Assembly (NCBI GenBank): GCA_035532035.1
Contig: DATKRS010000024.1
Span: 1-64,000 of the forward strand
DNA: 64,000 nt
DNA from: Candidatus Dormiibacterota bacterium
GTDB lineage: Bacteria; Vulcanimicrobiota; Vulcanimicrobiia; Vulcanimicrobiales; Vulcanimicrobiaceae
Reading direction: 5' to 3'
Part shown: positions 1-64,000 of the stretch, piece by piece
Numbering within the stretch: the stretch's first letter is position 1
How the letters are laid out: each line of letters begins with the position of its first letter
Notes under the pieces: model-generated
What the model was told of the DNA's origin: nothing
The model's input: only the letters and a program-made list of their open reading frames with translations
Databases searched by the model: none
Position numbers and translations under genes: made by a program

Positions 1-249
1 CGCGGAGAGCACGCGATCCTGCTTCAGAACGTCGGGCTTCGAGTAGACGTGGTGGTCGTTATAGAGTATGGGTATTTGCCCCGACGGCGGAGAGCCGAAG
101 TTGGGCGGCGGCGCCTGATCCGAGGCCTGCGCGAGCGCATTAGGTCCAATGTTGCCATGCGTTGCAGAGGCCGATGGAGCAGCGACCGCGTTGAGTCCGA
201 GACCGGCTGCGAGCAGCGCGGTGAGGATCCCGATGCTCAGTGGCTTCAA
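1..249 (-). CDS. exported protein, 5' part only (cut by window edge)
   Basis: The reading frame runs off the left edge, so only the first 83 codons are visible. A TTG start at 249 sits 5 nt behind a perfect AGGAGG, which decides the start. Residues 1-25 form a signal peptide: a Lys, a hydrophobic core rich in Leu and Ala, then AVAAPSA. A Pro/Gly-rich linker follows, and then YNDHHVYSKPDVL. From memory that stretch resembles the beginning of copper amine oxidase N-terminal (stalk) domains of exported proteins, but too little is present to be certain. The product is probably periplasmic or surface-exposed; its function is unknown. Confidence 0.6.
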   Translation of the reverse strand, partial: MKPLSIGILTALLAAGLGLNAVAAPSASATHGNIGPNALAQASDQAPPPNFGSPPSGQIPILYNDHHVYSKPDVLKQDRVLSA

Positions 250-799
250 CGCTTCCTCCTAAGGTCATTCGCGACCATGACCTTCGGGCCGTTCTCGGTC
301 GGGCAGGCTCTTTCGAAGACGCCTCCGACGGAACTACCGATCGATCACCTTAATCATAGATAATAGAGCCGAACAGTGTCGCCACCTGTACGAATTCGAA
401 CAAGTACGCAATGGTTTTCCCGTTTGGACCGGCCGGATCTCGAGGTCGCCGAGCGCCCTCCCGAGATCGGTCGGGGGACCGTGGCCCGAAGCGGTCGGTC
501 CTGTCGTGGCCGAACGGTGGCCGTCGCTGATCGAAGAAGCCAACTCGAGGACTGCATCCGGGGCGTTGCGCCGCATCGTCGGGCGCCACGCGGCATCGCT
601 CATTACGAATGAGGAACGGCAAAACCCAAGGCATTGATAGACTTGCGCATTACGTGCTTATCGAATAGGGCTTGCGGGTGTGGAAGACGTGCACTATGCG
701 GAGCTCCCGCCGCTCGTCTACCACGACGGAGGCTATCGCGCCGTCACTTGACGCAGAAGCGTTTTGCGCGGCGCAGGCATGGGTACCTTGCTTTCTACA
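250..799. other. intergenic region without recognisable gene
   Basis: About 550 bases lie between the divergent start codons at 249 (minus) and 800 (plus). Short frames on both strands have Arg/Pro/Ser-rich products and no ribosome binding site, so I treat them as noise. The stretch must hold the promoters of both flanking genes. Read on the minus strand, 350-365 contains TATTATCTATGATT-like A/T sequence that could include a -10 box for the exported protein. I see no tRNA, repeat or terminator. Confidence 0.5.
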
Positions 800-1048
800 A
801 TGCCGAGGAAGCGCACGACACGCAAGAAGGCCCGCAAGTACGGGCCCAAGGCTCAGCAGGAGGTTGAACGCTCGATGCACGAGATGAAGCGTGGGAAGCT
901 GAGAGCCGGGCGTTCGGGTAAGGTCACGAGCCGTAAGCAGGCTATCGCGATTGGACTCTCCGAAGCGCGAGAAGCCGGCGGCAAAGTGCCGAAGAAGAAA
1001 AGCTCGCGCAAGAAGATCTCCCGTAAGAAACCTCGCAAGAAGTCGTAG
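800..1048 (+). CDS. small basic DUF6496-like protein
   Basis: The 82-residue protein is extremely Lys/Arg-rich. It starts MPRKRTTRKKARKYGPKAQ, continues with a helical segment (VERSMHEMKRGKLRAGRSG) and VTSRKQAIAIGLSEAR, and ends in a histone-H1-like tail of KK/RK repeats. This matches my recollection of the DUF6496 family. No biochemical role is established that I know of, though the charge suggests nucleic-acid binding. I chose ATG 800 because homologues begin MPRK; an in-frame ATG at 764 would add 12 unconserved residues. It is followed after 15 nt by a small membrane protein on the same strand, a pairing that may be co-transcribed. Confidence 0.7.
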   Translation: MPRKRTTRKKARKYGPKAQQEVERSMHEMKRGKLRAGRSGKVTSRKQAIAIGLSEAREAGGKVPKKKSSRKKISRKKPRKKS

Positions 1049-1063
1049 AAAGGCGGAGAGGGA

Positions 1064-1225
1064 ATGGCCGGTTTATTGTGGACGATCATCGTCGTCCTCG
1101 TCGTCCTGTGGCTGATCGGGTTCTTATTCGTTCACATCGGCGGCGGACTGATTCACATCCTGCTCGTGATCGCGGTGGTTCTCTTGATCTGGAACCTGCT
1201 GATGGGGCGCGGCGCGCGCATCTAG
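1064..1225 (+). CDS. lmo0937-family small membrane protein
   Basis: A 53-residue protein starts at ATG 1064 with GGCGGAGAGG just upstream as ribosome binding site. It is almost entirely hydrophobic: a first membrane segment (LLWTIIVVLVVLWLIGF), a short VHIGGGLIH turn, a second segment (ILLVIAVVLLIWNLL) and a short basic tail. The layout, including the GGG turn followed by IHILL, is that of the lmo0937-type small membrane proteins common in stress-related gene sets of diverse bacteria. The function is unknown. It lies 15 nt behind the small basic gene and probably shares its transcript. Confidence 0.75.
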   Translation: MAGLLWTIIVVLVVLWLIGFLFVHIGGGLIHILLVIAVVLLIWNLLMGRGARI

Positions 1226-1478
1226 CTCGTCACGCAGCGGAATGTCGCGCGCTTGAATCGCATTGAGTCGTAAGAGATTCATCGCGATGTCTTTCCGTGG
1301 CGCCGAGCGTCGCGGCCGTGGCGACAATGGTGAAGAACGCGACGGCGATCATGGCCGTATGAATCCGAGGGTTGCCCAGCTCGCAGGTCGTCGCGAGCAG
1401 TCTAGACCTCGGTAACGCAGGAAAAGCCGACGTGGTGCGGTAGCGCGGCCTTCTGCATAGTCTCTGGGGCACAACCAT

Positions 1479-2306
1479 ATGGAAATTGTGATTGCCGAGA
1501 AGGGCGCTTTCTGTTTCGACCCGGAAATCTCGGCCGATGAAGCGCGCGGGCGCGCTAGCGCGCACGCCGCGTCCGCCTTCGGAACCCTTTCGCGGCTTCT
1601 CTCTCGCCCGAAGGACGCAGACATCACGATCTCGGATCAGGGCCTCTGCTACTTTCCGCTGTGGCATGCAAAGGCGCACCTTCGCTTCGTTTACAATCGG
1701 AGTGATTCATATAAAGTACCCGTGAAGGCACCGCACGTCGTTGCTGTGACCTTCGGAGGGACCGACTATGCGGTTGCGGCGGGCGGCATCGACGTGCCCA
1801 TCGTGGAACACTGCGAGCGCGACGAGCAGCGAGAGCTATGGCTCGACGCGCTGAGCGGCCAGTCCATCGGCGTCCAACCATACCCTAAAGCGCACACGAC
1901 TCCCGTAGACCTCGACGAATTCGCGCCGGAAGGCGCCAAAATCATCGCGCCATCGATTCGTGCTTCGGCGGTCATTCGTACGCTTCTGGGAGACGATTTC
2001 CGCCCGACGGACGCCGACGACATCGCTGAAGAAACGGTGAACGTGGAGTGCATCGATCTCTACCTTCGGCCCACGTTCGGTTTCAAGTACGCCTGGGCGA
2101 CAAAGAACAAAACCGCGGAAGTTGCGGTCGATGCAGTCACCGGAGAGTTGCAGGCGGAAGTTCCTGCGGCGATGGCAGCCGTCGGAAAACTGTTAAAACC
2201 CGAAACGCTATTTGACATCGGAGCGGAGACGCTCAACTTGGTCATCCCGGGTGGCGCGATTGCGCTCAAGGTCGCGAAGGCCCTCGCGGACAAGCGCAAG
2301 GCGTAG
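1479..2306 (+). CDS. hypothetical protein, 275 aa
   Basis: I do not recognise this gene. The product has no signal peptide or clear membrane segment at its start. It contains aromatic patches (GLCYFPLWHAKAHLRFVY near residue 60 and YLRPTFGFKYAW near 205) separated by a hydrophilic middle, and a Gly/Ala-rich C-terminal segment ending in basic residues. The FKYAWATKNKTAEVAVDAVTG stretch resembles beta-hairpins of PepSY-like or processing-related domains only superficially. Codon usage is typical for the window, supporting a real gene. The upstream 250 bases contain nothing recognisable. ATG 1479 is the first good start, but its ribosome binding site is weak. Confidence 0.6.
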   Translation: MEIVIAEKGAFCFDPEISADEARGRASAHAASAFGTLSRLLSRPKDADITISDQGLCYFPLWHAKAHLRFVYNRSDSYKVPVKAPHVVAVTFGGTDYAVAAGGIDVPIVEHCERDEQRELWLDALSGQSIGVQPYPKAHTTPVDLDEFAPEGAKIIAPSIRASAVIRTLLGDDFRPTDADDIAEETVNVECIDLYLRPTFGFKYAWATKNKTAEVAVDAVTGELQAEVPAAMAAVGKLLKPETLFDIGAETLNLVIPGGAIALKVAKALADKRKA

Positions 2307-2593
2307 CTGCGCGGACGTAACCGGCGTCCCATTGCGCTGCTACGCCGTCGAGAACGGCATGCTCGCAACGGGAAGCGATCCGCAAGCGGCGGATCCGTGC
2401 GAACTTCACAACGGCTCCCGACGAGCCGACCCGACCACGCGCCTCAAGCCGGACAAGGTCGGCGAGCTCACGCGCCGATGTGCCGAGGGAGCGCCGCGGG
2501 CGGTTGTAACGCATTGGGCGCGTGCGGCACAACCGAAAACGTGATTCCCGCGGCGAGCGGATTCCCGCTTCCGATCGGCGTATCGTTGATCGC

Positions 2594-4012
2594 ATGAGAC
2601 GTCGATCGATTATCGAGCCGTTTCGCATAAAGAGCGTCGAGCCGATTCGCATGACGACTCGCGAAGAGCGCGAGCGATTTCTCGAGGAAGCGGGATACAA
2701 TCCGTTTCTGCTACGCGCCGAGGACGTCCTGATCGATCTGCTGACCGACAGCGGAACCGGCGCCATGAGCGCCGATCAATGGGCGGGAGTGATGCGAGGA
2801 GACGAGTCGTACGCCGGTGGACGTTCGTACTATCGTTTCCTCGATACCATCCATGCAATTTTTGGTTTTCGATACGTGCTCCCGACGCACCAGGGCCGCG
2901 CGGCCGAGCGGATTCTCTTCAGCACGATGTGCAAGCCGGGCGACGTCGTTCCGAATAACACGCACTTCGACACGACGCGGGCCAATATCGAAGCCGTCGG
3001 CGCACGAGCGATCGACTTGCCGATCCCGGAGGGGCGCCGCCCCGCTGAGCTGCACCCTTTCAAGGGCAACATGGACGTCGCCGCGCTGGAAGCCCTCATT
3101 CGCGACGTCGGCGCCGAGCGCATACCGCTCGTCATGCTCACCATTACGAACAACTCCGGCGGCGGCCAGCCGGTCGCGATGGCCAATGTCAAGGCCGTCC
3201 GCGCCGTATGCACCCGCAATGGGATTCCGCTCTACATCGACGCCTGCCGATTTGCGGAGAACTGCTGGTTCATACGAGAGCGGGAAGAGGGTTACGCGCA
3301 GAAATCGCCCCGCGAAATCGCACGCGAACTGTTTTCCTACGCCGACGGATGCACCATGTCGGCCAAGAAAGATGGCCTGGCTAACATCGGCGGCTTTCTC
3401 GCAGGCAATGATGAGATGCTCGCAACCCAAGAGTCGCGCCTATTGATTTTGACGGAAGGGTTTCCCACCTATGGCGGGCTCGCGGGGCGCGATCTCGAGG
3501 CGATAGCCGTCGGGCTCGAGGAGGCCCTGCATGAAGACTATCTACGGTATCGCATCGCATCGACCGGCTATCTGGGTTCTCACTTGAGTGAGATCGGCGT
3601 ACCCATCGTTTTGCCGCCTGGAGGGCATGCGATCTACATCGATGCTGCCGCAATGCTTCCACATATTTCGGCACGTGCGTTCCCGGGACAAGCGTTGGTC
3701 GCCGAGCTGTACGTGGAGGGAGGCATTCGCGCCGTCGAGATCGGGAGCGTGATGTTTGGGTCCACAGATGCTCGGACCGGCGAGGAAACGACCGCCGCGA
3801 TGGAGCTCGTCCGTCTGGCGATTCCGCGCCGCGTCTACACGCAGAGCCACATCGACTACGTGCACGAGGTCGTAGGCGACGTGTACGCTCGGCGGGAAAG
3901 GATTGCCGGGTTGCGGATGGTATGGCAACAACCGCCGCTGCGGCACTTTACCGCCCGTTTCGAGCCGCTCTCTCGCCCTCGCCGTCCTTCCGTAGAGGCG
4001 GCGGTACGGTGA
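2594..4012 (+). CDS. tnaA: tryptophanase
   Basis: This is a PLP-dependent beta-eliminating lyase that cleaves L-tryptophan to indole, pyruvate and ammonia in the cytoplasm. The 472-residue product matches the family length (E. coli TnaA 471). Conserved blocks are EPFRIKSVEP, DLLTDSGTGAMS, PTHQGRAAE, SYADGCTMSAKKD (PLP lysine) and EGFPTYGGLAGRD. The close relative tyrosine phenol-lyase was considered. The discriminating positions read FDTT (Asp, not Thr), RAVEIG (Ile, not Arg) and LRHFTARF (His, not Phe), all tryptophanase-type, although many other blocks look lyase-like for tyrosine. No tnaC leader or TnaB permease adjoins it. Its TGA overlaps the GTG of the next gene. ATG 2594 is chosen because the conserved EPFRIKSVEP starts about eight residues later. 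Confidence 0.92.
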   Translation: MRRRSIIEPFRIKSVEPIRMTTREERERFLEEAGYNPFLLRAEDVLIDLLTDSGTGAMSADQWAGVMRGDESYAGGRSYYRFLDTIHAIFGFRYVLPTHQGRAAERILFSTMCKPGDVVPNNTHFDTTRANIEAVGARAIDLPIPEGRRPAELHPFKGNMDVAALEALIRDVGAERIPLVMLTITNNSGGGQPVAMANVKAVRAVCTRNGIPLYIDACRFAENCWFIREREEGYAQKSPREIARELFSYADGCTMSAKKDGLANIGGFLAGNDEMLATQESRLLILTEGFPTYGGLAGRDLEAIAVGLEEALHEDYLRYRIASTGYLGSHLSEIGVPIVLPPGGHAIYIDAAAMLPHISARAFPGQALVAELYVEGGIRAVEIGSVMFGSTDARTGEETTAAMELVRLAIPRRVYTQSHIDYVHEVVGDVYARRERIAGLRMVWQQPPLRHFTARFEPLSRPRRPSVEAAVR

Positions 4013-5328
4013 ACGTCGCGATCGTTGGAAGTGGGCCCGCCGGGCTTTACGTGGCCGAGGAACTCGCACGGCAACGCCCCGGCGTCCGCATAGATGTCTT
4101 CGATGCTCTTCCTACACCCTATGGTCTGGTTCGAAGCGGCGTCGCGCCGGATCACCTGAGTACGAAGAACGTTACCAGAGCCTTCGATCGCACGTTCGAT
4201 CGCGAGCACGTGCGTTTTCTCGGAAACGTCACCCTCGGCACCGACGTCTCATACGACGAGCTCAAAGCGGCATACGACGTCGTGGTATTGAGTATCGGCG
4301 CAAACATCGATCGTCGCCTCGGGATACCGGGCGAACATCTCGAGCAAGTCTACGGCGCCGCGGCCTTCGTCGGCTGGTACAACGGTCATCCCGATTGCCG
4401 TAACGTCATCGCTTCACTCGAGGGCAAGGCGCTCGCTGTTCTCGGGAACGGCAACGTCGCCCTCGACATCGTCCGGATTGTGGCGAAGACGGCCGACGAG
4501 CTTTCGGAGTCCGACATTTCCCGTCACGCGGCCGCCATGTTGGAGCGAAGCACCATTACGGACTTGTATCTCATCGGACGCCGCGGACCGGTTGAGGCGA
4601 GTTTCACCTCGACAGAGCTTGCCGAGCTTGGCGAACTGGGACGATGCGACATCATCGTGGACCCGTCGCAACTACCGGATGGGATCGGTCCTCACATTGG
4701 CGAGAAAGAAATCAAGGCGAAGGAACGCAACGTCGAGATTCTCCGCGATTACGCCAAGCGTGAGCTGGGCACGAAGCCCGTGCGAATACATTTCCTTTTT
4801 TGCGCCGCGCCTCAAGCGGTGATCGGTGAGGATCGCGTGCGTGGCCTGCTGCTCGAACGCACGCGCATCGTCGAACGCGGACGAGCCGAACTCACCGGTG
4901 AACGGTTCGAGTTGCCCGTCGACGTCGTCGTTACGGCGATCGGCTATCATACCAAGCCGCCCACCGGCGTGCCATTCGACGAAACGCGCGGCGTGATCGC
5001 CAACGACGAAGGTTTCGTGGAGCCGGGTGTGTACGTCGCGGGCTGGAGCAAACACGGACCAAAGGGCGTTATCGGCACCAATAGGACGGATGCTAAGCAA
5101 CTCGTCGGGCGCATCGTATCCGACTTCGATCGATCGCCGGACCGCGTCACGAAACCGGGCGGCGACAGCATCGATGCGCTCTTACGCGAGCGCAAGGTCA
5201 GAGTCGTGGATTTCGACGCTTGGCGGCGCATCGCGCGCGCCGAGCAAGCGCGCGCCCGAAACGGGAAACCGAGTGAAAAATTCACCGACGTCGCCGAGAT
5301 GCTCGACGCAGCGTTCATGGGGAATTGA
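4009..5328 (+). CDS. fprA: ferredoxin/adrenodoxin-type NADP+ reductase
   Basis: This 439-residue FAD enzyme transfers electrons between NADPH and ferredoxin. The N-terminal FAD-binding motif VGSGPAGLYVAEEL is followed by TPYGLVRSGVAPDH, typical of adrenodoxin-reductase/FprA proteins. The NADP-binding site is LGNGNVALDIVRI near residue 148, followed by IGRRGP. Near the C-terminus GWSKHGPKGVIGTNRTDA is the FprA signature. The GTG start at 4009 overlaps the tryptophanase stop (GTGA), so the two are translationally coupled. That pairing is unusual and suggests redox supply to, or co-regulation with, amino-acid fermentation. Length and motifs are complete. Confidence 0.9.
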   Translation: MNVAIVGSGPAGLYVAEELARQRPGVRIDVFDALPTPYGLVRSGVAPDHLSTKNVTRAFDRTFDREHVRFLGNVTLGTDVSYDELKAAYDVVVLSIGANIDRRLGIPGEHLEQVYGAAAFVGWYNGHPDCRNVIASLEGKALAVLGNGNVALDIVRIVAKTADELSESDISRHAAAMLERSTITDLYLIGRRGPVEASFTSTELAELGELGRCDIIVDPSQLPDGIGPHIGEKEIKAKERNVEILRDYAKRELGTKPVRIHFLFCAAPQAVIGEDRVRGLLLERTRIVERGRAELTGERFELPVDVVVTAIGYHTKPPTGVPFDETRGVIANDEGFVEPGVYVAGWSKHGPKGVIGTNRTDAKQLVGRIVSDFDRSPDRVTKPGGDSIDALLRERKVRVVDFDAWRRIARAEQARARNGKPSEKFTDVAEMLDAAFMGN

Positions 5329-5438
5329 AACAACCGCAGACCATCGCGGCCGGTCGCGTCTCCTGCTCCGATGCCATGCCGAACAAGCGCGAAATAGAGC
5401 GGCAACGGCAGCGGCAGCCGCGATCGGAAGACCAGCCG

Positions 5439-5864
5439 TTATTCGAACGTATAGGTCCAGTCCGTCTGGCCGTGGGTGTCGACCTCGATGAAATGGGAGA
5501 GCGTGCTTCCCGTACAGGGGTCGTTCTCCGGGCCCCAGATTTCAAACTCATCGGATACCGTACAGAAGGTGTACTGACCCGCCCAGACGCGCGCGTTACC
5601 GGCCGTATAGGCGTAAACGTACATGTAGCGGACCGGAACGTCGCCGCCGATAGCCGTCGCACAGTTTCCCGGTGCGATGACCCACCAGCCGCGCGAGAAC
5701 CAGTTGTGGCCGGGGTGACCCATGTCTTTGTAGCCGATAGAGGCGTTGACTTGTTCTTCGGAGTTGTTGCAGAGTCGAAAGCTCGCGCGAGCCGTCGCCG
5801 GGTGCAGGATCGACGCGGCACACACGACCGCAAAAAAGACGAAAGATAACGCTACTGTTTTCAA
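5439..5864 (-). CDS. secreted DUF1036 protein
   Basis: The 141-residue product starts at TTG 5864, seven bases behind GAGGAG. A signal peptide occupies residues 1-27 and ends ATARA. The mature part begins FRLCNNSEEQVNASIGY and includes GWWVIAPGNCATAIGG and YMYVYAYTA, followed by paired cysteines (TFC, DPC). This matches DUF1036, a small secreted beta domain of unknown function found in cyanobacteria and proteobacteria. The conserved cysteines suggest disulfides in the periplasm or outside. It stands alone, convergent with the reductase gene. Confidence 0.82.
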   Translation of the reverse strand: MKTVALSFVFFAVVCAASILHPATARASFRLCNNSEEQVNASIGYKDMGHPGHNWFSRGWWVIAPGNCATAIGGDVPVRYMYVYAYTAGNARVWAGQYTFCTVSDEFEIWGPENDPCTGSTLSHFIEVDTHGQTDWTYTFE

Positions 5865-6114
5865 AAGGACGCTCCTCTAGCAGACGATGAATAACGGGCC
5901 GGTCCGTGCTTCTTCGGGGCCGCTTGCAATCTTCGACGAACCTAACAGGCTGCGGAAAAACCGAAAAGAGCGAGCGCGCGGAGGCTCATGAGCTCATTCT
6001 TCTGTCACGGTCGGCGAATCCCATGCGTCCGGCGCGACGAAGGCCGCCACGTATTTCACGTCGGATGCCAACGTCATCGATGAAAGTTCACGACTCGAAA
6101 GAACGGACAAGAGC

Positions 6115-7299
6115 ATGATCCTCGTGCTGAAGCAGCTTCGTCCCGCCGCTGTGGTATATGGTGCCGCGACGCTACAAGGGTTTTCGTTCACGCTGGTGCC
6201 GGCACTAGCCACGGAGTTCTTACGGGCGCCCTATGGCATCGACGCGCAGGCCTTTGGTTCGCTCTTCGTCCCGCTCACGCTAGGAGCGATCGTCGCGGCA
6301 ACGGCTGCGCCGTTGCTTGCCAAGAGCCTGGGAATGGTTGCCGTCCTGCGTTTGGGCGTCGTCGCCAACAGCCTCGGGCTCCTGGCCCTCATGACGTCGG
6401 CCGTCCTGCCGCACCGGGCAGCATATGGCCTTCTCCTCGCCGACACGACCGCGTTGGGCCTCGGGTTCGGCTTGAACTTCTCGGCAGTGAATGAACTCGC
6501 GTCCTCGCTCTCGCCTAGCGCGACGCGCTCCGTGACGATCGCTAACGTGCTCACCGGGCTCGGCACGGCCATCACGCCACTTCTCGTTGGGGCGCTGGCG
6601 GCTCGTGGAGCGTGGCCTATATGGCCGGCGGTTCTCGTCGCTTCTTTCGCGTGCGTGCTCGTGGTCTCGTTTGCGTGGAAGGCGCTACCCGTGACGGCTC
6701 GCGCCAGAACGCGCCGTCCGATCCCCCGCGTGCTCGTACTCTTCGGCGTCGCGGCGCTGTTCTACGCCTTCTGCGAAGGCGCGTTCTCAAGTTGGGCAAC
6801 GACATTCGTGCATATCGATCGAGGATTCTCGCTAGGCGTTGGTGAGGCCGCGCTCTCCGGCTTCTGGCTCTCTCTCACCGGCGCGCGCCTGGCCGCGGCA
6901 TTCGCGACGCGGTCCCTCCATCCGCGATTCGCGTTCGCCACATTTCCCATTGCGATTGGAATCGCATTTCTGCTCTTACCGGAATGGGGTTCGGCACCGC
7001 TCCTCGTTAGCGGATTCATCATAGCCGGAATAGCCTGCAGCATCGTGTTTCCGTACGCGATGTCCCTCGCGCTTGCGGCAATGCCCGACGACAAAGACCG
7101 GGTCGCCAGCGCCCTGGTCGCTGCGCTGATGACGGGAGAAGGGCTCGGAACGTTCGCTATCGGCGCCCTTCGTAGCAGTGGCGACGCGTCACTTTCGGAG
7201 ATCTATCGATGGTCGGCCACGATAGCGTTCGCGCTCGCGATCGTAGCGATGCTCGCGTGCAGAGCGTCGCAGGAGAGTGCGGTGAAATCGAGCCGATAG
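6115..7299 (+). CDS. MFS transporter
   Basis: The 394-residue protein has about 12 hydrophobic segments arranged as two halves, split by a basic loop (TARARTRRPIPRV) near residue 200, as in major facilitator transporters. The first half carries LRLGVVANSLGLLAL and GLGFGLNFSAVNELAS; the second half starts with LFGVAALFYAFCEGAFSSW, which is reminiscent of the FucP/sugar-MFS or NreB-like groups. The substrate cannot be read from sequence. It is a single gene on the plus strand, converging with a glycosidase gene 16 nt away. A complete set of membrane segments argues against truncation. Confidence 0.8.
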   Translation: MILVLKQLRPAAVVYGAATLQGFSFTLVPALATEFLRAPYGIDAQAFGSLFVPLTLGAIVAATAAPLLAKSLGMVAVLRLGVVANSLGLLALMTSAVLPHRAAYGLLLADTTALGLGFGLNFSAVNELASSLSPSATRSVTIANVLTGLGTAITPLLVGALAARGAWPIWPAVLVASFACVLVVSFAWKALPVTARARTRRPIPRVLVLFGVAALFYAFCEGAFSSWATTFVHIDRGFSLGVGEAALSGFWLSLTGARLAAAFATRSLHPRFAFATFPIAIGIAFLLLPEWGSAPLLVSGFIIAGIACSIVFPYAMSLALAAMPDDKDRVASALVAALMTGEGLGTFAIGALRSSGDASLSEIYRWSATIAFALAIVAMLACRASQESAVKSSR

Positions 7300-7315
7300 G
7301 CGTCACCATTGCGTC

Positions 7316-9778
7316 CTAACGCGGCGTTATGTCGATGAGGGCGAACCCGCCGGCATCGATGACGGCGATGACGCCGTCGAGGAGGGCCTGCTTCGCGAGC
7401 GTACCGAGATCCCTCCACTCGTTCCAGACGGTTGAAAATAGCCGTACCGAGTGCCGATCCCGTTCCACCGCGGCAAGCGATGCCGATGTCGTAATCGTTT
7501 GCGGGCTCGAGTTCCCGATGAAGACCATCGTGTGATCGCTATCCGCAAAAGCTACGAGCGTTGCGAGGGGATCCGTAACCCGCACGTTGTCGGTAACGTC
7601 GCGGTCGTACGGTATTCGCGTCGCGTCCGACATGAGATCGGATGTCGTGTGAACGCAGACGCCGCTCGGCATGCGCGTAGCAATCCAGGCGATGGAGGTA
7701 CCGCGGAACGGCACGTTCGTGGCCGTCAGCCAGCGCCAATCGGCAGCCAGCGATGGATTGATCGTTGCGTCCTTGCCGCGCACGTCTAAGCCGGCGGCGC
7801 CTTCGACGGCGGCCCACAGATAGCGCGGCGCATCCCAGGGTGAGAGCATCATCCCTTGATTCACGAGGATTTCACCGTGCAGCCATTCGGAGAACTGACC
7901 GGGCACCGTGTTATTCCGGCGCGGATCCATCGAAAAATGGCGAAAACTACTCGACAGAGCCTTTGCCATGAACGCCGGATTGTATTTCGCTGCCGCAAAC
8001 GCATACCAATAAGTGACGGCGACCCATACGCCTCCGAGCAAGCCATACCCGTTGGTCGGCCCGTAGATCAAATCGTCCCGTGGCACGGTCCGGATGCCCG
8101 CATCGGTCCAGAATGCCGCATCGTTGAGGACACCGATGATGCGAGCGGCGCGCTCCGGGGGCGCTACGCCGAAGAGCACGGGAAAGACGAGATCGGCCGT
8201 AACGTCCGTGCGCCGAGAGCCGTCAACGTCGATCGCGAGGTAATACAGATCGTTCGCCGGATTGACGAGGTGGGTGTTGATGGCATCGCACAAGGCATTG
8301 CCGCAAGCCGCGTATTTTTCCGCAGCCACATCGTCGCCGAGGAGGCGAGCCATCTCCGAAAGGGCCTTCAGCGCTGCGTAGCATTCCGTGTTGACCTCGG
8401 TCGAGGCTCCGCTAATGCGATAGTTCGGAATCACGTTACGCCAGCCGATGATGCCCCAATCCGAGGTTTTCGTCGACGTGCACCACACCAGCCCTTGCTC
8501 GTTGCACTGTGAAAGGATGTACTCCACGGCCCGAACGGCACCAGGATAGCAGTCGCGTACGAACGCTTCATTGCCGGTAACGGCATAATGGTGCCATAGC
8601 GCAATAACGGCCAACGGCGTGTTGTCGTTGATGTTCAGCCCGTAGTCCTCTGATCTGCCGTTACGGATGTCGTAGTACTCGACGATCTTCCCCGCGGGCT
8701 CTTGCAGGCGAAAATATGCGCTCAGGGACTCGCGCGCGAAGTCGGGATTCAGATAATCGGCCCCAAATGACATCCAAGCCGTGTCGCGTCCAACGCTGTT
8801 GCTGCTACGCGTAGGATCGTTCGTAAAGCACCAACCGGTCGGCGCATACGTCTGCACGCGAAGCATGTTGGCCTTCGCCCAAAGTACCCCCTGATTCACA
8901 TCGTGATCGGGCGTGCGCAGAATCGACCTGCGTAAGTACTTGCGGTAGTATGCTGAACTTCGTTCGAGGGCCGTCTCCGCGTTAGGGCAAGCTGCACGCG
9001 CAGCTGCGAGGTCTTCTCGTGACGTTGCCGACAAGACGTAGAGAAAATCAACCCAACGCTCCTCGCCCGGTCGCAAGTCTACGGCGATGTGAAACGCGGC
9101 GACAGGCTCGGGACCAATCGCTGTTGCGGCGCCGGCGAGCGCCCCGGGTGACGTTCGCGCGACCACCTTTCCCCGGTCGTCGCTCGTTTCCCAGCCATCA
9201 AACGAGCACAGCGGCGCGAAGAGCCGTACCTGCGAAGGCATTTTACGATTCCAGGCTACGATGCCGCCCATCGCGCGATCGAAGTCGGCGACGACGTCGT
9301 GCGACGTCGTTCCCCGAAGCTCGCAAAAGCCGTACATGTCAAACGTCGCTCGCGACGGTGAGGCATTCGTGAACTTGTAACGATAGTAAACCGCCGGCAC
9401 GGGAACTTCTTTACCGTCGGCACCGTCGTAATTATAAGGGAAGACCTGCTCGTGGACGTTTACGCCATTATCGAGCTCGTAGGTGTGGTCTTGCCGCTCG
9501 GGGTGGATGTGAAACTCACCACGACGGCTAGCGAGCCGGATCTTGCTGCGCCGGTCCCAAAGCCGCACGCAGGTCGCGCCGAATAAATCATGGCCGGCAT
9601 CTGGCGAATACACTTTATCAATCGCGCCGGTCGGACGTATCACCACACAACAGCGCGGGGACCCAAGCGTGCTGCCTTGCGCCATCTGATCGTCATCGAG
9701 GACGTACGCGAACGATGCATCGCCCGCGGCTTCGCGCGAGACGCCGGTGGGCGGATTGATCATCTCGTAGCGGGCCAT
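7316..9778 (-). CDS. six-hairpin (alpha/alpha)6 glycosidase, debranching-enzyme-like
   Basis: The 820-residue protein has an N-terminal beta-rich sandwich domain (to about residue 270) and a long helical toroid (about 290-650) with WMSFGADYLNPDFARESL, TSDWGIIGWRN, STEVNTECYAALKALSE and PGQFSEWLHGE. These are typical of glycogen-debranching C-terminal and MGH1-like six-hairpin glycosidases. The acidic residues in TSDWG and FSEWL are candidate catalytic residues. No signal peptide is seen, so it may act on cytoplasmic oligosaccharides or glycogen. The exact GH family is unsure. ATG 9778 shares one base with the SDR stop (TAATG), indicating translational coupling; a longer frame upstream would overlap the SDR and is rejected. 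Confidence 0.75.
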   Translation of the reverse strand: MARYEMINPPTGVSREAAGDASFAYVLDDDQMAQGSTLGSPRCCVVIRPTGAIDKVYSPDAGHDLFGATCVRLWDRRSKIRLASRRGEFHIHPERQDHTYELDNGVNVHEQVFPYNYDGADGKEVPVPAVYYRYKFTNASPSRATFDMYGFCELRGTTSHDVVADFDRAMGGIVAWNRKMPSQVRLFAPLCSFDGWETSDDRGKVVARTSPGALAGAATAIGPEPVAAFHIAVDLRPGEERWVDFLYVLSATSREDLAAARAACPNAETALERSSAYYRKYLRRSILRTPDHDVNQGVLWAKANMLRVQTYAPTGWCFTNDPTRSSNSVGRDTAWMSFGADYLNPDFARESLSAYFRLQEPAGKIVEYYDIRNGRSEDYGLNINDNTPLAVIALWHHYAVTGNEAFVRDCYPGAVRAVEYILSQCNEQGLVWCTSTKTSDWGIIGWRNVIPNYRISGASTEVNTECYAALKALSEMARLLGDDVAAEKYAACGNALCDAINTHLVNPANDLYYLAIDVDGSRRTDVTADLVFPVLFGVAPPERAARIIGVLNDAAFWTDAGIRTVPRDDLIYGPTNGYGLLGGVWVAVTYWYAFAAAKYNPAFMAKALSSSFRHFSMDPRRNNTVPGQFSEWLHGEILVNQGMMLSPWDAPRYLWAAVEGAAGLDVRGKDATINPSLAADWRWLTATNVPFRGTSIAWIATRMPSGVCVHTTSDLMSDATRIPYDRDVTDNVRVTDPLATLVAFADSDHTMVFIGNSSPQTITTSASLAAVERDRHSVRLFSTVWNEWRDLGTLAKQALLDGVIAVIDAGGFALIDITPR

Positions 9779-10545
9779 TACAAAGACCCTGCTTGCCGCA
9801 TCATGCCACCGTCGATCACCATGGTCGCTCCCGTGACGTAGGCGGCCGACTCGCTGCAAAGCCAAACGACGAGCCCGGCGATCTCCTCGGGCTTTCCCCA
9901 CCGGTGCAGAGGGATCTCGCGAAGAAGGGCCTCGTCCAGCTTTCGATCGTGTTTCGTCGCCGCATCCATCGGCGTATCGATTGCACCCGGGGCGACGTTG
10001 TTAACGGTTATCCCATGCGGCGCCAGTTCGACGGCCATCGTGCGCATGAGCATTCGCAGGCCACCCTTCGCCGCGCAGTACGGCGCGTTCGTCGGGGCAG
10101 CGACGTCTTCATGGATGGAAGAGATATTGACGATTCGACCACCCCGCGCTTGGCCGATCATCTGTTTCGCAGCCGCCTTGCCGCACAGAAAGGGCCCCGT
10201 GAGATTCACCGCGATCTCCCTTTGCCACACGTCGTTCGGCGTTTCCACGAATGGATGGCGCGATTCTATGCCGGCGTTGTTCACGAGAATATCCAGCCCG
10301 CCGAAGACGGTGACGGCATGAGCAATCAACCTGTCGACGTCGTCCGCATCGTCGACATTCGCGGCGCATACGCTTGCGCCGTGCCCGGCGAGCGAAAGCT
10401 CGTCGGCGAGAGCCCGTGCCGGGATCGGGTCTTTGACGTAATCGATGACGACGCTAACGCCTTCGGCTGCCAGAGCACGCACGATGGCCGCTCCGATCCC
10501 CGTATCGCCTCCGGTGACGACAGCGCGCTTACCAGATAACTGCAT
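9778..10545 (-). CDS. SDR family oxidoreductase (glucose-1-dehydrogenase-like)
   Basis: This 255-residue classical short-chain dehydrogenase/reductase has the TGGDTGIG cofactor motif, DILVNNAGI, a Ser in VNISSIHED, the catalytic YCAAK and a C-terminal VTGATMVIDGGM. The best general match is glucose-1-dehydrogenase or 3-oxoacyl-ACP-reductase-like SDRs. The substrate is not determinable, but coupling to a glycosidase gene through a TAATG junction suggests a sugar. ATG 10545 (MQLSGK) is taken as start; a TTG at 10560 would add five residues. It lies 73 nt behind the usher gene on the same strand, so it may be read from the same transcript. Confidence 0.85.
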   Translation of the reverse strand: MQLSGKRAVVTGGDTGIGAAIVRALAAEGVSVVIDYVKDPIPARALADELSLAGHGASVCAANVDDADDVDRLIAHAVTVFGGLDILVNNAGIESRHPFVETPNDVWQREIAVNLTGPFLCGKAAAKQMIGQARGGRIVNISSIHEDVAAPTNAPYCAAKGGLRMLMRTMAVELAPHGITVNNVAPGAIDTPMDAATKHDRKLDEALLREIPLHRWGKPEEIAGLVVWLCSESAAYVTGATMVIDGGMMRQAGSL

Positions 10546-10618
10546 GACTTTGGTGTGCAACCTTCGACGTGCAGTTCCTGTGGAACGCTACGCGAGTCGA
10601 TTCCGAAAGCAAACGAGG

Positions 10619-12769
10619 TCATTGCCGAAGAACGGGCACACAGGATATCGATCCGATGTCGATCTGCCGCTCGTTTGAGAGCGGCACGACGACGGTGGCG
10701 GTGCACGAGCCGTCGCGGCCCGAAACGTCCGCGCGATAGCTGCCCGCGGAAAGCCCCTCGAAGTAGAACATGCCGTCGGAGCCGATCGGCGAGCTAGCAC
10801 CGTTTGCGAGCGCGATCGTGCCATAGCGCCACCTCGGGCCGGCGACGGCGCCGATAACGGCGGAGAGCCGCGCGTGGGTGATAACGACGAGCGCGCCCGC
10901 ACCCGGCGCAGGGTAGACGTGCGAGACCGACAGCGCTGCGCTGCCGTCGAGCGTGTCGTTGCGCTGTACGTACGTTACGCCCGTCGGGTGATTGCTCGAT
11001 GGAAGCGGAAACGCGGAGGCCGATCCGGCGCCTACGGTGTGGATGCGCCCGTTCGTGTCGGCGATGAGATCGCCGGGCCGGCCGACGGCGACGGCATAGC
11101 CGGCATCTGCATCGCGCAGCGGGTGCACGCCGTGGAGGAAGGCGAGAGCGCCGGAGATGGCGAGCGTGCCGGCGCTCGAGCTTGAGATCTCGATCGCATC
11201 CGAGACGTACGAAACGTGAAGCGCGCCGCTCGTGCCGCCAACCTCGAGCCCGCTGGGCGTGTTGATTTCCGACGAGAGTACGGCGGCCGGCCCCTGATGC
11301 GCGCCGATGGTGGCCCCGAGCAGGGTCGTGTCGCGCCACCGCCTGATGGCGAGTGGAAAGAGCACTCCGAGCGATACGTTGCCGGTTCGCCCGCGCGCGC
11401 GTCGATCGCGAAGGTCGAGCTGCAAAACGGTGTGAAAGACCCGCACGCTATCGATGAGGTCATACGATTGCACGCTGCCGGATCGCCGGTAATCCGATAG
11501 CTGGTACTGGAATCGCAGCGTGCGATAGGAGGCGCTCAGCGTCTGGTATGTGTTGCGCCGTGGCATGGCGAGCCGGGCGTTCTCGCCAAAAGCCGGCGCA
11601 CCATTGGCACCGTAACCGATGCCGAAGGAGAGCGGACCGGCACGCTGCACGTAGGAGACGAGCGTTCCGTCGAGCGGTCCAAACCCCACGGAGAGCCGGA
11701 GCGCATGGTCGGGATCCGCGGCGACGACGTCGTAGCCGATACCCACGCGGCCGTCGAAATACTCCGCGTGCGGACCGCTTGAAAGAGAGAGCGTATCGCC
11801 GGTGAGAAGCGAGCCGCCGATGGCGAAGCCGCGATAGGTCGCACACGCATAGACGCACGTTCGCGGGACGCCTGCGGCGATCGTGAACTCGTGCCACCCG
11901 GGTGCAAGGAGTCGCGCATCGAGCCGCGGCCTAACGTCGATCCGCACGGGGAGATTCGTGAGGTTGTCGACCGCACTGACGTGCGCAGCGACCGGGATGC
12001 CGTCGATCGAGAAGGGCCCCGGCTCGAGCCCGACGTCGATTGGCTCCTCGCCTGCGACGTCGATCCGGATCGTCGCCGGATCTCTGAGGATTCCGCAGAC
12101 GCGCTCGAACGGCGCACGGTCGGCGCTCGTGCGAACCGACGTGCCGTGGGTCACTCCGACACCGAAGATGGGCAATGACGGCAGGACTCCGCCGCTCGCG
12201 AGCAGTTGGTCGCCGAGAAGAATTTCGCCGTTCTCGCCCTTCTCGTAGAAGTCGGCGTCGAGGCCGGTGCGGTAGACGACGCCGTTGATCTTCGCAAACC
12301 CCAGGTGTGCTACGCCCCCGGGCATGGCGAAGGTCATACGCTCTGAGAGCGCGGGCGGCCCGCCGCGTTGGAACGCTCCCGCGTACGCGACCGTTGCGGA
12401 CGAGCCGTTACGATACAACGTCGCCGGCGGAACCCTGACGTCGAGGCGCTGCCTCGTGGAGACGCGATACGTGAGCTCGAGCGTGAGCGACGCGGAGTCG
12501 TACGTATATGCGATGCCGCTCGAGCCAAGCGAGTCGTAGACGTCGCCGTCGATCGTCGTCGTCGCCGGTCTGCGTGGAAAAGCAACGCCGATGAGATCGC
12601 GCGCGCGGACGTAAACGTCGTGCGCCCCCTGAACGATCACGATGTCTCCGTGCGCAACCCCGTTGACGCGCAGAGAGGCGATGACGCGCGCCGGCTCCGC
12701 AGCGCGCGCGCTCGCAGCGACGAGGGCGAACGCAGCGAGGAGCCACGCGGCGCGCGCGACTAGGGGCAC
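10619..12769 (-). CDS. fimbrial outer-membrane usher, short divergent form
   Basis: The 716-residue usher is the pore through which chaperone-bound pilins are assembled. A GTG start at 12769 gives a signal peptide (PLVARAAWLLAAFALVAASARA) and overlaps the chaperone gene by 10 nt. After an N-terminal domain (ASLRVNGVAHGDIVIVQG...) comes a long region of alternating beta strands (residues about 130-560), e.g. ENARLAMPRRNTYQTLSASY, as in the PapC/FimD barrel. The C-terminal part (IGSDGMFYFEGLSAGSYRAD... SC) matches the usher C-terminal domain. It is shorter than the usual 800 or so residues. Position next to a PapD-like chaperone and a spore-coat-U pilin makes the call firm despite divergence. 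Confidence 0.8.
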   Translation of the reverse strand: MPLVARAAWLLAAFALVAASARAAEPARVIASLRVNGVAHGDIVIVQGAHDVYVRARDLIGVAFPRRPATTTIDGDVYDSLGSSGIAYTYDSASLTLELTYRVSTRQRLDVRVPPATLYRNGSSATVAYAGAFQRGGPPALSERMTFAMPGGVAHLGFAKINGVVYRTGLDADFYEKGENGEILLGDQLLASGGVLPSLPIFGVGVTHGTSVRTSADRAPFERVCGILRDPATIRIDVAGEEPIDVGLEPGPFSIDGIPVAAHVSAVDNLTNLPVRIDVRPRLDARLLAPGWHEFTIAAGVPRTCVYACATYRGFAIGGSLLTGDTLSLSSGPHAEYFDGRVGIGYDVVAADPDHALRLSVGFGPLDGTLVSYVQRAGPLSFGIGYGANGAPAFGENARLAMPRRNTYQTLSASYRTLRFQYQLSDYRRSGSVQSYDLIDSVRVFHTVLQLDLRDRRARGRTGNVSLGVLFPLAIRRWRDTTLLGATIGAHQGPAAVLSSEINTPSGLEVGGTSGALHVSYVSDAIEISSSSAGTLAISGALAFLHGVHPLRDADAGYAVAVGRPGDLIADTNGRIHTVGAGSASAFPLPSSNHPTGVTYVQRNDTLDGSAALSVSHVYPAPGAGALVVITHARLSAVIGAVAGPRWRYGTIALANGASSPIGSDGMFYFEGLSAGSYRADVSGRDGSCTATVVVPLSNERQIDIGSISCVPVLRQ

Positions 12770-13461
12770 GGAATCGAGAGCGATGCCGTCAGCGGCGCAA
12801 GGTGCGACTCCTTGTCCGGTACGATCGTGACGAGGCCGGTGCCGCAGCGATGCACGACCGCGGCGAATCCCATCGTTGCGTGCGGCAACACGTAGAACGG
12901 TTGGCCATACGCCGATGACGCCCCACGCCATCTCACGACTGCCCTTCGCACGAACACGTGAACGTTACCCCCGTTGCTGACGGTAACATAGAGCGTCCTC
13001 GAGCGAGCGGAGACGCCGGCGATACGTGCGTTGAATATCGAGCGCTGCGGAGCGACGAACAGCGGCAGGTTGTATGCAAGGAGAAAATGGATTCCCGACC
13101 GGTCCCTTTGCGGATCGAAAAGCTGCTCGACGGCGATACGGTAATCCGACTCGACTGACGGATCGCTTCTGAGGACCCCGACGCGAATGCGCCTGCTTTC
13201 GCCCGGTGCAAGCTCGAGCAGGCGCGGGAAGATCAGGACGTCGTCGACGTCGACCCGGCGCGTCTCGGCGCCGTCATGCTGATTCCAGGAGTAGGCGGTG
13301 ATCTCGAAGCGCTCGTTGACGCGGTCGTCGTTCGCGATCGTGAAGTCGGCGGCGAGGTTGCCGGCCGGAACGTCGAGCCGGTTGGCGGTGATGTGCCACC
13401 TGGGCAGCGCCGGCGACGCGGAAGCGAAGCCGGTCGCTGCCAAGAGCAGGGCGAGAAACAA
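12760..13461 (-). CDS. periplasmic pilus chaperone (PapD/CsuC-like)
   Basis: The 233-residue chaperone has a hydrophobic leader (FLALLLAATGFASASP) and two immunoglobulin-like domains. The first carries LDVPAGNLAADFTIANDD, FPRLLELAPGESRRIRVG and the YRIAVEQLF edge strand; the second has LPLFVAP and a short C-terminal domain. It would bind pilin subunits in the periplasm and hand them to the usher. The start is odd. The frame is the same as that of the upstream pilin, whose TGA is separated by only one codon (CCC) from this TTG, and the leader lacks the usual Lys/Arg. No other in-frame upstream start exists, so reinitiation after the pilin stop is the likely mode of translation. Confidence 0.82.
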   Translation of the reverse strand: MFLALLLAATGFASASPALPRWHITANRLDVPAGNLAADFTIANDDRVNERFEITAYSWNQHDGAETRRVDVDDVLIFPRLLELAPGESRRIRVGVLRSDPSVESDYRIAVEQLFDPQRDRSGIHFLLAYNLPLFVAPQRSIFNARIAGVSARSRTLYVTVSNGGNVHVFVRRAVVRWRGASSAYGQPFYVLPHATMGFAAVVHRCGTGLVTIVPDKESHLAPLTASLSIPCP

Positions 13462-13464
13462 GGG

Positions 13465-14049
13465 TCAGTACGATACGGTGACGAGCACCTGATCGGAATA
13501 GTAACTTGCCGATCCCGCTACGACCTCGTTGCTGATGCTTTGGCCCGGCGGGGAGTCGACGTAGAACGGCACGTTGATTGCATCGGCGGACCCCATGCCC
13601 CGACCCGTGCCGCCCACGGTATTCGTGCCGACGGCATCGCCCCACGGCGCGGTTTCCGCGGAATCTTGGAAGATTTGATAGGCGATGCCGTCGGCAGGTG
13701 CGTTGGTCCCGTTGCAGTTCGAGTTGCACATGTAGCGGGTCGGCGTCGCGCCGTCCACGCCGTAGGCACCCGGTCCGAGTTCGATGGCGTACGGCGTAGC
13801 GTTCGTGCAGTTCACGCCGAGACTGCCGGTCTCTTGACCGAGCGCTTGACCGGGAACGACCTGGAACGTCGCCGGTTGTGCGACGACGGTGACCGCGCAG
13901 CTCGCCGTGACTTGCGCGCTGACGTTGATATACGTTTCGTTTGCGGGCAACGATCCGCCGCCGCCCGCGAGAGCCGGCGCCGCGGTTGCGAAGGTGGCGA
14001 GCGCGATGCCGCCGAGGAGTCGTTTGAGCTGAAGTGCTGTGTGTTCCAT
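13465..14049 (-). CDS. spore coat U (SCPU) domain pilin
   Basis: The 194-residue secreted subunit starts at ATG 14049; its leader reaches ALAGGGGS. The mature protein has the SCPU pattern: YINVSAQVTASCAVTV with the first Cys, LGVNCTNATPYAIELGPGAYG with the second, a Cys pair in MCNSNCNGT, and a C-terminal beta strand (SDQVLVTVSY) that would be the donor or edge strand. SCPU proteins form the archaic (sigma-class, Csu-like) chaperone-usher pili. It is first in the set pilin-chaperone-usher; only one pilin is encoded here and no separate tip adhesin is visible. It follows the phosphofructokinase gene by 46 nt on the same strand. Confidence 0.85.
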   Translation of the reverse strand: MEHTALQLKRLLGGIALATFATAAPALAGGGGSLPANETYINVSAQVTASCAVTVVAQPATFQVVPGQALGQETGSLGVNCTNATPYAIELGPGAYGVDGATPTRYMCNSNCNGTNAPADGIAYQIFQDSAETAPWGDAVGTNTVGGTGRGMGSADAINVPFYVDSPPGQSISNEVVAGSASYYSDQVLVTVSY

Positions 14050-14095
14050 CACAACCGCTAGTGCCCCAGCCTCTAGCGCGCGTGACAGCCCGGCG

Positions 14096-15337
14096 TCAGG
14101 GTAAGGCGACGCGCTCGAAGATGGCGCGAAACTCGCTAGGCTGGAGGCGCGTTTGCGCGGCGAGCGATGCAAGCTTTGCGCCGTCGCTGAAGTCCGGCGG
14201 CTCGAGCCGCACCATGTAGTCCCGCGCGACGCGATAGGCCTCGGTGGTCGTGTCGACCAAGCGGGTGCGAATTCGCCCGGTCTTGGGATCGAGGAGATCG
14301 CCGAGCGCGATCGGCTGCACGTTTCCGCCGGAGAGCGCGATGAGCGCGCCGCTGCCGCCCTCGATCAGGTAGCGCACCGCGCCGAAGCCGAGCGTGCGCG
14401 TGTAATCGACGTCGAACGGCACCGGCTTGGCGCAGCGCAGCTCGTAGCCGATGTCCTTGGCGTGCACGATGGAGTCGACGCCGATCTCTTCGAGCCGCTT
14501 GCGCGTGCCGTCGCGCAGGACGACGCCAAGCGGGATGTCGGCGAGCCGAATGTTCCCGAAGGAGTCGCGCCCGACGTTCTCCGGCGCCGTGAACGCCTCG
14601 CCCGGAAGACGCTCGGCGATGCCCTCGGCGACCACCGCGACGCCGTGCCGGCGTCCCACGGAACGGCGCTTGACGATCGCTCCGACGATCGTATCGATGA
14701 CCGCTTGAAGGTCCGTGTGCTCCGGGAACTCTTCGGGAAGAACGGCGAGCGTCGAGCCCGCGGCTTTGCACATGCCCAGCGCCAATGCTCCGGACTTGCG
14801 CCCCATGCAGACCACGACGTACCAGCGCGCGGTCGTACGCGCATCCTCCATGAGGCTCTCGAGAATATCGGCGCCGACCGAACGTGCCGTTTCGAATCCG
14901 AACGTCGGCGCGTTGTCGGGTAGCGGAAGATCGTTATCGATGGTCTTGGGAACGGTGGCGACCCCGACGCGCCCGCGCATCTTCTCGGCGATCTTTGCCG
15001 CGCCGAACGTGGTGTCGTCTCCTCCGATGCAAACGAGATAGCGAACGTGCAAGGAGTCGAGCGCTGCGACGCAGTGCTCGAGCGCCGCATCGTCTCGCGC
15101 GGGGTTCGTACGCGACGTTCGCAGGATCGATCCGCCGGTGGTGTGGATGCGTGACACCTGATCGAAGGTGAGCTCGACCGTCTGCGGCTCGCGGCCCGCG
15201 GCGAGGTCGCGATAGCCGTCGTAGATCCCGATCGCGCGCAGCCCGCAGCTGAACGCTTCCATTGCGGCCGAGGCGATGACGCCGTTGATGCCGGGCGCTG
15301 GTCCGCCTCCGACGAGAATCGCAAGGGTGTCGCTCAT
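14096..15337 (-). CDS. pfp: phosphofructokinase family, PPi-dependent type by motif
   Basis: The 413-residue enzyme phosphorylates fructose-6-phosphate to the 1,6-bisphosphate. It has GGGPAPGING at the N-terminus, CIGGDDTTFGAAKIAE around residue 105, VPKTIDNDLP around 130, and CMGRKSGALALG. In this family GGDDT (rather than GGDGS) with PKTIDND (rather than PGTIDND) marks pyrophosphate-using enzymes, because the extra Asp and Lys clash with ATP. So diphosphate-dependent activity is predicted, not proven. ATG 15337 matches the family start MSDTLAILVGGGP. It is divergent from the lipase gene with 62 bases between starts. Together with the lower-glycolysis operon at 45-51 kb it supplies a nearly complete route. 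Confidence 0.85.
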   Translation of the reverse strand: MSDTLAILVGGGPAPGINGVIASAAMEAFSCGLRAIGIYDGYRDLAAGREPQTVELTFDQVSRIHTTGGSILRTSRTNPARDDAALEHCVAALDSLHVRYLVCIGGDDTTFGAAKIAEKMRGRVGVATVPKTIDNDLPLPDNAPTFGFETARSVGADILESLMEDARTTARWYVVVCMGRKSGALALGMCKAAGSTLAVLPEEFPEHTDLQAVIDTIVGAIVKRRSVGRRHGVAVVAEGIAERLPGEAFTAPENVGRDSFGNIRLADIPLGVVLRDGTRKRLEEIGVDSIVHAKDIGYELRCAKPVPFDVDYTRTLGFGAVRYLIEGGSGALIALSGGNVQPIALGDLLDPKTGRIRTRLVDTTTEAYRVARDYMVRLEPPDFSDGAKLASLAAQTRLQPSEFRAIFERVALP

Positions 15338-15399
15338 CGCATGAGGAGTCCTACGCAACGCAGGGTACGGCCTGCCGCCTCGAATATACGCATCATCCG

Positions 15400-16566
15400 A
15401 TGATAAGCGCACTGCTTTTTGCGGCGACCGTAGCAACCGGTACCACGGCGACCGTTACCGTTGGACCGCCCGGCAGCGCATTCTACGTGCCGCCCGACCC
15501 GCTGCCTGCTCGGCGTGACGGAGCCGTCGTTTGGGCGCGACGTTTCACCGGCGGTCCGGCGTTGCCGTCCGCTGCGGTGAACGAGCGGATCCTCTACGAG
15601 ACGATAGGAACGAGCGGCACGTTCACCGCGGTTTCCGGAACGATTGCGATTCCGCAAGGGGCACCTCCGGCGCACGGATGGCCCGTGATCAGCTGGGCGC
15701 ACGGTACGGTCGGCGACGCGCCGCAATGCGCGCCGTCGCGCTCGTCGCGGCCGAATATCGAGCAGCGCATGCTCGACGGCTTCGTGCGCCGCGGCTACGC
15801 CGTCGCGCAGACGGACTACGAAGGCAACGGCACGCCCGGCATACATCCGTATTTCGTCGCGACGGCCTCGGCGCGCGACGTCACCGATATCGTGCGCGCG
15901 GCGCGCGAAATCGATCCCCAGATCGGTCGCACGTGGATCGTCATGGGCCACTCCGAAGGCGGCGCCGCAGCGCTCGCGACCGCCGCTCTCGGCGAGCAAT
16001 GGGCGCCTGAGCTGCACCTCGCCGGGGCCGTCGCGTACGCGCCGGCTTCTCACGTCGAAGGCATCCTACAGAACGAGATACTCGGCGACGCGCCCAACAG
16101 CGGTCTCGTCTTCTTGGGGCTGCTCATCGCCGGATTCTCGACGGTCGATCCGCGGATCGATCCCGCGCAGATGCTCGAGCCGCAAGCGCTGCAAATGATG
16201 CCCGAACTGCAGCAACGGTGCATTTCCGATCTCATGAACGACTCCGATTGGGATCGGATCGATCCCCGGACGATCTTCCGGCCGCAAGCCGACGAGGACG
16301 CGCTCTACGCCGATCTCCTTGCAAACTCTCCCGAGAACTTCTCGATCTCGGTGCCGACGCTGCTCGTGCAAGGTGTTGCGGATGCGCTCGTTCCCTCGGA
16401 GATGACGATCGCACTGCGCGATCGTCTGTGCCGCAGCGGCGCGCCGGTAGCGTTCAAAGCCTACGTCGGTGCGACCCACGGCTCGGTCTTGGCCGCCGCC
16501 GCCGGCGACGTCGCGGCCTGGATCGCCCGACGCTTTCGAGGAGCTCCCGCGCACTCCACGTGCTAG
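15400..16566 (+). CDS. secreted alpha/beta hydrolase (secretory lipase-like), copy A
   Basis: The 388-residue protein starts with a hydrophobic leader (ISALLFAATVATGTTA). The nucleophile elbow is VMGHSEGGAAAL near residue 190, preceded by GWPVISWAHGTVGDAPQCAPS (oxyanion region) and RRGYAVAQTDYEGNG. An Asp in QGVADALVP and a His in GATHGSVL complete a plausible Ser-Asp-His triad. This layout matches secretory lipase/esterase proteins. Several Cys (QCAPS, RCISD, RLCRS, C-terminal Cys) suggest disulfides outside the cytoplasm. A close paralogue of nearly the same length sits at 54016-55164. The substrate is unknown. Confidence 0.8.
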   Translation: MISALLFAATVATGTTATVTVGPPGSAFYVPPDPLPARRDGAVVWARRFTGGPALPSAAVNERILYETIGTSGTFTAVSGTIAIPQGAPPAHGWPVISWAHGTVGDAPQCAPSRSSRPNIEQRMLDGFVRRGYAVAQTDYEGNGTPGIHPYFVATASARDVTDIVRAAREIDPQIGRTWIVMGHSEGGAAALATAALGEQWAPELHLAGAVAYAPASHVEGILQNEILGDAPNSGLVFLGLLIAGFSTVDPRIDPAQMLEPQALQMMPELQQRCISDLMNDSDWDRIDPRTIFRPQADEDALYADLLANSPENFSISVPTLLVQGVADALVPSEMTIALRDRLCRSGAPVAFKAYVGATHGSVLAAAAGDVAAWIARRFRGAPAHSTC

Positions 16567-16581
16567 CGAACGCCCGATGCT

Positions 16582-17751
16582 TTACGCGATGCCGATCTCC
16601 GCGTCGCTCAGGTAACAGCCGGGATCGGAGGCCCACAGGTCGCCGTGAAGATTGAACGCGCGCGCCCGAAAGTTGCCGCCGCAAATCGGCAGGAACGTGC
16701 AGACGGAGCAGCGCCCGTGCAGCCGACCCTTCCGGTCGCGCAGGGCGGCAAGCGTGGCGTTGCTCTCGTCGGTCCAAATCGCGCTGAATCTCCGCTCCTT
16801 GACGTTGCCGAGCGTGACGCTCTGCAAGAACTGATCGGGATGGACGTTGCCCTGCGTGTCAACGTCCGCAATCCCGATGCCGGAGGAGTTGGCGCCGCCG
16901 CCGTTCCACAATAAGGCCTCGAGCGCTCGTGTCGCTCGCGCCGAATCCTCCCGGAGCAACGACAAATAGAGGTACGCGGCGTCGGCATGATTGTCGACGG
17001 TGAGAATCTCGCGCGGTCGTCCGTCGCGCCAAAACTGCCGCGTTCTGCGGAAGATCGTGTCCACGGCACGGCGGGTCTCGGCGGCGCTGAGGCTCGTGGC
17101 CACGCGACCGCGCCCAGTGGGTACCAGATGATAGAAACATGCGCGTTCGATGTCTTCGGCTTCGATCAGATCGAATATCGCATCGAGGTCCCGCACCGTC
17201 CACGGCGTCAGCGTTAGCCGCAGCCCGACCTTTTGGCCGACGGCCTTGCAGTTGCGAATGCCTCGCATCGCTCGGTCGAATGCGCCGGAGACTCCGCGGA
17301 AGCGGTCGTTCGTCTCGCCGATGCCGTCGATCGATATGCCAACGTAGGCAAATCCGATTTCTCGAATGCGCGCGGCACGCCGTTCGTCGATGAGCGTTCC
17401 GTTGGTCGAAAGCGTGAGCTTCAAGCCGAGCGATCGTGCGTACGCCGCGAGTTCCAGGGTATCCGCGCGCGCGAGCGGTTCGCCGCCGGAGAGCAGAACT
17501 GCGGGAACGCGAAAGGCGGCGAGGTCGTCGAGGAGCGCGCGGCCTTGCTCGTGCGTCAGCTCGCCGGCGTACCTGTCGGCGCGCGAATCGCTGTAGCAGT
17601 GCTCGCATCGGAGGTTGCAGGTCCGAGAGACGTTCCAAACGACCACCGGCTTTCGATCGCGAGCGCTACGCGGAGCGCCGGCGCCTTGACCGTAGCGCAA
17701 CGCATCCATCGGCTGCTCGACGTCGCACAGAAGCTTGGTGACGTTCAGCAT
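16582..17751 (-). CDS. radical SAM/SPASM protein, NirJ/AhbC-like
   Basis: The 389-residue protein has the radical SAM cluster motif CNLRCEHC after VVVWNVSRT, then LLSGGEPLAR, LSTNGTLI and ISIDGIGETNDRFRGV. The C-terminal SPASM-like part holds DVDTQGNVHPDQF, LGNVKE and a cysteine set (CSVCTFLPICGG ... DPGC) for auxiliary iron-sulfur clusters. The order resembles NirJ/AhbC proteins that modify siroheme-derived tetrapyrroles, but peptide-modifying relatives cannot be excluded. ATG 17751 overlaps the stop of the upstream radical SAM gene by 7 nt. A much longer frame continues upstream but runs through the other gene in the wrong frame and is rejected. Confidence 0.8.
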   Translation of the reverse strand: MLNVTKLLCDVEQPMDALRYGQGAGAPRSARDRKPVVVWNVSRTCNLRCEHCYSDSRADRYAGELTHEQGRALLDDLAAFRVPAVLLSGGEPLARADTLELAAYARSLGLKLTLSTNGTLIDERRAARIREIGFAYVGISIDGIGETNDRFRGVSGAFDRAMRGIRNCKAVGQKVGLRLTLTPWTVRDLDAIFDLIEAEDIERACFYHLVPTGRGRVATSLSAAETRRAVDTIFRRTRQFWRDGRPREILTVDNHADAAYLYLSLLREDSARATRALEALLWNGGGANSSGIGIADVDTQGNVHPDQFLQSVTLGNVKERRFSAIWTDESNATLAALRDRKGRLHGRCSVCTFLPICGGNFRARAFNLHGDLWASDPGCYLSDAEIGIA

Positions 17752-18806
17752 GGAGATGCCGCGAGCGCACTCCACGCGGGCGAGACGTACGCGCACGACG
17801 GCTCGCTCGCAAACGCGTCGCCCGTCATCGTGTACGCGCGTGATCGCGATCCGCCGCAGATCTCGCGGTACTCGCACACCCCGCATTTTCCGCCGAACGT
17901 ATCGGGGGCGCGCAGGCGGCGCATGATCGGATGACCGCGATAGACGTCGAGGAGGCGATCGGTGCGAACGTTGCCGACGACGTACGGGAGGAACCCGCTC
18001 GGACAGATCTCCCCGAGATGCGACACGAAGACGAATCCCTTGCCGTCGCCGATCGCGGGAATTCGCTTGGCCAAGCTCGCGGCGTCGCCGTGTTGCAGCA
18101 GATACCGGCGGTAGTGCGGCGCTTCGGTGGTCTTGAGATCGAACGGCAGCTCGCCGGAGAGCCGGTGCAGCTGTGCGAACGCGCGCTCGGTTTCCGAGGC
18201 GTTCAGCACGTCGCGCTCCGTCGCGCGGCCGACCGGAACGAGAAAGAAGAGGCTCCAGAGGACGATGTCCAGTCCGCGCAGGACGCCGGCCATCTCGTCG
18301 ATGCGCGTGTGGTTGAAGCGCGAGATCGTCGTATTGATCTGCACCTCGAGGCCCGCCTCGCGAGCCGCGCGCACGCCGCGCAACGTTCGTTCGAAGGAGC
18401 CGCGCACGCCCCGGAAAGCATCGTGCGACGCTGCATCGGGAGCGTCGAGGCTCAGAGAGATTCGCTTGCAGCCGGCGGCGGACAACGCGCGCAGAGAAGC
18501 GGGGGTGAGCCTCCCCGTCGCGCTCGGCGAAACGGCCGTCCGCAGACCGTGTGCAACGGCGTATTCGACGATCGTAACGATGTCCGCACGCATGAACGGA
18601 TCGCCCCCGGTCAGGATGAAGGCCGCCGGCGAGCACTCAACAACTGCGTCGACGAGTGCGAACGCCTGCGTCGTCGTCAGCTCGAGAGGGTGGCGCTGCG
18701 GTATGGCCGCGGCGCGGCAGTGCCGGCACGCGAGCGCGCACGCCCGGGTCATTTCCCAAATCACGATCCGGGGAGCATCCGCGTACGAAGGGAGTGAGGC
18801 GTTCAT
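17745..18806 (-). CDS. radical SAM/SPASM protein, TIGR04053-like (AhbD relatives)
   Basis: The 353-residue protein begins APRIVIWEMTRACALACRHC, giving the CxxxCxxC motif for the SAM-binding cluster. It continues with ILTGGDPFMRADI, TAVSPSATGRLT, SLDAPDAASHDAFRGV and LKTTEAPHYRRYLLQ. The end (CGVCEYREICGGSRSRAY ... PSCAYVSP) provides SPASM cysteines. From memory this is the TIGR04053 pattern, related to the heme-synthesis enzyme AhbD. Its gene overlaps the second radical SAM gene. The pair could carry out late steps of a siroheme-based heme or heme d1 route, or modify a peptide; no precursor peptide is visible nearby. Function inferred only. Confidence 0.8.
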   Translation of the reverse strand: MNASLPSYADAPRIVIWEMTRACALACRHCRAAAIPQRHPLELTTTQAFALVDAVVECSPAAFILTGGDPFMRADIVTIVEYAVAHGLRTAVSPSATGRLTPASLRALSAAGCKRISLSLDAPDAASHDAFRGVRGSFERTLRGVRAAREAGLEVQINTTISRFNHTRIDEMAGVLRGLDIVLWSLFFLVPVGRATERDVLNASETERAFAQLHRLSGELPFDLKTTEAPHYRRYLLQHGDAASLAKRIPAIGDGKGFVFVSHLGEICPSGFLPYVVGNVRTDRLLDVYRGHPIMRRLRAPDTFGGKCGVCEYREICGGSRSRAYTMTGDAFASEPSCAYVSPAWSALAASPC

Positions 18807-18863
18807 TCCCCCCCAGAATACAATCTGGCGCCGATGGAATTACGAAGAAGTCGTGAAGATCGG

Positions 18864-19589
18864 CTACTGCCAGGACGGTACGCGAAACGTCGCAGGGCAT
18901 GTGTCCTCGTTCACGGGCGAGTTCATCAGCGAAACGGCTCGCGGAAAGGCGGCCAGCTCGCTCGTTCGTATCGTGATCCAGAACTGCGTCAGGACAGTCT
19001 GCCCGGCGCGGTTTCGACCGCACTGCAACTGCAGCGATCGCGTCTCGTCCGTAGAGAATGCCAGCCGGAAGCGATAGGCGACGGCTGCGTGCGTGACCGT
19101 GCGTCCGGTCTGTGAGATGAGAAATCGTCCGAAACCGCCCTCGACGACGGCGTGGCGCATTGCGAGCTCGGTGGAGAAGAACGCCGTCGGATCGAACCCG
19201 AAGCATTGCACGTGCTTGTCATATTCGTGGGTGAGCAGCCCGTGCGCGAAATGTGGCATCACGTTGCCGAGCGCCCAATGCAGGTACGCGTCGAGTCGAG
19301 GTGCTGCGGTACTGTGAACGTAGAAGTCGCAACCCCTCGACCACCATTGCGGATCGGTGACGCCGCTGCGGATGAGCTGCCGGGGTCGCGACGCCCAAAG
19401 GCCGTGCAGCCCGATCAACGGGCGTCTGGGCTGATCGCGCAGGCATCCTCCATCCGTGGAGCAGATGCCGGGCTGCCACGTCAGCGCGAACGTGTAGTGC
19501 GCGAAGTCTCCATGCTTGGCCGGCACGAGCGAGGCGAGGACCGTTCCGCAACACATGGCGGCGAAAGCGACGAAAGCGATGACGCGCAT
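18864..19589 (-). CDS. secreted ribonuclease T2 family protein
   Basis: The 241-residue protein starts at ATG 19589 with a signal peptide (RVIAFVAFAAMCCGTVLA). Conserved block I is LIGLHGLWASR with the first catalytic His; block II is LTHEYDKHVQC with the Glu and the second His region. HYTFALTWQPGIC near the N-terminus is the usual first strand and Cys. Such enzymes cleave single-stranded RNA to 2',3'-cyclic phosphates in the periplasm or medium. Cys residues (GIC, GGC, RGC, QC, QC, TC) fit the disulfide-rich fold. It is a single gene divergent from the TonB-dependent receptor. A longer upstream in-frame start would spoil the signal peptide. Confidence 0.85.
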   Translation of the reverse strand: MRVIAFVAFAAMCCGTVLASLVPAKHGDFAHYTFALTWQPGICSTDGGCLRDQPRRPLIGLHGLWASRPRQLIRSGVTDPQWWSRGCDFYVHSTAAPRLDAYLHWALGNVMPHFAHGLLTHEYDKHVQCFGFDPTAFFSTELAMRHAVVEGGFGRFLISQTGRTVTHAAVAYRFRLAFSTDETRSLQLQCGRNRAGQTVLTQFWITIRTSELAAFPRAVSLMNSPVNEDTCPATFRVPSWQ

Positions 19590-19756
19590 ACGGCCGTCTT
19601 GACGGCCTCCGGGCCCGCAACTCCTCTCTCTTCTAAAAGAAGTGTGCTGGAAACAACCAAGCGGGTGCCCGATTCGTGACACATAGGAATCGCGCCGCCA
19701 ATGCGGTCTAATGCAAACTTATCTTATATTAGCTCGCTGCAGTAATTGCGGGAGGA

Positions 19757-22402
19757 ATGCCGATGTTTCGCTGGGGTGCCGTACTCTTTGCTCTGCTCTT
19801 CCTTAGTCCGGTCGCGTCGCTCGCGCAGAGCGGAAGCGCGACGATCCAAGGAAGTGTGCGCTCGTCGTCGGGCACGCCGATCTCCGGCGCGCAGATCGCG
19901 GTGAGCGGCCCCTCGTCGCGAACGACAACGAGCGATGCCCAGGGCAACTTCTCGATCTCCGGCGTGACGCCGGGTATCTACCGCCTCGACGTGAACAAGG
20001 GCGGATACGCTCCCGCGATGGTTACAAACCTCGTGTTGCTCGTAGGCGGGACCACGCCGGTAGCGGTGACGTTGGTTCCTGCGTCCCTTAGCTCGCTGCG
20101 GACCATCGCGCGCGTCAATGCCTCCGCGCACAGCTCCATCAACACGGGCGCGGCGGCGCTCACGTTCGAGACGCGCCAGCAGTTCACGACCCTCGCGAAT
20201 CCGCAGATCAACAACGTGATTCAGCGCATTCCCAACGCCGTCGTCGAGCGCGGCAGCTCCTCCCCGAACACGTCGATCTCGCTCGGCGGAACGCAACCGT
20301 ACGAGACGCAGATCTTGCTCGACGGCCACCCGCTTTCGGCAGGCCGGTACGGCGTGTGGTTCTCGCAGTTCTTTAGTTCGTGGATGATCGGCAGCGTCGA
20401 AGCCGAATCGGGCCCCGGCAACACGACGCCCTTTGCCGGCTCCGCTATCGGCGGAACCGTCAACCTGTTGACGCCTGGTTTCACGCGGCAGACGACGTAC
20501 GACATGGTCTACGGCGACGACAACTTCGGATCGCAGTCGTACGACATTCTGACGACCGGCTCGCTCGGCAGCAAGTTCCAATACGTGCTCGGTGCGGGTT
20601 ACGCGGCGAACAACGGCCCCTACTACCTCCATTACGGCTGCACCGTAAGGCCGAACAGCCCCAGCCTCGACAACAGGCCCGGCAGCACCGGCATCATTCA
20701 GTTCTGCGGTAATCTGAACGGTTCGCTGTTCACGAAGGGCGAGCTGATCAAGTTTCGCTACGATTTTTCACCTTCGACGTCGTTTGAAATCGGCTTCGCC
20801 GGCTCGCAAGCCGGCTATCAGCCCCAGGGCACGGCATACGGCCAGTATGCTGCAAACATGCTCATTACACCGTGCTTGAGCGGCGGCAAGGTCTGCACCA
20901 ACCCATTCGACTCCCAATACGTCGGCAAGACGATCAACGGCTACATCTTCTATCCGGGATCGAACGTCTATAACAACCAGCCGCTCTTCAGCGGCGAGTT
21001 CCGCACGGCGATCGGTGACAACACGCTGCTCATTCGTCCGTATGCGGGAAACATCGCGCGCATCATCGATGGTTCGGGCGAGCTCAACTACCCGCAGTTC
21101 TACTATCCGAACGCCGCTGCGTCATCCACGTGCACGGGTGCTCCGAACTACGGCATCGTCGGCCCGAGGGGCGCTACGGAAACCGAATGCTTGCAAGGCC
21201 CGTTCAGCGTGCTCGAGTCGGACAAGCTCGCCGGCGGTACCGTAACGTTCATCCATCCGTTCGGCAGCGACTTCATCGAGGCGACGTACGATTATCACGG
21301 CGACGAAACGTTTGCGTACTACAATAGTGCCGCCGACGTCGTCGTTCCCGACACGACGTCGAAGTTCAACACCGTGTCGCTCGTCGGCGAGTTCGCCCTG
21401 AGTCCCGACTTGACGTTCAAAGCGGGTCTCTACGGCACGGCATGGGCGCTCCACGGCGTCCAGGCCGTCGCGCTCTCCGGTCACAGGACGTCGACCGCCC
21501 CGCTCACCCGCACGACCAACCGCTTCGATCCGCATCTCGCGCTCGTCTATCAGCCGCAAGCACGCGTGTCGTACCGGCTCTCGTGGGGCACGTCGGTGAC
21601 CTTCCCGTACGCATCGCTCGTCAGCGGTGTTCCGTTCATCACGCGAGGATCGGCGACCGCTCCACTCGGGACGTTCACGCTGAAGAACCCGTTCCTCAAT
21701 CCCGAGGTCGCGAGCGAGTTCGATCTCGGCATGGACCGCGGCTTCGGGAACAGCATCTTCAGCATGGACCTCTCCGACATCCAGATCCATAACGTCTTCG
21801 AAACGATCTCGACGCCGTCGACGTCGCCGCTCTACTCGTACGTCAACGAGCCCGTCAACATCGCGGATCTCTCGGTCCAGCAGGCTGCGTTACGGTACAA
21901 CTACGAGCCGCCGCTCGGGCTTGGCTTCTTCGTCGCGGGGGCGCTCACGCGTTCGGTCGTCGAGGGCGTTCCGCCACAGTTCTACACGTCGCCGACCGCG
22001 TACGTTCAGCCCGCAAACGGCGTGCAGCAGTGCAGCAACGGTGGTTCCGAGGTCTGCATTCCGTATCTGAAGGCATACGGCGGGCTGCAATATATCACGC
22101 GCGACCACACGTACATCCAACTCGATGCGGATTTCGAGGGAAAGAACAATACCTATAACCTTCCGCCGTTCGCCTATTTCAACTTTGCGATACGGCGCCC
22201 GGTAACGCGAACGCTCGACGTTCAGCTCGCAGCGGAGAACGTCTTCAACATCGACACGTATGCAAACTTGCCCGAGCCGAACGCGGGGATTCCGCAGATC
22301 GGCGAGTCGTCGACGGGGCTCGGCAGCATCCTGTCGCCGCTGATCCCGGCGCCGCCGCAGACGTTCCGGCTCGACTTCGAGTACCACGTCCGGACGCCGT
22401 AA
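19757..22402 (+). CDS. TonB-dependent receptor with carboxypeptidase-like N-terminal domain
   Basis: The 881-residue outer-membrane transporter has a signal peptide (residues 1-25, ending SLAQSG). A carboxypeptidase-regulatory-like domain follows, SATIQGSVRSSSGTPISGAQ to LVLLVGGTTPVAVTL (about 28-112). Then come a plug domain (INNVIQRIPNAVVERGSS, GGTQPYETQILLDG, GPGNTTPFAGSAIGGTVNL) and a long beta barrel ending in FRLDFEYHVRTP with the aromatic-rich C-terminal strand. The ligand is unknown; neither TonB nor a siderophore gene is nearby. GGGAGGA precedes ATG 19757 at close range. Its presence, with the usher, is direct evidence for an outer membrane. Confidence 0.9.
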   Translation: MPMFRWGAVLFALLFLSPVASLAQSGSATIQGSVRSSSGTPISGAQIAVSGPSSRTTTSDAQGNFSISGVTPGIYRLDVNKGGYAPAMVTNLVLLVGGTTPVAVTLVPASLSSLRTIARVNASAHSSINTGAAALTFETRQQFTTLANPQINNVIQRIPNAVVERGSSSPNTSISLGGTQPYETQILLDGHPLSAGRYGVWFSQFFSSWMIGSVEAESGPGNTTPFAGSAIGGTVNLLTPGFTRQTTYDMVYGDDNFGSQSYDILTTGSLGSKFQYVLGAGYAANNGPYYLHYGCTVRPNSPSLDNRPGSTGIIQFCGNLNGSLFTKGELIKFRYDFSPSTSFEIGFAGSQAGYQPQGTAYGQYAANMLITPCLSGGKVCTNPFDSQYVGKTINGYIFYPGSNVYNNQPLFSGEFRTAIGDNTLLIRPYAGNIARIIDGSGELNYPQFYYPNAAASSTCTGAPNYGIVGPRGATETECLQGPFSVLESDKLAGGTVTFIHPFGSDFIEATYDYHGDETFAYYNSAADVVVPDTTSKFNTVSLVGEFALSPDLTFKAGLYGTAWALHGVQAVALSGHRTSTAPLTRTTNRFDPHLALVYQPQARVSYRLSWGTSVTFPYASLVSGVPFITRGSATAPLGTFTLKNPFLNPEVASEFDLGMDRGFGNSIFSMDLSDIQIHNVFETISTPSTSPLYSYVNEPVNIADLSVQQAALRYNYEPPLGLGFFVAGALTRSVVEGVPPQFYTSPTAYVQPANGVQQCSNGGSEVCIPYLKAYGGLQYITRDHTYIQLDADFEGKNNTYNLPPFAYFNFAIRRPVTRTLDVQLAAENVFNIDTYANLPEPNAGIPQIGESSTGLGSILSPLIPAPPQTFRLDFEYHVRTP

Positions 22403-22449
22403 AAGGGGCCGGGTGCAGGCGCCCCGTCGGCCGCCGCGTACTCTAGGTC

Positions 22450-22773
22450 ATGAAACTTAGCGTACGAGCCACCGTGTTCGCGTCCGCGTTGACGGCGCTC
22501 GTCATGGGGCTCCTCGCCCTTCCTTTCCATATCGCTCGATGGCATGGGATGGCCGGCACGGGGCAAGGCGCCGGCTCCGTACCGCGGATGCATCCGTGGG
22601 TGTACCAGCCGATGCATCCGTGGATGCAACAGATGATGACGCAGCACGGGGTGTCGGGCTGGCCCGTCATTGCGTGGATTCTGTTTGCGATTGTGATCCT
22701 CATGGTGTGCGCCGGCCTAGCCGGGGCCATCTTCGCCGCGATCTACAATGCGTTCGCTCCGAGGCAGGCGTAA
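22450..22773 (+). CDS. small two-segment membrane protein with His/Met-rich loop
   Basis: The 107-residue protein has one N-terminal hydrophobic segment (residues 6-28), a loop unusually rich in His, Met, Pro and Trp (MHPWVYQPMHPWMQQMMTQH), and a second membrane segment (VIAWILFAIVILMVCAGLAG) before a short basic tail. The repeated MHPW motif and clustered Met/His would be well suited to copper or another soft metal, but this is inference. I know no named family with confidence. It is 48 nt downstream of the TonB-dependent receptor and 9 nt upstream of the next small gene, so the three may form a transcript. Confidence 0.6.
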   Translation: MKLSVRATVFASALTALVMGLLALPFHIARWHGMAGTGQGAGSVPRMHPWVYQPMHPWMQQMMTQHGVSGWPVIAWILFAIVILMVCAGLAGAIFAAIYNAFAPRQA

Positions 22774-22781
22774 CCGGGCCG

Positions 22782-23030
22782 ATGCCTGGCGACCCTCCGA
22801 AGTTTCCCGCCGAGGAGCTACGTGCAGTCGCGCGCGACGATCGCGAGGCGCACCGGCACATCGACGCGCTACACCGGGAACTCGGCTCCGATCATCCAAC
22901 TCGCGAAGCGATCGACGAGCACGTTGGCGCGCTTCGCAAGCGTGCACCGATCGGCGCGATCGTCGCGAACTGGTTCGACGATCCGCGCACGCAGATATTC
23001 ATCAACGAAATCGTCCAAGCGGGACTGTAG
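22782..23030 (+). CDS. hypothetical small protein, 82 aa
   Basis: The product is hydrophilic, mostly helical and charged (FPAEELRAVARDDREAHRHI, then TREAIDEHVGALRKRAPIG) and ends with a more hydrophobic segment (FINEIVQAGL). No motif identifies it. Codon use matches neighbours, and ATG 22782 lies 9 nt behind the preceding gene, supporting a genuine, co-transcribed gene. A much longer same-frame stretch upstream overlaps the membrane protein gene in another frame and is not used. The function is unknown. Confidence 0.5.
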   Translation: MPGDPPKFPAEELRAVARDDREAHRHIDALHRELGSDHPTREAIDEHVGALRKRAPIGAIVANWFDDPRTQIFINEIVQAGL

Positions 23031-23131
23031 CGAAGCAATCGAGCCCGGGCCTCGTAAAATCGGCGAGAAGATAGCGTTCAGGTAGCGTAAGGACGCTCCC
23101 GAGCCGTCCCTCGCTCGCCGAACTCTCGCAT

Positions 23132-23302
23132 ATGAGGCAGGCCTTTTACCAACTCCTCGAAGACGACGCTGCAGCTACGCTGGTCGAATATGCCCTCGTG
23201 ATCGCGCTCGTTGGGGTTGCTGCGATTGTGGCCCTCAAGAAGCTCGACAGGCGGCTCGTGCACGTGTTTACGCTCATCAGGGCGAGCATCAAGAAAGGCT
23301 AG
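23132..23302 (+). CDS. Flp-type IVb pilin, orphan
   Basis: A 56-residue protein begins MRQAFYQLLEDDAAATLVEY and continues ALVIALVGVAAIVALKKL. The Glu-Tyr pair followed by a hydrophobic helix is the Flp/type IVb pilin signature (usual form GATAIEYGLIAALIAV), with the prepilin peptidase expected to cut just before the helix. Tad/Cpa secretion genes and the peptidase are not in this window, so assembly would rely on genes elsewhere. No obvious ribosome binding site is seen. Confidence 0.75.
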   Translation: MRQAFYQLLEDDAAATLVEYALVIALVGVAAIVALKKLDRRLVHVFTLIRASIKKG

Positions 23303-23464
23303 CCGCTTACCGGCTCAGGCGTTGCGAGCGCTGCGGCATATTCCCAAGACGTCGCGCCGCGTCACGATGCCCGCTCGACAGTGTCGGTCGCGCAGGACGT
23401 ATTCTACCGTCGGTGGACGCGCCGGGTTATCTCTCGCGAGTAGCGCGTGTCGACCGGTCGCGGA

Positions 23465-23767
23465 TCACGTGCGGCGAGCTTCGCCTGCGCGGTAGCGGTA
23501 GACGATTCGTCCTTTCGTGAGATCGTACGGCGAGATCTCGACGTCGACGCGGTCGCCGGGAAGAATCTTGATGCGATGGCGCCGCAGGCGCCCGGCAATG
23601 TGCGCGAGGATGACGTGCCCGTTGTCCAGCTCGACGGAGAAGGTCGTGCTCGGAAAGACCTGCTTGATGGTGCCGAAAACCTCGAGAGGAGCCTCTTTCG
23701 TATCTTGGCTAGGCGCCTTCGGGACGCGAGGCTCGGGTCGGCGGCGCCTATTTCTGGAACCCGCTAT
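23465..23767 (-). CDS. infA: translation initiation factor IF-1, apparent ATA start
   Basis: The conserved core ([60 protein letters not shown]) is unmistakable IF-1, which occupies the ribosomal A site during initiation. No ATG, GTG or TTG exists in frame between the core and a point well upstream of the likely promoter. The best initiation site is ATA at 23767, placed 8 nt behind GAGGAG (23776-23781). This gives 100 residues with an Arg-rich 25-residue extension ([13 protein letters not shown]...) before the usual N-terminus. IF-3 genes are known to use a rare AUU start for autoregulation, and the same logic could apply here. A sequencing error (ATG read as ATA) is possible. The gene stands outside any ribosomal operon. 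Confidence 0.88.
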
Positions 23768-23811
23768 GGTCTCTTCTCCTCTGCAAAAAAACGGAACGAG
23801 GGCGGTTTTAG

Positions 23812-23842
23812 ATACTATCCCATAATTCGTTGGTCGAGGCAA
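23812..23842 (-). promoter_or_regulatory. candidate infA promoter
   Basis: Read on the minus strand, TTGCCT (23842-23837) and TAGTAT (23817-23812) are separated by 19 bases and resemble sigma-70 -35 and -10 boxes. Transcription would start near 23804, giving a leader of about 36 nt that contains the GAGGAG ribosome binding site and ends at the ATA codon of infA. This placement supports the ATA start, because any more distal start would lie upstream of the promoter. Confidence 0.5.
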
Positions 23843-23873
23843 GGCAGATGGGCAGGCGGACGCGCGACGCCGA

Positions 23874-24941
23874 ATGGCACTCGGAATGGCTTTGGTTCCT
23901 CGGCTCGCAGCAATCGCTACCAGCGTACCCTCATACGTGCTCGAACAGGACGACGTCGTGCAACGCGTGCGCGCGATCTTCAAGGGCGAGGCGCTCGTGC
24001 AACGTCTCTTGCCCGTCTTCGAGAACAGCGGCATACGGCGCCGCTACTCGTGCGTGCCCGTCGAGTGGTATTACGAGCCGCACGATTGGAAGGACCGCAA
24101 CGCCGTCTACCTCGATTGCGCAGTGCCGCTACTCGAACGGGCCGCAAGCGACGTGCTCGAGCGCGCCGGCGCGCGCGTCGACGACGTCGCGGCGATCGTC
24201 GCCGTCTCGACGACCGGGGTTGCGACGCCGAGCCTGGACGCGCTGCTCGTGGAACGCATGGGATTTCCCCGCACCGTTCGGCGGTTGCCGATCTTCGGTC
24301 TCGGCTGCGCGGGCGGCGCGCTCGGACTCGCGCGTGCGGCGAGCGTCGCGCGCGACATGCCGGGGAAGAGCGTGCTCTTTCTCGTCGTCGAGCTGTGCAC
24401 GCTCTCGTTCCGGCGCGAAGAGGTCACGAAGAGTAACGTCGTGGCAAACGCGCTCTTCGGCGACGGTGCCGCAGCCGCGCTGCTCTCGACGCAGGCGCGC
24501 GGTCCCGCGATCGTCGCCTCGGGCGAGCATCTCTTCGAGGACAGCCTCGACGTCATGGGCTGGGACGTTGCGGCCGACGGATTGCGAGCGATCTTCTCGC
24601 GCGACATCCCGGCGCTGGTCGCTACGCGCTTTCGCGGCGTACTCGACGCCTATCTCGCGGAACAGGACCTCACGATGCAGGACGTCGATCACGTCATTCC
24701 GCATCCCGGCGGCGTGAAAGTGCTCGATGCGCTCGAGCGTGCCTTCGGCCTTGCGCCCGGCGCGCTCGACGACTCGCGTGCGGTGCTGCGCGAGTACGGA
24801 AACATGTCGGCGGCAACCGTGCTCTTCGTGCTCGAGCGCGCGCTTTCGCATGGTGCGCTGCGTGGCGACGACTGGAATCGCGCGTTGGTGACGGCGATGG
24901 GTCCCGGCTTCACCGCGGGTTTCGTCACGCTCGAACGATGA
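23874..24941 (+). CDS. type III polyketide synthase
   Basis: The 355-residue chalcone/stilbene-synthase-type enzyme extends an acyl-CoA with malonyl-CoA and cyclises to alkylpyrones or resorcinols. The active-site Cys lies in [16 protein letters not shown] (about residue 147), the His in VIPHPGG and the Asn in YGNMSAAT, completing the Cys-His-Asn triad. GDGAAAALL is the usual loop. The next gene, overlapped by ATGA, is an ICMT-like methyltransferase, the same arrangement as Bacillus bpsA-bpsB, where the product is an alkylpyrone methyl ether. Start ATG 23874 or the internal ATG 23886 are both possible; the ribosome binding site is poor. Substrate chain length is not predictable. Confidence 0.9.
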
Positions 24942-25444
24942 GCATCTCGCCCGTCTACGCGATCCTCGCGCTCGTCGGCGTACAGCGCGTCGCGGAGGTG
25001 GTGTACGCCGAGCGCAACGCGCGCGCACTGCGTGCTCGCGGCGGCGTCGAGATCGCGGCGTGGCAGCACCCGTTCTTCGTTGCGCTGCACGCGGCGTGGT
25101 TTCTCTCGATGGCGTGGCTCGTTCCGGCCGGCGCGGCGGTGAACTGGTACCTCGTCGGCGGCTACGCGCTCTTGCAACTCGCGCGCGCGTGGGTGCTCGC
25201 GACGCTCGGAGCACGCTGGACGACGCGCCTGATCGTGCTTCCCGGCGTTCCGCTCGTACGCGCGGGGCCGTACCGCATCATGCGCCATCCCAACTACGCG
25301 ATCGTCGTGCTCGAGATTGCGCTGTTGCCCGCGGCGTTCGGCGCGTATTGGATCGCGGGTACGTTCACGCTCTTGAACGCGCTCTTGTTAACGTGGCGCG
25401 TTCGCGCGGAAGACGCCGCCCTGGCCGCCGGGCGCGCGGGCTGA
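24938..25444 (+). CDS. isoprenylcysteine-methyltransferase-like membrane protein (BpsB-like)
   Basis: The 168-residue integral membrane protein has about four hydrophobic segments. The conserved SAM-binding C-terminal half reads PLVRAGPYRIMRHPNYAIVV, with RHPNY the family motif, followed by LLLTWRVRAEDAAL. The family (PF04140/ICMT-like) methylates prenylated or lipid substrates in the membrane. Its ATG overlaps the polyketide synthase stop (ATGA), so the likely substrate is the alkylpyrone made by that enzyme, by analogy with BpsB. It is followed after 13 nt by the tRNA-modification gene, probably on the same transcript. Confidence 0.85.
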   Translation: MSISPVYAILALVGVQRVAEVVYAERNARALRARGGVEIAAWQHPFFVALHAAWFLSMAWLVPAGAAVNWYLVGGYALLQLARAWVLATLGARWTTRLIVLPGVPLVRAGPYRIMRHPNYAIVVLEIALLPAAFGAYWIAGTFTLLNALLLTWRVRAEDAALAAGRAG

Positions 25445-25457
25445 GATCCGCGCCTCG

Positions 25458-26408
25458 ATGGCCGTCGTTCCCGCGACTGCGCAGACCATCCGCCGCGCCG
25501 CGCAGACGTTGCGCGATGGAGGCGTCGTGGCGTTCCCCACCGAGACGGTCTACGGCTTGGCTGCTCTCGCGCTCGACGCCCATGCGGCGGCGCGCATCTT
25601 CGAGATCAAAGAACGGCCCTCGTTCGATCCGCTCATCGTGCACGTGAGCGACGAAGATATGCTCGCCCTCGTTGCACGCGAGATCTCGCCGGAGGCGCGC
25701 GCGCTGATGCGCCGCTTCTGGCCCGGAGCTCTCACGATCGTGCTCCCGCGTGCCGACGCCGTGCCAGGGATCGTTACCGCCGGCTTGCCGACGGTGGCGG
25801 TGCGCATGCCCTCCCATCCGGTCGCGCTCGCGCTCCTGCGCGAAACCGGCGCTCCGATCGCCGCTCCGAGTGCGAACCGCTTCGGTGGCCTGACACCGAC
25901 GCGCGCGCAACACGTGGAAAAGATGCTCGGGCAGCGCGTGGAGTGCATTCTCGACGCCGGCCCGACGCAGCTCGGGGTCGAGTCGACGATCGTGCGGCTC
26001 GATCCGCGCCCCGCGCTGCTTCGTCCCGGCGCGATCGCCGCGGAGGAAATCGAAGCGATCGTGGGTCCGCTGGAGCGCAACGTGGACGAGCGCGGCGCGC
26101 CGCTCGCGCCGGGGCGGCTCGCCCATCATTACGCACCGGCGACGCCGTTGCGCGTCGTCGCGAGCGCCGGCGTCCCCCCGGCCGAGCGCCACGGATCGGG
26201 ATACCTTGCATTCCAGCATGCTCCGCAGGGCTACGCAGCCGTGCGCGTGCTCTCTCCGAGCGGCGATCTCGGCGATGCGGCGGCGCGCCTCTTCGACCTG
26301 CTTCACGAGCTCGACGCACTGGGGCTCGAACGCATCGACGCCGAGCCGGTACCCGAGCGAGGGCTCGGGCTCGCGATCATGGACCGCCTCCGCCGCGCCG
26401 CGGCATAG
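25458..26408 (+). CDS. ywlC: L-threonylcarbamoyladenylate synthase (Sua5 type)
   Basis: This enzyme makes threonylcarbamoyl-AMP from threonine, bicarbonate and ATP for t6A37 of ANN-decoding tRNAs. The YrdC domain has VVAFPTETVYGLAALA, FEIKERPSFDPLIVHV, WPGALTIVLPR and APSANRFGGLTPTRAQHV. A linker and a C-terminal Sua5 domain (about residues 215-316, with LAPGRLAHHYAPATPLRVV at the junction) make it the long, two-domain form. All expected motifs are present. It sits between the lipid methyltransferase and the S41 protease, spaced 13 nt and 47 nt. Confidence 0.92.
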   Translation: MAVVPATAQTIRRAAQTLRDGGVVAFPTETVYGLAALALDAHAAARIFEIKERPSFDPLIVHVSDEDMLALVAREISPEARALMRRFWPGALTIVLPRADAVPGIVTAGLPTVAVRMPSHPVALALLRETGAPIAAPSANRFGGLTPTRAQHVEKMLGQRVECILDAGPTQLGVESTIVRLDPRPALLRPGAIAAEEIEAIVGPLERNVDERGAPLAPGRLAHHYAPATPLRVVASAGVPPAERHGSGYLAFQHAPQGYAAVRVLSPSGDLGDAAARLFDLLHELDALGLERIDAEPVPERGLGLAIMDRLRRAAA

Positions 26409-26455
26409 TGCCCTGGTCGAGGAATCGAGCGCGCCGGTGCCAATACCATAACGTC

Positions 26456-27802
26456 ATGCCGATGCGCCTTCGACGCCTCTTGTGCGTCGCATACGTCGTA
26501 CTCTTTGCGCTCGTTGCGTTTACCGCGCATCCGGTCGTGGCGCAGACCGAACTCTCCGCGAAAGCCTCGCAAGACGTCGATGAGAGCTTCCATTTGCTGG
26601 AGCAGACCGCGTATCGTCAGATCGGCGCGCAACGCATCTTCGATGCGGCGCGTGCGGGACTGCTCGCGTATGCGCGCAAGCACGGCGCGAACGCCGACGT
26701 TCCCGTCGTGCGCGACTCTGGCGACGACGCGCACGCGCTGAGCGATCTCGATGCAGCGATCGAGAATACGGCAGCGGCCGCGCATGGCGACGCGACGGAT
26801 TACGCGTACGCCGCGATCGCCGGCATGGCCGGCGCATTCGACGATCGCTATACGGAGTTCATGACGCCGGAGGAGTATCGCGCGTTCAACGAAGCGCTCG
26901 ATCCCCAGCGCATCTCGGGCATCGGCGTGCTCGTCGAACAGGATCCCGTTTCATCGTATATCCGTTTTGCGTACGTTCTTCCGAACACTCCAGCCGACCG
27001 GGCCGGCCTGCGCATCGGCGACCTTCTGCTCTCGGTGGAGGGAACGTCGACGAAGGGCATGCCGGTCGACGGCGTGAGGAATCTCCTGCGCGGAAAAGCG
27101 GGGACTCCCGTGACGATCGAGGTTGCGTCTTCTGCAACGGCAACCCCGCGCTCCGTGACGATGACGCGTTCTGAAGTTCAGCCGCCGACGGTTGTCTTCA
27201 AGATGCTGCCGGACGGCATCGGGTACGTGTGGGTCATCGCCTTCGGGCGCGCGACGCCGGACGAGTTCAACGTCGCACTGCAGCGCTTACGCGAGCAGGG
27301 CGCGCGCGCTCTCGTACTCGATCTTCGTAACGATACCGGCGGCTATGTGAACTCGGCGCTCGACATCAGCTCGCACTTCGTGGGCGATCAAGCGCTCATG
27401 ACGGTGGAAGAGCGCGGCGATCGCGCGACGACGTATCATTCGGACGACGAATCGCAGATGGGGTTGCCCATGACGGTGCTCGTGAACGGCTACACCGCAT
27501 CGGCCTCGGAGATCACCGCCGGCGCGCTCCAAGACGACGGCGTGGCAACGCTCGTCGGGACGAAGACGTTCGGGAAAGGCGTGATGCAGACCCTGACCGA
27601 GCTGCCGGACGGAGCGGCGATCAAGATTACGACCGCACATTATCTGACGCCGCGGCATCGCGACATCAACCTGCGCGGCATCGCCCCCGATCTCACCGTC
27701 GACGAAAACCGCAACGCCCGCTTCGGCGAGCTGGATCGCGACGCCCAACTGCGAGCGGCGGTCGCGTACCTCCAAAGGAAGATCGCAAGCCTCCCGCGCT
27801 AG
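26456..27802 (+). CDS. S41 family C-terminal processing peptidase, exported
   Basis: The 448-residue protein has a leader (LRRLLCVAYVVLFALVAFTA ... VVAQ). The N-terminal helical region is followed by a PDZ domain around residues 155-240 (SGIGVLVEQ, ADRAGLRIGDLLLSVEG). The peptidase S41 domain has VLDLRNDTGGYVNSALDI, the catalytic Ser in GYTASASEITAGALQD and the Lys in GTKTFGKGVMQ, forming the Ser-Lys dyad. Such proteases trim periplasmic or cell-wall proteins. It is followed by tRNA-Val. Start codons at 26456 or 26462 are both plausible (ATGCCGATG). Confidence 0.92.
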   Translation: MPMRLRRLLCVAYVVLFALVAFTAHPVVAQTELSAKASQDVDESFHLLEQTAYRQIGAQRIFDAARAGLLAYARKHGANADVPVVRDSGDDAHALSDLDAAIENTAAAAHGDATDYAYAAIAGMAGAFDDRYTEFMTPEEYRAFNEALDPQRISGIGVLVEQDPVSSYIRFAYVLPNTPADRAGLRIGDLLLSVEGTSTKGMPVDGVRNLLRGKAGTPVTIEVASSATATPRSVTMTRSEVQPPTVVFKMLPDGIGYVWVIAFGRATPDEFNVALQRLREQGARALVLDLRNDTGGYVNSALDISSHFVGDQALMTVEERGDRATTYHSDDESQMGLPMTVLVNGYTASASEITAGALQDDGVATLVGTKTFGKGVMQTLTELPDGAAIKITTAHYLTPRHRDINLRGIAPDLTVDENRNARFGELDRDAQLRAAVAYLQRKIASLPR

Positions 27803-27816
27803 GAGTATTCTCTCGT

Positions 27817-27892
27817 GGGCGATTAGCTCAGCTGGGAGAGCGCCTCCCTTACACGGAGGATGTCGCAGGTTCGAGCCCTGCATCGCCCACCA
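27817..27892 (+). tRNA. tRNA-Val (anticodon TAC)
   Basis: The sequence folds as a standard cloverleaf: acceptor GGGCGAT/ATCGCCC, D arm GCTC...GAGC with TGGGA loop, anticodon stem CCTCC/GGAGG with loop CTTACAC (anticodon TAC), and a T arm ending GGTTCGAGCC. The discriminator A is followed by an encoded CCA. It lies between the protease and the enoyl-CoA hydratase genes on the same strand. Confidence 0.96.
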
Positions 27893-27902
27893 AAGGAGCT
27901 CA

Positions 27903-28685
27903 ATGGAAACTGCGAAGTGCGTTCTTACCGGCATCGAGCGTCTAGACGGCATCGCCGTGCTCACGATGCGGCGGCCGGAGCGGCGCAATGCGTTGTCGCT
28001 CGCGATGATGCGCGAGCTGACCGAGCACCTGCACGAGCTCGGCGAGGACGCGAGCGTGCGCGTCATCGTGATTGCGGGAGAAGGGGCGGCGTTTTCAGCG
28101 GGCCACGATTTGAGCGAGCTGCGCGGCCGCAACGCCGAGGAGTATCGCGAGATCTTCGACGCTTGCGTTACGCTGATGCAAGCGATACACGACGTCGCCC
28201 AGCCGGTGATCGCGGAGGTCGCGCGCATCGCGACCGCCGCCGGATGCCAGCTGGTCGCGGCGTGTGACCTTGCGGTGGCATCGACCGAGGCAACCTTCGC
28301 GACGCCCGGGGTGCGCATCGGTCTCTTCTGCAGTACGCCGATGGTGCCGTTGACGCGCGCCGTCGGGCGTAAGCGCGCCATGGAGATGCTCCTGACCGGC
28401 TCGCCGATCGACGCGGAGACAGCGTGCGCGTGGGGGCTCGTCAATCGCGTCGTTCCGCTCGAGCAACTGCGGGACGCAGTGCTTACACTGGCGCGTCGGA
28501 TCGCCGAGGCGAGCGGCGCCGTCGTCGGCATCGGCAAGCGCGCGTTCTACGAGCAGATCGATCGCCCCGAGCGCGACGCCTACGTCTATACGAAAGATGT
28601 CATGACGCGCAACGCGCTGGCCGAACAGGCACAGGAGGGGATCGGCGCATTCCTCGAAAAAAGGCCGCCGCACTGGAAGGGGTAG
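27903..28685 (+). CDS. enoyl-CoA hydratase/isomerase family protein without the usual catalytic Glu pair
   Basis: The 260-residue crotonase-fold protein has VLTMRRPERRNALS, AFSAGHDLSELRG (CoA site and oxyanion) and IATAAGCQLVAACDLAVAS. In hydratases one catalytic Glu lies where this protein has Gln (GCQL), and the second lies where it reads ATPGVRIG (no Glu). This matches the ECHDC3-like subgroup, so hydratase activity is doubtful. Other crotonase reactions, such as hydrolysis or isomerisation, are possible. It is complete, starts 10 nt after the tRNA CCA and carries AAAGGAG just before the ATG. Confidence 0.85.
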   Translation: METAKCVLTGIERLDGIAVLTMRRPERRNALSLAMMRELTEHLHELGEDASVRVIVIAGEGAAFSAGHDLSELRGRNAEEYREIFDACVTLMQAIHDVAQPVIAEVARIATAAGCQLVAACDLAVASTEATFATPGVRIGLFCSTPMVPLTRAVGRKRAMEMLLTGSPIDAETACAWGLVNRVVPLEQLRDAVLTLARRIAEASGAVVGIGKRAFYEQIDRPERDAYVYTKDVMTRNALAEQAQEGIGAFLEKRPPHWKG

Positions 28686-28690
28686 GATAG

Positions 28691-28846
28691 GGCTCCCCGA
28701 AGGAGGCCTTCCTTAATGGAGCTCCCCGGCGGAATCGTGGGCGTCGCCGGTCCGGAGCGAATGCAGCAGACGTCGCCCACACCCGGTATGCGGGAAACCG
28801 CATACGCGACGGCAAGAGCCTCGCCTACGGCGAGGCCTCTTGTTTT
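28691..28846 (+). ncRNA. candidate structured RNA with SRP-like motif
   Basis: Four consecutive hairpins can be read. Hairpin 1: GCTCC (28692-28696) pairs GGAGC (28718-28722), enclosing AAGGA/TCCTT (28700-28704/28710-28714). Hairpin 2: GTGGGCG (28737-28743) pairs CGCCCAC (28774-28780) and encloses GGTCCGGAGCGAATGCAGC. Hairpin 3: GTATGCGG/CCGCATAC closed by a GAAA tetraloop (28786-28805). Hairpin 4 is the terminator. The motif in hairpin 2 closely resembles the apical part of SRP/4.5S RNA helix 8 (GGTCCGGAAGGAAGCAGC), with two changes and one insertion, but the ends do not form the usual single long 4.5S hairpin. It could be a divergent SRP RNA, another small RNA or a riboswitch for the gene at 28868. 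Confidence 0.5.
28814..28846 (+). terminator. intrinsic terminator
   Basis: AAGAGCCTCGCC (28814-28825) pairs with GGCGAGGCCTCTT (28829-28841) around a TAC loop with one bulged base, followed by GTTTTCC. The strong GC stem with a short T-run fits a Rho-independent terminator. It either ends the structured RNA and hydratase transcript or acts as the expression platform of a leader for the next gene. Confidence 0.75.
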
Positions 28847-28867
28847 CCGACGTGAAACGGAGAAGGG

Positions 28868-30868
28868 GTGCTGAGGGATTCACGCGCGCGGTTCGCGCTG
28901 TTGGTGCTGGCGGTAGGGCTGCTGGCGTGTCTCGCCGTCGCTGCGTTGCGGGTACGCACCGAGCTGCACGCACGTCGCGTTGAGATCGCCCTGGACTACG
29001 CCGATTTCATCCAGCTCGCGCGCTCGTACGATTACAATCCGGCCGCATTCCTCATCGCGCTGCGCCGCGCGGGATTGACGTCGCTTGCGCTGACCGAAGA
29101 GCTCGGCTCGGACATCGGCGGCAACGGGAAGGCGTACGCCACTACCGGTGGAGCGCTCGTCTCGCAAGCGCAGATCGCATCGCTGCGGGATCCTCTGCTC
29201 GCGCGCCTGGCCAGCTCGGGGAAGATCGACCTCAACGCCGTCTATCTCGTCGTCACCGATCGCGCCACTTTCGAGCGCTATCGAACGCAACTCCCGTTGC
29301 ACTTCATGGCCAAGAGCATCCACGTGCTGCGCGATCGGTTTCCGTGGCTGATCGAGGTGCACACGCAGATCGATTACTTCAACACCGAGGGTCTCGGCAT
29401 TCCGACCGATCAGCTCTTGCTTGCGAAACGCTTGGGGCTGCTCGTGATTCCGCGCCTCCAGAACGACGAGCGCTTTGCGCAGCCGCAGATGGACGCGCAG
29501 ATCGGCGCCGTCCTCCGCTACGCTCCGAAAGTTTCGACCGTCGTCTTCTTCGGGCTGCGCAACGAAGTGTGGGGGTATCCCGATCGTTTGGCGGACGCCG
29601 GACGCGTCTTTCGCGAGCCCGGCCACGATTTCAACTTTGGATCGATCGAGACGTACGATCCGAGCCAAGTGCAGAAAGGCAACGTCAGTCTCGGGAGGGA
29701 GATCCCCGGGCGGATCGTGCGCGTACAAGCCATCGCGCGTCCGGAGCTCGAGAAGCTCACCCTCGACGACGTCGTCGATCGCTACGTGCTCGGCGTGCGC
29801 GAGCGCAACGTTCGCGTCGTCTATCTGCGTACGTGGCAGCATCAAGACGGAAACCTGTCGATCGAACAGACGAACGTCGAAATGGTGCGTCGCGTCGCAG
29901 ACGAGCTGAAGGCGCACGGTTTCCGCCTCGGAAGAGCCACGCCGATCCCGCTCTACCGCGGCGACAACCGCATTCTCGTCGGGCTGAGCGCGCTGTGCGT
30001 TCCCGCAATCTTCTCGCTGCTGCTCCTCGCCCTGCGCTGGTACCGCCGCGATCTCGTCGTCGCCGCCTACGTCTTGACGATCGCGTTCTACGCGGCGGGC
30101 GTGGTCACGCACCACGAGCTCTTCGCCCGCTCGATGGTCGCGCTCGCCGGTGCTCTGCTCTTCGAGACCGCGGCGTTTCTCGCGCTGGGGCCGGCCTTCG
30201 AGTCGGTGCCGCAGCCCGGAACGCTCGCGCAAGGCGTACGCTCGGTGCGCTGGACGCTCGTCGCAACGGGCGTTGCATTGCTCGGCGCGCTCGTCGTCGT
30301 CGGCGTGATGAGCTCGCCTCTCGCCATGGAGGAGATCGAGCGATTCCGGGGAGTGAAGTTGGTCCTCGCGCTTCCGCCGATCGTCGCGCTCCTGCTCTAT
30401 CTCTTCAGCGGGCGATACGCTGCCGGCTCGACGAGCGTGCGCGCGGTGCTCTTCACGCCGTTACGGGCGTACCAATTGATCGCCGGCCTCGCCATCCTCG
30501 GCGCGGGCGCGGTGCTGCTCATGCGCAGCGGGAACCAAAGCGAGATCGCGCCCTCGCACCTCGAGCTCGCGCTGCGGCGTGGGCTGGAAACGGTGCTCTC
30601 CGTGCGGCCGCGGCTCAAGGAGTTTCTCATCGGCTATCCCGCGATGATGCTCGTTCCCGCTCTCCTGCCGGCGCATCGCCGCGCCGTCGGGTGGCTGTTC
30701 GCGCTCGGCGCCGGCGTCGGCATCGGCGACATCGTCGACACGTTCTCGCACCTGCATACGCCGTTGCTCGTCTCGTTGCTGCGCATCTTCAACGGGCTGT
30801 GGATCGGCATCGTCATCGGCATCGCGTTGATCTGGGTCTATCGCCGCTTCGTTCGCATCGCACCTTGA
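28868..30868 (+). CDS. DUF5693 family membrane protein
   Basis: The 666-residue protein has one N-terminal membrane anchor (FALLVLAVGLLACLAVAAL) and a large extracytoplasmic domain (about 35-365, with RRVEIALDYADFIQLARSYD, LALTEELG and VFFGLRNEVWG). A C-terminal block of about eight membrane helices follows. This is the DUF5693 architecture, whose genes are typically next to csaB, as here (TGATG overlap). Inference from context: it takes part in pyruvylated cell-wall polymer or S-layer attachment at the membrane. The GTG at 28868 is the first start after the terminator. Confidence 0.85.
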   Translation: MLRDSRARFALLVLAVGLLACLAVAALRVRTELHARRVEIALDYADFIQLARSYDYNPAAFLIALRRAGLTSLALTEELGSDIGGNGKAYATTGGALVSQAQIASLRDPLLARLASSGKIDLNAVYLVVTDRATFERYRTQLPLHFMAKSIHVLRDRFPWLIEVHTQIDYFNTEGLGIPTDQLLLAKRLGLLVIPRLQNDERFAQPQMDAQIGAVLRYAPKVSTVVFFGLRNEVWGYPDRLADAGRVFREPGHDFNFGSIETYDPSQVQKGNVSLGREIPGRIVRVQAIARPELEKLTLDDVVDRYVLGVRERNVRVVYLRTWQHQDGNLSIEQTNVEMVRRVADELKAHGFRLGRATPIPLYRGDNRILVGLSALCVPAIFSLLLLALRWYRRDLVVAAYVLTIAFYAAGVVTHHELFARSMVALAGALLFETAAFLALGPAFESVPQPGTLAQGVRSVRWTLVATGVALLGALVVVGVMSSPLAMEEIERFRGVKLVLALPPIVALLLYLFSGRYAAGSTSVRAVLFTPLRAYQLIAGLAILGAGAVLLMRSGNQSEIAPSHLELALRRGLETVLSVRPRLKEFLIGYPAMMLVPALLPAHRRAVGWLFALGAGVGIGDIVDTFSHLHTPLLVSLLRIFNGLWIGIVIGIALIWVYRRFVRIAP

Positions 30869-31947
30869 TGCGCGTGCTGCTCTGCGGGTATTACGGCTTC
30901 GGCAACGTCGGCGATGAAGCGATCCTCGAGGTGATCGTGCAGCGCATGCGCGCGCGCTTTCCCGACGCCGGGCTGGACGTGCTCTCTGCAACGCCGCAAG
31001 CGACCGCGACGCGCTACGGCGTGGGAGCGACGCAACGTTGGGAGTTGCGCGCCGTGCGCCGGGCGATCGCCCGCGCCGATGCGGTCGTCTGCGGCGGGGG
31101 GGGCTTGCTGCAGAGCGCCACGTCGTTGCGCAGTCTTTTCTACTACGCGGGAATCGTGCGCGAAGCGATTCGTTTGCGGCGCAAGACGATGATCTTCGCG
31201 CAATCGATCGGCCCACTGGACCGTCTCGGCGCGATGCTCGTGCGGCGATTCTGCCGCGGCGTCGACCGCGCGACCGTCCGCGACGAACGCTCGCGCGCGC
31301 TGCTCTCGTCGCTCCTTCCGGGCACGCGCGTCGAGCGCACGGCGGACCCGGTCTTTCTCTACGATGCCGCGCCGAGCGTCGATCTGACGCGCGAAGGGCT
31401 TGGCGCGGGCTCCGAACCGTACGCGATCGTCTGCGTACGCGAGGCGCCGGGTTTTGCCGCGGGCGTCGCCCTTCTCGCGCGCGCGGCCGACCGGCTCGCG
31501 CAGGCGCACGGCATCCGCGTCGCGTTCTTGCCGCTCGGAGGCGCGGCCGACGCCGCCGCCTCGACGACCGTCATCCGCGCTTGCAGCGCGCCGGCAGTGC
31601 TCCTGCCCGAGCCGGCCCTCGCGACGGCCGCGGCGGCAATCGCCGGCGCGCGCCTAGTCGTCGGAATGCGTCTGCACGCGCTCGTCCTCGCCGCACGGTA
31701 CGCGGTGCCGTTCGTTGCCGTTCCCTACGATCCGAAGGTCAGCGCGCTGCTCGACGATCTCGAGTATCCGCTCGAGCCGCTGCTTCTGCCGCAGCGCGGC
31801 GCGCGCGCGCAAGACGTCGAGGCGCTCGTCGACGCCGCCGTTGCGCGGCACGACGAGCTTCGCGCGCACCTCGCAGCGCGCATCGAACGCGTGCGAGCGC
31901 TTGCGGAACGAAACTTCGACGTTCTCGGCGAACTCATGGCGGAGTGA
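30868..31947 (+). CDS. csaB: polysaccharide pyruvyl transferase CsaB
   Basis: The 359-residue enzyme adds pyruvyl ketals to a secondary cell-wall polymer, which SLH-domain proteins then bind. Its start is CGYYGFGNVGDEAILEVIV, the hallmark of CsaB. Further blocks are VVCGGGGLLQSATSLRSLFYY, MIFAQSIGPL and RLVVGMRLHALVLAARYAVP in the GT-B-like C-terminal half. It is translationally coupled upstream to DUF5693 (TGATG) and downstream to ileS (TGATG). Presence in a presumably diderm organism suggests SLH proteins or outer-membrane tethering by pyruvylated polymer. Confidence 0.92.
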   Translation: MRVLLCGYYGFGNVGDEAILEVIVQRMRARFPDAGLDVLSATPQATATRYGVGATQRWELRAVRRAIARADAVVCGGGGLLQSATSLRSLFYYAGIVREAIRLRRKTMIFAQSIGPLDRLGAMLVRRFCRGVDRATVRDERSRALLSSLLPGTRVERTADPVFLYDAAPSVDLTREGLGAGSEPYAIVCVREAPGFAAGVALLARAADRLAQAHGIRVAFLPLGGAADAAASTTVIRACSAPAVLLPEPALATAAAAIAGARLVVGMRLHALVLAARYAVPFVAVPYDPKVSALLDDLEYPLEPLLLPQRGARAQDVEALVDAAVARHDELRAHLAARIERVRALAERNFDVLGELMAE

Positions 31948-34727
31948 TGAGCGACGCGCAGAGGCGCGACTATCGCGCGACGCTGAATCTTCCGGCGACG
32001 AGCTTTCCGATGCAGGCGGAGCTCGCGAAGCGCGAGCCCGCGCGCGTCGCGTGGTGGCGGGAGCAGCGAACCTTCGAGCGATGCCTGGAACGCAACGCGA
32101 GCGCGCTGCCGTGGATCCTTCACGACGGCCCGCCGTATGCGAACGGCGAGCTGCACATGGGGCATTTCTTGAACATGGTGCTCAAGGACGTGTTCGTGAA
32201 GATCGCGCTGCTCGACGGGAAGTGGGCGAAGTTCGTCCCCGGGTGGGACATGCACGGCCTGCCGATCGAGCTCGAGACGCTCAAACATCTTGGCATCACC
32301 GATTTCCATACCGTCGACGCGCTCGAGCTGCGGGCGCGCTGCAAGGAACGCGCCATCTACTGGTTCGAGCGCCAGCGCGACGTGCGCATGCGCATGGGAG
32401 TCTTCGCAGACTACGACCATGCCTATCGCACGATCGACCCGTCGTACGAGGCGGTCATCGTCGACACGCTCGCGGACCTCGCCGAGCGCAACCAAATCTA
32501 CAAGGGCTTGCGCGCGACGCTGTGGTGCTGGCACGACGAAACGGCTCTCGCGGAGGCCGAGATCGAGTACGAGAACAGGACGTCGCCGTCGATCTTCGTG
32601 CGCTTTGCGTTCGACGAGCGCCAGCGCGACGCGCTCGCGTCCGTGCTCGGCGTCGATCTCCCGCGCGAGAAGACGGCGGTGGTCGTCTGGACGACGACGC
32701 CGTGGACGCTTCCGGGAAACTCGGGCGTCGCGCTCCACCCGGACGCGGCGTACGCGCTCTACGATCTCGGCGACGAAGCGCTGCTCGTGGCCGAGGCGCT
32801 GGCGCCGGCGACGCTCGGCGAGCGGTACGCGGCGGCGAAGAAGATCGCCTCGACTACAGGCCGCAATCTGCGCGGGCTGCGGGCGCGCAATCCTCTCTTC
32901 GATCGCGATTCGGAGATCGTGCTCGCGGAGTACGTCGACCTCGAAACGGGAACGGGTGCGGTGCACACGGCGCCCGGACACGGTGCCGAAGACTTCGAGA
33001 CCGGCACGGCCAACGGGCTGGCGATTCGCAATCCGGTGGATGCCGCCGGGCACTTCACCGCGGAGGCCGGGCCGTACGCGGGTATGCAGATCTTCGACGC
33101 CAACGCGACGATCGTCGGCGATCTTCGCGCCAACGGTACGCTGCTGCGTGCGGAGGAGATCGTCCACTCGTACCCACACTGCTGGCGCTGCCACAATCCG
33201 GTGATCTTCCGCGCGACGTCTCAGTGGTTCATCGCGATGGATCGCAACGATCTGCGCGCGCGCGCGCTCGACGCGACGAACGGGGTCACGTACACTCCGC
33301 AATGGGGGCGCGAACGCCAGCGCCAGATGATCGAACGGCATCCCGAGTGGTGCATCTCGCGCCAGCGCACGTGGGGAACGCCGATTCCGGCGGTCACGTG
33401 CCTCGCGTGCGCGCAATCGGTTCTCGATCCGGCCGTTGCGCGCAATGCCGCGCGGCGCTTCGCGCAGGTGGGCGCCGATGCGTGGTGGCGCGACGCCGTC
33501 GCGACGTATCTGCCGGCGGGTTTTGCGTGTCCCTCCTGCGGCGGCACGGCCTTCGCCGCCGAGCGCGACATCGTCGACATTTGGTTCGAATCCGGCGTGA
33601 CGCATCTCGCGGTGCTCGGGCACGGCGGCCTGCCGTGGCCGTGCGATGCCGTGATCGAAGGAGGAGACCAGTACCGGGGCTGGTTCCGCAGCTCGCTCGT
33701 CATCGCGGCCGCGCTGCGCGGCGAGGCTCCCTATCGGCACGTCGTCAAGAACGGATGGGTCAACGACGAAGAGGGGCGTGCGATGTCGAAGTCGCGTGGT
33801 ACCGGCATCGACGCGCGCGACGCGATGGATCGGTACGGCGCCGACGTGCTGCGTCTGTGGGCCGCGTCCGTGGAGTTCGTCGACGACGTGCGATTCGGCC
33901 CGAACGTCGTGGCGCAGGTCGGGCGCGTCTATCGGAACGTTCGCAATCGCATCCGGTTCATGCTCGGCAACATCGGGGATCTCGCGCCGGAGGCGATCGT
34001 CGAGCGCGCCGACCTGCCGCCGCTGGACGCGCTCGCCGATGAATACGCGGCACAGAAGCTCGGCGAAATCGCCGACTTGTACGACGTCGCGGACATTCAC
34101 GGCGCGTATCTCGCGCTCGTCGAGCTCGAGAGCGGGCTCTCGGCGCTCTACTTCGACGCGGTGAAGGACCCGCTCTATTCGCGTGCCGCCGGCGATCCTC
34201 GCCGCCGTGCGGCTCAGTCCGTGCTCTTTCGCATCTTGCGCGGCTTTCTCGCCGCGGTCGCACCCGTGCTTTCGTTCACCGCCGAGGAGGCGTGGCAAGC
34301 CGTGCCGGAGCCGCTGCGTGCGCAAGCCGGCTCGGTTTTCGACCTGCGCTTCGTCCGCGCGATCGCCCGCGATGCCGGGGCGGCGCAGCAATGGGCGGCG
34401 CTGCGAGCGCTGCGCGCGGCCGTTGCGGCAAATGCCGAGTACCGCGATTTCGAAGCCAAGGCGATCGTGCAGATGTCGCCGGAGCAGCGCGAGCGCTTGG
34501 CGAGGTTCGGCGACGACGACCTGCGCGAAGCGCTGGTCGTCTCACAGATCGAGATTCGCCTCTCGAATACGCACGCGACGGCTCCCACGGTCGGCATCAT
34601 TGCCGCCGAAGGCGAGAAGTGCGCGCGATGCTGGAAGTACCGGCGGCTCGGTGGCGATGCGGCGCACCCGTCGATCTGCGACGAGTGCGCCGTCGTCGTC
34701 CGCGAGCTTGAAAGGCGCGCCCGCTAG
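31947..34727 (+). CDS. ileS: isoleucyl-tRNA synthetase
   Basis: The 926-residue class I synthetase charges tRNA-Ile and edits valine. The ATP-binding HIGH-type motif is PPYANGELHMGHFLN; the KMSKS-type loop is GRAMSKSRGTGIDARDA. The CP1 editing domain contains VVVWTTTPWTLPGNSGVA and GTGAVHTAPGHGAEDFE. The C-terminal zinc finger is CARCWKYR ... CDEC, as in the bacterial type 1 enzyme. Its ATG shares one base with the csaB stop. There is no T-box before it; expression follows the operon promoter. It overlaps the convergent YXWGXW gene by 4 nt at its end. Confidence 0.97.
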   Translation: MSDAQRRDYRATLNLPATSFPMQAELAKREPARVAWWREQRTFERCLERNASALPWILHDGPPYANGELHMGHFLNMVLKDVFVKIALLDGKWAKFVPGWDMHGLPIELETLKHLGITDFHTVDALELRARCKERAIYWFERQRDVRMRMGVFADYDHAYRTIDPSYEAVIVDTLADLAERNQIYKGLRATLWCWHDETALAEAEIEYENRTSPSIFVRFAFDERQRDALASVLGVDLPREKTAVVVWTTTPWTLPGNSGVALHPDAAYALYDLGDEALLVAEALAPATLGERYAAAKKIASTTGRNLRGLRARNPLFDRDSEIVLAEYVDLETGTGAVHTAPGHGAEDFETGTANGLAIRNPVDAAGHFTAEAGPYAGMQIFDANATIVGDLRANGTLLRAEEIVHSYPHCWRCHNPVIFRATSQWFIAMDRNDLRARALDATNGVTYTPQWGRERQRQMIERHPEWCISRQRTWGTPIPAVTCLACAQSVLDPAVARNAARRFAQVGADAWWRDAVATYLPAGFACPSCGGTAFAAERDIVDIWFESGVTHLAVLGHGGLPWPCDAVIEGGDQYRGWFRSSLVIAAALRGEAPYRHVVKNGWVNDEEGRAMSKSRGTGIDARDAMDRYGADVLRLWAASVEFVDDVRFGPNVVAQVGRVYRNVRNRIRFMLGNIGDLAPEAIVERADLPPLDALADEYAAQKLGEIADLYDVADIHGAYLALVELESGLSALYFDAVKDPLYSRAAGDPRRRAAQSVLFRILRGFLAAVAPVLSFTAEEAWQAVPEPLRAQAGSVFDLRFVRAIARDAGAAQQWAALRALRAAVAANAEYRDFEAKAIVQMSPEQRERLARFGDDDLREALVVSQIEIRLSNTHATAPTVGIIAAEGEKCARCWKYRRLGGDAAHPSICDECAVVVRELERRAR

Positions 34728-35032
34728 CAACGCCAGAAGCCGTCGCGCCAGGAGTAGCCGCGCCAGGTACGGACCCAGTGCCCCGGGACCCAGCCGCAGC
34801 CGCGGCGCCTGCCCGACCAGTAGCCGCCTGTCCAGACCCAGCGCCCTCGCCAAGCCCAGTGACCGCCGATCCACACGTATCCAGGATGGGGACGCGGCGG
34901 CTCGTACTCGCGGCGCGGTGCCGGAGGCGGGCCGACGCGTACGTAGATCTGGGCCGACGCCGGCGCCAAACCCAAGCCGGTGAGTCCGGAGAGCCCGGAG
35001 ATGAAGGCGAGTGCTAGGAAGAGTCTCTTCAC
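34724..35032 (-). CDS. exported YXWGXW-repeat protein
   Basis: The 102-residue protein starts at GTG 35032, five bases behind a strong AAGGAGG. A signal peptide (KRLFLALAFISGLSGLTGLG ... ASAQ) is followed by a Pro/Arg-rich linker and repeats of aromatic residues spaced by Gly (HPGYVWIGGHWAWRGRWVW, TGGYWSGRRRGCGWVPGHW). This is the pattern of YXWGXW repeat (BcpO-related) proteins. The protein is periplasmic or outer-membrane associated with no defined role. It ends inside the last codons of ileS on the opposite strand. Confidence 0.85.
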   Translation of the reverse strand: MKRLFLALAFISGLSGLTGLGLAPASAQIYVRVGPPPAPRREYEPPRPHPGYVWIGGHWAWRGRWVWTGGYWSGRRRGCGWVPGHWVRTWRGYSWRDGFWRC

Positions 35033-35086
35033 GTAAACCTCCTTCGTACGGTGCGTCCGCTGGAGCATCCCGGCGTTCTCGGGATT

Positions 35087-36205
35087 CTACGATTCCAGCG
35101 ATGCCTTGGTTGCTCTCTCTACCGTTCCCCGATAGAAGCTCGCCCAATCCCCGGCTTCGATTGCCGACCGTGCCTCGTCCATCAGCGCGTTCAAGAGATA
35201 CACGTTGTGGTACGAGAGCAGGCGCGGACCGAGCATCTCGTTCGCGCGGAAGAGATGCGCGAGGTACGCGCGCGTGAACGTCGTGCAGACCGCGCAAGAG
35301 CAGTCGCGATCGATCGGCGAGAGGTCGCGCGTGAAGGCCGCGTTGCGAATGTGGAACTCACCGTCGCGCGTCATCGCGCGTCCGTTGCGCCCGCAGCGCG
35401 TTGGGTAGACGCAGTCGAACATGTCGATGCCGCAATCGACGGCGAGCAGAACGTCGCGAACCGTTCCGACGCCCATCAAATACCGCGGCCGATCCTGGGG
35501 CAGCAGCTCGGCGCAGAACCGCGCTGCGGTCTCCATCTCTGCGCGCGTCTCGCCGACCGAGAGCCCGCCGATCGCATAGCCGTCGAAGTCCAGCGCGACC
35601 AGCTCGCGCGCGCTGCGCTCGCGCAACGCGCGGTCCAACCCGCCTTGCACGATGCCGAATACCGCGGTCGCATCGCGCGTGCGCGCCTCGAGCGAGCGAC
35701 GTGCCCAGCGCGTCGTGAGCGCGACGGCGCGCTCGAGCTCGCCGGGGCTCGCCGGAAGCCGCACGCAGACGTCGAGCGCCATCGCGATGTCGACGCCGAG
35801 CGCCTCTTCGAACGCGATCACGGTTTCGGGCGTGAAACGATGCGGGCTGCCGTCGAGGTGCGACGCGAAGGTGACGCCGTCGTCGTCGAGCGTTCGGCGC
35901 TCGCGCAAGCTGAAGATTTGAAACCCGCCGGAGTCGGTGAGGATCGGGCCGTCCCAGGCCATGAAGCGATGGAGGCCGCCGGCGGCGGCGACGATCTCGC
36001 GTCCCGGTCGTAGCCAGAGATGGTACGTGTTGGCCAGCACGATCTGCGTTCCGGCCTCGCGCAGTTCGTGCGGCGTCAAGCCCTTGACCGTGGCCGCCGT
36101 TCCAACCGGCATGAACGCCGGCGTTTCGACGATGCCGTGTGCGGTGCGCAGCGTTGCGCGCCGCGCGAGGCCGTCGCGCGCGCGAACGCCGAACTGCAGG
36201 CTCAC
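35087..36205 (-). CDS. tgt: queuine tRNA-ribosyltransferase
   Basis: The 372-residue TIM-barrel enzyme exchanges guanine-34 for preQ1 in GUN-anticodon tRNAs. Motifs: TPAFMPVGTAATVKGLTP, LTDSGGFQIFSL (first catalytic Asp), FGIVQGG, GVGTVRDVL and FDCVYPTRCGRNG (nucleophile Asp region). The zinc site is CSCAVC with the His of LLSYHN. The GTG start at 36205 overlaps the rluD stop (GTGA). No queuosine synthesis genes are in view. It ends the minus-strand run ccdA-lspA-rluD-tgt. Confidence 0.95.
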   Translation of the reverse strand: MSLQFGVRARDGLARRATLRTAHGIVETPAFMPVGTAATVKGLTPHELREAGTQIVLANTYHLWLRPGREIVAAAGGLHRFMAWDGPILTDSGGFQIFSLRERRTLDDDGVTFASHLDGSPHRFTPETVIAFEEALGVDIAMALDVCVRLPASPGELERAVALTTRWARRSLEARTRDATAVFGIVQGGLDRALRERSARELVALDFDGYAIGGLSVGETRAEMETAARFCAELLPQDRPRYLMGVGTVRDVLLAVDCGIDMFDCVYPTRCGRNGRAMTRDGEFHIRNAAFTRDLSPIDRDCSCAVCTTFTRAYLAHLFRANEMLGPRLLSYHNVYLLNALMDEARSAIEAGDWASFYRGTVERATKASLES

Positions 36206-37098
36206 GTCTGCTCGAGCATCGCCCGTGCGCGCGCGTACGATGCGGGCGGCTCGACCTCGAACGCCATCGGTTCGCGCGTTCGTGGATGCTGGAAGGCGAG
36301 CCGCCACGCGTGCAAAGCTTGCCCGGGCAAACCGAAGCGCGGCTCTTCGTGTCCGTACAACGGATCGTTCAGCAGCGGGTGCCTCATGGCAGCCGCATGG
36401 ACGCGAATCTGGTGCGTCCGGCCGGTTTCGAGCGTAAACGAAAGCTCCGCATGCCGCTTCCACGCGTCGCGCACGGCGTAATTGGTCACCGCGGGCTTTC
36501 CCGCGGCGACGACGGCGTATTTGAAACGGTTGTGCGGATCGCGGCCGATGGGACCGTCGATGCGGCCGCGCGCATGTTCCGGAACGCCGTGCACGAGACC
36601 GAGATACTCGCGCGTCACGCGCCGCGCCATCATCGCCTTGCCGAGCCGGCGCAACGCCTCCTCGTTCTTCGCCACGACGAGCAGCCCCGACGTGTCGCGG
36701 TCGAGGCGGTGGACGAGGCCCGCGCGCAGCGGGTCGCCGGGCAAGCTGCCGGCGTGTGCGAGCAGCGCGTTGACGAGCGTGCCGCCCGGCGCGCCGTGCG
36801 CGGGATGCGTCACCATGCCGGCGGCCTTGTCGACGACGATCACGTCGTCGTCTTCGAACACGACGTGCAACGCGATCGGCTCTGCGACGGCGACGAGCGG
36901 GACGCGCTGCGGGATCTCGAAGGTCAGCACGTCGCCCGCGTCGAGCACGCGGCTGGGCTTCGATGCCTCGCCGTTGACGCGCAGCAGGCCGTCGCGTGCC
37001 GCTTGCGTGACGAGCGAACGGGAGGCTCCGGAGAGGCGCGCGCACAGGACGTCGGCGCGTAGGCCGGCCTCGTCAGCGTTGACGGCGTGGGGTGACAC
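36202..37098 (-). CDS. rluD: RluD-family 23S rRNA pseudouridine synthase
   Basis: The 298-residue protein has an N-terminal S4 RNA-binding domain (RADVLCARLSGASRSLVTQA, LRVNGEASKPSRVLDAGD). A catalytic domain follows with IVVDKAAGMVTHPAHG, LVHRLDRDTSGLLVVAKN (catalytic Asp) and LETGRTHQIRVHAAAMRHP. It isomerises uridines in large-subunit rRNA. The GTG start at 37098 overlaps the end of lspA by 26 nt, the common lspA-rluD order in Gram-positive-type operons. Its stop overlaps the tgt start. Confidence 0.95.
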   Translation of the reverse strand: MSPHAVNADEAGLRADVLCARLSGASRSLVTQAARDGLLRVNGEASKPSRVLDAGDVLTFEIPQRVPLVAVAEPIALHVVFEDDDVIVVDKAAGMVTHPAHGAPGGTLVNALLAHAGSLPGDPLRAGLVHRLDRDTSGLLVVAKNEEALRRLGKAMMARRVTREYLGLVHGVPEHARGRIDGPIGRDPHNRFKYAVVAAGKPAVTNYAVRDAWKRHAELSFTLETGRTHQIRVHAAAMRHPLLNDPLYGHEEPRFGLPGQALHAWRLAFQHPRTREPMAFEVEPPASYARARAMLEQT

Positions 37099-37603
37099 GT
37101 AGCGTCGATAGCAAAAGGAGAACTACGCCGATCGTAATGCACGAATCGGCGACGTTGAACGTGAAGCGCCAGATATCGGGAAAACGGTAGAAGTCGATGA
37201 AGTCGACGACGTACCCGAAGTGCACGCGGTCGATGATGTTCGAGACCGCGCCGCCCAGGATGAGCCCGAACGCGACGCGCACGAGCGTGGATCGCTCGGC
37301 CGCATCGCGAAAGCTCAGCCAGAAAACCGCAAGCACGACGAGCGCCATGCCGACGAGCAAAAACGCATTGCTGCCGAGCAGCCCGAAGGCCCCGTGGTAG
37401 TTCGGCTCGGGCGCGATGCGCAGCCAACCCGGGATGACGTCCTTGTGCCCGCACCACGGAATGCATTGGCCGTCGAAGTAGAGATGCGTGATGACGTAGC
37501 GTTTCGACAGCTGGTCGGCGATCAAGACCGCAACGGCAATGAAGCCGATCGCGGCGACGCGGAGGCTGCTTGCGCGCGGGCTAGAGCTTGGGGACTGGGA
37601 CAA
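37073..37603 (-). CDS. lspA: lipoprotein signal peptidase
   Basis: The 176-residue membrane aspartyl protease removes signal peptides from prolipoproteins. Segments: IGFIAVAVLIADQLSKRYVI, PNYHGAFGLL, then the catalytic aspartates in VSNIIDRVHFGYVVDFIDFY and FNVADS. No ATG or GTG exists near the N-terminus. The best start is TTG 37603, about 10 nt behind AGGATGG and overlapping the end of ccdA by 23 nt. This gives a short Ser-rich cytoplasmic tail before the first helix. With lgt just across on the other strand, the two key lipoprotein-maturation steps are encoded together. Confidence 0.92.
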   Translation of the reverse strand: MSQSPSSSPRASSLRVAAIGFIAVAVLIADQLSKRYVITHLYFDGQCIPWCGHKDVIPGWLRIAPEPNYHGAFGLLGSNAFLLVGMALVVLAVFWLSFRDAAERSTLVRVAFGLILGGAVSNIIDRVHFGYVVDFIDFYRFPDIWRFTFNVADSCITIGVVLLLLSTLRVTPRRQR

Positions 37604-38309
37604 AGCGATAGAACCATCCTGCGACGTTGAGGAATGCGTCGTTCGCGAGCACGAGCCCGACCGCGACGAGAAACGCACCGGCGACAAACTCGATCGCACC
37701 GAGCGCGCGCCGCACGCGAGCGAGCCACGGAAGGATCGCGTCGATGGCGGCTGCCACGAGAAGGAACGGCACGGCGAGCCCGAGGGAGTAGCACAGGAGC
37801 AGGAACGCCGCCATGCCGTTGTGCTGCTGGGAGGCGAGCGCGAGTATCGCTGCGAGAATCGGCCCGATGCACGGCGTCCACCCGGCAGCGAATGCAATGC
37901 CGACGATGAGGGACGTCCATAGCGTGCGTCGCTCGTGCGCCACCTGCACGCGCGTGTCGCGCATGATGAACGGGATGCGTTTGATCATGCCCATCATCTG
38001 CAGGCCGAGCACGATGACGACGATGCCGCCGATCTCGGCGATCACGCGCCGGTTCGCGCCGAGTAGCGCGCCGAGCTCGCTTGCGGTGAGGCCTAGGACG
38101 ATGAAGACGATCATGAACCCGGCGATGAATGCCGCGGCGTGCGGAAGCGCGCGTGCGGCTGCGCGCTCGCCCTCGCGCAGCTCTTCGAGGCTCTCGCCCG
38201 TGAGCAACGAGAGATACGCCGGTACGAGCGGCAGCACGCACGGCGACACGAACGATACGAGCCCGGCAACGAACGCGATGCCGGCCGAAAGGGGGGCGGT
38301 CGAGGTCAT
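37581..38309 (-). CDS. ccdA: CcdA-type thiol-disulfide transporter
   Basis: The 242-residue protein has six or seven membrane segments and the two redox cysteines of the DsbD transmembrane domain family: SFVSPCVLPLVPAYLSLL and AAGWTPCIGPILAAIL. It moves electrons from cytoplasmic thioredoxin to extracytoplasmic thiols, for example in cytochrome c maturation or disulfide repair. A periplasmic thioredoxin partner is not adjacent. It is divergent from lgt, with 56 bases between the start codons, and overlaps lspA downstream. Confidence 0.93.
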   Translation of the reverse strand: MTSTAPLSAGIAFVAGLVSFVSPCVLPLVPAYLSLLTGESLEELREGERAAARALPHAAAFIAGFMIVFIVLGLTASELGALLGANRRVIAEIGGIVVIVLGLQMMGMIKRIPFIMRDTRVQVAHERRTLWTSLIVGIAFAAGWTPCIGPILAAILALASQQHNGMAAFLLLCYSLGLAVPFLLVAAAIDAILPWLARVRRALGAIEFVAGAFLVAVGLVLANDAFLNVAGWFYRFVPVPKL

Positions 38310-38365
38310 CGGCTGCCAGAAGTTGGCTTGCAGGTCGCCTCGCGCCTGTCAAACAAACCGGGCGC

Positions 38366-39223
38366 ATGCACCAATGGTTCTCGTACCCGAACATCGACCC
38401 GATCGCAATCCATATCGGGCGCTTCGGGATCCACTGGTACGGCATCTCCTATCTGGTCGGCTTCCTCTGCGTCTACCTTTGGATGAGCCGCCCGGCCGCG
38501 TTGCGCCGCCTGGGCCTCACGCGCGAGCAGGTGCAGGATTTCATCTTCTACGCCGTGATCGGCGTGTTGATCGGCGGGCGGCTGCTCTTCGTGATCGCCG
38601 ACATGCTCACACCCACCCAGAGCGGCGGGCACAGCGCTGCGTTCTACTTCCAGAACCCGATCAATCTCATCGCGGTCTGGCAAGGCGGCATGGCGTTCCA
38701 CGGCGGGCTCATCGGCGTCATCGTCGCGATCTACCTCTTCGTGCGCAAGCACCCGGGCTTGACGATGACCGCGCTCGCCGACGAGATCGTCATGCTCGTG
38801 CCGATCGGCATCGCGTTGACGCGGGTCGTCAACTTCATCAACGACGAGCTATGGGGGCGCGTCTGCGTTCCCAATCATCCGTATTGCATCGTCTTTCCGA
38901 GCGCGCCGCTGGTCAGCGGAATCAACCTTCCTCGCTATCCGTCGCAGCTCTTCGAGGCGGTGCTCGACATCGCCACGCTGCCGATCCTGCTGCTCGTCTA
39001 TCGCGCGAAGCCGCGCAACGGCGTCGTCGCGTGGACGTGGTTTCTTCTCTACGGCATCACGCGCTCGGTTGCAGAGATCTGGCGTGAGCCGGGGATCCTC
39101 GTCTTCGGCGTCGTCACCGGTGGGCAGCTCCTCGCGTTGCCGATGATTGCGATCGGGGCCGCCGGCATCTGGTACTGCGCCACGCGCGGCCGGCCACAGG
39201 AGCACGTCGAACGAACGGCGTGA
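38366..39223 (+). CDS. lgt: prolipoprotein diacylglyceryl transferase
   Basis: The 285-residue, seven-segment membrane enzyme transfers diacylglycerol from phosphatidylglycerol to the lipobox Cys. Motifs: HWYGISYLVGFL near residue 23, VWQGGMAFHGGLIGVI with the conserved His, TRVVNFINDELWGR (family signature) and PRYPSQLFEAVLD. The length is normal. GTG of yggS overlaps its stop. It opens the run lgt-yggS-sepF-divIVA, linking envelope maturation to division. Confidence 0.95.
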   Translation: MHQWFSYPNIDPIAIHIGRFGIHWYGISYLVGFLCVYLWMSRPAALRRLGLTREQVQDFIFYAVIGVLIGGRLLFVIADMLTPTQSGGHSAAFYFQNPINLIAVWQGGMAFHGGLIGVIVAIYLFVRKHPGLTMTALADEIVMLVPIGIALTRVVNFINDELWGRVCVPNHPYCIVFPSAPLVSGINLPRYPSQLFEAVLDIATLPILLLVYRAKPRNGVVAWTWFLLYGITRSVAEIWREPGILVFGVVTGGQLLALPMIAIGAAGIWYCATRGRPQEHVERTA

Positions 39224-39909
39224 GCACCGTTTGCGGCTACGCCGCGCTGCGTGCCGCGGTCGATGCCGAGGCCCGTGCCTGCGGACGAGATCCGCATAGC
39301 GTCACGCTCGTCGGGGTGGCGAAGCGCCAGCCGGTGGAAGCGGTGGCGCAGGCAATCGCCGCCGGGCTGAAAGACGTCGCCGAAAACTACGTCCAGGAGG
39401 CGCGCCTCGCGTTTGCGCGGCTGCCGCCGGTGCGGCGCCATTTCGTCGGCCACGTGCAGACGAACAAGGCCAAGGCCCTCGTCGAGCTTTTCGACGTCGT
39501 GCAGAGCGTCGACCGCCTTGACGCAGGCCTTGCGCTCGCCGTCGCCGCCGAGCGCGCGGGGCGCGTGCTTCCGGTGCTGATTCAGCTCAACGTCTCGGCG
39601 GCCGAGCGGTTCGGCTGCCCTCCCTCAGAGGGTGAGCGCCTTGCCGAGCAGTTGCGCGCCCGGGAGGCGCTTCGCGTCGATGGCGTCATGGCGATCGGAC
39701 CGCTCGCCGCCGACCGCCGCGCGATAGCCGAAGCTTTCGCGCTCGCCGCAAAGACGTTTGCGCAGATAGGTGGAAGTACGCTCTCGATGGGAATGTCGGG
39801 AGACTGGCGCGAGGCAGTGCGCGCGGGCTCGACGATGCTGAGGATAGGGACGGCACTGTTCGGCGAACGGGGTCCCGTGCTGCGGAGTCAGCGTGGGGGC
39901 GCGCAGTGA
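39220..39909 (+). CDS. yggS: YggS/PLPBP family pyridoxal-phosphate-binding protein
   Basis: The 229-residue protein controls free PLP levels. Motifs: VTLVGVAKRQPVEAVAQAI (PLP lysine in VAKRQ; most relatives have VSKTKP), VAENYVQEA, HFVGHVQTNKAK, VQSVDR, STLSMGMSGD and RIGTALFGER (phosphate site). It is an alanine-racemase-fold barrel without known catalytic activity. The location just before sepF is the standard Terrabacteria arrangement (ylmE-sepF). GTG 39220 overlaps the lgt stop. Confidence 0.93.
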   Translation: MSTVCGYAALRAAVDAEARACGRDPHSVTLVGVAKRQPVEAVAQAIAAGLKDVAENYVQEARLAFARLPPVRRHFVGHVQTNKAKALVELFDVVQSVDRLDAGLALAVAAERAGRVLPVLIQLNVSAAERFGCPPSEGERLAEQLRAREALRVDGVMAIGPLAADRRAIAEAFALAAKTFAQIGGSTLSMGMSGDWREAVRAGSTMLRIGTALFGERGPVLRSQRGGAQ

Positions 39910-39939
39910 CGTCGAGGCCGCGAAGCAAAGGGGGATGCA

Positions 39940-40347
39940 ATGTTTGAGAAAATCGGCTCGTTCTTCTCGTTGCGTGACGAAGAAAGCGAGGAGTATTACG
40001 AAGACGAGGAATCCCCGGGCCCTTCGCGGGTCGTTCCCCTCTCGAAGGGAGGGCGCCGCCAAGGCGTCGAGGTCGGGCTCTTCTCGCCCCGCAGCTTCCA
40101 AGACGTCGTCGAAATCGCAGACGCGTTGCGCGGCAAGCACGTCGTGATCGTCAATCTGCAGAATGCGGACCGCTCGCTCTTGCAGCGCGTCGTCGATTTC
40201 ACGTCCGGCGTCGCCTACACGATCGACGGCAAGATTCAAAAGCTGGCAGAGTCGATCTATCTCGTCGTGCCCGCAGGCGTCGTCGTGAACGCGGACGGAA
40301 TGCGCGATGCGATGATGGCCGGTACCCTCGAGTTCGTGACGAAGTAA
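39940..40347 (+). CDS. sepF: cell-division protein SepF
   Basis: The 135-residue FtsZ-binding membrane anchor of the divisome starts with the amphipathic membrane-binding segment MFEKIGSFFSL. An acidic linker (EESEEYYEDEE) and the globular SepF domain follow: VVEIADALRGKHVVIVNLQ, RSLLQRVVDFTSGVAYTIDG and IYLVVPAGVVV. All elements are present. It follows yggS by 30 nt and precedes divIVA by 6 nt. Presence of SepF is a Terrabacteria marker. Confidence 0.95.
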   Translation: MFEKIGSFFSLRDEESEEYYEDEESPGPSRVVPLSKGGRRQGVEVGLFSPRSFQDVVEIADALRGKHVVIVNLQNADRSLLQRVVDFTSGVAYTIDGKIQKLAESIYLVVPAGVVVNADGMRDAMMAGTLEFVTK

Positions 40348-40353
40348 AGGGCT

Positions 40354-40911
40354 GTGAGCATGCAAAAGATTACGCCGGTCGACATCCAGCACAAGACCTT
40401 CAAGCGGGCGCTGCAAGGCTACGACCGCGCCGAGGTCGATCAGTACTTGGACGAGGTCATCGAGTCGATGGAGGACGGCGCGACCTATCGCGCCGCGCTC
40501 GAAGCGGAGATCGCCGATCTCAAGGAGCGCATCAGTCATTTCAAAGCGATGGAAGAGTCGCTCCACAATACCCTCGTGCTCGCGCAGCGCACGGCGGACG
40601 AGGTCAAGGCGTCAGCGCACAAAGAATCGGATTTGATCAAGGAGCAGGCGCGTCTGGCGGCCGAGCGCGAGATCGCCGGGTACAACGAAGCGATCTCCGA
40701 AGTGCGGCGCGAGCACCAGCGCTCGATCGAGGAAACGGAGAAGACGCGCAGCGAGCTGCGCAGCCTGCTGATGACGCACCTGTCGTTGCTGGAGAAGAGT
40801 CCTTCAGGAGCCTCCTCGCGCGGCGAGCGGCGCACCGTCGCCGAAACCGTGAACGGCGAGATCGGCGGCGAAGAGCTCGAGGTCGAGATCGACCGCGTCA
40901 AGACGTTCTAG
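40354..40911 (+). CDS. divIVA: DivIVA domain protein
   Basis: The 185-residue coiled-coil protein senses membrane curvature and marks division sites or poles. The N-terminal DivIVA domain is ITPVDIQHKTFKRALQGYDR followed by AEVDQYLDEVIESM. A long coiled coil spans about residues 45-150 (AALEAEIADLKERISHF ... RSELRSLL), and an acidic tail follows. GTG 40354 or ATG 40360 can serve as start. It is last in the lgt-yggS-sepF-divIVA run. Confidence 0.93.
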   Translation: MSMQKITPVDIQHKTFKRALQGYDRAEVDQYLDEVIESMEDGATYRAALEAEIADLKERISHFKAMEESLHNTLVLAQRTADEVKASAHKESDLIKEQARLAAEREIAGYNEAISEVRREHQRSIEETEKTRSELRSLLMTHLSLLEKSPSGASSRGERRTVAETVNGEIGGEELEVEIDRVKTF

Positions 40912-41086
40912 CCGCCCAGCGCCCGCGGCTCCGACTCGAACGACTTCCCTTTAGGGGCAAATCGGGCAGGCTCAGATCGAGGTGCTTGTTCCGCTTCAAA
41001 ACTTCAGGAGACCACGCGACCGCGCTTGAACTTTACACCCGGTGCCGGGTTATCTTACTCAGTGGGCTTCACCCTATGCTCGCCTC

Positions 41087-41485
41087 ATGGAACTATTGGA
41101 GCTCCTGAGGGGGTCTAAAACCATCATGGCTGAACGTCTGCCAACCGGCGAGCTGGTCCTGCTGACGAGGGACGTCCTCGAGGAGCATGTGCAGTTACGG
41201 CGGGAAAGAACCATACGGCTGGAGGATGTCCGCCAGACCATAGTTAGCCCGGATGCGATTTATGATGACGGGCGCCCCGCTCATAGCGCGAAGGGTAAAT
41301 ATTTTGCAACGAGGCTTAAGCCTGATCCGTATGGGACCGTCAAAGTGAAGAGACTAACCGTCCATCTCAAGCGTTGCAGGAAACTCGGGGTATTCCCGGT
41401 GTCGTTTGTTACAACAGCTATGCTAACCAGGAGGCTCCCGCCCCAGGCGAAGCTACGTTGGAAAAGAGATAGCGTGATCGTATGA
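41087..41485 (+). CDS. putative RNase-like toxin (PBECR/EndoU-like pattern)
   Basis: The protein (132 residues from ATG 41087) carries LLTRDVLEEHVQLRRERTIR, VRQTIVSPDAIYDD, GKYFATRL, VKRLTVHLKR and VSFVTTAMLTRRLP. The order (helix with EHV, then I-x-PD-x-I, a beta strand, then a final FVTTAMLTR strand) resembles phage-associated barnase/EndoU/RelE-like nucleases. This is a pattern match from memory, not a proven assignment. The following gene overlaps it by 4 nt (ATGATAATG), as in type II toxin-antitoxin pairs. Base composition is visibly less GC-rich than the flanks, suggesting transfer. Alternative starts: GTG 41042 or ATG 41126. Confidence 0.5.
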   Translation: MELLELLRGSKTIMAERLPTGELVLLTRDVLEEHVQLRRERTIRLEDVRQTIVSPDAIYDDGRPAHSAKGKYFATRLKPDPYGTVKVKRLTVHLKRCRKLGVFPVSFVTTAMLTRRLPPQAKLRWKRDSVIV

Positions 41486-41877
41486 TAATGCATGGAACAA
41501 TGAAGAGCGAAAGACAGGAGTTGAACGGCAAGCCATACACGCTAGACTTCGACCGTGATTTTCTGCATATCACAAAAGAGTCGCGACCGGTGGCCTTTTC
41601 AGACTATTTTCCGGTCCCGGGCGTTCCGAATGAGTACATTATCATCGACTTCGACAAGGACGCTCGCGTTGTTGGCTACGCTTTTGAGGGGATCTTAGTG
41701 CGGTGGGCTGATCGATCCCTCAAGAACCGGATTGCGCTCGCCTTAGCCCGGGCGGGGATGAATGCAAAAAGCGTGTCCCTGGCTTCGCGCATCATTGCAG
41801 AGGCGGCTAAGCAATTCATAGGTAGCGCAGTTCCTAGCACGGACGCAAACGGCCGACTCCCTGCATACGCCCGCTAA
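41482..41877 (+). CDS. putative partner/antitoxin, DUF2283-like core
   Basis: The 131-residue protein (start ATG 41482; internal ATGs at 41488 and 41497) has a beta-rich middle part with YTLDFDRDFLHITKESRP and YIIIDFDKDARVVGYAFEG. This echoes the DUF2283 pattern (a D-x-L-x-I strand, then DYDEDGRVVGIEI), a small-protein family often found beside DUF4258-type toxin candidates. The C-terminal helix (SLKNRIALALARAGMNAKSV, then IIAEAAKQF) could mediate toxin binding. Low GC and coupling to the preceding gene support a two-gene module inserted between divIVA and the flagellar genes. The role is inferred only. Confidence 0.5.
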   Translation: MIMHGTMKSERQELNGKPYTLDFDRDFLHITKESRPVAFSDYFPVPGVPNEYIIIDFDKDARVVGYAFEGILVRWADRSLKNRIALALARAGMNAKSVSLASRIIAEAAKQFIGSAVPSTDANGRLPAYAR

Positions 41878-41985
41878 AGCGCATGCAGAGGGTCGCTTAC
41901 GGCCGCCTGGCGGTTCTTCGGCGATTCACGCGGCGGTAACAAGGCCGTAACCACGATGCAATAGCGCCGCGGTACGCTCGGCGCG

Positions 41986-42504
41986 ATGGACGCAATCGCC
42001 TGGGCGGCAAGCGCGATGGTCGCCGCACGAACGCGGCTCGAAATCGCTGCCGACAATCTCGCAAACGTTTCGACCGACGGTTTTCGCGGTAGCCTCGCGC
42101 GCGGTTCGTTGACGGCGCGCGGCGTCGCTATCGCGCGCGCGCCGATCGCGCGCCACGGCGCCTTGATGCACACGGGCCGCACCGACGATCGCGCAATCGT
42201 CGGAGACGGCGCGTTTCTCTTGCGCGACGCGCGAGGGCGGATCGTCGAGACGCGAAGCGGCGCCTTCGTACGGGGCGCAGATGGCAGGCTGCGCGACGAT
42301 GCGGGGCGCGTGCTCGTTGCAACGCGCCTTTCGCGCGGGAGCAGCGTGCGCAGCGGATTTCTCGAAGCCGCAAACGTGGACGCGATCGGCCAAATGGTAG
42401 CGATGCTGGCGGCTCAGCGCGGCTTCGAGAGCGCGGAACACGTCGTCGCGGCGATCGATCGGACGCGGCACGAAGCGGCGAGCGACGTCGCCAAGGCGGC
42501 GTAG
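41986..42504 (+). CDS. flagellar rod protein, FlgF/FlgG type (short)
   Basis: The 172-residue protein starts WAASAMVAARTRLEIAADNL followed by ANVSTDGFRG. This is the N-terminal D0 helix of flagellar rod/hook proteins, in which ANNLAN-VxTxGFK is the typical form. The C-terminal D0 helix is EAANVDAIGQMVAMLAAQRG. Between them the body is reduced to about 100 residues, so it is a shortened FlgF-like rod subunit. It would be exported by the flagellar type III system. It abuts flgG with no gap. Confidence 0.85.
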   Translation: MDAIAWAASAMVAARTRLEIAADNLANVSTDGFRGSLARGSLTARGVAIARAPIARHGALMHTGRTDDRAIVGDGAFLLRDARGRIVETRSGAFVRGADGRLRDDAGRVLVATRLSRGSSVRSGFLEAANVDAIGQMVAMLAAQRGFESAEHVVAAIDRTRHEAASDVAKAA

Positions 42505-43230
42505 ATGGACCGTGCTTTGTACGCGGCTGCAACCGGAATGGCGGCGCAGCAGCTCAACCTCGACGTTCTCGCAAACGACCTCGCCAACGCGGACGTCGCC
42601 GGCTTCAAAGGATCGGCCGCGAGCTTCACGGAGCTCGCCGCGCCGGGCGAGGTCGGCTTGGGAACGGTGGCGCTTGGCGAGCACGTCGTGCTCGCGCAAG
42701 GGCGCCTCTCGAAGGCAACGGGTTCGTTCGACATGGCGATCGACGGGCCGGGGTTTTTCGCCGTGACCGGCAATCGCGGGGAGCGCGCGTACACGCGGGA
42801 CGGCGAGTTCTCGCGCGGCGCCGACGGTAGGCTGCGCAACGCACTTGGCTACGCGCTCGACGGCGTGCGCATTCCAAACGACGCGATCTCCGCGGCCGTC
42901 GCGCAAGACGGCACGGTCAGCGTGACGACGGCGCGCGGCAACGCCGTCGCCGGACGCGTTACGCTGGCGCAGTTCCCAGCGCCCGAACATCTGCGCAGCC
43001 TCGGCGGTACGCTCTTTGAAGCAACCCGCGCCTCCGGAACGCCGCGACTCCTCGCCCCGGGAGGGCGAGGACCGCGCGTCCGCTTCGGCATGCTCGAGGA
43101 GTCGAACGTCTCGATCATCGAGGCGATGATGTCCATGCTTGCAGCGCAACGCGCGTACGAGGCCGACGCCAAAGGCGTCCAGGCCGCAGACGAGATGCTG
43201 CGCATCGCCAACAACCTGCAGCGTGGATAG
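42505..43230 (+). CDS. flgG: flagellar distal rod protein FlgG
   Basis: The 241-residue rod protein has LYAAATGMAAQQLNLDVLAN and DLANADVAGFKGSAASF at the N-terminus. The central body contains FDMAIDGPGFFAVTG and GERAYTRDGEFSRGADGRL, and the C-terminal helix is LEESNVSIIEAMMSMLAAQR followed by AYEADAKGVQAADEML. These are the canonical FlgG segments. Its ATG follows the short rod gene's stop directly, and its last codons overlap the GTG of the rod-binding protein gene. Confidence 0.93.
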   Translation: MDRALYAAATGMAAQQLNLDVLANDLANADVAGFKGSAASFTELAAPGEVGLGTVALGEHVVLAQGRLSKATGSFDMAIDGPGFFAVTGNRGERAYTRDGEFSRGADGRLRNALGYALDGVRIPNDAISAAVAQDGTVSVTTARGNAVAGRVTLAQFPAPEHLRSLGGTLFEATRASGTPRLLAPGGRGPRVRFGMLEESNVSIIEAMMSMLAAQRAYEADAKGVQAADEMLRIANNLQRG

Positions 43231-43420
43231 CGCGGCCGCTCGGCAGGCTGGCGTCGTTTTCGAGGCGATGCTCCTGCAGATGACGCTCGCGCCGCTCGCG
43301 CGATCGGATGCGGCGCTCGGCAGGCTCGGAATGGCGTACGTTGCACAGTCGGTCGCGGAGCACGACGCGCGCGGTTTCGGCGCGGCGATCGCCGCATGGT
43401 TGGAGCGCCGCCATGCCTGA
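43223..43420 (+). CDS. FlgJ-type rod-binding protein, minimal form
   Basis: The 65-residue product begins at GTG 43223 inside the last codons of flgG. It consists only of the rod-binding domain: RQAGVVFEAMLLQMTLAPLA, then LGRLGMAYVAQSVAEHDARG and FGAAIAAWLERRH. FlgJ proteins of proteobacteria add a muramidase domain, which is absent here as in many other phyla. It assists rod assembly in the periplasm. The gene ends 8 nt inside the sigma factor gene. Confidence 0.75.
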   Translation: MDSAAARQAGVVFEAMLLQMTLAPLARSDAALGRLGMAYVAQSVAEHDARGFGAAIAAWLERRHA

Positions 43421-44087
43421 TCGCGACGCACGCGTGCGCGCGCTGCTGCCGCTCGTTCGCCGCATCGCGCGGCGGGTTCATCGCGTGATTCCCCGCGCGG
43501 ATCTCGGCGACTTGATCGGCGATGGAAGCGTGGGCCTCGTCCGGGCGGTCGACGCGTACGATCCGTCGCGCGGTGTGACGCTCGAGTATTTCGCGCGCAA
43601 GCTCATCGTCGGTGCGATGCTCAACGGCTTGCGCCGGCTCGACTCCGTACCGGAGCGCGTGCGCCGCACCGCGCGCCTCGGGGAGCGCGAACGTTACACG
43701 CTTGCCGTGATGCACGGTACGGTACCATCGACGCGCGAGATGGCGCGCCGCTACCCCGGGTTCGAGCGAGCCGAATGTGCTGCGTATCGCTCGCTCGCGC
43801 TCTCGCTCGACGCGCCGCTGCCCCTCGGAGAGCGCCTGACGCCCGACGCCGGGGCAGATCCGGCGTGCCTGACGGCCGACAACGACGAGCGCGCCTATCT
43901 GCAGTCACTCGTCTGCGCGCTTCCGGAGCGGCAGCGCCGCCTGCTTCTCGCGCACTACTATGGCGCGGAGTCGCTGCGCCGCATCGGCGCTGCGTGGAAC
44001 ATCTCCTCGCAACGAGCGTCGCAGATACATATCGCGGCGATCGCGCGTCTGCGCAAGGCGTTTTATGCTGCGTCGCGTCGAGTCTGA
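43413..44087 (+). CDS. sigma-70 family factor, FliA/WhiG-like
   Basis: The 224-residue sigma factor has region 2 at RIARRVHRVIPRADLGDLIG, DGSVGLVRAVDAYDPSRGVT, LEYFARKLIVGAML. A region-3-like middle follows (TVPSTREMARRYPGFE). Region 4 is LPERQRRLLLAHYYGAESLR with RIGAAWNISSQRASQIHIAA. The YFARKLIVGAMLNGLR form and the location behind flgF-flgG-flgJ indicate a flagellar (FliA-like) sigma factor that could direct late flagellar genes. It overlaps its neighbours on both sides. Confidence 0.88.
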   Translation: MPDRDARVRALLPLVRRIARRVHRVIPRADLGDLIGDGSVGLVRAVDAYDPSRGVTLEYFARKLIVGAMLNGLRRLDSVPERVRRTARLGERERYTLAVMHGTVPSTREMARRYPGFERAECAAYRSLALSLDAPLPLGERLTPDAGADPACLTADNDERAYLQSLVCALPERQRRLLLAHYYGAESLRRIGAAWNISSQRASQIHIAAIARLRKAFYAASRRV

Positions 44088-44373
44088 CGATGCCCTCGAG
44101 CGCGGGGACCTACGCGCGCTCGCGCCGCGCGAGAACGCTGCAGTACCGTCGCTGCAGCTCGACGCGGACGCGCACGCCGAGCTTCTGCCGCACGGCCATC
44201 CGAAGTGGGTGCGCGACGGCGTCGCGATATCGTCGCGCGCGCGCGAGCTGCTTACGCGGGTTCGGCCGGTCGTCGTGCGCGTGCTGCACTTCTGGGATCA
44301 CGGCGTACGCGCCATTCTCGTCAGCGGCCGGCGGGTGCACGTCGATCCCAGCGGCTGCTACCGAACCGAGTGA
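44065..44373 (+). CDS. hypothetical protein, 102 aa, end of flagellar run
   Basis: The gene starts at ATG 44065 within the last codons of the sigma factor. The product has a charged N-terminus (RRVESDDALERGDLRALAPR) and a C-terminal beta-rich segment (VVVRVLHFWDHGVRAILVSG, RRVHVDPSGCYRTE). I recognise no family. The overlap and shared direction suggest co-translation with the sigma factor, possibly as an anti-sigma or flagellar accessory protein, but nothing in the sequence shows this. Confidence 0.55.
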   Translation: MLRRVESDDALERGDLRALAPRENAAVPSLQLDADAHAELLPHGHPKWVRDGVAISSRARELLTRVRPVVVRVLHFWDHGVRAILVSGRRVHVDPSGCYRTE

Positions 44374-44376
44374 AGG

Positions 44377-44401
44377 GGGTTCTTACGGCGGGTTCTTACG
44401 G
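44377..44401. repeat. two direct repeats upstream of RHH-protease module
   Basis: GGGTTCTTACGG occurs at 44377-44388 and again at 44390-44401, separated by one base. The pair lies directly before TTGACC (44402-44407), a candidate -35 box for the RHH gene. The 13-base spacing, just over one helical turn, would place bound proteins on the same face. It may be an additional regulator site or the trace of an insertion junction after the flagellar run. Confidence 0.6.
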
Positions 44402-44431
44402 TTGACCGAGTGGATGCTAACATGTTAGCAT
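44402..44431 (+). promoter_or_regulatory. promoter with 18-bp palindromic operator
   Basis: ATGCTAACATGTTAGCAT at 44414-44431 is a perfect inverted repeat of nine bases per arm. Upstream is TTGACC (44402-44407); TAGCAT (44426-44431), inside the right arm, can serve as -10 at a spacing of 18. Repressor binding would cover the -10 box. The next gene encodes a protein with a ribbon-helix-helix-like N-terminus, so autorepression is the natural inference. A transcript starting a few bases later would be almost leaderless at ATG 44440. Confidence 0.7.
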
Positions 44432-44439
44432 CGGATGAC

Positions 44440-44838
44440 ATGAACGACAGCGAGACGCAGCTCGGGCTTCGTAAGTTTCCGCGGAGGCTCGCGCGAGAGG
44501 TAAAGAAGGCTGCGGCTGAACGAGGCATCACGTTGACGCAGTTCATGGTCGCGGCGGCGACCAATCAACTTCGCGGTCGTCGCTCACCGAGCGTCAACGC
44601 GGAACTCGAACGAGACGTTGCTTGGTACGACCGCCACCGAAAGGCGTTCGAGAAGGAGTATCCCTTCGGGATGAACCTCGCAATCGTCGGTCAGAAGGTG
44701 GTCGACTGCGACGAGGATGTCTGGGACCTGTCGGAGCGGCTAAGTAAGAAGTACGGGCGCCGGCCGATTTTTATGCCGCGCATTGGCGAGATGCTGCCCA
44801 AGGTCATGACCGTGAGATCCCCGCGATTCGTGCGATGA
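44440..44838 (+). CDS. RHH-like regulator with DUF5678-like C-terminal domain
   Basis: The 132-residue protein starts with TQLGLRKFPRRLAREVKKAA followed by AERGITLTQFMVAAATNQLR, a ribbon-helix-helix pattern (basic strand, two helices). The second half (VAWYDRHRKAFEKEYPFGMN, LAIVGQKVVDCDEDVWDLSE, RLSKKYGRRPIFMPRI) resembles DUF5678: helix, then AIV-x-x-x-VV, then helix, then PIF strand. The palindrome just upstream is its likely operator. Its stop overlaps the protease start (ATGA). The layout looks like an antitoxin/partner plus effector pair. Earlier in-frame ATGs at 44413 and 44422 would place the start within the operator. Confidence 0.65.
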   Translation: MNDSETQLGLRKFPRRLAREVKKAAAERGITLTQFMVAAATNQLRGRRSPSVNAELERDVAWYDRHRKAFEKEYPFGMNLAIVGQKVVDCDEDVWDLSERLSKKYGRRPIFMPRIGEMLPKVMTVRSPRFVR

Positions 44839-45203
44839 GCGTACCGTACAGCGACGACTACGAGCCGCCTGCACCCGCTTTGGACATCGCCATTGTGTCG
44901 CCAAATAACTGCGCCGGACGCGTGCTCAGCAGGGCGCTTGTTGACACCGGATCCGACGGCACAATTCTGGAATGCGGGATCGCCGCACAAATCAGTCTGC
45001 CCTTCCTCGGGTACATTCAAGTAAGAGGCATCCACGGTCGATCGGAGTACGCTCCCGTTCTACGCGCAATCATCGAAATGCCCCCGTATCGATTCGAGAC
45101 GATCGTTGCAGAGCTTGGCGGAGAGACGATACTCGGCCGCGACATCCTGAACCGGCTTTCGCTACGCCTCGACGGGCCGAAGCTGCAGCTATCGGTGTCC
45201 TAG
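44835..45203 (+). CDS. retropepsin-like aspartic protease
   Basis: The 122-residue single-domain protein has SRALVDTGSDGTILECGIAA with the Asp-Thr-Gly of aspartic proteases near residue 37, a flap-like segment (IHGRSEYAPVLRAIIEMPPY) and the C-terminal ETILGRDILNRLSLRLDG, the usual LGRD-x-L end of bacterial and retroviral retropepsins. One domain provides one catalytic Asp, so a homodimer is expected. It has no signal peptide, so it is probably cytosolic. It is translationally coupled to the RHH/DUF5678-like gene. Substrate unknown; the partner protein itself is an obvious candidate. Confidence 0.8.
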   Translation: MSVPYSDDYEPPAPALDIAIVSPNNCAGRVLSRALVDTGSDGTILECGIAAQISLPFLGYIQVRGIHGRSEYAPVLRAIIEMPPYRFETIVAELGGETILGRDILNRLSLRLDGPKLQLSVS

Positions 45204-45302
45204 CGGGGACCGGCGGCACCTCGTGATGCTACAGGGTGATGCGGAAGCGAAGCGCTTGCGCGCAGCCGAGCGCGGGCTTTACCAGCAGCATCGCGCCGCC
45301 TC

Positions 45303-46091
45303 TCACGTCGTTGGTAAGGTCTTCTCGATGAGGTCTGCCAACTGCGGGGCGCTTGCGTCTGCGGTCGCCATGACTTCTTGGTGCGTCGTCTCCGCAGCAC
45401 CGACGACGTTCGTGATGAGGCTGAACGCGAGCACCTCCATGCCGAGTGCCCGTGCCAAGATCGTTTCGAGGACCGTCGACATGCCGACCGCGTCGCCGCC
45501 GATCGTGCGCAGATAGCGCGCTTCCGCGAGCGTCTCGTAACTCGGCCCGAGCAGACCGACGTAGACGCCCTCGCGCAGCCGGTGCGCGTGCGTCGCGTGG
45601 CTTCGCGCAACGTCGCGCAATCGCGACGCGTACGCATTGGCCATGTCCACGAACGGATTCTCGAACCCCGCGCCGAGCAGCGGATTCGTGCCGGTGAGAT
45701 TGAGATGATCGGCGACGAGCATGAGGTCGCCGGCGCCGTATGCGGGGTTGAGCGCCCCCGCGGCGTTCGTCAGCACGATCGTGCGGGCGCCCGCGGCGCG
45801 CGCGAGGCGCACGCCGGCGGTGACCTGCGCGGGCGTAAAACCTTGATACAGGTGCGCGCGTCCGGAGAAGGCCAGAACGCGTCGCCCGCACCACGTGCCG
45901 ACGAGCGCTTCCCCGCGATGCCCCGGCAGCGCTGAGAACGGCAGCGACGTCAGGCGGTCATAGGGAATCGCGATGCGCTCGAAGCCCTTGCCCAAAGCCT
46001 TCGCGAGGCCGCTTCCCAGCACGATGGCGACGTCGATAGTGCCGCCGGCGGTGTCGCGAATGAGGGCCGCGTCCGGTTCGATCGCATTCAT
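45303..46091 (-). CDS. punA: purine nucleoside phosphorylase (trimeric class)
   Basis: The 262-residue enzyme cleaves purine nucleosides with phosphate. Motifs: VAIVLGSGLAKALGKGF (phosphate site), FSALPGHRGEALVG, FSGRAHLYQGFTPAQVTAGV, VLTNAAGALN, LGPSYETLAEARYLRTIGGD and VGMSTVLETI. This is the mammalian-type trimeric family. Its ATG overlaps the gpmI stop (ATGA). It closes the rqcP-whiA-glycolysis operon. The pyrimidine counterpart lies at 63 kb. Confidence 0.93.
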   Translation of the reverse strand: MNAIEPDAALIRDTAGGTIDVAIVLGSGLAKALGKGFERIAIPYDRLTSLPFSALPGHRGEALVGTWCGRRVLAFSGRAHLYQGFTPAQVTAGVRLARAAGARTIVLTNAAGALNPAYGAGDLMLVADHLNLTGTNPLLGAGFENPFVDMANAYASRLRDVARSHATHAHRLREGVYVGLLGPSYETLAEARYLRTIGGDAVGMSTVLETILARALGMEVLAFSLITNVVGAAETTHQEVMATADASAPQLADLIEKTLPTT

Positions 46092-47620
46092 CGTCGGTAT
46101 CCTTCGACACGAGTCAGGAGGTTCGTGCCGGTCATTGCGCGTGGAATCGGCAAGCCCATGAGCGAGAGCAGGGTCGGCGCAACGTCCCCCAGCTTGCCTC
46201 CGGATGCGAGATGCACGTCGAGGTTCGCGGCGACGAGCACGAAGGGCACGCGGTTCGTCGTGTGCGCAGTGAGCGGATTGCCGGCAGCGTCGATCTTCTC
46301 TTCGGCATTACCGTGATCGGCCGTGATCGCGAGCAGGCCGCCCGCATCGATTGCGGCGGGGCCGAGACGCGCGAGCTGCGTGTCGAGAAACTCGACGGCC
46401 TCAACGGTCGGCTTCCAGGCGCCGGTGTGGCCCACCATGTCCGCGTTCGCGTAGTTCATGACGATCGCATCGTACGTACCGCTCGCGATTGCCTGCAGCG
46501 CGTAGTCCGTGATCTCGCGGGCCCGCATCGCCGGCGCACGATCGTACGTTTGAACGCTGCGGTCCGAGGGGATGAGCTCGCGGTCTTCGCCCGGCAACGG
46601 CTGCTCGCGGCCGCCGTTGAAAAAGTACGTCACGTGCGCGTACTTCTCGGTCTCGGCGAGGCGGAGCTGCCGTAACCCCGCGCGCGACAGAACGTCGCCG
46701 AAGGTGTCGAGCTGCGGTCGTGGCCCGAAGAGCACCGGGTTCGGATAGGTCTCGTCGTACTTCGTCATCGTCGCAAAAAGGCCGTCGCGCCAGCTTCCCG
46801 TCGCCAGCGCTTCGTTGAAGAGCGTCGTGAGCTGGCGCGCGCGATCGGGACGAAAGTTGAAGAAGATGCACGCGTCGCCGTCGCGCACGGGACGCGGCTC
46901 CCCCACGATCGTCGGCCGAACGAACTCATCGCTCTCGTCGCGCGCGTAGGCGTTGCGAATCGCCGTCGCTGCGTCGGGCGCACGAAACTCCGCGACGCCG
47001 CGCGCGAGCATCGCAAACGCAGCCTGCGTGCGCTCCGGGCGCTTGTCGCGGTCCATCGCGTAAAAGCGCCCGCAGATCGTCGCGATCGCTGCGGGCCGGC
47101 CGATCTTCGCCAGGCGCGCGTCGAGTTGCGCTGCGTACTGGAGGGCCGAGCGCGGCGGGACGTCGCGCCCGTCGAGGAACGCGTCGACGACGAACGGCAC
47201 GCTTGCGGCAACCGCGGCGTCGGCGAGCGCGAAGAGATGCGCGATCGCGCTGTGCACGCAGCCGTCGGAGAGCAGACCCATCAGGTGGAGCGTTCCGCCC
47301 GTGCGCCGCACGTGCGCGAGCACCGCCTGCAGCGTTGGGTTCTTCGCGAACTCGCCGCGCGCGATGTCTTCGTCGATGAGCGTCACGCCCTGCGGCACGA
47401 CGCGTCCCGCGCCGAGATTTAAATGGCCGACCTCGCTGTTGCCCATGATGCCCTTGGGCAACCCGACCTGCTCCCCCGAGGCATCGAGCGTCGTGTGCGG
47501 ATACCGCTCGAGAAGTCCGCGCCAATACGGCAGCGCCGCTGCGGCGATGGCGTTGCCGTGGGAATCGCTGCGACAGCCCCAGCCGTCGAGGATGGCGAGC
47601 ACGACCGGCCGATACGTCAC
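46088..47620 (-). CDS. gpmI: cofactor-independent phosphoglycerate mutase
   Basis: The 510-residue Mn-dependent enzyme interconverts 3- and 2-phosphoglycerate. Motifs: LAILDGWGCRSDSHGNA, LPKGIMGNSEVGHLNLGAGR (phospho-Ser in GNSEVGH), FLDGRDVPPRSA, CGRFYAMDRDKRPERT, FFNFRPDRARQLT, MNYANADMVGHTG and ITADHGNAE. The length is exactly that of the family. GTG 47620 overlaps the tpiA stop (GTGA). Enolase, the next pathway step, is not in this operon. Confidence 0.96.
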   Translation of the reverse strand: MTYRPVVLAILDGWGCRSDSHGNAIAAAALPYWRGLLERYPHTTLDASGEQVGLPKGIMGNSEVGHLNLGAGRVVPQGVTLIDEDIARGEFAKNPTLQAVLAHVRRTGGTLHLMGLLSDGCVHSAIAHLFALADAAVAASVPFVVDAFLDGRDVPPRSALQYAAQLDARLAKIGRPAAIATICGRFYAMDRDKRPERTQAAFAMLARGVAEFRAPDAATAIRNAYARDESDEFVRPTIVGEPRPVRDGDACIFFNFRPDRARQLTTLFNEALATGSWRDGLFATMTKYDETYPNPVLFGPRPQLDTFGDVLSRAGLRQLRLAETEKYAHVTYFFNGGREQPLPGEDRELIPSDRSVQTYDRAPAMRAREITDYALQAIASGTYDAIVMNYANADMVGHTGAWKPTVEAVEFLDTQLARLGPAAIDAGGLLAITADHGNAEEKIDAAGNPLTAHTTNRVPFVLVAANLDVHLASGGKLGDVAPTLLSLMGLPIPRAMTGTNLLTRVEGYRR

Positions 47621-48375
47621 GCCGCTTTGTCGCAAGCGAGGCGAACGAGCGCTGCGAACGCCGCGGCATCGAGCGACGCGCCGCCGACGAGCCCGCCGCG
47701 GCAGTGCTGCGTCGCGAGATACGCTGCGAAGTTGGCCGGCGTGACGCTTCCGCCGTAGAGCAGCGGTGTGTGCTCGAGCCCGGCGACGCTGCCGCGGATG
47801 AGCGCCATGACGCGGGCGGCTTCGCCGGGCTCGCAACTCTTTGCCGTGCCGATTGCCCAAATCGGCTCGTACGCGATCGCGATGTCGTGCAAGCGCTCCG
47901 GTGCGATCCCCTCGAGCGCGGCGCGCGTCTGCGCCGAGACGCGCTCGTCGGTCGCGCCCGACGCGCGCTCTTCGCTCGTCTCGCCTACTGCCACGACCGG
48001 CGTCAGCCCGTGCTCGAGTGCGGCGCGCACCTTGCGGTTCACGTCGGCGTCGGTTTCGCCGAAATAGCGGCGGCGCTCGGAGTGACCGACGATCACGTAG
48101 CGCACGCCGAGCTCGACGAGCATCGGCGGCGCGATCTCGCCGGTGAATGCGCCGGCGTTCGCCCAGTGCATGTTCTGCGCGCCGAGCGCAACCGCGCTCT
48201 CGCGTGCGGCGGCGCGCACCGCGGCGAGCGCCGTAAATGGAGGAGCGAGCACGACCTCGACATCGCGCTCGTGCAGCTGCGCGCCGTCGAGCGACGCGAC
48301 GATGACGCGCGCGAGCTCGCCGGCCTGCGCCGCGGTCTCGTGCATCTTCCAGTTCCCGACGACGAGACGCCGCAC
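47617..48375 (-). CDS. tpiA: triosephosphate isomerase
   Basis: The 252-residue TIM-barrel enzyme has VVGNWKMHETAAQAGEL (catalytic Lys), ALGAQNMHWANAGAFTGEIA, VIVGHSERRRYFGETDADVN (catalytic His), IAYEPIWAIGTAKSCEPGEA (catalytic Glu) and LLYGGSVTPANFA. It starts at GTG 48375, two bases after the pgk stop, and overlaps gpmI downstream. Part of the five-gene lower-glycolysis/purine run. Confidence 0.97.
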   Translation of the reverse strand: MRRLVVGNWKMHETAAQAGELARVIVASLDGAQLHERDVEVVLAPPFTALAAVRAAARESAVALGAQNMHWANAGAFTGEIAPPMLVELGVRYVIVGHSERRRYFGETDADVNRKVRAALEHGLTPVVAVGETSEERASGATDERVSAQTRAALEGIAPERLHDIAIAYEPIWAIGTAKSCEPGEAARVMALIRGSVAGLEHTPLLYGGSVTPANFAAYLATQHCRGGLVGGASLDAAAFAALVRLACDKAA

Positions 48376-48377
48376 GT

Positions 48378-49562
48378 CTATTGCAGCGCCGCCACGCCGG
48401 GCAGCGTCTTGCCCTCGAGGAACTCGAGCGTCGCTCCACCGCCGGTCGAGACGTGCGTCATGCGGTCGGCAAACCCGAGCAGATGCGCGGCGGCGGCGGC
48501 GTCGCCTCCACCGACGACGCTCGTCGCTCCCGCGGCCGTTGCACGGGCGATCGCCTCGCCCACGGCCTTCGTGCCGCTGCGATACGCCGGCTTCTCGTAC
48601 ACGCCCATCGGGCCGTTGAAGACGATGGTCTTTGCCGCTTCGATGACGCGAGCGTAGGCAGCCGCCGTCGCCGGGCCGATGTCGAGGATCGTGCCGTCGC
48701 CGACGGCATCGATCGCGACGGCGTGCGCGCCTTCGTCGGCGTCGAATCCGCTAGAGACGATCGCGTCGATCGGAAGATGGATAGTGACGCCGCGCTCCAG
48801 TGCGAGCGCGAGGATGCGGCGCGCCGGATCGAGGTCCTCGTCGCGCAGCGATCGCCCGACGTCCACGCCGCGCGCGGCGAGCAGCGTATTCGCCATCCCT
48901 CCGCCGATGCAAAACGCGGTCACGCGTTGCGCGAGCGCGCTCAAGACGCCGACCTTGTCCTTGACCTTTGCGCCGCCGATGACGCAGACGTAGGGCGTAG
49001 CGGGGGCGTTCATGAGCGGCTGCAGGGCGGCGATCTCGGCCTCCATCAGCGGTCCGGCAGCGCTGGGCAGCATATGCGCGATCGCCTCGGTCGAGGCGTG
49101 CGCGCGGTGGGCGGTGCCGAACGCGTCGTCGACGTACGCGTCGCCGAGCGCGGCCAGCGCGCGCGCAAAGGTGGGGTCGTTGCGCTCTTCGCCGGGATGG
49201 AAGCGCACGTTCTCGAGCAGCAGCACGTCGCCGTCGCGCAAGCGATCCACGGCGCGTTGCGCGGGCTCGCCGATGCAGTCCGATGCAAAGTCCACCGGCG
49301 CGCCGAGATGCTCCGCGAGGAGCGCGGCGACCGGGCGCAGGGAGCAGCCGGGATCGGGATGGCCGCCGGGACGGCCCAAGTGCGAGAGCACGATGATGCG
49401 CGCGTGGCGTTCGCGCAGCAGGCGCAGCGTCGGCACGGCCGCGTCGACGCGCGTCGCGTCCAGGATGCGCACCCGCTCGCCGTCGCGCACCAACGGCACG
49501 TTGAGGTCCTCGCGCACGAGAACGCGCTTGCCCGCGACCTCGAGCTGGTCCATCGTGCGCAT
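48378..49562 (-). CDS. pgk: phosphoglycerate kinase
   Basis: The 394-residue enzyme makes ATP from 1,3-bisphosphoglycerate. Motifs: KRVLVREDLNVPLV, IIVLSHLGRPGGHPDPGCSL, LLENVRFHPGEERNDP, VIGGAKVKDKVGVLSALA, FNGPMGVYEKPAYRSGT and VVGGGDAAAAAHLLG near the C-terminus. All nucleotide- and substrate-binding segments are present. Start ATG 49562 or 49553 (MDQLEVAGK). It is spaced 25 nt from gap and 2 nt from tpiA. Confidence 0.97.
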   Translation of the reverse strand: MRTMDQLEVAGKRVLVREDLNVPLVRDGERVRILDATRVDAAVPTLRLLRERHARIIVLSHLGRPGGHPDPGCSLRPVAALLAEHLGAPVDFASDCIGEPAQRAVDRLRDGDVLLLENVRFHPGEERNDPTFARALAALGDAYVDDAFGTAHRAHASTEAIAHMLPSAAGPLMEAEIAALQPLMNAPATPYVCVIGGAKVKDKVGVLSALAQRVTAFCIGGGMANTLLAARGVDVGRSLRDEDLDPARRILALALERGVTIHLPIDAIVSSGFDADEGAHAVAIDAVGDGTILDIGPATAAAYARVIEAAKTIVFNGPMGVYEKPAYRSGTKAVGEAIARATAAGATSVVGGGDAAAAAHLLGFADRMTHVSTGGGATLEFLEGKTLPGVAALQ

Positions 49563-49587
49563 GGCGTAGGAGTCCTAGCGGCGGCGC

Positions 49588-50607
49588 TCAGCGATGCGCT
49601 TCGCGAGGAAGTCTCTCGAGGATCATCGCGGTCAGCTCGGCGAGCCGGCACGAATAGCCCCATTCGTTGTCGTACCAGGCGGCGATCTGCACGAGATCGC
49701 CGTTCGCGCTGGTCAGTTTGGAATCGACGATCGCGCTGTACGGCACGCGCTTGAAATCGCTCGACACCAGCTCCTCCTCGCAGAAGAGCACGTACTCGCG
49801 CAGTTCGTTTTGGCAGGCACGGCGCAGGATCGCGTTGAGCTCGTCCTTCGTCGTCGCCTTCTTGACCTGCGCGACGAGGTAGATCATCGACACCGTCGGC
49901 GTGGGCACGCGCAGCGCAAAACCGTCGAACGTTCCCTCCACCTCCGGAATGGTGAGGAAGAGTGCTTTCGCAGCGCCGGTCGACGTGGGGATGATGTTCG
50001 TCGCAGCGTTGCGTGCGCGCCGAATATCCTTGTGCGGGGCGTCGAGGATGTGCTGGTCGTTCGTGTAGGAGTGCACGGTCGTCATGAAGCCCTTCACCCA
50101 GCCGAGGTGGTCGACGAGCGGTTTGACGGCCGTGGCGAGGCAGTTCGTCGTGCAGGAAGCGTTCGAGATGATGTGATGGAGCGCCGGATCGTAGCGGCCG
50201 TCGTTGACGCCGAGGACGATCGTGATGTCCTCCCCTTTTGCGGGGGCGGAGATCACGACTTTGCGCGCGCCGCCACCGTCGATGTGCGCGCGCGCCTTCG
50301 CGGCATCGGTGAAGAGGCCGGTCGACTCGACGACGACGTCGACGCCGAGATCGCGCCACGGCAGCTTGCCGGGATCGCGCTCTGCGAGCACGGCGATGCG
50401 GCGACCGTCGATGAGGAGCGCATCGCCCTCTGCGCGCACGTCGCCACCGTACGTTCCGTAGTTGCTGTCGTACTTGAAGAGATGCGCGCACTCTGCCGCA
50501 CTGGTGAGATCGTTGACCGCCGCGATCTCGACGAGCGGGCGCCGCTCGAACAGCGCTTTTGCAAAGTTCCGCCCGATGCGGCCGAAGCCGTTGATTCCGA
50601 TGCGCAT
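49588..50607 (-). CDS. gap: glyceraldehyde-3-phosphate dehydrogenase
   Basis: The 339-residue enzyme has [58 protein letters not shown], the catalytic Cys in [31 protein letters not shown] and [15 protein letters not shown]. The Asp in VNDLT after the Rossmann fold favours NAD+. It starts 9 nt after the whiA stop. Linkage whiA-gap-pgk-tpiA-gpmI resembles Gram-positive gap operons, where a regulator (CggR) often leads. Confidence 0.97.
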
Positions 50608-50616
50608 GCGCCCCGT

Positions 50617-51501
50617 TTACCGGCCGCCGCCGGGCTGCCCCTGCTGGGGGGAGCGCAATCGAGCGGCCAGCCGCGCAATCGCACCGAGGCGCGTGGATGC
50701 GGTCGTTTTTCCGATCGCCGGATCGCAGCGCCGACCGAGCTCCGCCAGCGATTCGCCGGGAAAACGCAGCCGCAGCGATGCGATCTCGCGTAGCGGCCGC
50801 GAGAGCCGGCGAAGTCCGTGGACGCGCGCCACGTACTCGATCGTTTGGCGTTGCGCTGCCGCCGCACGTGCGGCACGCTCGAGATTCGCCGCCTCCGTGT
50901 TGACGAGGCGATGAATGCGATTCTTCGTCTCGCGCAGCGCGCGCACGTCTTCTAGCGCGAGGACCGCGCCGTGCGCGCCGATGCGTGCGAGCAGGTCGGC
51001 GATCGTCTGAAAGTCTTTGAAGTAGAACACGTCGCGCCCTCGCCGGCGGCTCCTGTGCGGGCTCGCGCCGAGCGCGCGCAGCAGCGAGGAGAGGCGCTGC
51101 GCGCGGGCCGGGTCCGGCGGTGCGAACTCCAAGTGGTAACCGCGCGCGCCCGTCGCAACGACGCCGAAGACGAGAAACGCCGCGCGCAGCTCGGCGAGGC
51201 GGTCGCAGCGGTGCGCGGGGCGAGGCGGTTGCGCCGGCAACGCCTGCGGGAGCGGAATGGAGAAGCGCGGCAGCCCCCGCAGCGCGCGCGTCGCCGTTGC
51301 CGCGACGGCCTGCCCTTTGCGATCTTCGAGCAACGACCAAAAGAGCCGCGCAACCGCGTTGCGATGCGTCACGAACGCCTCACCGCGCGCGTCGCGGCCG
51401 TAATAGGCGAGCGCGAGGAGCAGCGCGCGGCGGCAGTGCGCGGCCTGCGGCAGCTCCCGCGCGAGCGCATCCTTCGTGTCGGGGCCGAGTGCCTCGTTCA
51501 C
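50617..51501 (-). CDS. whiA: WhiA family DNA-binding protein
   Basis: The 294-residue protein has a LAGLIDADG-like N-terminal part that has lost catalytic residues. The helix-turn-helix linker has the WhiA signature ETKNRIHRLVNTEAANLERA followed by ARAAAAQRQTIEYV. The C-terminal HTH region is LRLRFPGESLAELGRRCDPA with IGKTTASTRLGAI. In Actinobacteria WhiA controls sporulation septation; in Firmicutes it affects division and metabolism. Here it precedes the glycolytic genes without a gap. Its start overlaps the rqcP stop (ATGA). Confidence 0.92.
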   Translation of the reverse strand: MNEALGPDTKDALARELPQAAHCRRALLLALAYYGRDARGEAFVTHRNAVARLFWSLLEDRKGQAVAATATRALRGLPRFSIPLPQALPAQPPRPAHRCDRLAELRAAFLVFGVVATGARGYHLEFAPPDPARAQRLSSLLRALGASPHRSRRRGRDVFYFKDFQTIADLLARIGAHGAVLALEDVRALRETKNRIHRLVNTEAANLERAARAAAAQRQTIEYVARVHGLRRLSRPLREIASLRLRFPGESLAELGRRCDPAIGKTTASTRLGAIARLAARLRSPQQGQPGGGR

Positions 51502-51755
51502 TCGAGGCGCACCTCGAGCTGCTCGTAGAGTTCCGCGGGTCGCACCGCGGGCGTGACGCGCAGCGGAACCTCCCGCACGCGAATCGTCACGCAGCGCGTC
51601 GCGTAGCGGATTTCGAGGATGTCGCCGGGCTTCACGGCATAGGCCGGCTTGAGCGCAACGCCATCTTTTAGGATCCGCCCGTGCTCGAGGGCCTCGTGGG
51701 CCTCCGAGCGGCGCTTCGCGAGCCGGGCGACCTTCAGGAATTTATCGAGCCGCAT
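51498..51755 (-). CDS. rqcP: S4-domain RNA-binding protein RqcP-like
   Basis: The 85-residue protein is an S4 domain from its first residue: MRLDKFLKVARLAKRRSEAH, EALEHGRILKDGVALKPAYA, VKPGDILEIRY. This is the RqcP/YabO form, which assists Ala-tailing in bacterial ribosome quality control, and is related to Hsp15. It is first gene of the minus-strand operon whose promoter must overlap that of the divergent PadR gene. Confidence 0.88.
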   Translation of the reverse strand: MRLDKFLKVARLAKRRSEAHEALEHGRILKDGVALKPAYAVKPGDILEIRYATRCVTIRVREVPLRVTPAVRPAELYEQLEVRLE

Positions 51756-51765
51756 GCCTGTCTAG

Positions 51766-51793
51766 TTGACATATATCGATATATCTATATAGT
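51766..51793 (+). promoter_or_regulatory. padR promoter with tandem palindromes
   Basis: TTGACA (51766-51771) and TATAGT (51788-51793) are separated by 16 bases and form a near-consensus promoter. The spacer holds the perfect palindrome ATATATCGATATAT (51771-51784), immediately followed by CTATATAG (51785-51792), itself palindromic and covering most of the -10. AT-rich dyads of this kind are typical PadR-type operators, so PadR autorepression together with the coupled MATE gene is likely. AAAGGAGG lies 7 nt before the ATG. Confidence 0.8.
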
Positions 51794-51822
51794 CTTGTGA
51801 TAGCTCGAAAGGAGGCTGCGCG

Positions 51823-52326
51823 ATGGCACGGGCCGATGGATGGCGCGAGGATCGCTTCTGGCGATCGACGGGGTACAGGGGGCACGCAAAGCGCTTTCGC
51901 CGCGGGGCGCTCAAACTCGTCATGCTGAAGCTGCTCTCGGAGCTTCCGAGGCACGGCTACGATCTGATTCGCGCATTTCGCGAGCAGGGTTGGAGTGCCG
52001 GCGCGGGGTCCGTTTATCCGCTGCTCGCGTTTCTCGAATCCTCGGGGTACGTGACGAGCCGCCAGGAGGGCGACCGCCGCACCTATCAGGTCACCGAAAA
52101 GGGGCGCACGCTGCTCGAAGACCGTGCCGCCGACGTCGCGTCGTTCTTCGAAGCGGTCTCGCAGAGCCGGGAGGAACCGGGCGATGAGTTGCAGGACGCG
52201 CTGGAGCGGCTCGGCAGCGCGGTGGAACAGCTCGCCGGACATGCAAAGGACGAGACGATCGCGCGCGCGCGCGATCTCCTCGATCGGACCCGCAAAGAAA
52301 TCTACACGCTTCTCGCACAGGAGTAG
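51823..52326 (+). CDS. PadR family transcriptional regulator
   Basis: The 167-residue regulator has an N-terminal extension, then the winged helix: RRGALKLVMLKLLSELPRHG, YDLIRAFREQGWSAGAGSVY, PLLAFLESSGYVTSRQEGDR, RTYQVTEKGRTLLED. This is the PadR_N signature (G-x-VYPxLxxLE-x-xG). A helical C-terminal dimerisation part follows. It most likely represses its own operon through the palindromes upstream and responds to a drug or metabolite exported by the MATE gene five bases downstream. Confidence 0.93.
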   Translation: MARADGWREDRFWRSTGYRGHAKRFRRGALKLVMLKLLSELPRHGYDLIRAFREQGWSAGAGSVYPLLAFLESSGYVTSRQEGDRRTYQVTEKGRTLLEDRAADVASFFEAVSQSREEPGDELQDALERLGSAVEQLAGHAKDETIARARDLLDRTRKEIYTLLAQE

Positions 52327-52331
52327 GCGCG

Positions 52332-53723
52332 ATGGCGCAGTCCCAGCCCGCGCGGCGGCCTGGCGTCAACATTTTCGACACGTCGCGTCCGCTGTGGACG
52401 CTTTTTTTGGTATTTCTCATCCCGCTCATCCTGAGCAACTTGCTGCAAACCGCATCGCAGACGCTCGGGAGCGTCTTTCTCGGGCGGATGATCGGTACCG
52501 ACGCTCTCGCTGCGGTCTCGGCGGTCTTTCCCGTCATCTTCCTGCTCTTCTCGTTTCTCATCGGCATCGCGAGCGGCAGCACGGTGCTCATCGGTCAAGC
52601 CTTCGGCGCGCGCGACGAGCACCGCGTCAAGAAGATTGCTGGGACCGTGCTCGGCGCGACGCTCGCGTTCGGCATCATCGTCGCGATCGTCGGCACGTGG
52701 GCCTCGCCCACGCTCCTGCAGTTGCTCGGCACGCCCTCCAACATCATCGCTCAATCCGATGCGTATGCGCGCGTCGCGTTCTTGACCTCGCCGATCATCT
52801 TCCCGTATCTCGCGTACACGACGTTCCTGCGCGGCACCGGCGACTCGACGACGCCGTTTTATTTTCTCATCCTCAGCACGCTGCTCGGCGTGCTCTTCAC
52901 GCCCGCGTTCATCGCAGGCTGGATGGGGCTGCCGAAGCTGGGCGTGGTGAGCGTTGCCGTCGCGGGTCTATTGAGCCAAGGGATCTCGTTCGCGGCATTC
53001 CTCATCCGCCTGCACGTAACGAACCACCCCTTGCGGTTCGATCGCGAAACCGCACGCGACATGCTCATGGATCCGCGCATCCTCTGGGCGGTGCTCAAGA
53101 TCGGGATCCCGACGGGCATCCAAGTCATCATGGTTTCGCTCGCCGAGATCGCGGTGATTTCTTTCGTGAACCACTTCGGGTCGAGCGCGACCGCCGCATA
53201 CGGCGCGGTCAATCAGGTGGTGTCATACGTGCAGTTTCCGGCGATGTCGATCGGCATCACGGCGTCGATCTTCGGAGCGCAGTGCATCGGCGCGCGCCGC
53301 GAGGACATGCTCGGCGGCGTCGTGCGGACGGCAGTCGGGCTCAATTACGCGATCGGCGGCGTCCTCATCGCGCTCTGCTACGTCTTCGCGTGGCAGATCA
53401 TCGGCTGGTTCATCGTCGATCCCCACACGCTCACGATCGCGCACGCGTTATTGATGATTACGCTGTGGTCGTATCTGCTCTTCGGCAACAGCGCGGTAAT
53501 GAGCGGCGTCATGCGCTCGAGCGGCGCGGTCCTTTGGCCGACCATCAACGGCATCGTTGCGATCTGGGGCGTCGAGGTGCCGGTGGCCTACGTGCTGATG
53601 CACGTCTACGGCCTCGACGGCGTGTGGATGGGCTATCCGGTGTCCTTCGTTGCTGTCGTGCTGCTGCAGTACGCGTACTACACGTTCTTCTGGAAGAAAC
53701 GCACGCACGAAAGGCTCGTGTAA
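52332..53723 (+). CDS. MATE family efflux transporter
   Basis: The 463-residue protein has 12 membrane segments. Conserved elements are LFLVFLIPLILSNLLQTASQ, TLGSVFLGRMIGTDALAAVS, IASGSTVLIGQAFGARDEHR and FLRGTGDSTTPFYFLIL in the first half. The second half repeats this with LKIGIPTGIQVIMVSLAE, VNQVVSYVQFPAMSIGITAS and FGAQCIGARRED. It is a DinF/NorM-like Na+ or H+ antiporter. Co-transcription with PadR suggests inducible drug or metabolite efflux. Confidence 0.93.
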   Translation: MAQSQPARRPGVNIFDTSRPLWTLFLVFLIPLILSNLLQTASQTLGSVFLGRMIGTDALAAVSAVFPVIFLLFSFLIGIASGSTVLIGQAFGARDEHRVKKIAGTVLGATLAFGIIVAIVGTWASPTLLQLLGTPSNIIAQSDAYARVAFLTSPIIFPYLAYTTFLRGTGDSTTPFYFLILSTLLGVLFTPAFIAGWMGLPKLGVVSVAVAGLLSQGISFAAFLIRLHVTNHPLRFDRETARDMLMDPRILWAVLKIGIPTGIQVIMVSLAEIAVISFVNHFGSSATAAYGAVNQVVSYVQFPAMSIGITASIFGAQCIGARREDMLGGVVRTAVGLNYAIGGVLIALCYVFAWQIIGWFIVDPHTLTIAHALLMITLWSYLLFGNSAVMSGVMRSSGAVLWPTINGIVAIWGVEVPVAYVLMHVYGLDGVWMGYPVSFVAVVLLQYAYYTFFWKKRTHERLV

Positions 53724-53801
53724 GCAGCGTTCGCTCGTTCGTTCGTCGCGCAATACTCTTGAAACCGCAGCACAACGCGCAAGAGCTACGTCCTCCGCGT
53801 T

Positions 53802-53875
53802 GCGCCCGTAGCGCAACTTGGTGGCGGCACCTCCGTAAGGTGCGCATGTCTCGGTTCCGAGTTCGAGCGGGCGCA
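53802..53875 (+). pseudogene. degenerate tRNA-like sequence (Thr-type anticodon CGT)
   Basis: A cloverleaf can be drawn: acceptor GCGCCCG/CGGGCGC (7 bp), a three-pair D stem with TTGGT loop, and anticodon stem GCACC/GGTGC with loop TCCGTAA (anticodon CGT, Thr). The T arm is CTCGG/TCGAG. Deviations: position 33 is C instead of U, the T loop has 8 bases (TTCCGAGT instead of TTCGAGT-like), the D stem is short, and no CCA follows. One inserted C explains the T loop. It is either a decayed tRNA, a non-decoding tRNA-like element, or an unusual functional tRNA. Confidence 0.5.
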
Positions 53876-54015
53876 GCCCGTTCCGCCGGAGTGGGTAGCG
53901 GTCCCTGTTGAAGGCCCCTCTCGCGCAGCGAGCGCATCGCGACGTATAATCGTCTTATGGCCATCGAGGCACAGCTCGGCGACGCCGCCGAGCATCCCGG
54001 CAGGGCCGTCTACGC

Positions 54016-55164
54016 GTGCTGATCCAGCTGCTGATGGCGGCCTTGATGCTCGGACCGCCCGGCGACGCTTTCTACACGCCGCCGAGTCCGCTGCCTTCGC
54101 CGCAGAGCGGGCGCGTAATTTGGGTGCGGCAGTTCACCGGCGGGCCTGCCTTGCGCTCGGCGGCGGTGAACTACCGGCTCTTGTATGAGACGGTAGGGGC
54201 AAACGGCACGTTCGTCGCGGTCTCGGGCATGCTCGCGATTCCACACGGCACGCCGCCGCCGCAGGGATGGCCGATCATCAGCTGGGCGCACGGAACGACA
54301 GGAAACGGGCCGCAGTGCGCACCCTCACGTTTTCCGTCGAACGATCTCGAGCAGCGCGCGATGGACGCCTTCGTGCGCCGCGGTTACGCGGTGGCACAAA
54401 CGGACTACGAGGCAAACGGCACCTCCGGAATCCATCCATACTTCGTTGCAACGCCGCTCGCGCGCGATCTCACCGACATCATTCGCGCGGCACGTGAGAT
54501 CGATCCGCACATCGGCAAGAAGTGGATCGTCATGGGACACTCCGAGGGTGGAACGGCGGCGCTCGATACGGCCGGCTTCGGCCAGCGTTGGGCGCCGGAG
54601 CTCGATCTCGTCGGTGCGGTCGCTTACGCTCCCGCAACGCGTCTGGAGGGAGCGGTGCAAGACGCGCTCGACGACGATCAGCCCAGCGGTGTCTTCGCCA
54701 TGTTGGGACTGATGATCGTAGGCTTCTCCGCGTCCGATCCGCGCATCGTCTTGGATCAGATACTCACGCCGCAGGCGCTGCGTCTCGTGCCCGAGCTGCA
54801 AGACGAGTGTATCGACGAGCTGATGAGCGACTCAGGTTGGAGCCGCATCGTCCCGAGTACGATCTTTCGGCCGCAGGCCGACGCGGAGATCGAGGATCTG
54901 TACGGAGACGTCGAAGCGAACACCGATCCGGAGAACCTCTCGATACCGGTACCCGTGCTGCTCCTGCAGGGTGGCTCCGACCCGCTTATCGGAGGGGGCG
55001 TCACCAATACCATTCGTGATGTGCTCTGCCGCGACGGCACGCCGACGGAGTTCAAAGCCTATCCGAGCGCGACGCACGGGACGATCTTGCTGCAGACCGA
55101 TGCGGATGCGGCGGCGTGGGTCGCGGCGCGCTTTGCGGGCACGCCGCCACACGGGTGCTCGTAG
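54016..55164 (+). CDS. secreted alpha/beta hydrolase (secretory lipase-like), copy B
   Basis: The 382-residue paralogue of the hydrolase at 15400-16566 shares nearly every block: PGDAFYTPPSPLP, FTGGPALRSAAVN, ISWAHGTTGNGPQCAPS, RRGYAVAQTDYEANGTSGIH, the elbow VMGHSEGGTAAL, QGGSDPLIGG and SATHGTILL for Ser, Asp and His. The leader (LIQLLMAALML) is short. The start is GTG 54016. A 21-codon frame from ATG 53957, just behind TATAAT (53945-53950), overlaps this start and could be a leader peptide. Copy A sits about 38 kb away on the same strand, indicating an ancient duplication. Confidence 0.8.
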   Translation: MLIQLLMAALMLGPPGDAFYTPPSPLPSPQSGRVIWVRQFTGGPALRSAAVNYRLLYETVGANGTFVAVSGMLAIPHGTPPPQGWPIISWAHGTTGNGPQCAPSRFPSNDLEQRAMDAFVRRGYAVAQTDYEANGTSGIHPYFVATPLARDLTDIIRAAREIDPHIGKKWIVMGHSEGGTAALDTAGFGQRWAPELDLVGAVAYAPATRLEGAVQDALDDDQPSGVFAMLGLMIVGFSASDPRIVLDQILTPQALRLVPELQDECIDELMSDSGWSRIVPSTIFRPQADAEIEDLYGDVEANTDPENLSIPVPVLLLQGGSDPLIGGGVTNTIRDVLCRDGTPTEFKAYPSATHGTILLQTDADAAAWVAARFAGTPPHGCS

Positions 55165-55330
55165 ATCGCTGCCGATGACGGCCTTGCCCAATGGTTCAAG
55201 CCACGCAGGCTCGATCATCTCTTCGGACCTGCCGGACCTCATGCGCGGGGAATCGGCGGCGTAAGCCGCACGCTCGCGTTACTCTCGCGTTACATAGGAA
55301 CGCTGCGTCATTCGAGCGCCTCTCGGTGCC

Positions 55331-55690
55331 CTATTTTTTCGGCGACACGCAGGTGCCGGAGGCGCGGCAGACGAGCACCGGCTCGGCAAGCGCGCGCGCC
55401 GCGCTCGCAGCGATCTCCGGCTGTGCTTCCACGATCTTGTGCGCCTCGAACTCCATGCGGCGCGACCGGTTGCCGACGGAGACGATGCGGCCCGTCGCTT
55501 CGATGTAGTCGCCGGCGCGAACGGGTGCGAGGAACTCGACCGAGTCGTAGCCGGCGAAGAGGCCCTCGTCGCCGTCCTTGCGGATCAAGAGCTCCGTCGC
55601 GACGTCGCCGAACAGCGCGAGAATGCGCGCGCCGTCGACGAGATTGCCGCCGTAATGCGCGTCCGCGGCGCTCATGCGCACGCGGATCAT
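55331..55690 (-). CDS. kal: hot-dog fold protein, 3-aminobutyryl-CoA ammonia-lyase-like
   Basis: The 119-residue protein starts [20 protein letters not shown] and continues [60 protein letters not shown]. These blocks are those of 3-aminobutyryl-CoA ammonia-lyase (Kal) from lysine fermentation, a small hot-dog enzyme. No other lysine-fermentation genes are visible, so another acyl-CoA substrate is possible. ATG 55690 overlaps the mazG stop (ATGA); an in-frame ATG 30 bases further upstream is also available. Confidence 0.75.
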
Positions 55691-56895
55691 CGCGCGCTCG
55701 TTCTCTTCGCCTCTTGCCATAACTCCTCGAGCTCATCCATCGTCATATCGCCAAGGACCTTGTTCTGCTCGGCGGCGCGCCTCTCCAGATACGCGAAGCG
55801 CCGGTGAAACTTCTCGTTGGCGTCCCGCATCGCGCTCTCGGCGTCGACGCCGAGCGATCGCGCCAGGTTCACGATGGTGAAGAGCACATCGCCCAGCTCC
55901 TCGCGCACGTGCCCGTCGTCCGCTGCCGCGCGCCGCGCCTCGGCCAGTTCTCGCAGCTCCTCGACGAGTTTGTCGAGCACGCCGCTGACGCTGCGCCAGT
56001 CGAAGCCGACGCGTGCGGCCTTCTCTTGCATGCGCTGGCCCCGCTGCAGCGCTCCGAGCTGCGGCGGGATGCCGTCGAGGCGGCTGCTGCGCAGGCGCCC
56101 GGTCTTCTCTTGCGCTTTGAGGCGCTCCCAGTTGCGCCATTGCGCGTCGACGTCGTCGATCACGGCATCGGCGAAGACGTGCGGGTGGCGGTGCACCATC
56201 TTGTTGGCGAGCGAATCCACGACGTCCGCAACGGTGAACGCGCCGGTCTCGGTGGCGAGCTGGGCGTGAAAGACGATCTGGAGCAGCAGGTCGCCGAGCT
56301 CTTCGCACAAGTGCTCCATTGCGTGCTCGTGCGGCGCCTGCTCGATTGCGTCGACGACTTCGTACGCCTCTTCGATGAGATAGGGAATCAAGGTGCGGTG
56401 CGTCTGCTCGCGATCCCACGGGCACCCCATGCGCAACCGCGCCATGATCTCGACGAGGTCTTCCCACGAGTAGTGCGCCGACTGCGGCGGCAGCGGGACG
56501 AGCGGCATCGCAATCGACGCGGAGAGCGTCGCGCGCGGCATCCCGGGAACGATCTCGGTCGCGATGCGGCGCGCGTCGAGCGCGCGCAGGAGCGGCGGCA
56601 GCCCGGGAAAGTCCGAGAGCGGATTGCCGAGCACGCCGAGCGCGACGTCGTCGCCGCGTTGCGATTCGAGCTGCGCGCAAAAGGCCGCGATGGCGTCGGT
56701 GCTTCCGCGAACGAGGAGCGCTTCGTCGGCGACGGCGCCTTCGTCGACGGTTATGCCTGAAGTCGTGAGATAGGCGACGAGCTCGCGCGGAGCGAGCAGC
56801 ACGATCGTGCGGCCGGCGCCGCGCAGCGCGTCGAGGCTTCCGAGCGTGAGCAGTCGCGGGTCACCGGGTCCGAGTCCGACGATCCTGACGAGCAT
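55687..56895 (-). CDS. mazG: MazG nucleotide pyrophosphohydrolase with N-terminal methylase-like domain
   Basis: The 402-residue, YabN-like fusion has at the N-terminus [20 protein letters not shown], a tetrapyrrole-methylase-like Rossmann part (to about 140). Two MazG domains follow: [20 protein letters not shown] with [11 protein letters not shown] and [15 protein letters not shown], and then [17 protein letters not shown] with [18 protein letters not shown]. The E-x-x-E and E-x-x-D metal-binding pairs are present in both. It hydrolyses aberrant or excess NTPs. The methylase part is probably degenerate. Confidence 0.92.
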
Positions 56896-56934
56896 CTCAC
56901 GCCCGGAAGCGACGCGCGCTCCTTACCCTAGGAG

Positions 56935-57885
56935 CTAGTGCGGCGAGGGTGCGGGCGATGCGGGTGCTGCCGTTGCCGGCGCCACCGACGGCATCGGCGG
57001 CGGCGAGGGGAAGAGCCCCGCGAAGCGCTGATCGGTTGCCGTGATCGTCGCCTTCTGTTGCAGGCTCTCGAGGAAAGGCTGCACGAGCGGCGCTTCCTGT
57101 TGCTGCGTCAACGCGAGCTTGATGCGATCGCGCGCCGATGCGAGCGACGCGCGTTGCGCCGGCTGGCGCGACGTCACGAGGATGATGTGATACCCGAAGG
57201 GCGAGTGAACGGGTTGGCTGATCTGCCCGATCGGCAGCGAGAACGCCGCCTGATCGAACGCCGGAACCATTTGGCCGCGGTGGAAGCAGCCGAGGCTACC
57301 GCCCTTGGCTTTCGAACCGGGATCGATCGAGTATTGCTGCGCGAGCGCGGCGAAGTTGCCGTGCGCGTGCAACGCCGCTTCGACCTTGTTCGCCGTCGCG
57401 AGGTCCGGAACGAGGATGTGGCTCGCGCATACCTGCGCGGGCGTGTCGAACGCCGCGTGGTTATGGCTGAAGTATTGCGCGATCTGCGCGTCCGTGACGG
57501 TGATGTTGCGCTGCAGCGCGTTGTCCAGGATCAGCTGGATGCGCAGCGCGTCGTGAACGTCTTGCTCGGTCAATCCACGCGCCGCTAGCATCTGCGACCA
57601 GGCGTCGCCCGGATAGTTCGCCTTCAGCTGGTCTTCGCGCGCAGCGATGTCGGCATCGGTGATCGCGATGTGGTTCTGCGCGGCGTACTGGGTGATGAGC
57701 GCTTCCTGCACCATCTGCTGCAGAATGCTGCGCGCAATCGGGCTGCCTTCCAGCTTCGTGTCGAGTTGCGCGCGGCTGATCGATTGGCCGTTGACGGTGA
57801 CGACGGAGCCGCCGCCGCACGCTGCCAGCGACGCGCCGAGCAGCAGCGCAACCGAGCCCGCGACGATGCGGAGAGCTTTGGACAT
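56935..57885 (-). CDS. parvulin-type peptidyl-prolyl isomerase lipoprotein
   Basis: The 316-residue protein has a lipobox: leader SKALRIVAGSVALLLGASLA then AC, so it is lipid-anchored outside the cytoplasm (PrsA-like in Gram-positives, SurA-like function in diderms). An N-terminal SurA-like helical region (LDTKLEGSPIARSILQQMVQ) is followed by the rotamase domain: QVCASHILVPDLATANKVEA, YSIDPGSKAKGGSLGCFHRG, QMVPAFDQAAFSLPIGQISQ, PVHSPFGYHIILV. The tail is Pro/Ala-rich. GGGAG precedes ATG 57885 by 9 nt. Second gene of the mfd run. Confidence 0.92.
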   Translation of the reverse strand: MSKALRIVAGSVALLLGASLAACGGGSVVTVNGQSISRAQLDTKLEGSPIARSILQQMVQEALITQYAAQNHIAITDADIAAREDQLKANYPGDAWSQMLAARGLTEQDVHDALRIQLILDNALQRNITVTDAQIAQYFSHNHAAFDTPAQVCASHILVPDLATANKVEAALHAHGNFAALAQQYSIDPGSKAKGGSLGCFHRGQMVPAFDQAAFSLPIGQISQPVHSPFGYHIILVTSRQPAQRASLASARDRIKLALTQQQEAPLVQPFLESLQQKATITATDQRFAGLFPSPPPMPSVAPATAAPASPAPSPH

Positions 57886-57965
57886 CAATATGAACTCCCA
57901 GGGAGAATTTGGAAAAAGGTCGGCGCGAAAGGTTCGTCCGGCCGCTGCCGGGGCCCTCTCCATCT

Positions 57966-61299
<3,334 letters not shown>

Positions 61300-61310
<11 letters not shown>

Positions 61311-61326
61311 GCTAAGAGAGTGCTAA
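61300..61326. promoter_or_regulatory. CIRCE-like element between mfd and hsp20
   Basis: TTGGCAGTC (61300-61308), nine bases, then GAGTGCTAA (61318-61326). The right arm is the exact CIRCE half-site; the left arm matches TTAGCACTC at seven of nine positions. HrcA binds this element in many phyla. It covers the first codon of mfd and lies upstream of the small heat-shock gene, whose possible -10 is TATAAC (61351-61356). GCGGCC-GCATG-GGCCGC (61330-61346) forms a second dyad between them. Confidence 0.65.
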
Positions 61327-61373
61327 AGCGCGGCCGCATGGGCCGCACATTATAACAGATTGGAGAAGAACGC

Positions 61374-61766
61374 ATGAGCAACTTATCGACGACGTCGCGC
61401 GGGAATCTCTCCCGGAGCGGCTTCGATCTGCTCGGATGGGACCCGTTTCGCGGGCTTCTCGGGAACTGGGGATCGAACCTAGGGATCGACATCACGCGCA
61501 CGGAGAGCGGCTACGAGATCGAGATGCCGGTGGCCGGCTTTACGCCGGAACAGATCGAGGTGACGATCGAAGACGGCGTGCTGACCGCGTCCGGAAAGAA
61601 CGACAAACGCTCGTTCCGCCGCTCGGTCGTGTTGCCGGAGGAGATCGACGCCGACGCGATCGACGCGAAGGTCGAGAACGGCCTCTTGACGCTCACGCTG
61701 AAGCTGCACCCCAAGGCGCAGCCCAAGCGCATCGAGGTCAAGCCGGTTTCGGTGAAGAGCGTCTAA
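61374..61766 (+). CDS. Hsp20/alpha-crystallin small heat-shock protein
   Basis: The 130-residue holdase has a short N-terminal region (GFDLLGWDPFRGLLGNWGSN) followed by the alpha-crystallin domain: IDITRTESGYEIEMPVAGFT, PEQIEVTIEDGVLTASGKND, RSFRRSVVLPEEIDADAIDA, KVENGLLTLTLKLHPKAQPK. The GLLTLTLK strand and C-terminal basic tail are typical. GGAG lies 8 nt before ATG. It is divergent from mfd, sharing a CIRCE-like operator. Its end overlaps the O-antigen ligase gene tail to tail by 29 nt. Confidence 0.95.
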   Translation: MSNLSTTSRGNLSRSGFDLLGWDPFRGLLGNWGSNLGIDITRTESGYEIEMPVAGFTPEQIEVTIEDGVLTASGKNDKRSFRRSVVLPEEIDADAIDAKVENGLLTLTLKLHPKAQPKRIEVKPVSVKSV

Positions 61767-63069
61767 TCGAGCTCGCACCGAGCGCAACGAGAATCCACCA
61801 CGGCCCGGCAACTTTCGGATAGAAGACGAGATAGTCGACGACCTGGTGGAGAATCAGAGCAAGTGAGGCGGCAAGCGCGGCGATCTGCCACGGTGCCGCC
61901 TCGTTCAATTTGCTTGCGAGCGTGCGCAGCGTCGTGACGACGAGGGCGAGCGTCGCGAGGAAGAGCGCGATGCCGCCTTCGGCGAGCGCCTGCAAATACC
62001 AACTGTTGGCATGCGTGCGTACGCCGGCGATGCCCGCTTGCGCAAGCTCGAGCTCGTAGTTTCCCGCACCGATGCCGAGCAACGGATGGCGTCGCCAGAA
62101 GAAGATGGCTGCACGCCAGAGCTCGCTGCGGTGCCCCACGCCGCCGGCATAGTTCGTTGACGGCGGCCGCGGCAAGAGCCCGGGGACGTGCGCGAGCGCG
62201 TCCCAGAAGCCCGCGCATGCCGCTGCGAGAACCGCTCCCGCCGCAACCGGAGCGAAGAGCGCGCGTCGCGCGCTCGTGCGCGCGATGAAGATCGTTCCAA
62301 TCGCAATCGCCGCACCGGCGATGCCGCCACGCGAGAAGGTCAGCGCGAGCGCGCAGAACGCCACGACGATCGTGCCGGCGACGAAACGATCGCGCACGTA
62401 CCACGCACAGAGCGCTGCCAGCGCGATCTCGTAATATGCGGCGAGCTGGTTCGGTCCGCCGAGCGGACCCGCGATGCGCGGCACGATCGCACCGCTCATG
62501 CTGAGCGCCCATGGCGCGCCGATCCCTTCTTGCAGCAGCGCGAGAAGCGAGACGGCGAGCGTGACGCCCGTCCACCCGTAGAGGAGAAGACTGTCGTTGC
62601 GATCGCGCCGGTACGCAACGCAGACCGCGAGGAAGAGCGCGGCGTACTCCAGCCATTTGAAGGTTTCGCGCACGGCGGGGCCGCGGTGCAGCGCGACCGC
62701 GATCGTGACGGCGACGACGCACGCGACGGCGGCGAGCGCGACGAAGATGCGGCGCACGGGCGCCTCGCGCAGCGCGCTCCTCCACCCGGGCTGCGCGCAC
62801 AACCCGAGCAGCATGCCGAGCAGCACGACTTTCGGGAACGTCACCGTCGTGTTGAAGAGGTAGTGGTCGAGCGGAAACGGCTGCACGCAGATCGAGAAGA
62901 AGATGCCGTACGACGGCCGCCGCACCGTCGCGACGACGGCAGCGAGGAAGGCAGCCAAGAAAAGCATCGCCCACAGCGGGTCGAGCGGCTCGGGCAAGAA
63001 GATGCGATCGACGACCGGCAGGTAATGCACGACGATGGCGGGCTTCGCTCTGCCGGCGGTGAAATCCAC
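61738..63069 (-). CDS. O-antigen ligase/polymerase (Wzy-C) family protein
   Basis: The protein (443 residues from ATG 63069, or 430 from GTG 63030) has about 12 membrane segments. The Wzy-C region shows LALTFSRGGIAGAAIAIGTI, a periplasmic loop with VGHRSELWRAAIFFWRRHPL then LGIGAGNYELELAQAG, and THANSWYLQALAEGGIALFL. This R-x-W...P-x-GxGxGxY and HN-x-xL pattern is that of O-antigen ligases/polymerases transferring undecaprenyl-linked glycans. The ATG lies only 9 bases from the divergent deoA start, so the downstream GTG may be the real one. No other glycan genes adjoin it. Confidence 0.82.
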   Translation of the reverse strand: MDFTAGRAKPAIVVHYLPVVDRIFLPEPLDPLWAMLFLAAFLAAVVATVRRPSYGIFFSICVQPFPLDHYLFNTTVTFPKVVLLGMLLGLCAQPGWRSALREAPVRRIFVALAAVACVVAVTIAVALHRGPAVRETFKWLEYAALFLAVCVAYRRDRNDSLLLYGWTGVTLAVSLLALLQEGIGAPWALSMSGAIVPRIAGPLGGPNQLAAYYEIALAALCAWYVRDRFVAGTIVVAFCALALTFSRGGIAGAAIAIGTIFIARTSARRALFAPVAAGAVLAAACAGFWDALAHVPGLLPRPPSTNYAGGVGHRSELWRAAIFFWRRHPLLGIGAGNYELELAQAGIAGVRTHANSWYLQALAEGGIALFLATLALVVTTLRTLASKLNEAAPWQIAALAASLALILHQVVDYLVFYPKVAGPWWILVALGASSIRRSSPKPA

Positions 63070-63078
63070 GCGCTCGAC

Positions 63079-64000
63079 ATGGAGAGTTTCTTCGACGAAG
63101 CGGCGATGCGGCGCGCGATCGAGGCCAAGCGCGACGGCCGAGAGCTCGAACCGCGCGCCTGGGAGCAGATGCTCTGCGCCTATCTTGCCGGGCGCGTCGA
63201 CGATGCACAGATGGCGGCGATGCTCATGGCCGCACTATGGCGAGGGCTGAGTGTCGCCGAAACGGCCGCGTTGACCAAAGCGATGGTCGAGAGCGGTGAG
63301 ACGATCCAGTTTCCGGCCGAGATCTTCGTCGTCGACAAACACTCGAGCGGCGGCGTCTCCGACATCGTCTCGCTCGTCGCCGTTCCGCTCGTCGCCGCGT
63401 GCGGCGTCCGCGTCGCCAAGCTCTCCGGACGCGCGCTCGGGCATACCGGCGGAACGATCGACAAGCTGGAGGCGATCCCAGGCATGCGCACCGATCTCTC
63501 GCGCGAGGCGTTCGTCGCGCAGGTCGAGCGCGTCGGGTGCGCGATCGCGGCGCAGTCGGAGCGCTTGGTGCCGGCGGACAAGCGGCTCTACCGTCTGCGT
63601 GACCGCACGGGAACCGTGCCGAGCGTCGGGCTCATCGCCGCATCGATTCTTTCGAAGAAGATCGCGGGCGGCGCGCGAGCCTTCGTCTTCGACGTGAAGT
63701 GCGGCGCCGCGGCGTTCATGCAGCGCGTCTCCGATGCCGAGGCGCTCGCGCACGAGCTCGTCTCCGTGGCCGCGCGTTTCGATCGTGAGGCGCGCGCGCT
63801 CGTGACCGACATGAACGAGCCGCTCGGGCGCTCCGTGGGAACCGGCATCGAAGCCATCGAGGCGCGAGATCTGCTTCGCGGCGAGATCTCCGACGCGCGC
63901 GTTCGCGAGGCGGTGCTGAGCGTCGCTGCCGAGATGCTCGCGGTTGCAGGCATCGCGCAGCCGCAAAGCGTCGCGGAGCGCGCGCTCGACTCCGGCGCGG
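63079..64000 (+). CDS. deoA: pyrimidine-nucleoside (thymidine) phosphorylase, 5' part
   Basis: The open frame runs off the right edge, so 307 codons are visible of about 430 in the family. It contains MRRAIEAKRDGRELEPRAWE, AYLAGRVDDAQMAALLMAAL, VVDKHSSGGVSDIVSLVAVP (phosphate site), KLSGRALGHTGGTIDKLEAI, PADKRLYRLRDRTGTVPSVG and FDVKCGAAAFMQ. These are the thymidine/pyrimidine nucleoside phosphorylase signatures. It releases base and (deoxy)ribose-1-phosphate for catabolism. ATG 63079 or ATG 63106 (MRRAIEAKRDG, matching the usual family start). Confidence 0.93.
   Translation, partial: MESFFDEAAMRRAIEAKRDGRELEPRAWEQMLCAYLAGRVDDAQMAAMLMAALWRGLSVAETAALTKAMVESGETIQFPAEIFVVDKHSSGGVSDIVSLVAVPLVAACGVRVAKLSGRALGHTGGTIDKLEAIPGMRTDLSREAFVAQVERVGCAIAAQSERLVPADKRLYRLRDRTGTVPSVGLIAASILSKKIAGGARAFVFDVKCGAAAFMQRVSDAEALAHELVSVAARFDREARALVTDMNEPLGRSVGTGIEAIEARDLLRGEISDARVREAVLSVAAEMLAVAGIAQPQSVAERALDSGA

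Follow-up and report, generated by a model that had tools for sequence, protein, structure and literature searches.

Coupling of a retropepsin-like protease to an antitoxin-like DUF5678 protein in Candidatus Eremiobacterota and other bacterial phyla: a candidate self-repressing two-gene module

A genome of Ca. Eremiobacterota (Vulcanimicrobiota) carries a small cassette in which a predicted DNA-binding protein with a DUF5678-like domain (gene 1) is followed by a retropepsin-like aspartic protease (gene 2), and the coupling of DUF5678 with a retropepsin is real and widespread, being found in several phyla. The likeliest reading of the cassette, to which we give an even chance, is a self-repressing protease-inhibitor pair resembling a type II toxin-antitoxin (TA) system, in which the retropepsin would take the place of the toxin.

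The cassette occupies positions 44377-45203 of the window (the whole 64,000-nucleotide stretch of DNA analysed), with its features listed in Table 1. Its two genes overlap by ATGA (44835-44838) and it forms a patch of lower GC content (59.4%) than the 5 kb on each side (65.3% and 68.9%), both as described in the initial annotation. Its left neighbour is a small conserved gene that follows a flagellar/sigma cluster, while the right neighbour encodes a purine nucleoside phosphorylase (PNP), with purine/glycolysis genes on that side. The small left-hand gene (43960-44373), immediately 5' of the cassette, is kept in the related genomes G001, G003, G004, G005, and G006.

Table 1. Features of the cassette, in window coordinates.
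Feature	Position	Strand	Basis or remark
Two 12-bp direct repeats GGGTTCTTACGG	44377-44401	+	Copies at 44377-44388 and 44390-44401, offset 13 bp
Candidate -35 TTGACC	44402-44407	+	Sequence; TTGAC at same position in L004, L005, L006
20-bp perfect palindrome GATGCTAACATGTTAGCATC, candidate operator	44413-44432		Retained, or altered symmetrically, in 4 relatives
Candidate -10 TAGCAT	44426-44431	+	18-bp spacer from -35; within right arm of palindrome
Gene 1, 132-aa RHH + DUF5678-like partner	44440-44838	+	Stop codon included
RHH domain, residues 3-48	44446-44583	+	AF2 model against CopG
DUF5678-like domain, about residues 58-120	44611-44799	+	Pfam match of homologues
C-terminal RSPR motif, residues 126-129	44815-44826	+	R126, S127, P128 invariant in genus/family
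Gene 2, 122-aa single-domain retropepsin-like aspartic protease	44835-45203	+	ATGA overlap with gene 1
Catalytic DTG, residues 37-39	44943-44951	+	D-T/S-G kept in most homologues
GRD of ILGRD motif, residues 101-103	45135-45143	+	Sequence motif

The N-terminus of gene 1 had been called RHH-like, and the AF2 model of the protein (mean pLDDT 85) bears this out, its residues 3-48 aligning with CopG (Z 6.6, rmsd 2.2, 45 residues), Arc (Z 6.4), KacA (5.9), and TacA2 (5.9), and also with AtaR. A profile of 26 gene 1 homologues matches CopG-family chains (6.7e-6) and the antitoxin EndoAI (0.0026). Gene 1 is predicted from this to possess the DNA-binding domain of an antitoxin family, which is in favour of the TA-like reading. 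The C-terminal part had been described as DUF5678-like; gene 1 alone scores 12.8-13.1 bits, under the curated Pfam cut-off of 23.2 bits (PF18929), yet 20 of the 22 aligned homologues match the domain (best 1.2e-11). No known fold for DUF5678 was prominent among the Foldseek-ranked chains. The protein ends with a conserved RSPR motif.

Gene 2 has the DTGSDG and LGRD motifs (the latter within ILGRD) by which it had been identified as a single-domain aspartic protease, and so shows the features of the retropepsins (clan AA, family A2), namely D-[TS]-G, hydrophobic-G-R-[DN], and a single domain. Its own match to the Pfam family gag-asp_proteas (1.4e-4) is under the cut-off of that family, while RVP and gag-asp_proteas are matched by 25 of 26 homologues, and the family profile matches retroviral proteases in the PDB with values down to 8.4e-13. 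The clan AA aspartic protease family TIGR03698 is matched by 18 of the 26 proteases; gene 2 itself, at 25.9 bits, misses the curated cut-off of 57.35 bits. Of 59 proteases, 55 keep D-[TS]-G and two others come close to it with DPG and DLG; the majority are thus probably catalytically active, which favours the TA-like reading. At locus L061/L106, GSG replaces the catalytic DTG beside a normal RHH-DUF5678 partner, possibly marking a dead protease.

Orthologous gene 1-gene 2 pairs are present in five other genomes of the genus/family, and a scan of 84,980 genomes for distant homologues yielded 20 more distant proteases, including representatives from Chloroflexota, Myxococcota, Cyanobacteriota, Verrucomicrobiota, and Planctomycetota. 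A DUF5678-like gene lies immediately upstream of 19 of these, the twentieth having a different small partner gene. Across the 20 whole genomes holding the distant proteases, with DUF5678 counted over its cut-off and retropepsins as strong matches, 42 of 55 DUF5678 genes are directly followed by a retropepsin on the same strand, and DUF5678 precedes 48 of the 56 retropepsins; these are not general rates, as the genomes were picked for holding the protease. The two genes are thus neighbours in many genomes, so that the rare adjacency elsewhere which the initial annotation named as grounds for refutation is not observed. Their order is conserved, with the antitoxin-like gene first, close spacing, and a bicistronic arrangement, as in type II TA systems. 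This conserved adjacency argues for the TA-like reading, as do the multi-copy genomes (up to 12 DUF5678 and 14 protease matches in one) and the orphan antitoxin-like genes which were found.

The link is looser across 201 Chloroflexota genomes sampled evenly, in which about a dozen DUF5678 matches lie within proteins of 517-594 aa and roughly half of the small DUF5678 proteins adjoin a retropepsin. The presence of DUF5678 in unrelated large proteins speaks against the TA-like reading. Individual arrangements of the domain were also seen. In L067 (1051-2751, reverse strand, G151) it is N-terminal in a 567-aa protein, by eye a CCA-adding tRNA nucleotidyltransferase; in L079/L060 (G165) it follows in frame a by-eye aspartate-semialdehyde dehydrogenase and is itself followed by a retropepsin gene, representing a fusion or read-through; and in L075 (1009-2241, G153) it sits between response-regulator-like and C-terminal domains, with no adjacent protease.

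Upstream of gene 1, the 12-bp direct repeats and the TTGACC hexamer of the initial annotation are both present. The repeats are not conserved in relatives carrying the full cassette and are therefore probably incidental. A perfect palindrome over the presumed -10 had been given as 18 bp; it is present, but its true length is 20 bp. Its sequence occurs once in the window, and 100 shuffles gave no match to it within 3 mismatches. However, the GC-rich window contains three perfect 20-bp palindromes, and 9 of 30 simulated windows contained one of at least 20 bp, so that length alone is weak evidence. With its length unremarkable and the direct repeats unconserved, the case therefore rests on comparison. 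The two other 20-bp palindromes, both GC-rich, lie at 52257-52276 and 58226-58245.

Relatives L004 and L005 have ATGCTAACATGTTAGCAT at the position of the palindrome (18 bp identical), while in L006 both arms are altered together by a symmetrical base change, giving ATGTTAACATGTTAACAT. In another genus (L008/L042) the site reads TGCTAGCGT-t-ACGCTAGCA, and upstream of the Myxococcota homologue L077 it reads GACAACAGAGCTAACA-gt-TGTTAGCTTTGTTGTC, sharing the half-site GCTAACA/TGTTAGC with the window palindrome. This conservation, more than length, is what speaks strongly for the palindrome, a putative operator. Among the distant homologues an upstream inverted repeat is clear only in L077 and L070 and weak in L093, with no clear one in most others. 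L004 and L005, as read from the sequence, have TTGAC followed by TAGCAT in the right arm at a 17-bp spacer; L006 keeps TTGAC, with TAACAT as its right-arm hexamer. The candidate operator covers the candidate -10 and so overlaps the promoter, and this conserved arrangement with its one symmetrical change favours the TA-like reading, while the restriction of obvious upstream inverted repeats to a minority of distant homologues counts against it. The most likely start of gene 1 is the ATG at 44440, just 8 nt beyond the -10, and in the relatives this distance is about 8 to 12 nt; with so short a gap, the gene 1 mRNA may be leaderless.

The N-terminal domain of the partner is RHH in most cases (RHH_1/RHH_5/FitA-like). 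It is of the Phd/YefM type in the partners of L052, L082, and L190 (48 bits in L190, over the cut-off), DUF2281-like in L080 (and in L195 as judged by eye), and AbrB-like, by eye and with no recognition by Pfam, in L062, L187-L189, and L193. On the protease tree, in which many branches are weak, the partner type changes at least five times among the classified partners. As judged from these sequences, the DNA-binding domain of the partner is swapped between lineages, and the antitoxin-typical nature of the domains involved argues for the TA-like reading. The initial proposal of a regulatory or TA-like cassette fits with these swapped domains and with the candidate operator, and apart from its defence component that proposal is for the most part borne out. 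The tail of the partner is also of interest, with SP[RKH] present in the last 45 residues of 28 of 48 protease-adjacent DUF5678 partners versus 1 of 13 others (Fisher p 0.0013, kinship ignored), while all seven partners without DUF5678 have an SPR, SPH, or TPR version. This persistence of the tail in DUF5678-less partners favours the TA-like reading, and the SPR motif is the best candidate for a protease contact.

Members of the genus either have or lack the cassette at a single fixed site. The same flanks enclose it in G005 and G006, flanking genes are just 26 bp apart in G001, unrelated sequence lies between the same flanks in G004, and remnants are kept in G007; such presence and absence is in keeping with a TA-like pair. 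G003 has a deletion of the promoter, operator, and RHH, yet its protease is 90% identical, which counts against that reading. From too few changes to permit a judgement, dN and dS between the window and G003 are 0.046 and 0.112 for gene 2 and 0.057 and 0.116 for the gene 1 remnant. Head-to-tail copies of TTGTCATCCCGAGCGAAGCGAACGCAGTGAG were observed between gene 2 and PNP in G005 (L158).

Occurrence on plasmids or phages is usual for type II TA systems, though not strictly defining. The plasmid, phage, and viral-contig collections searched gave no cassette matches, and a search of viral contigs with the gene 1 and gene 2 alignments confirmed nothing; the lack of plasmid or phage copies in these searches speaks against the TA-like reading. 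An anti-phage role within a defence island, also raised in the initial annotation, finds no support here either, nor in the flagellar/sigma and purine/glycolysis flanks. PADLOC analysis of 91 flanking ORFs from the 20 distant loci, made with no background control, gave few defence-like matches, mostly to generic families such as DndA. The PADLOC candidate PDC-M08B has a short partial match to gene 2 (E-value 4.7e-5) and this one model is weakly matched by 15 of 26 proteases (best 1e-7), whereas the partner genes match no PDC-M08 model; no paper naming PDC-M08B was found in the literature search.

According to the TA-like reading, gene 1 would dimerise through its RHH domain, bind the promoter palindrome, and shut off its own operon, while DUF5678 and the SPR tail would bind the protease and keep it inactive, whether by preventing the active homodimer from assembling or by occupying the active-site cleft. 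A drop of gene 1 relative to the protease would derepress the promoter and leave free protease to form an active dimer, which might then cut cellular proteins, resulting in slower growth or a changed cell state. The cassette resembles type II TA systems with RHH or Phd/YefM antitoxins (KacAT, TacAT, AtaRT, EndoAI) in being a small two-gene operon with the partner first, in the antitoxin-family N-terminal domain, the candidate palindromic operator over the promoter, and the short C-terminal tail motif, as well as in its several copies per genome and patchy occurrence. It differs in having a retropepsin as downstream gene, in the lack of plasmid or phage copies among those searched, and in its cyanobacterial fusions. 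The TA literature searched gave no instance of an aspartic protease as toxin. That the cassette represents a new TA class, with a retropepsin toxin, a DUF5678/SPR-tail antitoxin, an interchangeable DNA-binding half, and inhibitor-protease fusions in cyanobacteria, is put forward tentatively, as somewhat doubtful.

DUF5678 was found in 27 of 194 cyanobacterial genomes, mostly within one protein of 205-230 aa that runs into a retropepsin (VDSGAE ... LLGREVVF) and has no DNA-binding domain. A Foldseek search with a fusion model confirms the protease fold; docking between the domains was unreadable from this model, its linker (about residues 70-85) having a pLDDT below 50 and its pTM being 0.54. 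The linker carries an FR[ST] stretch, related to SPR, immediately before the protease. Since these fusions have no DNA-binding domain, the two domains appear able to work together in the absence of TA-type transcriptional control, which counts against the TA-like reading. Both domains being joined in one chain is instead in favour of its main rival, that of a partner-dependent regulatory protease with no toxin, envisaged as a processing enzyme of narrow specificity for which gene 1 would serve as activator or substrate-delivery adaptor and as transcriptional sensor, by analogy with RimB/RimK. We consider this rather unlikely, although it deserves to be taken seriously. The bacterial A2 peptidases characterised so far tend to involve additional proteins, and RimB is functionally coupled to its operon partner as well as acting on it (PMC11957791). 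The Pseudomonas retropepsin RimB (PMC11957791) and the bacterial retropepsin RloA (PMC12239564) resemble gene 2 in having an operon partner; unlike in the cassette, these partners include the ATP-grasp proteins RimK and RloC and no DNA-binding protein. A solely chromosomal occurrence, as indicated by the negative plasmid, phage, and viral searches, also suits a regulatory protease, whereas swapping of antitoxin-type domains, patchy multi-copy occurrence, and orphan antitoxin-like genes are more usual for TA systems than for adaptors.

Retroviral proteases process themselves immediately before the protease domain, and the position of the FR[ST] stretch of the fusions, just ahead of the protease, would suit a self-cleaving switch. 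Here the protease would inactivate the repressor by cutting gene 1, perhaps close to its SPR tail or between RHH and DUF5678, much as ImmA does with ImmR. Pairs of the Zn-protease COG2856 (ImmA) with Xre repressors have been predicted, with ImmA/ImmR cited (Makarova et al., 2009; PMC2701414), and the cassette is like these in having a protease gene beside a DNA-binding regulator but differs in protease class, fold, and regulators. However, SPR lies in the last few residues, so a cut there would not separate RHH from DUF5678, and the alignment has no recognisable shared cleavage site between these two domains; such a switch is judged improbable. Chance neighbours or an annotation artefact, with which a 20-bp palindrome of a length not rare in a GC-rich window would be compatible, are refuted by the adjacency counts in several phyla and by the fusions, and are given virtually no credence.

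Bacterial retropepsins are common and few have a known role. In the open-licence literature, no paper joining retropepsins or clan AA with toxin-antitoxin systems was found, and DUF5678 is named in one unrelated paper, with no function described. The pairing of a retropepsin with an antitoxin-like repressor, for which no published description was found, may constitute a novel type of protease module that can be switched. If the TA-like reading is true, DUF5678 would gain a role as protease partner or inhibitor, toxin-antitoxin architecture would gain a protease among its effectors, and the cassette would provide a natural, genetically encoded inhibitor of enzymes resembling HIV protease.
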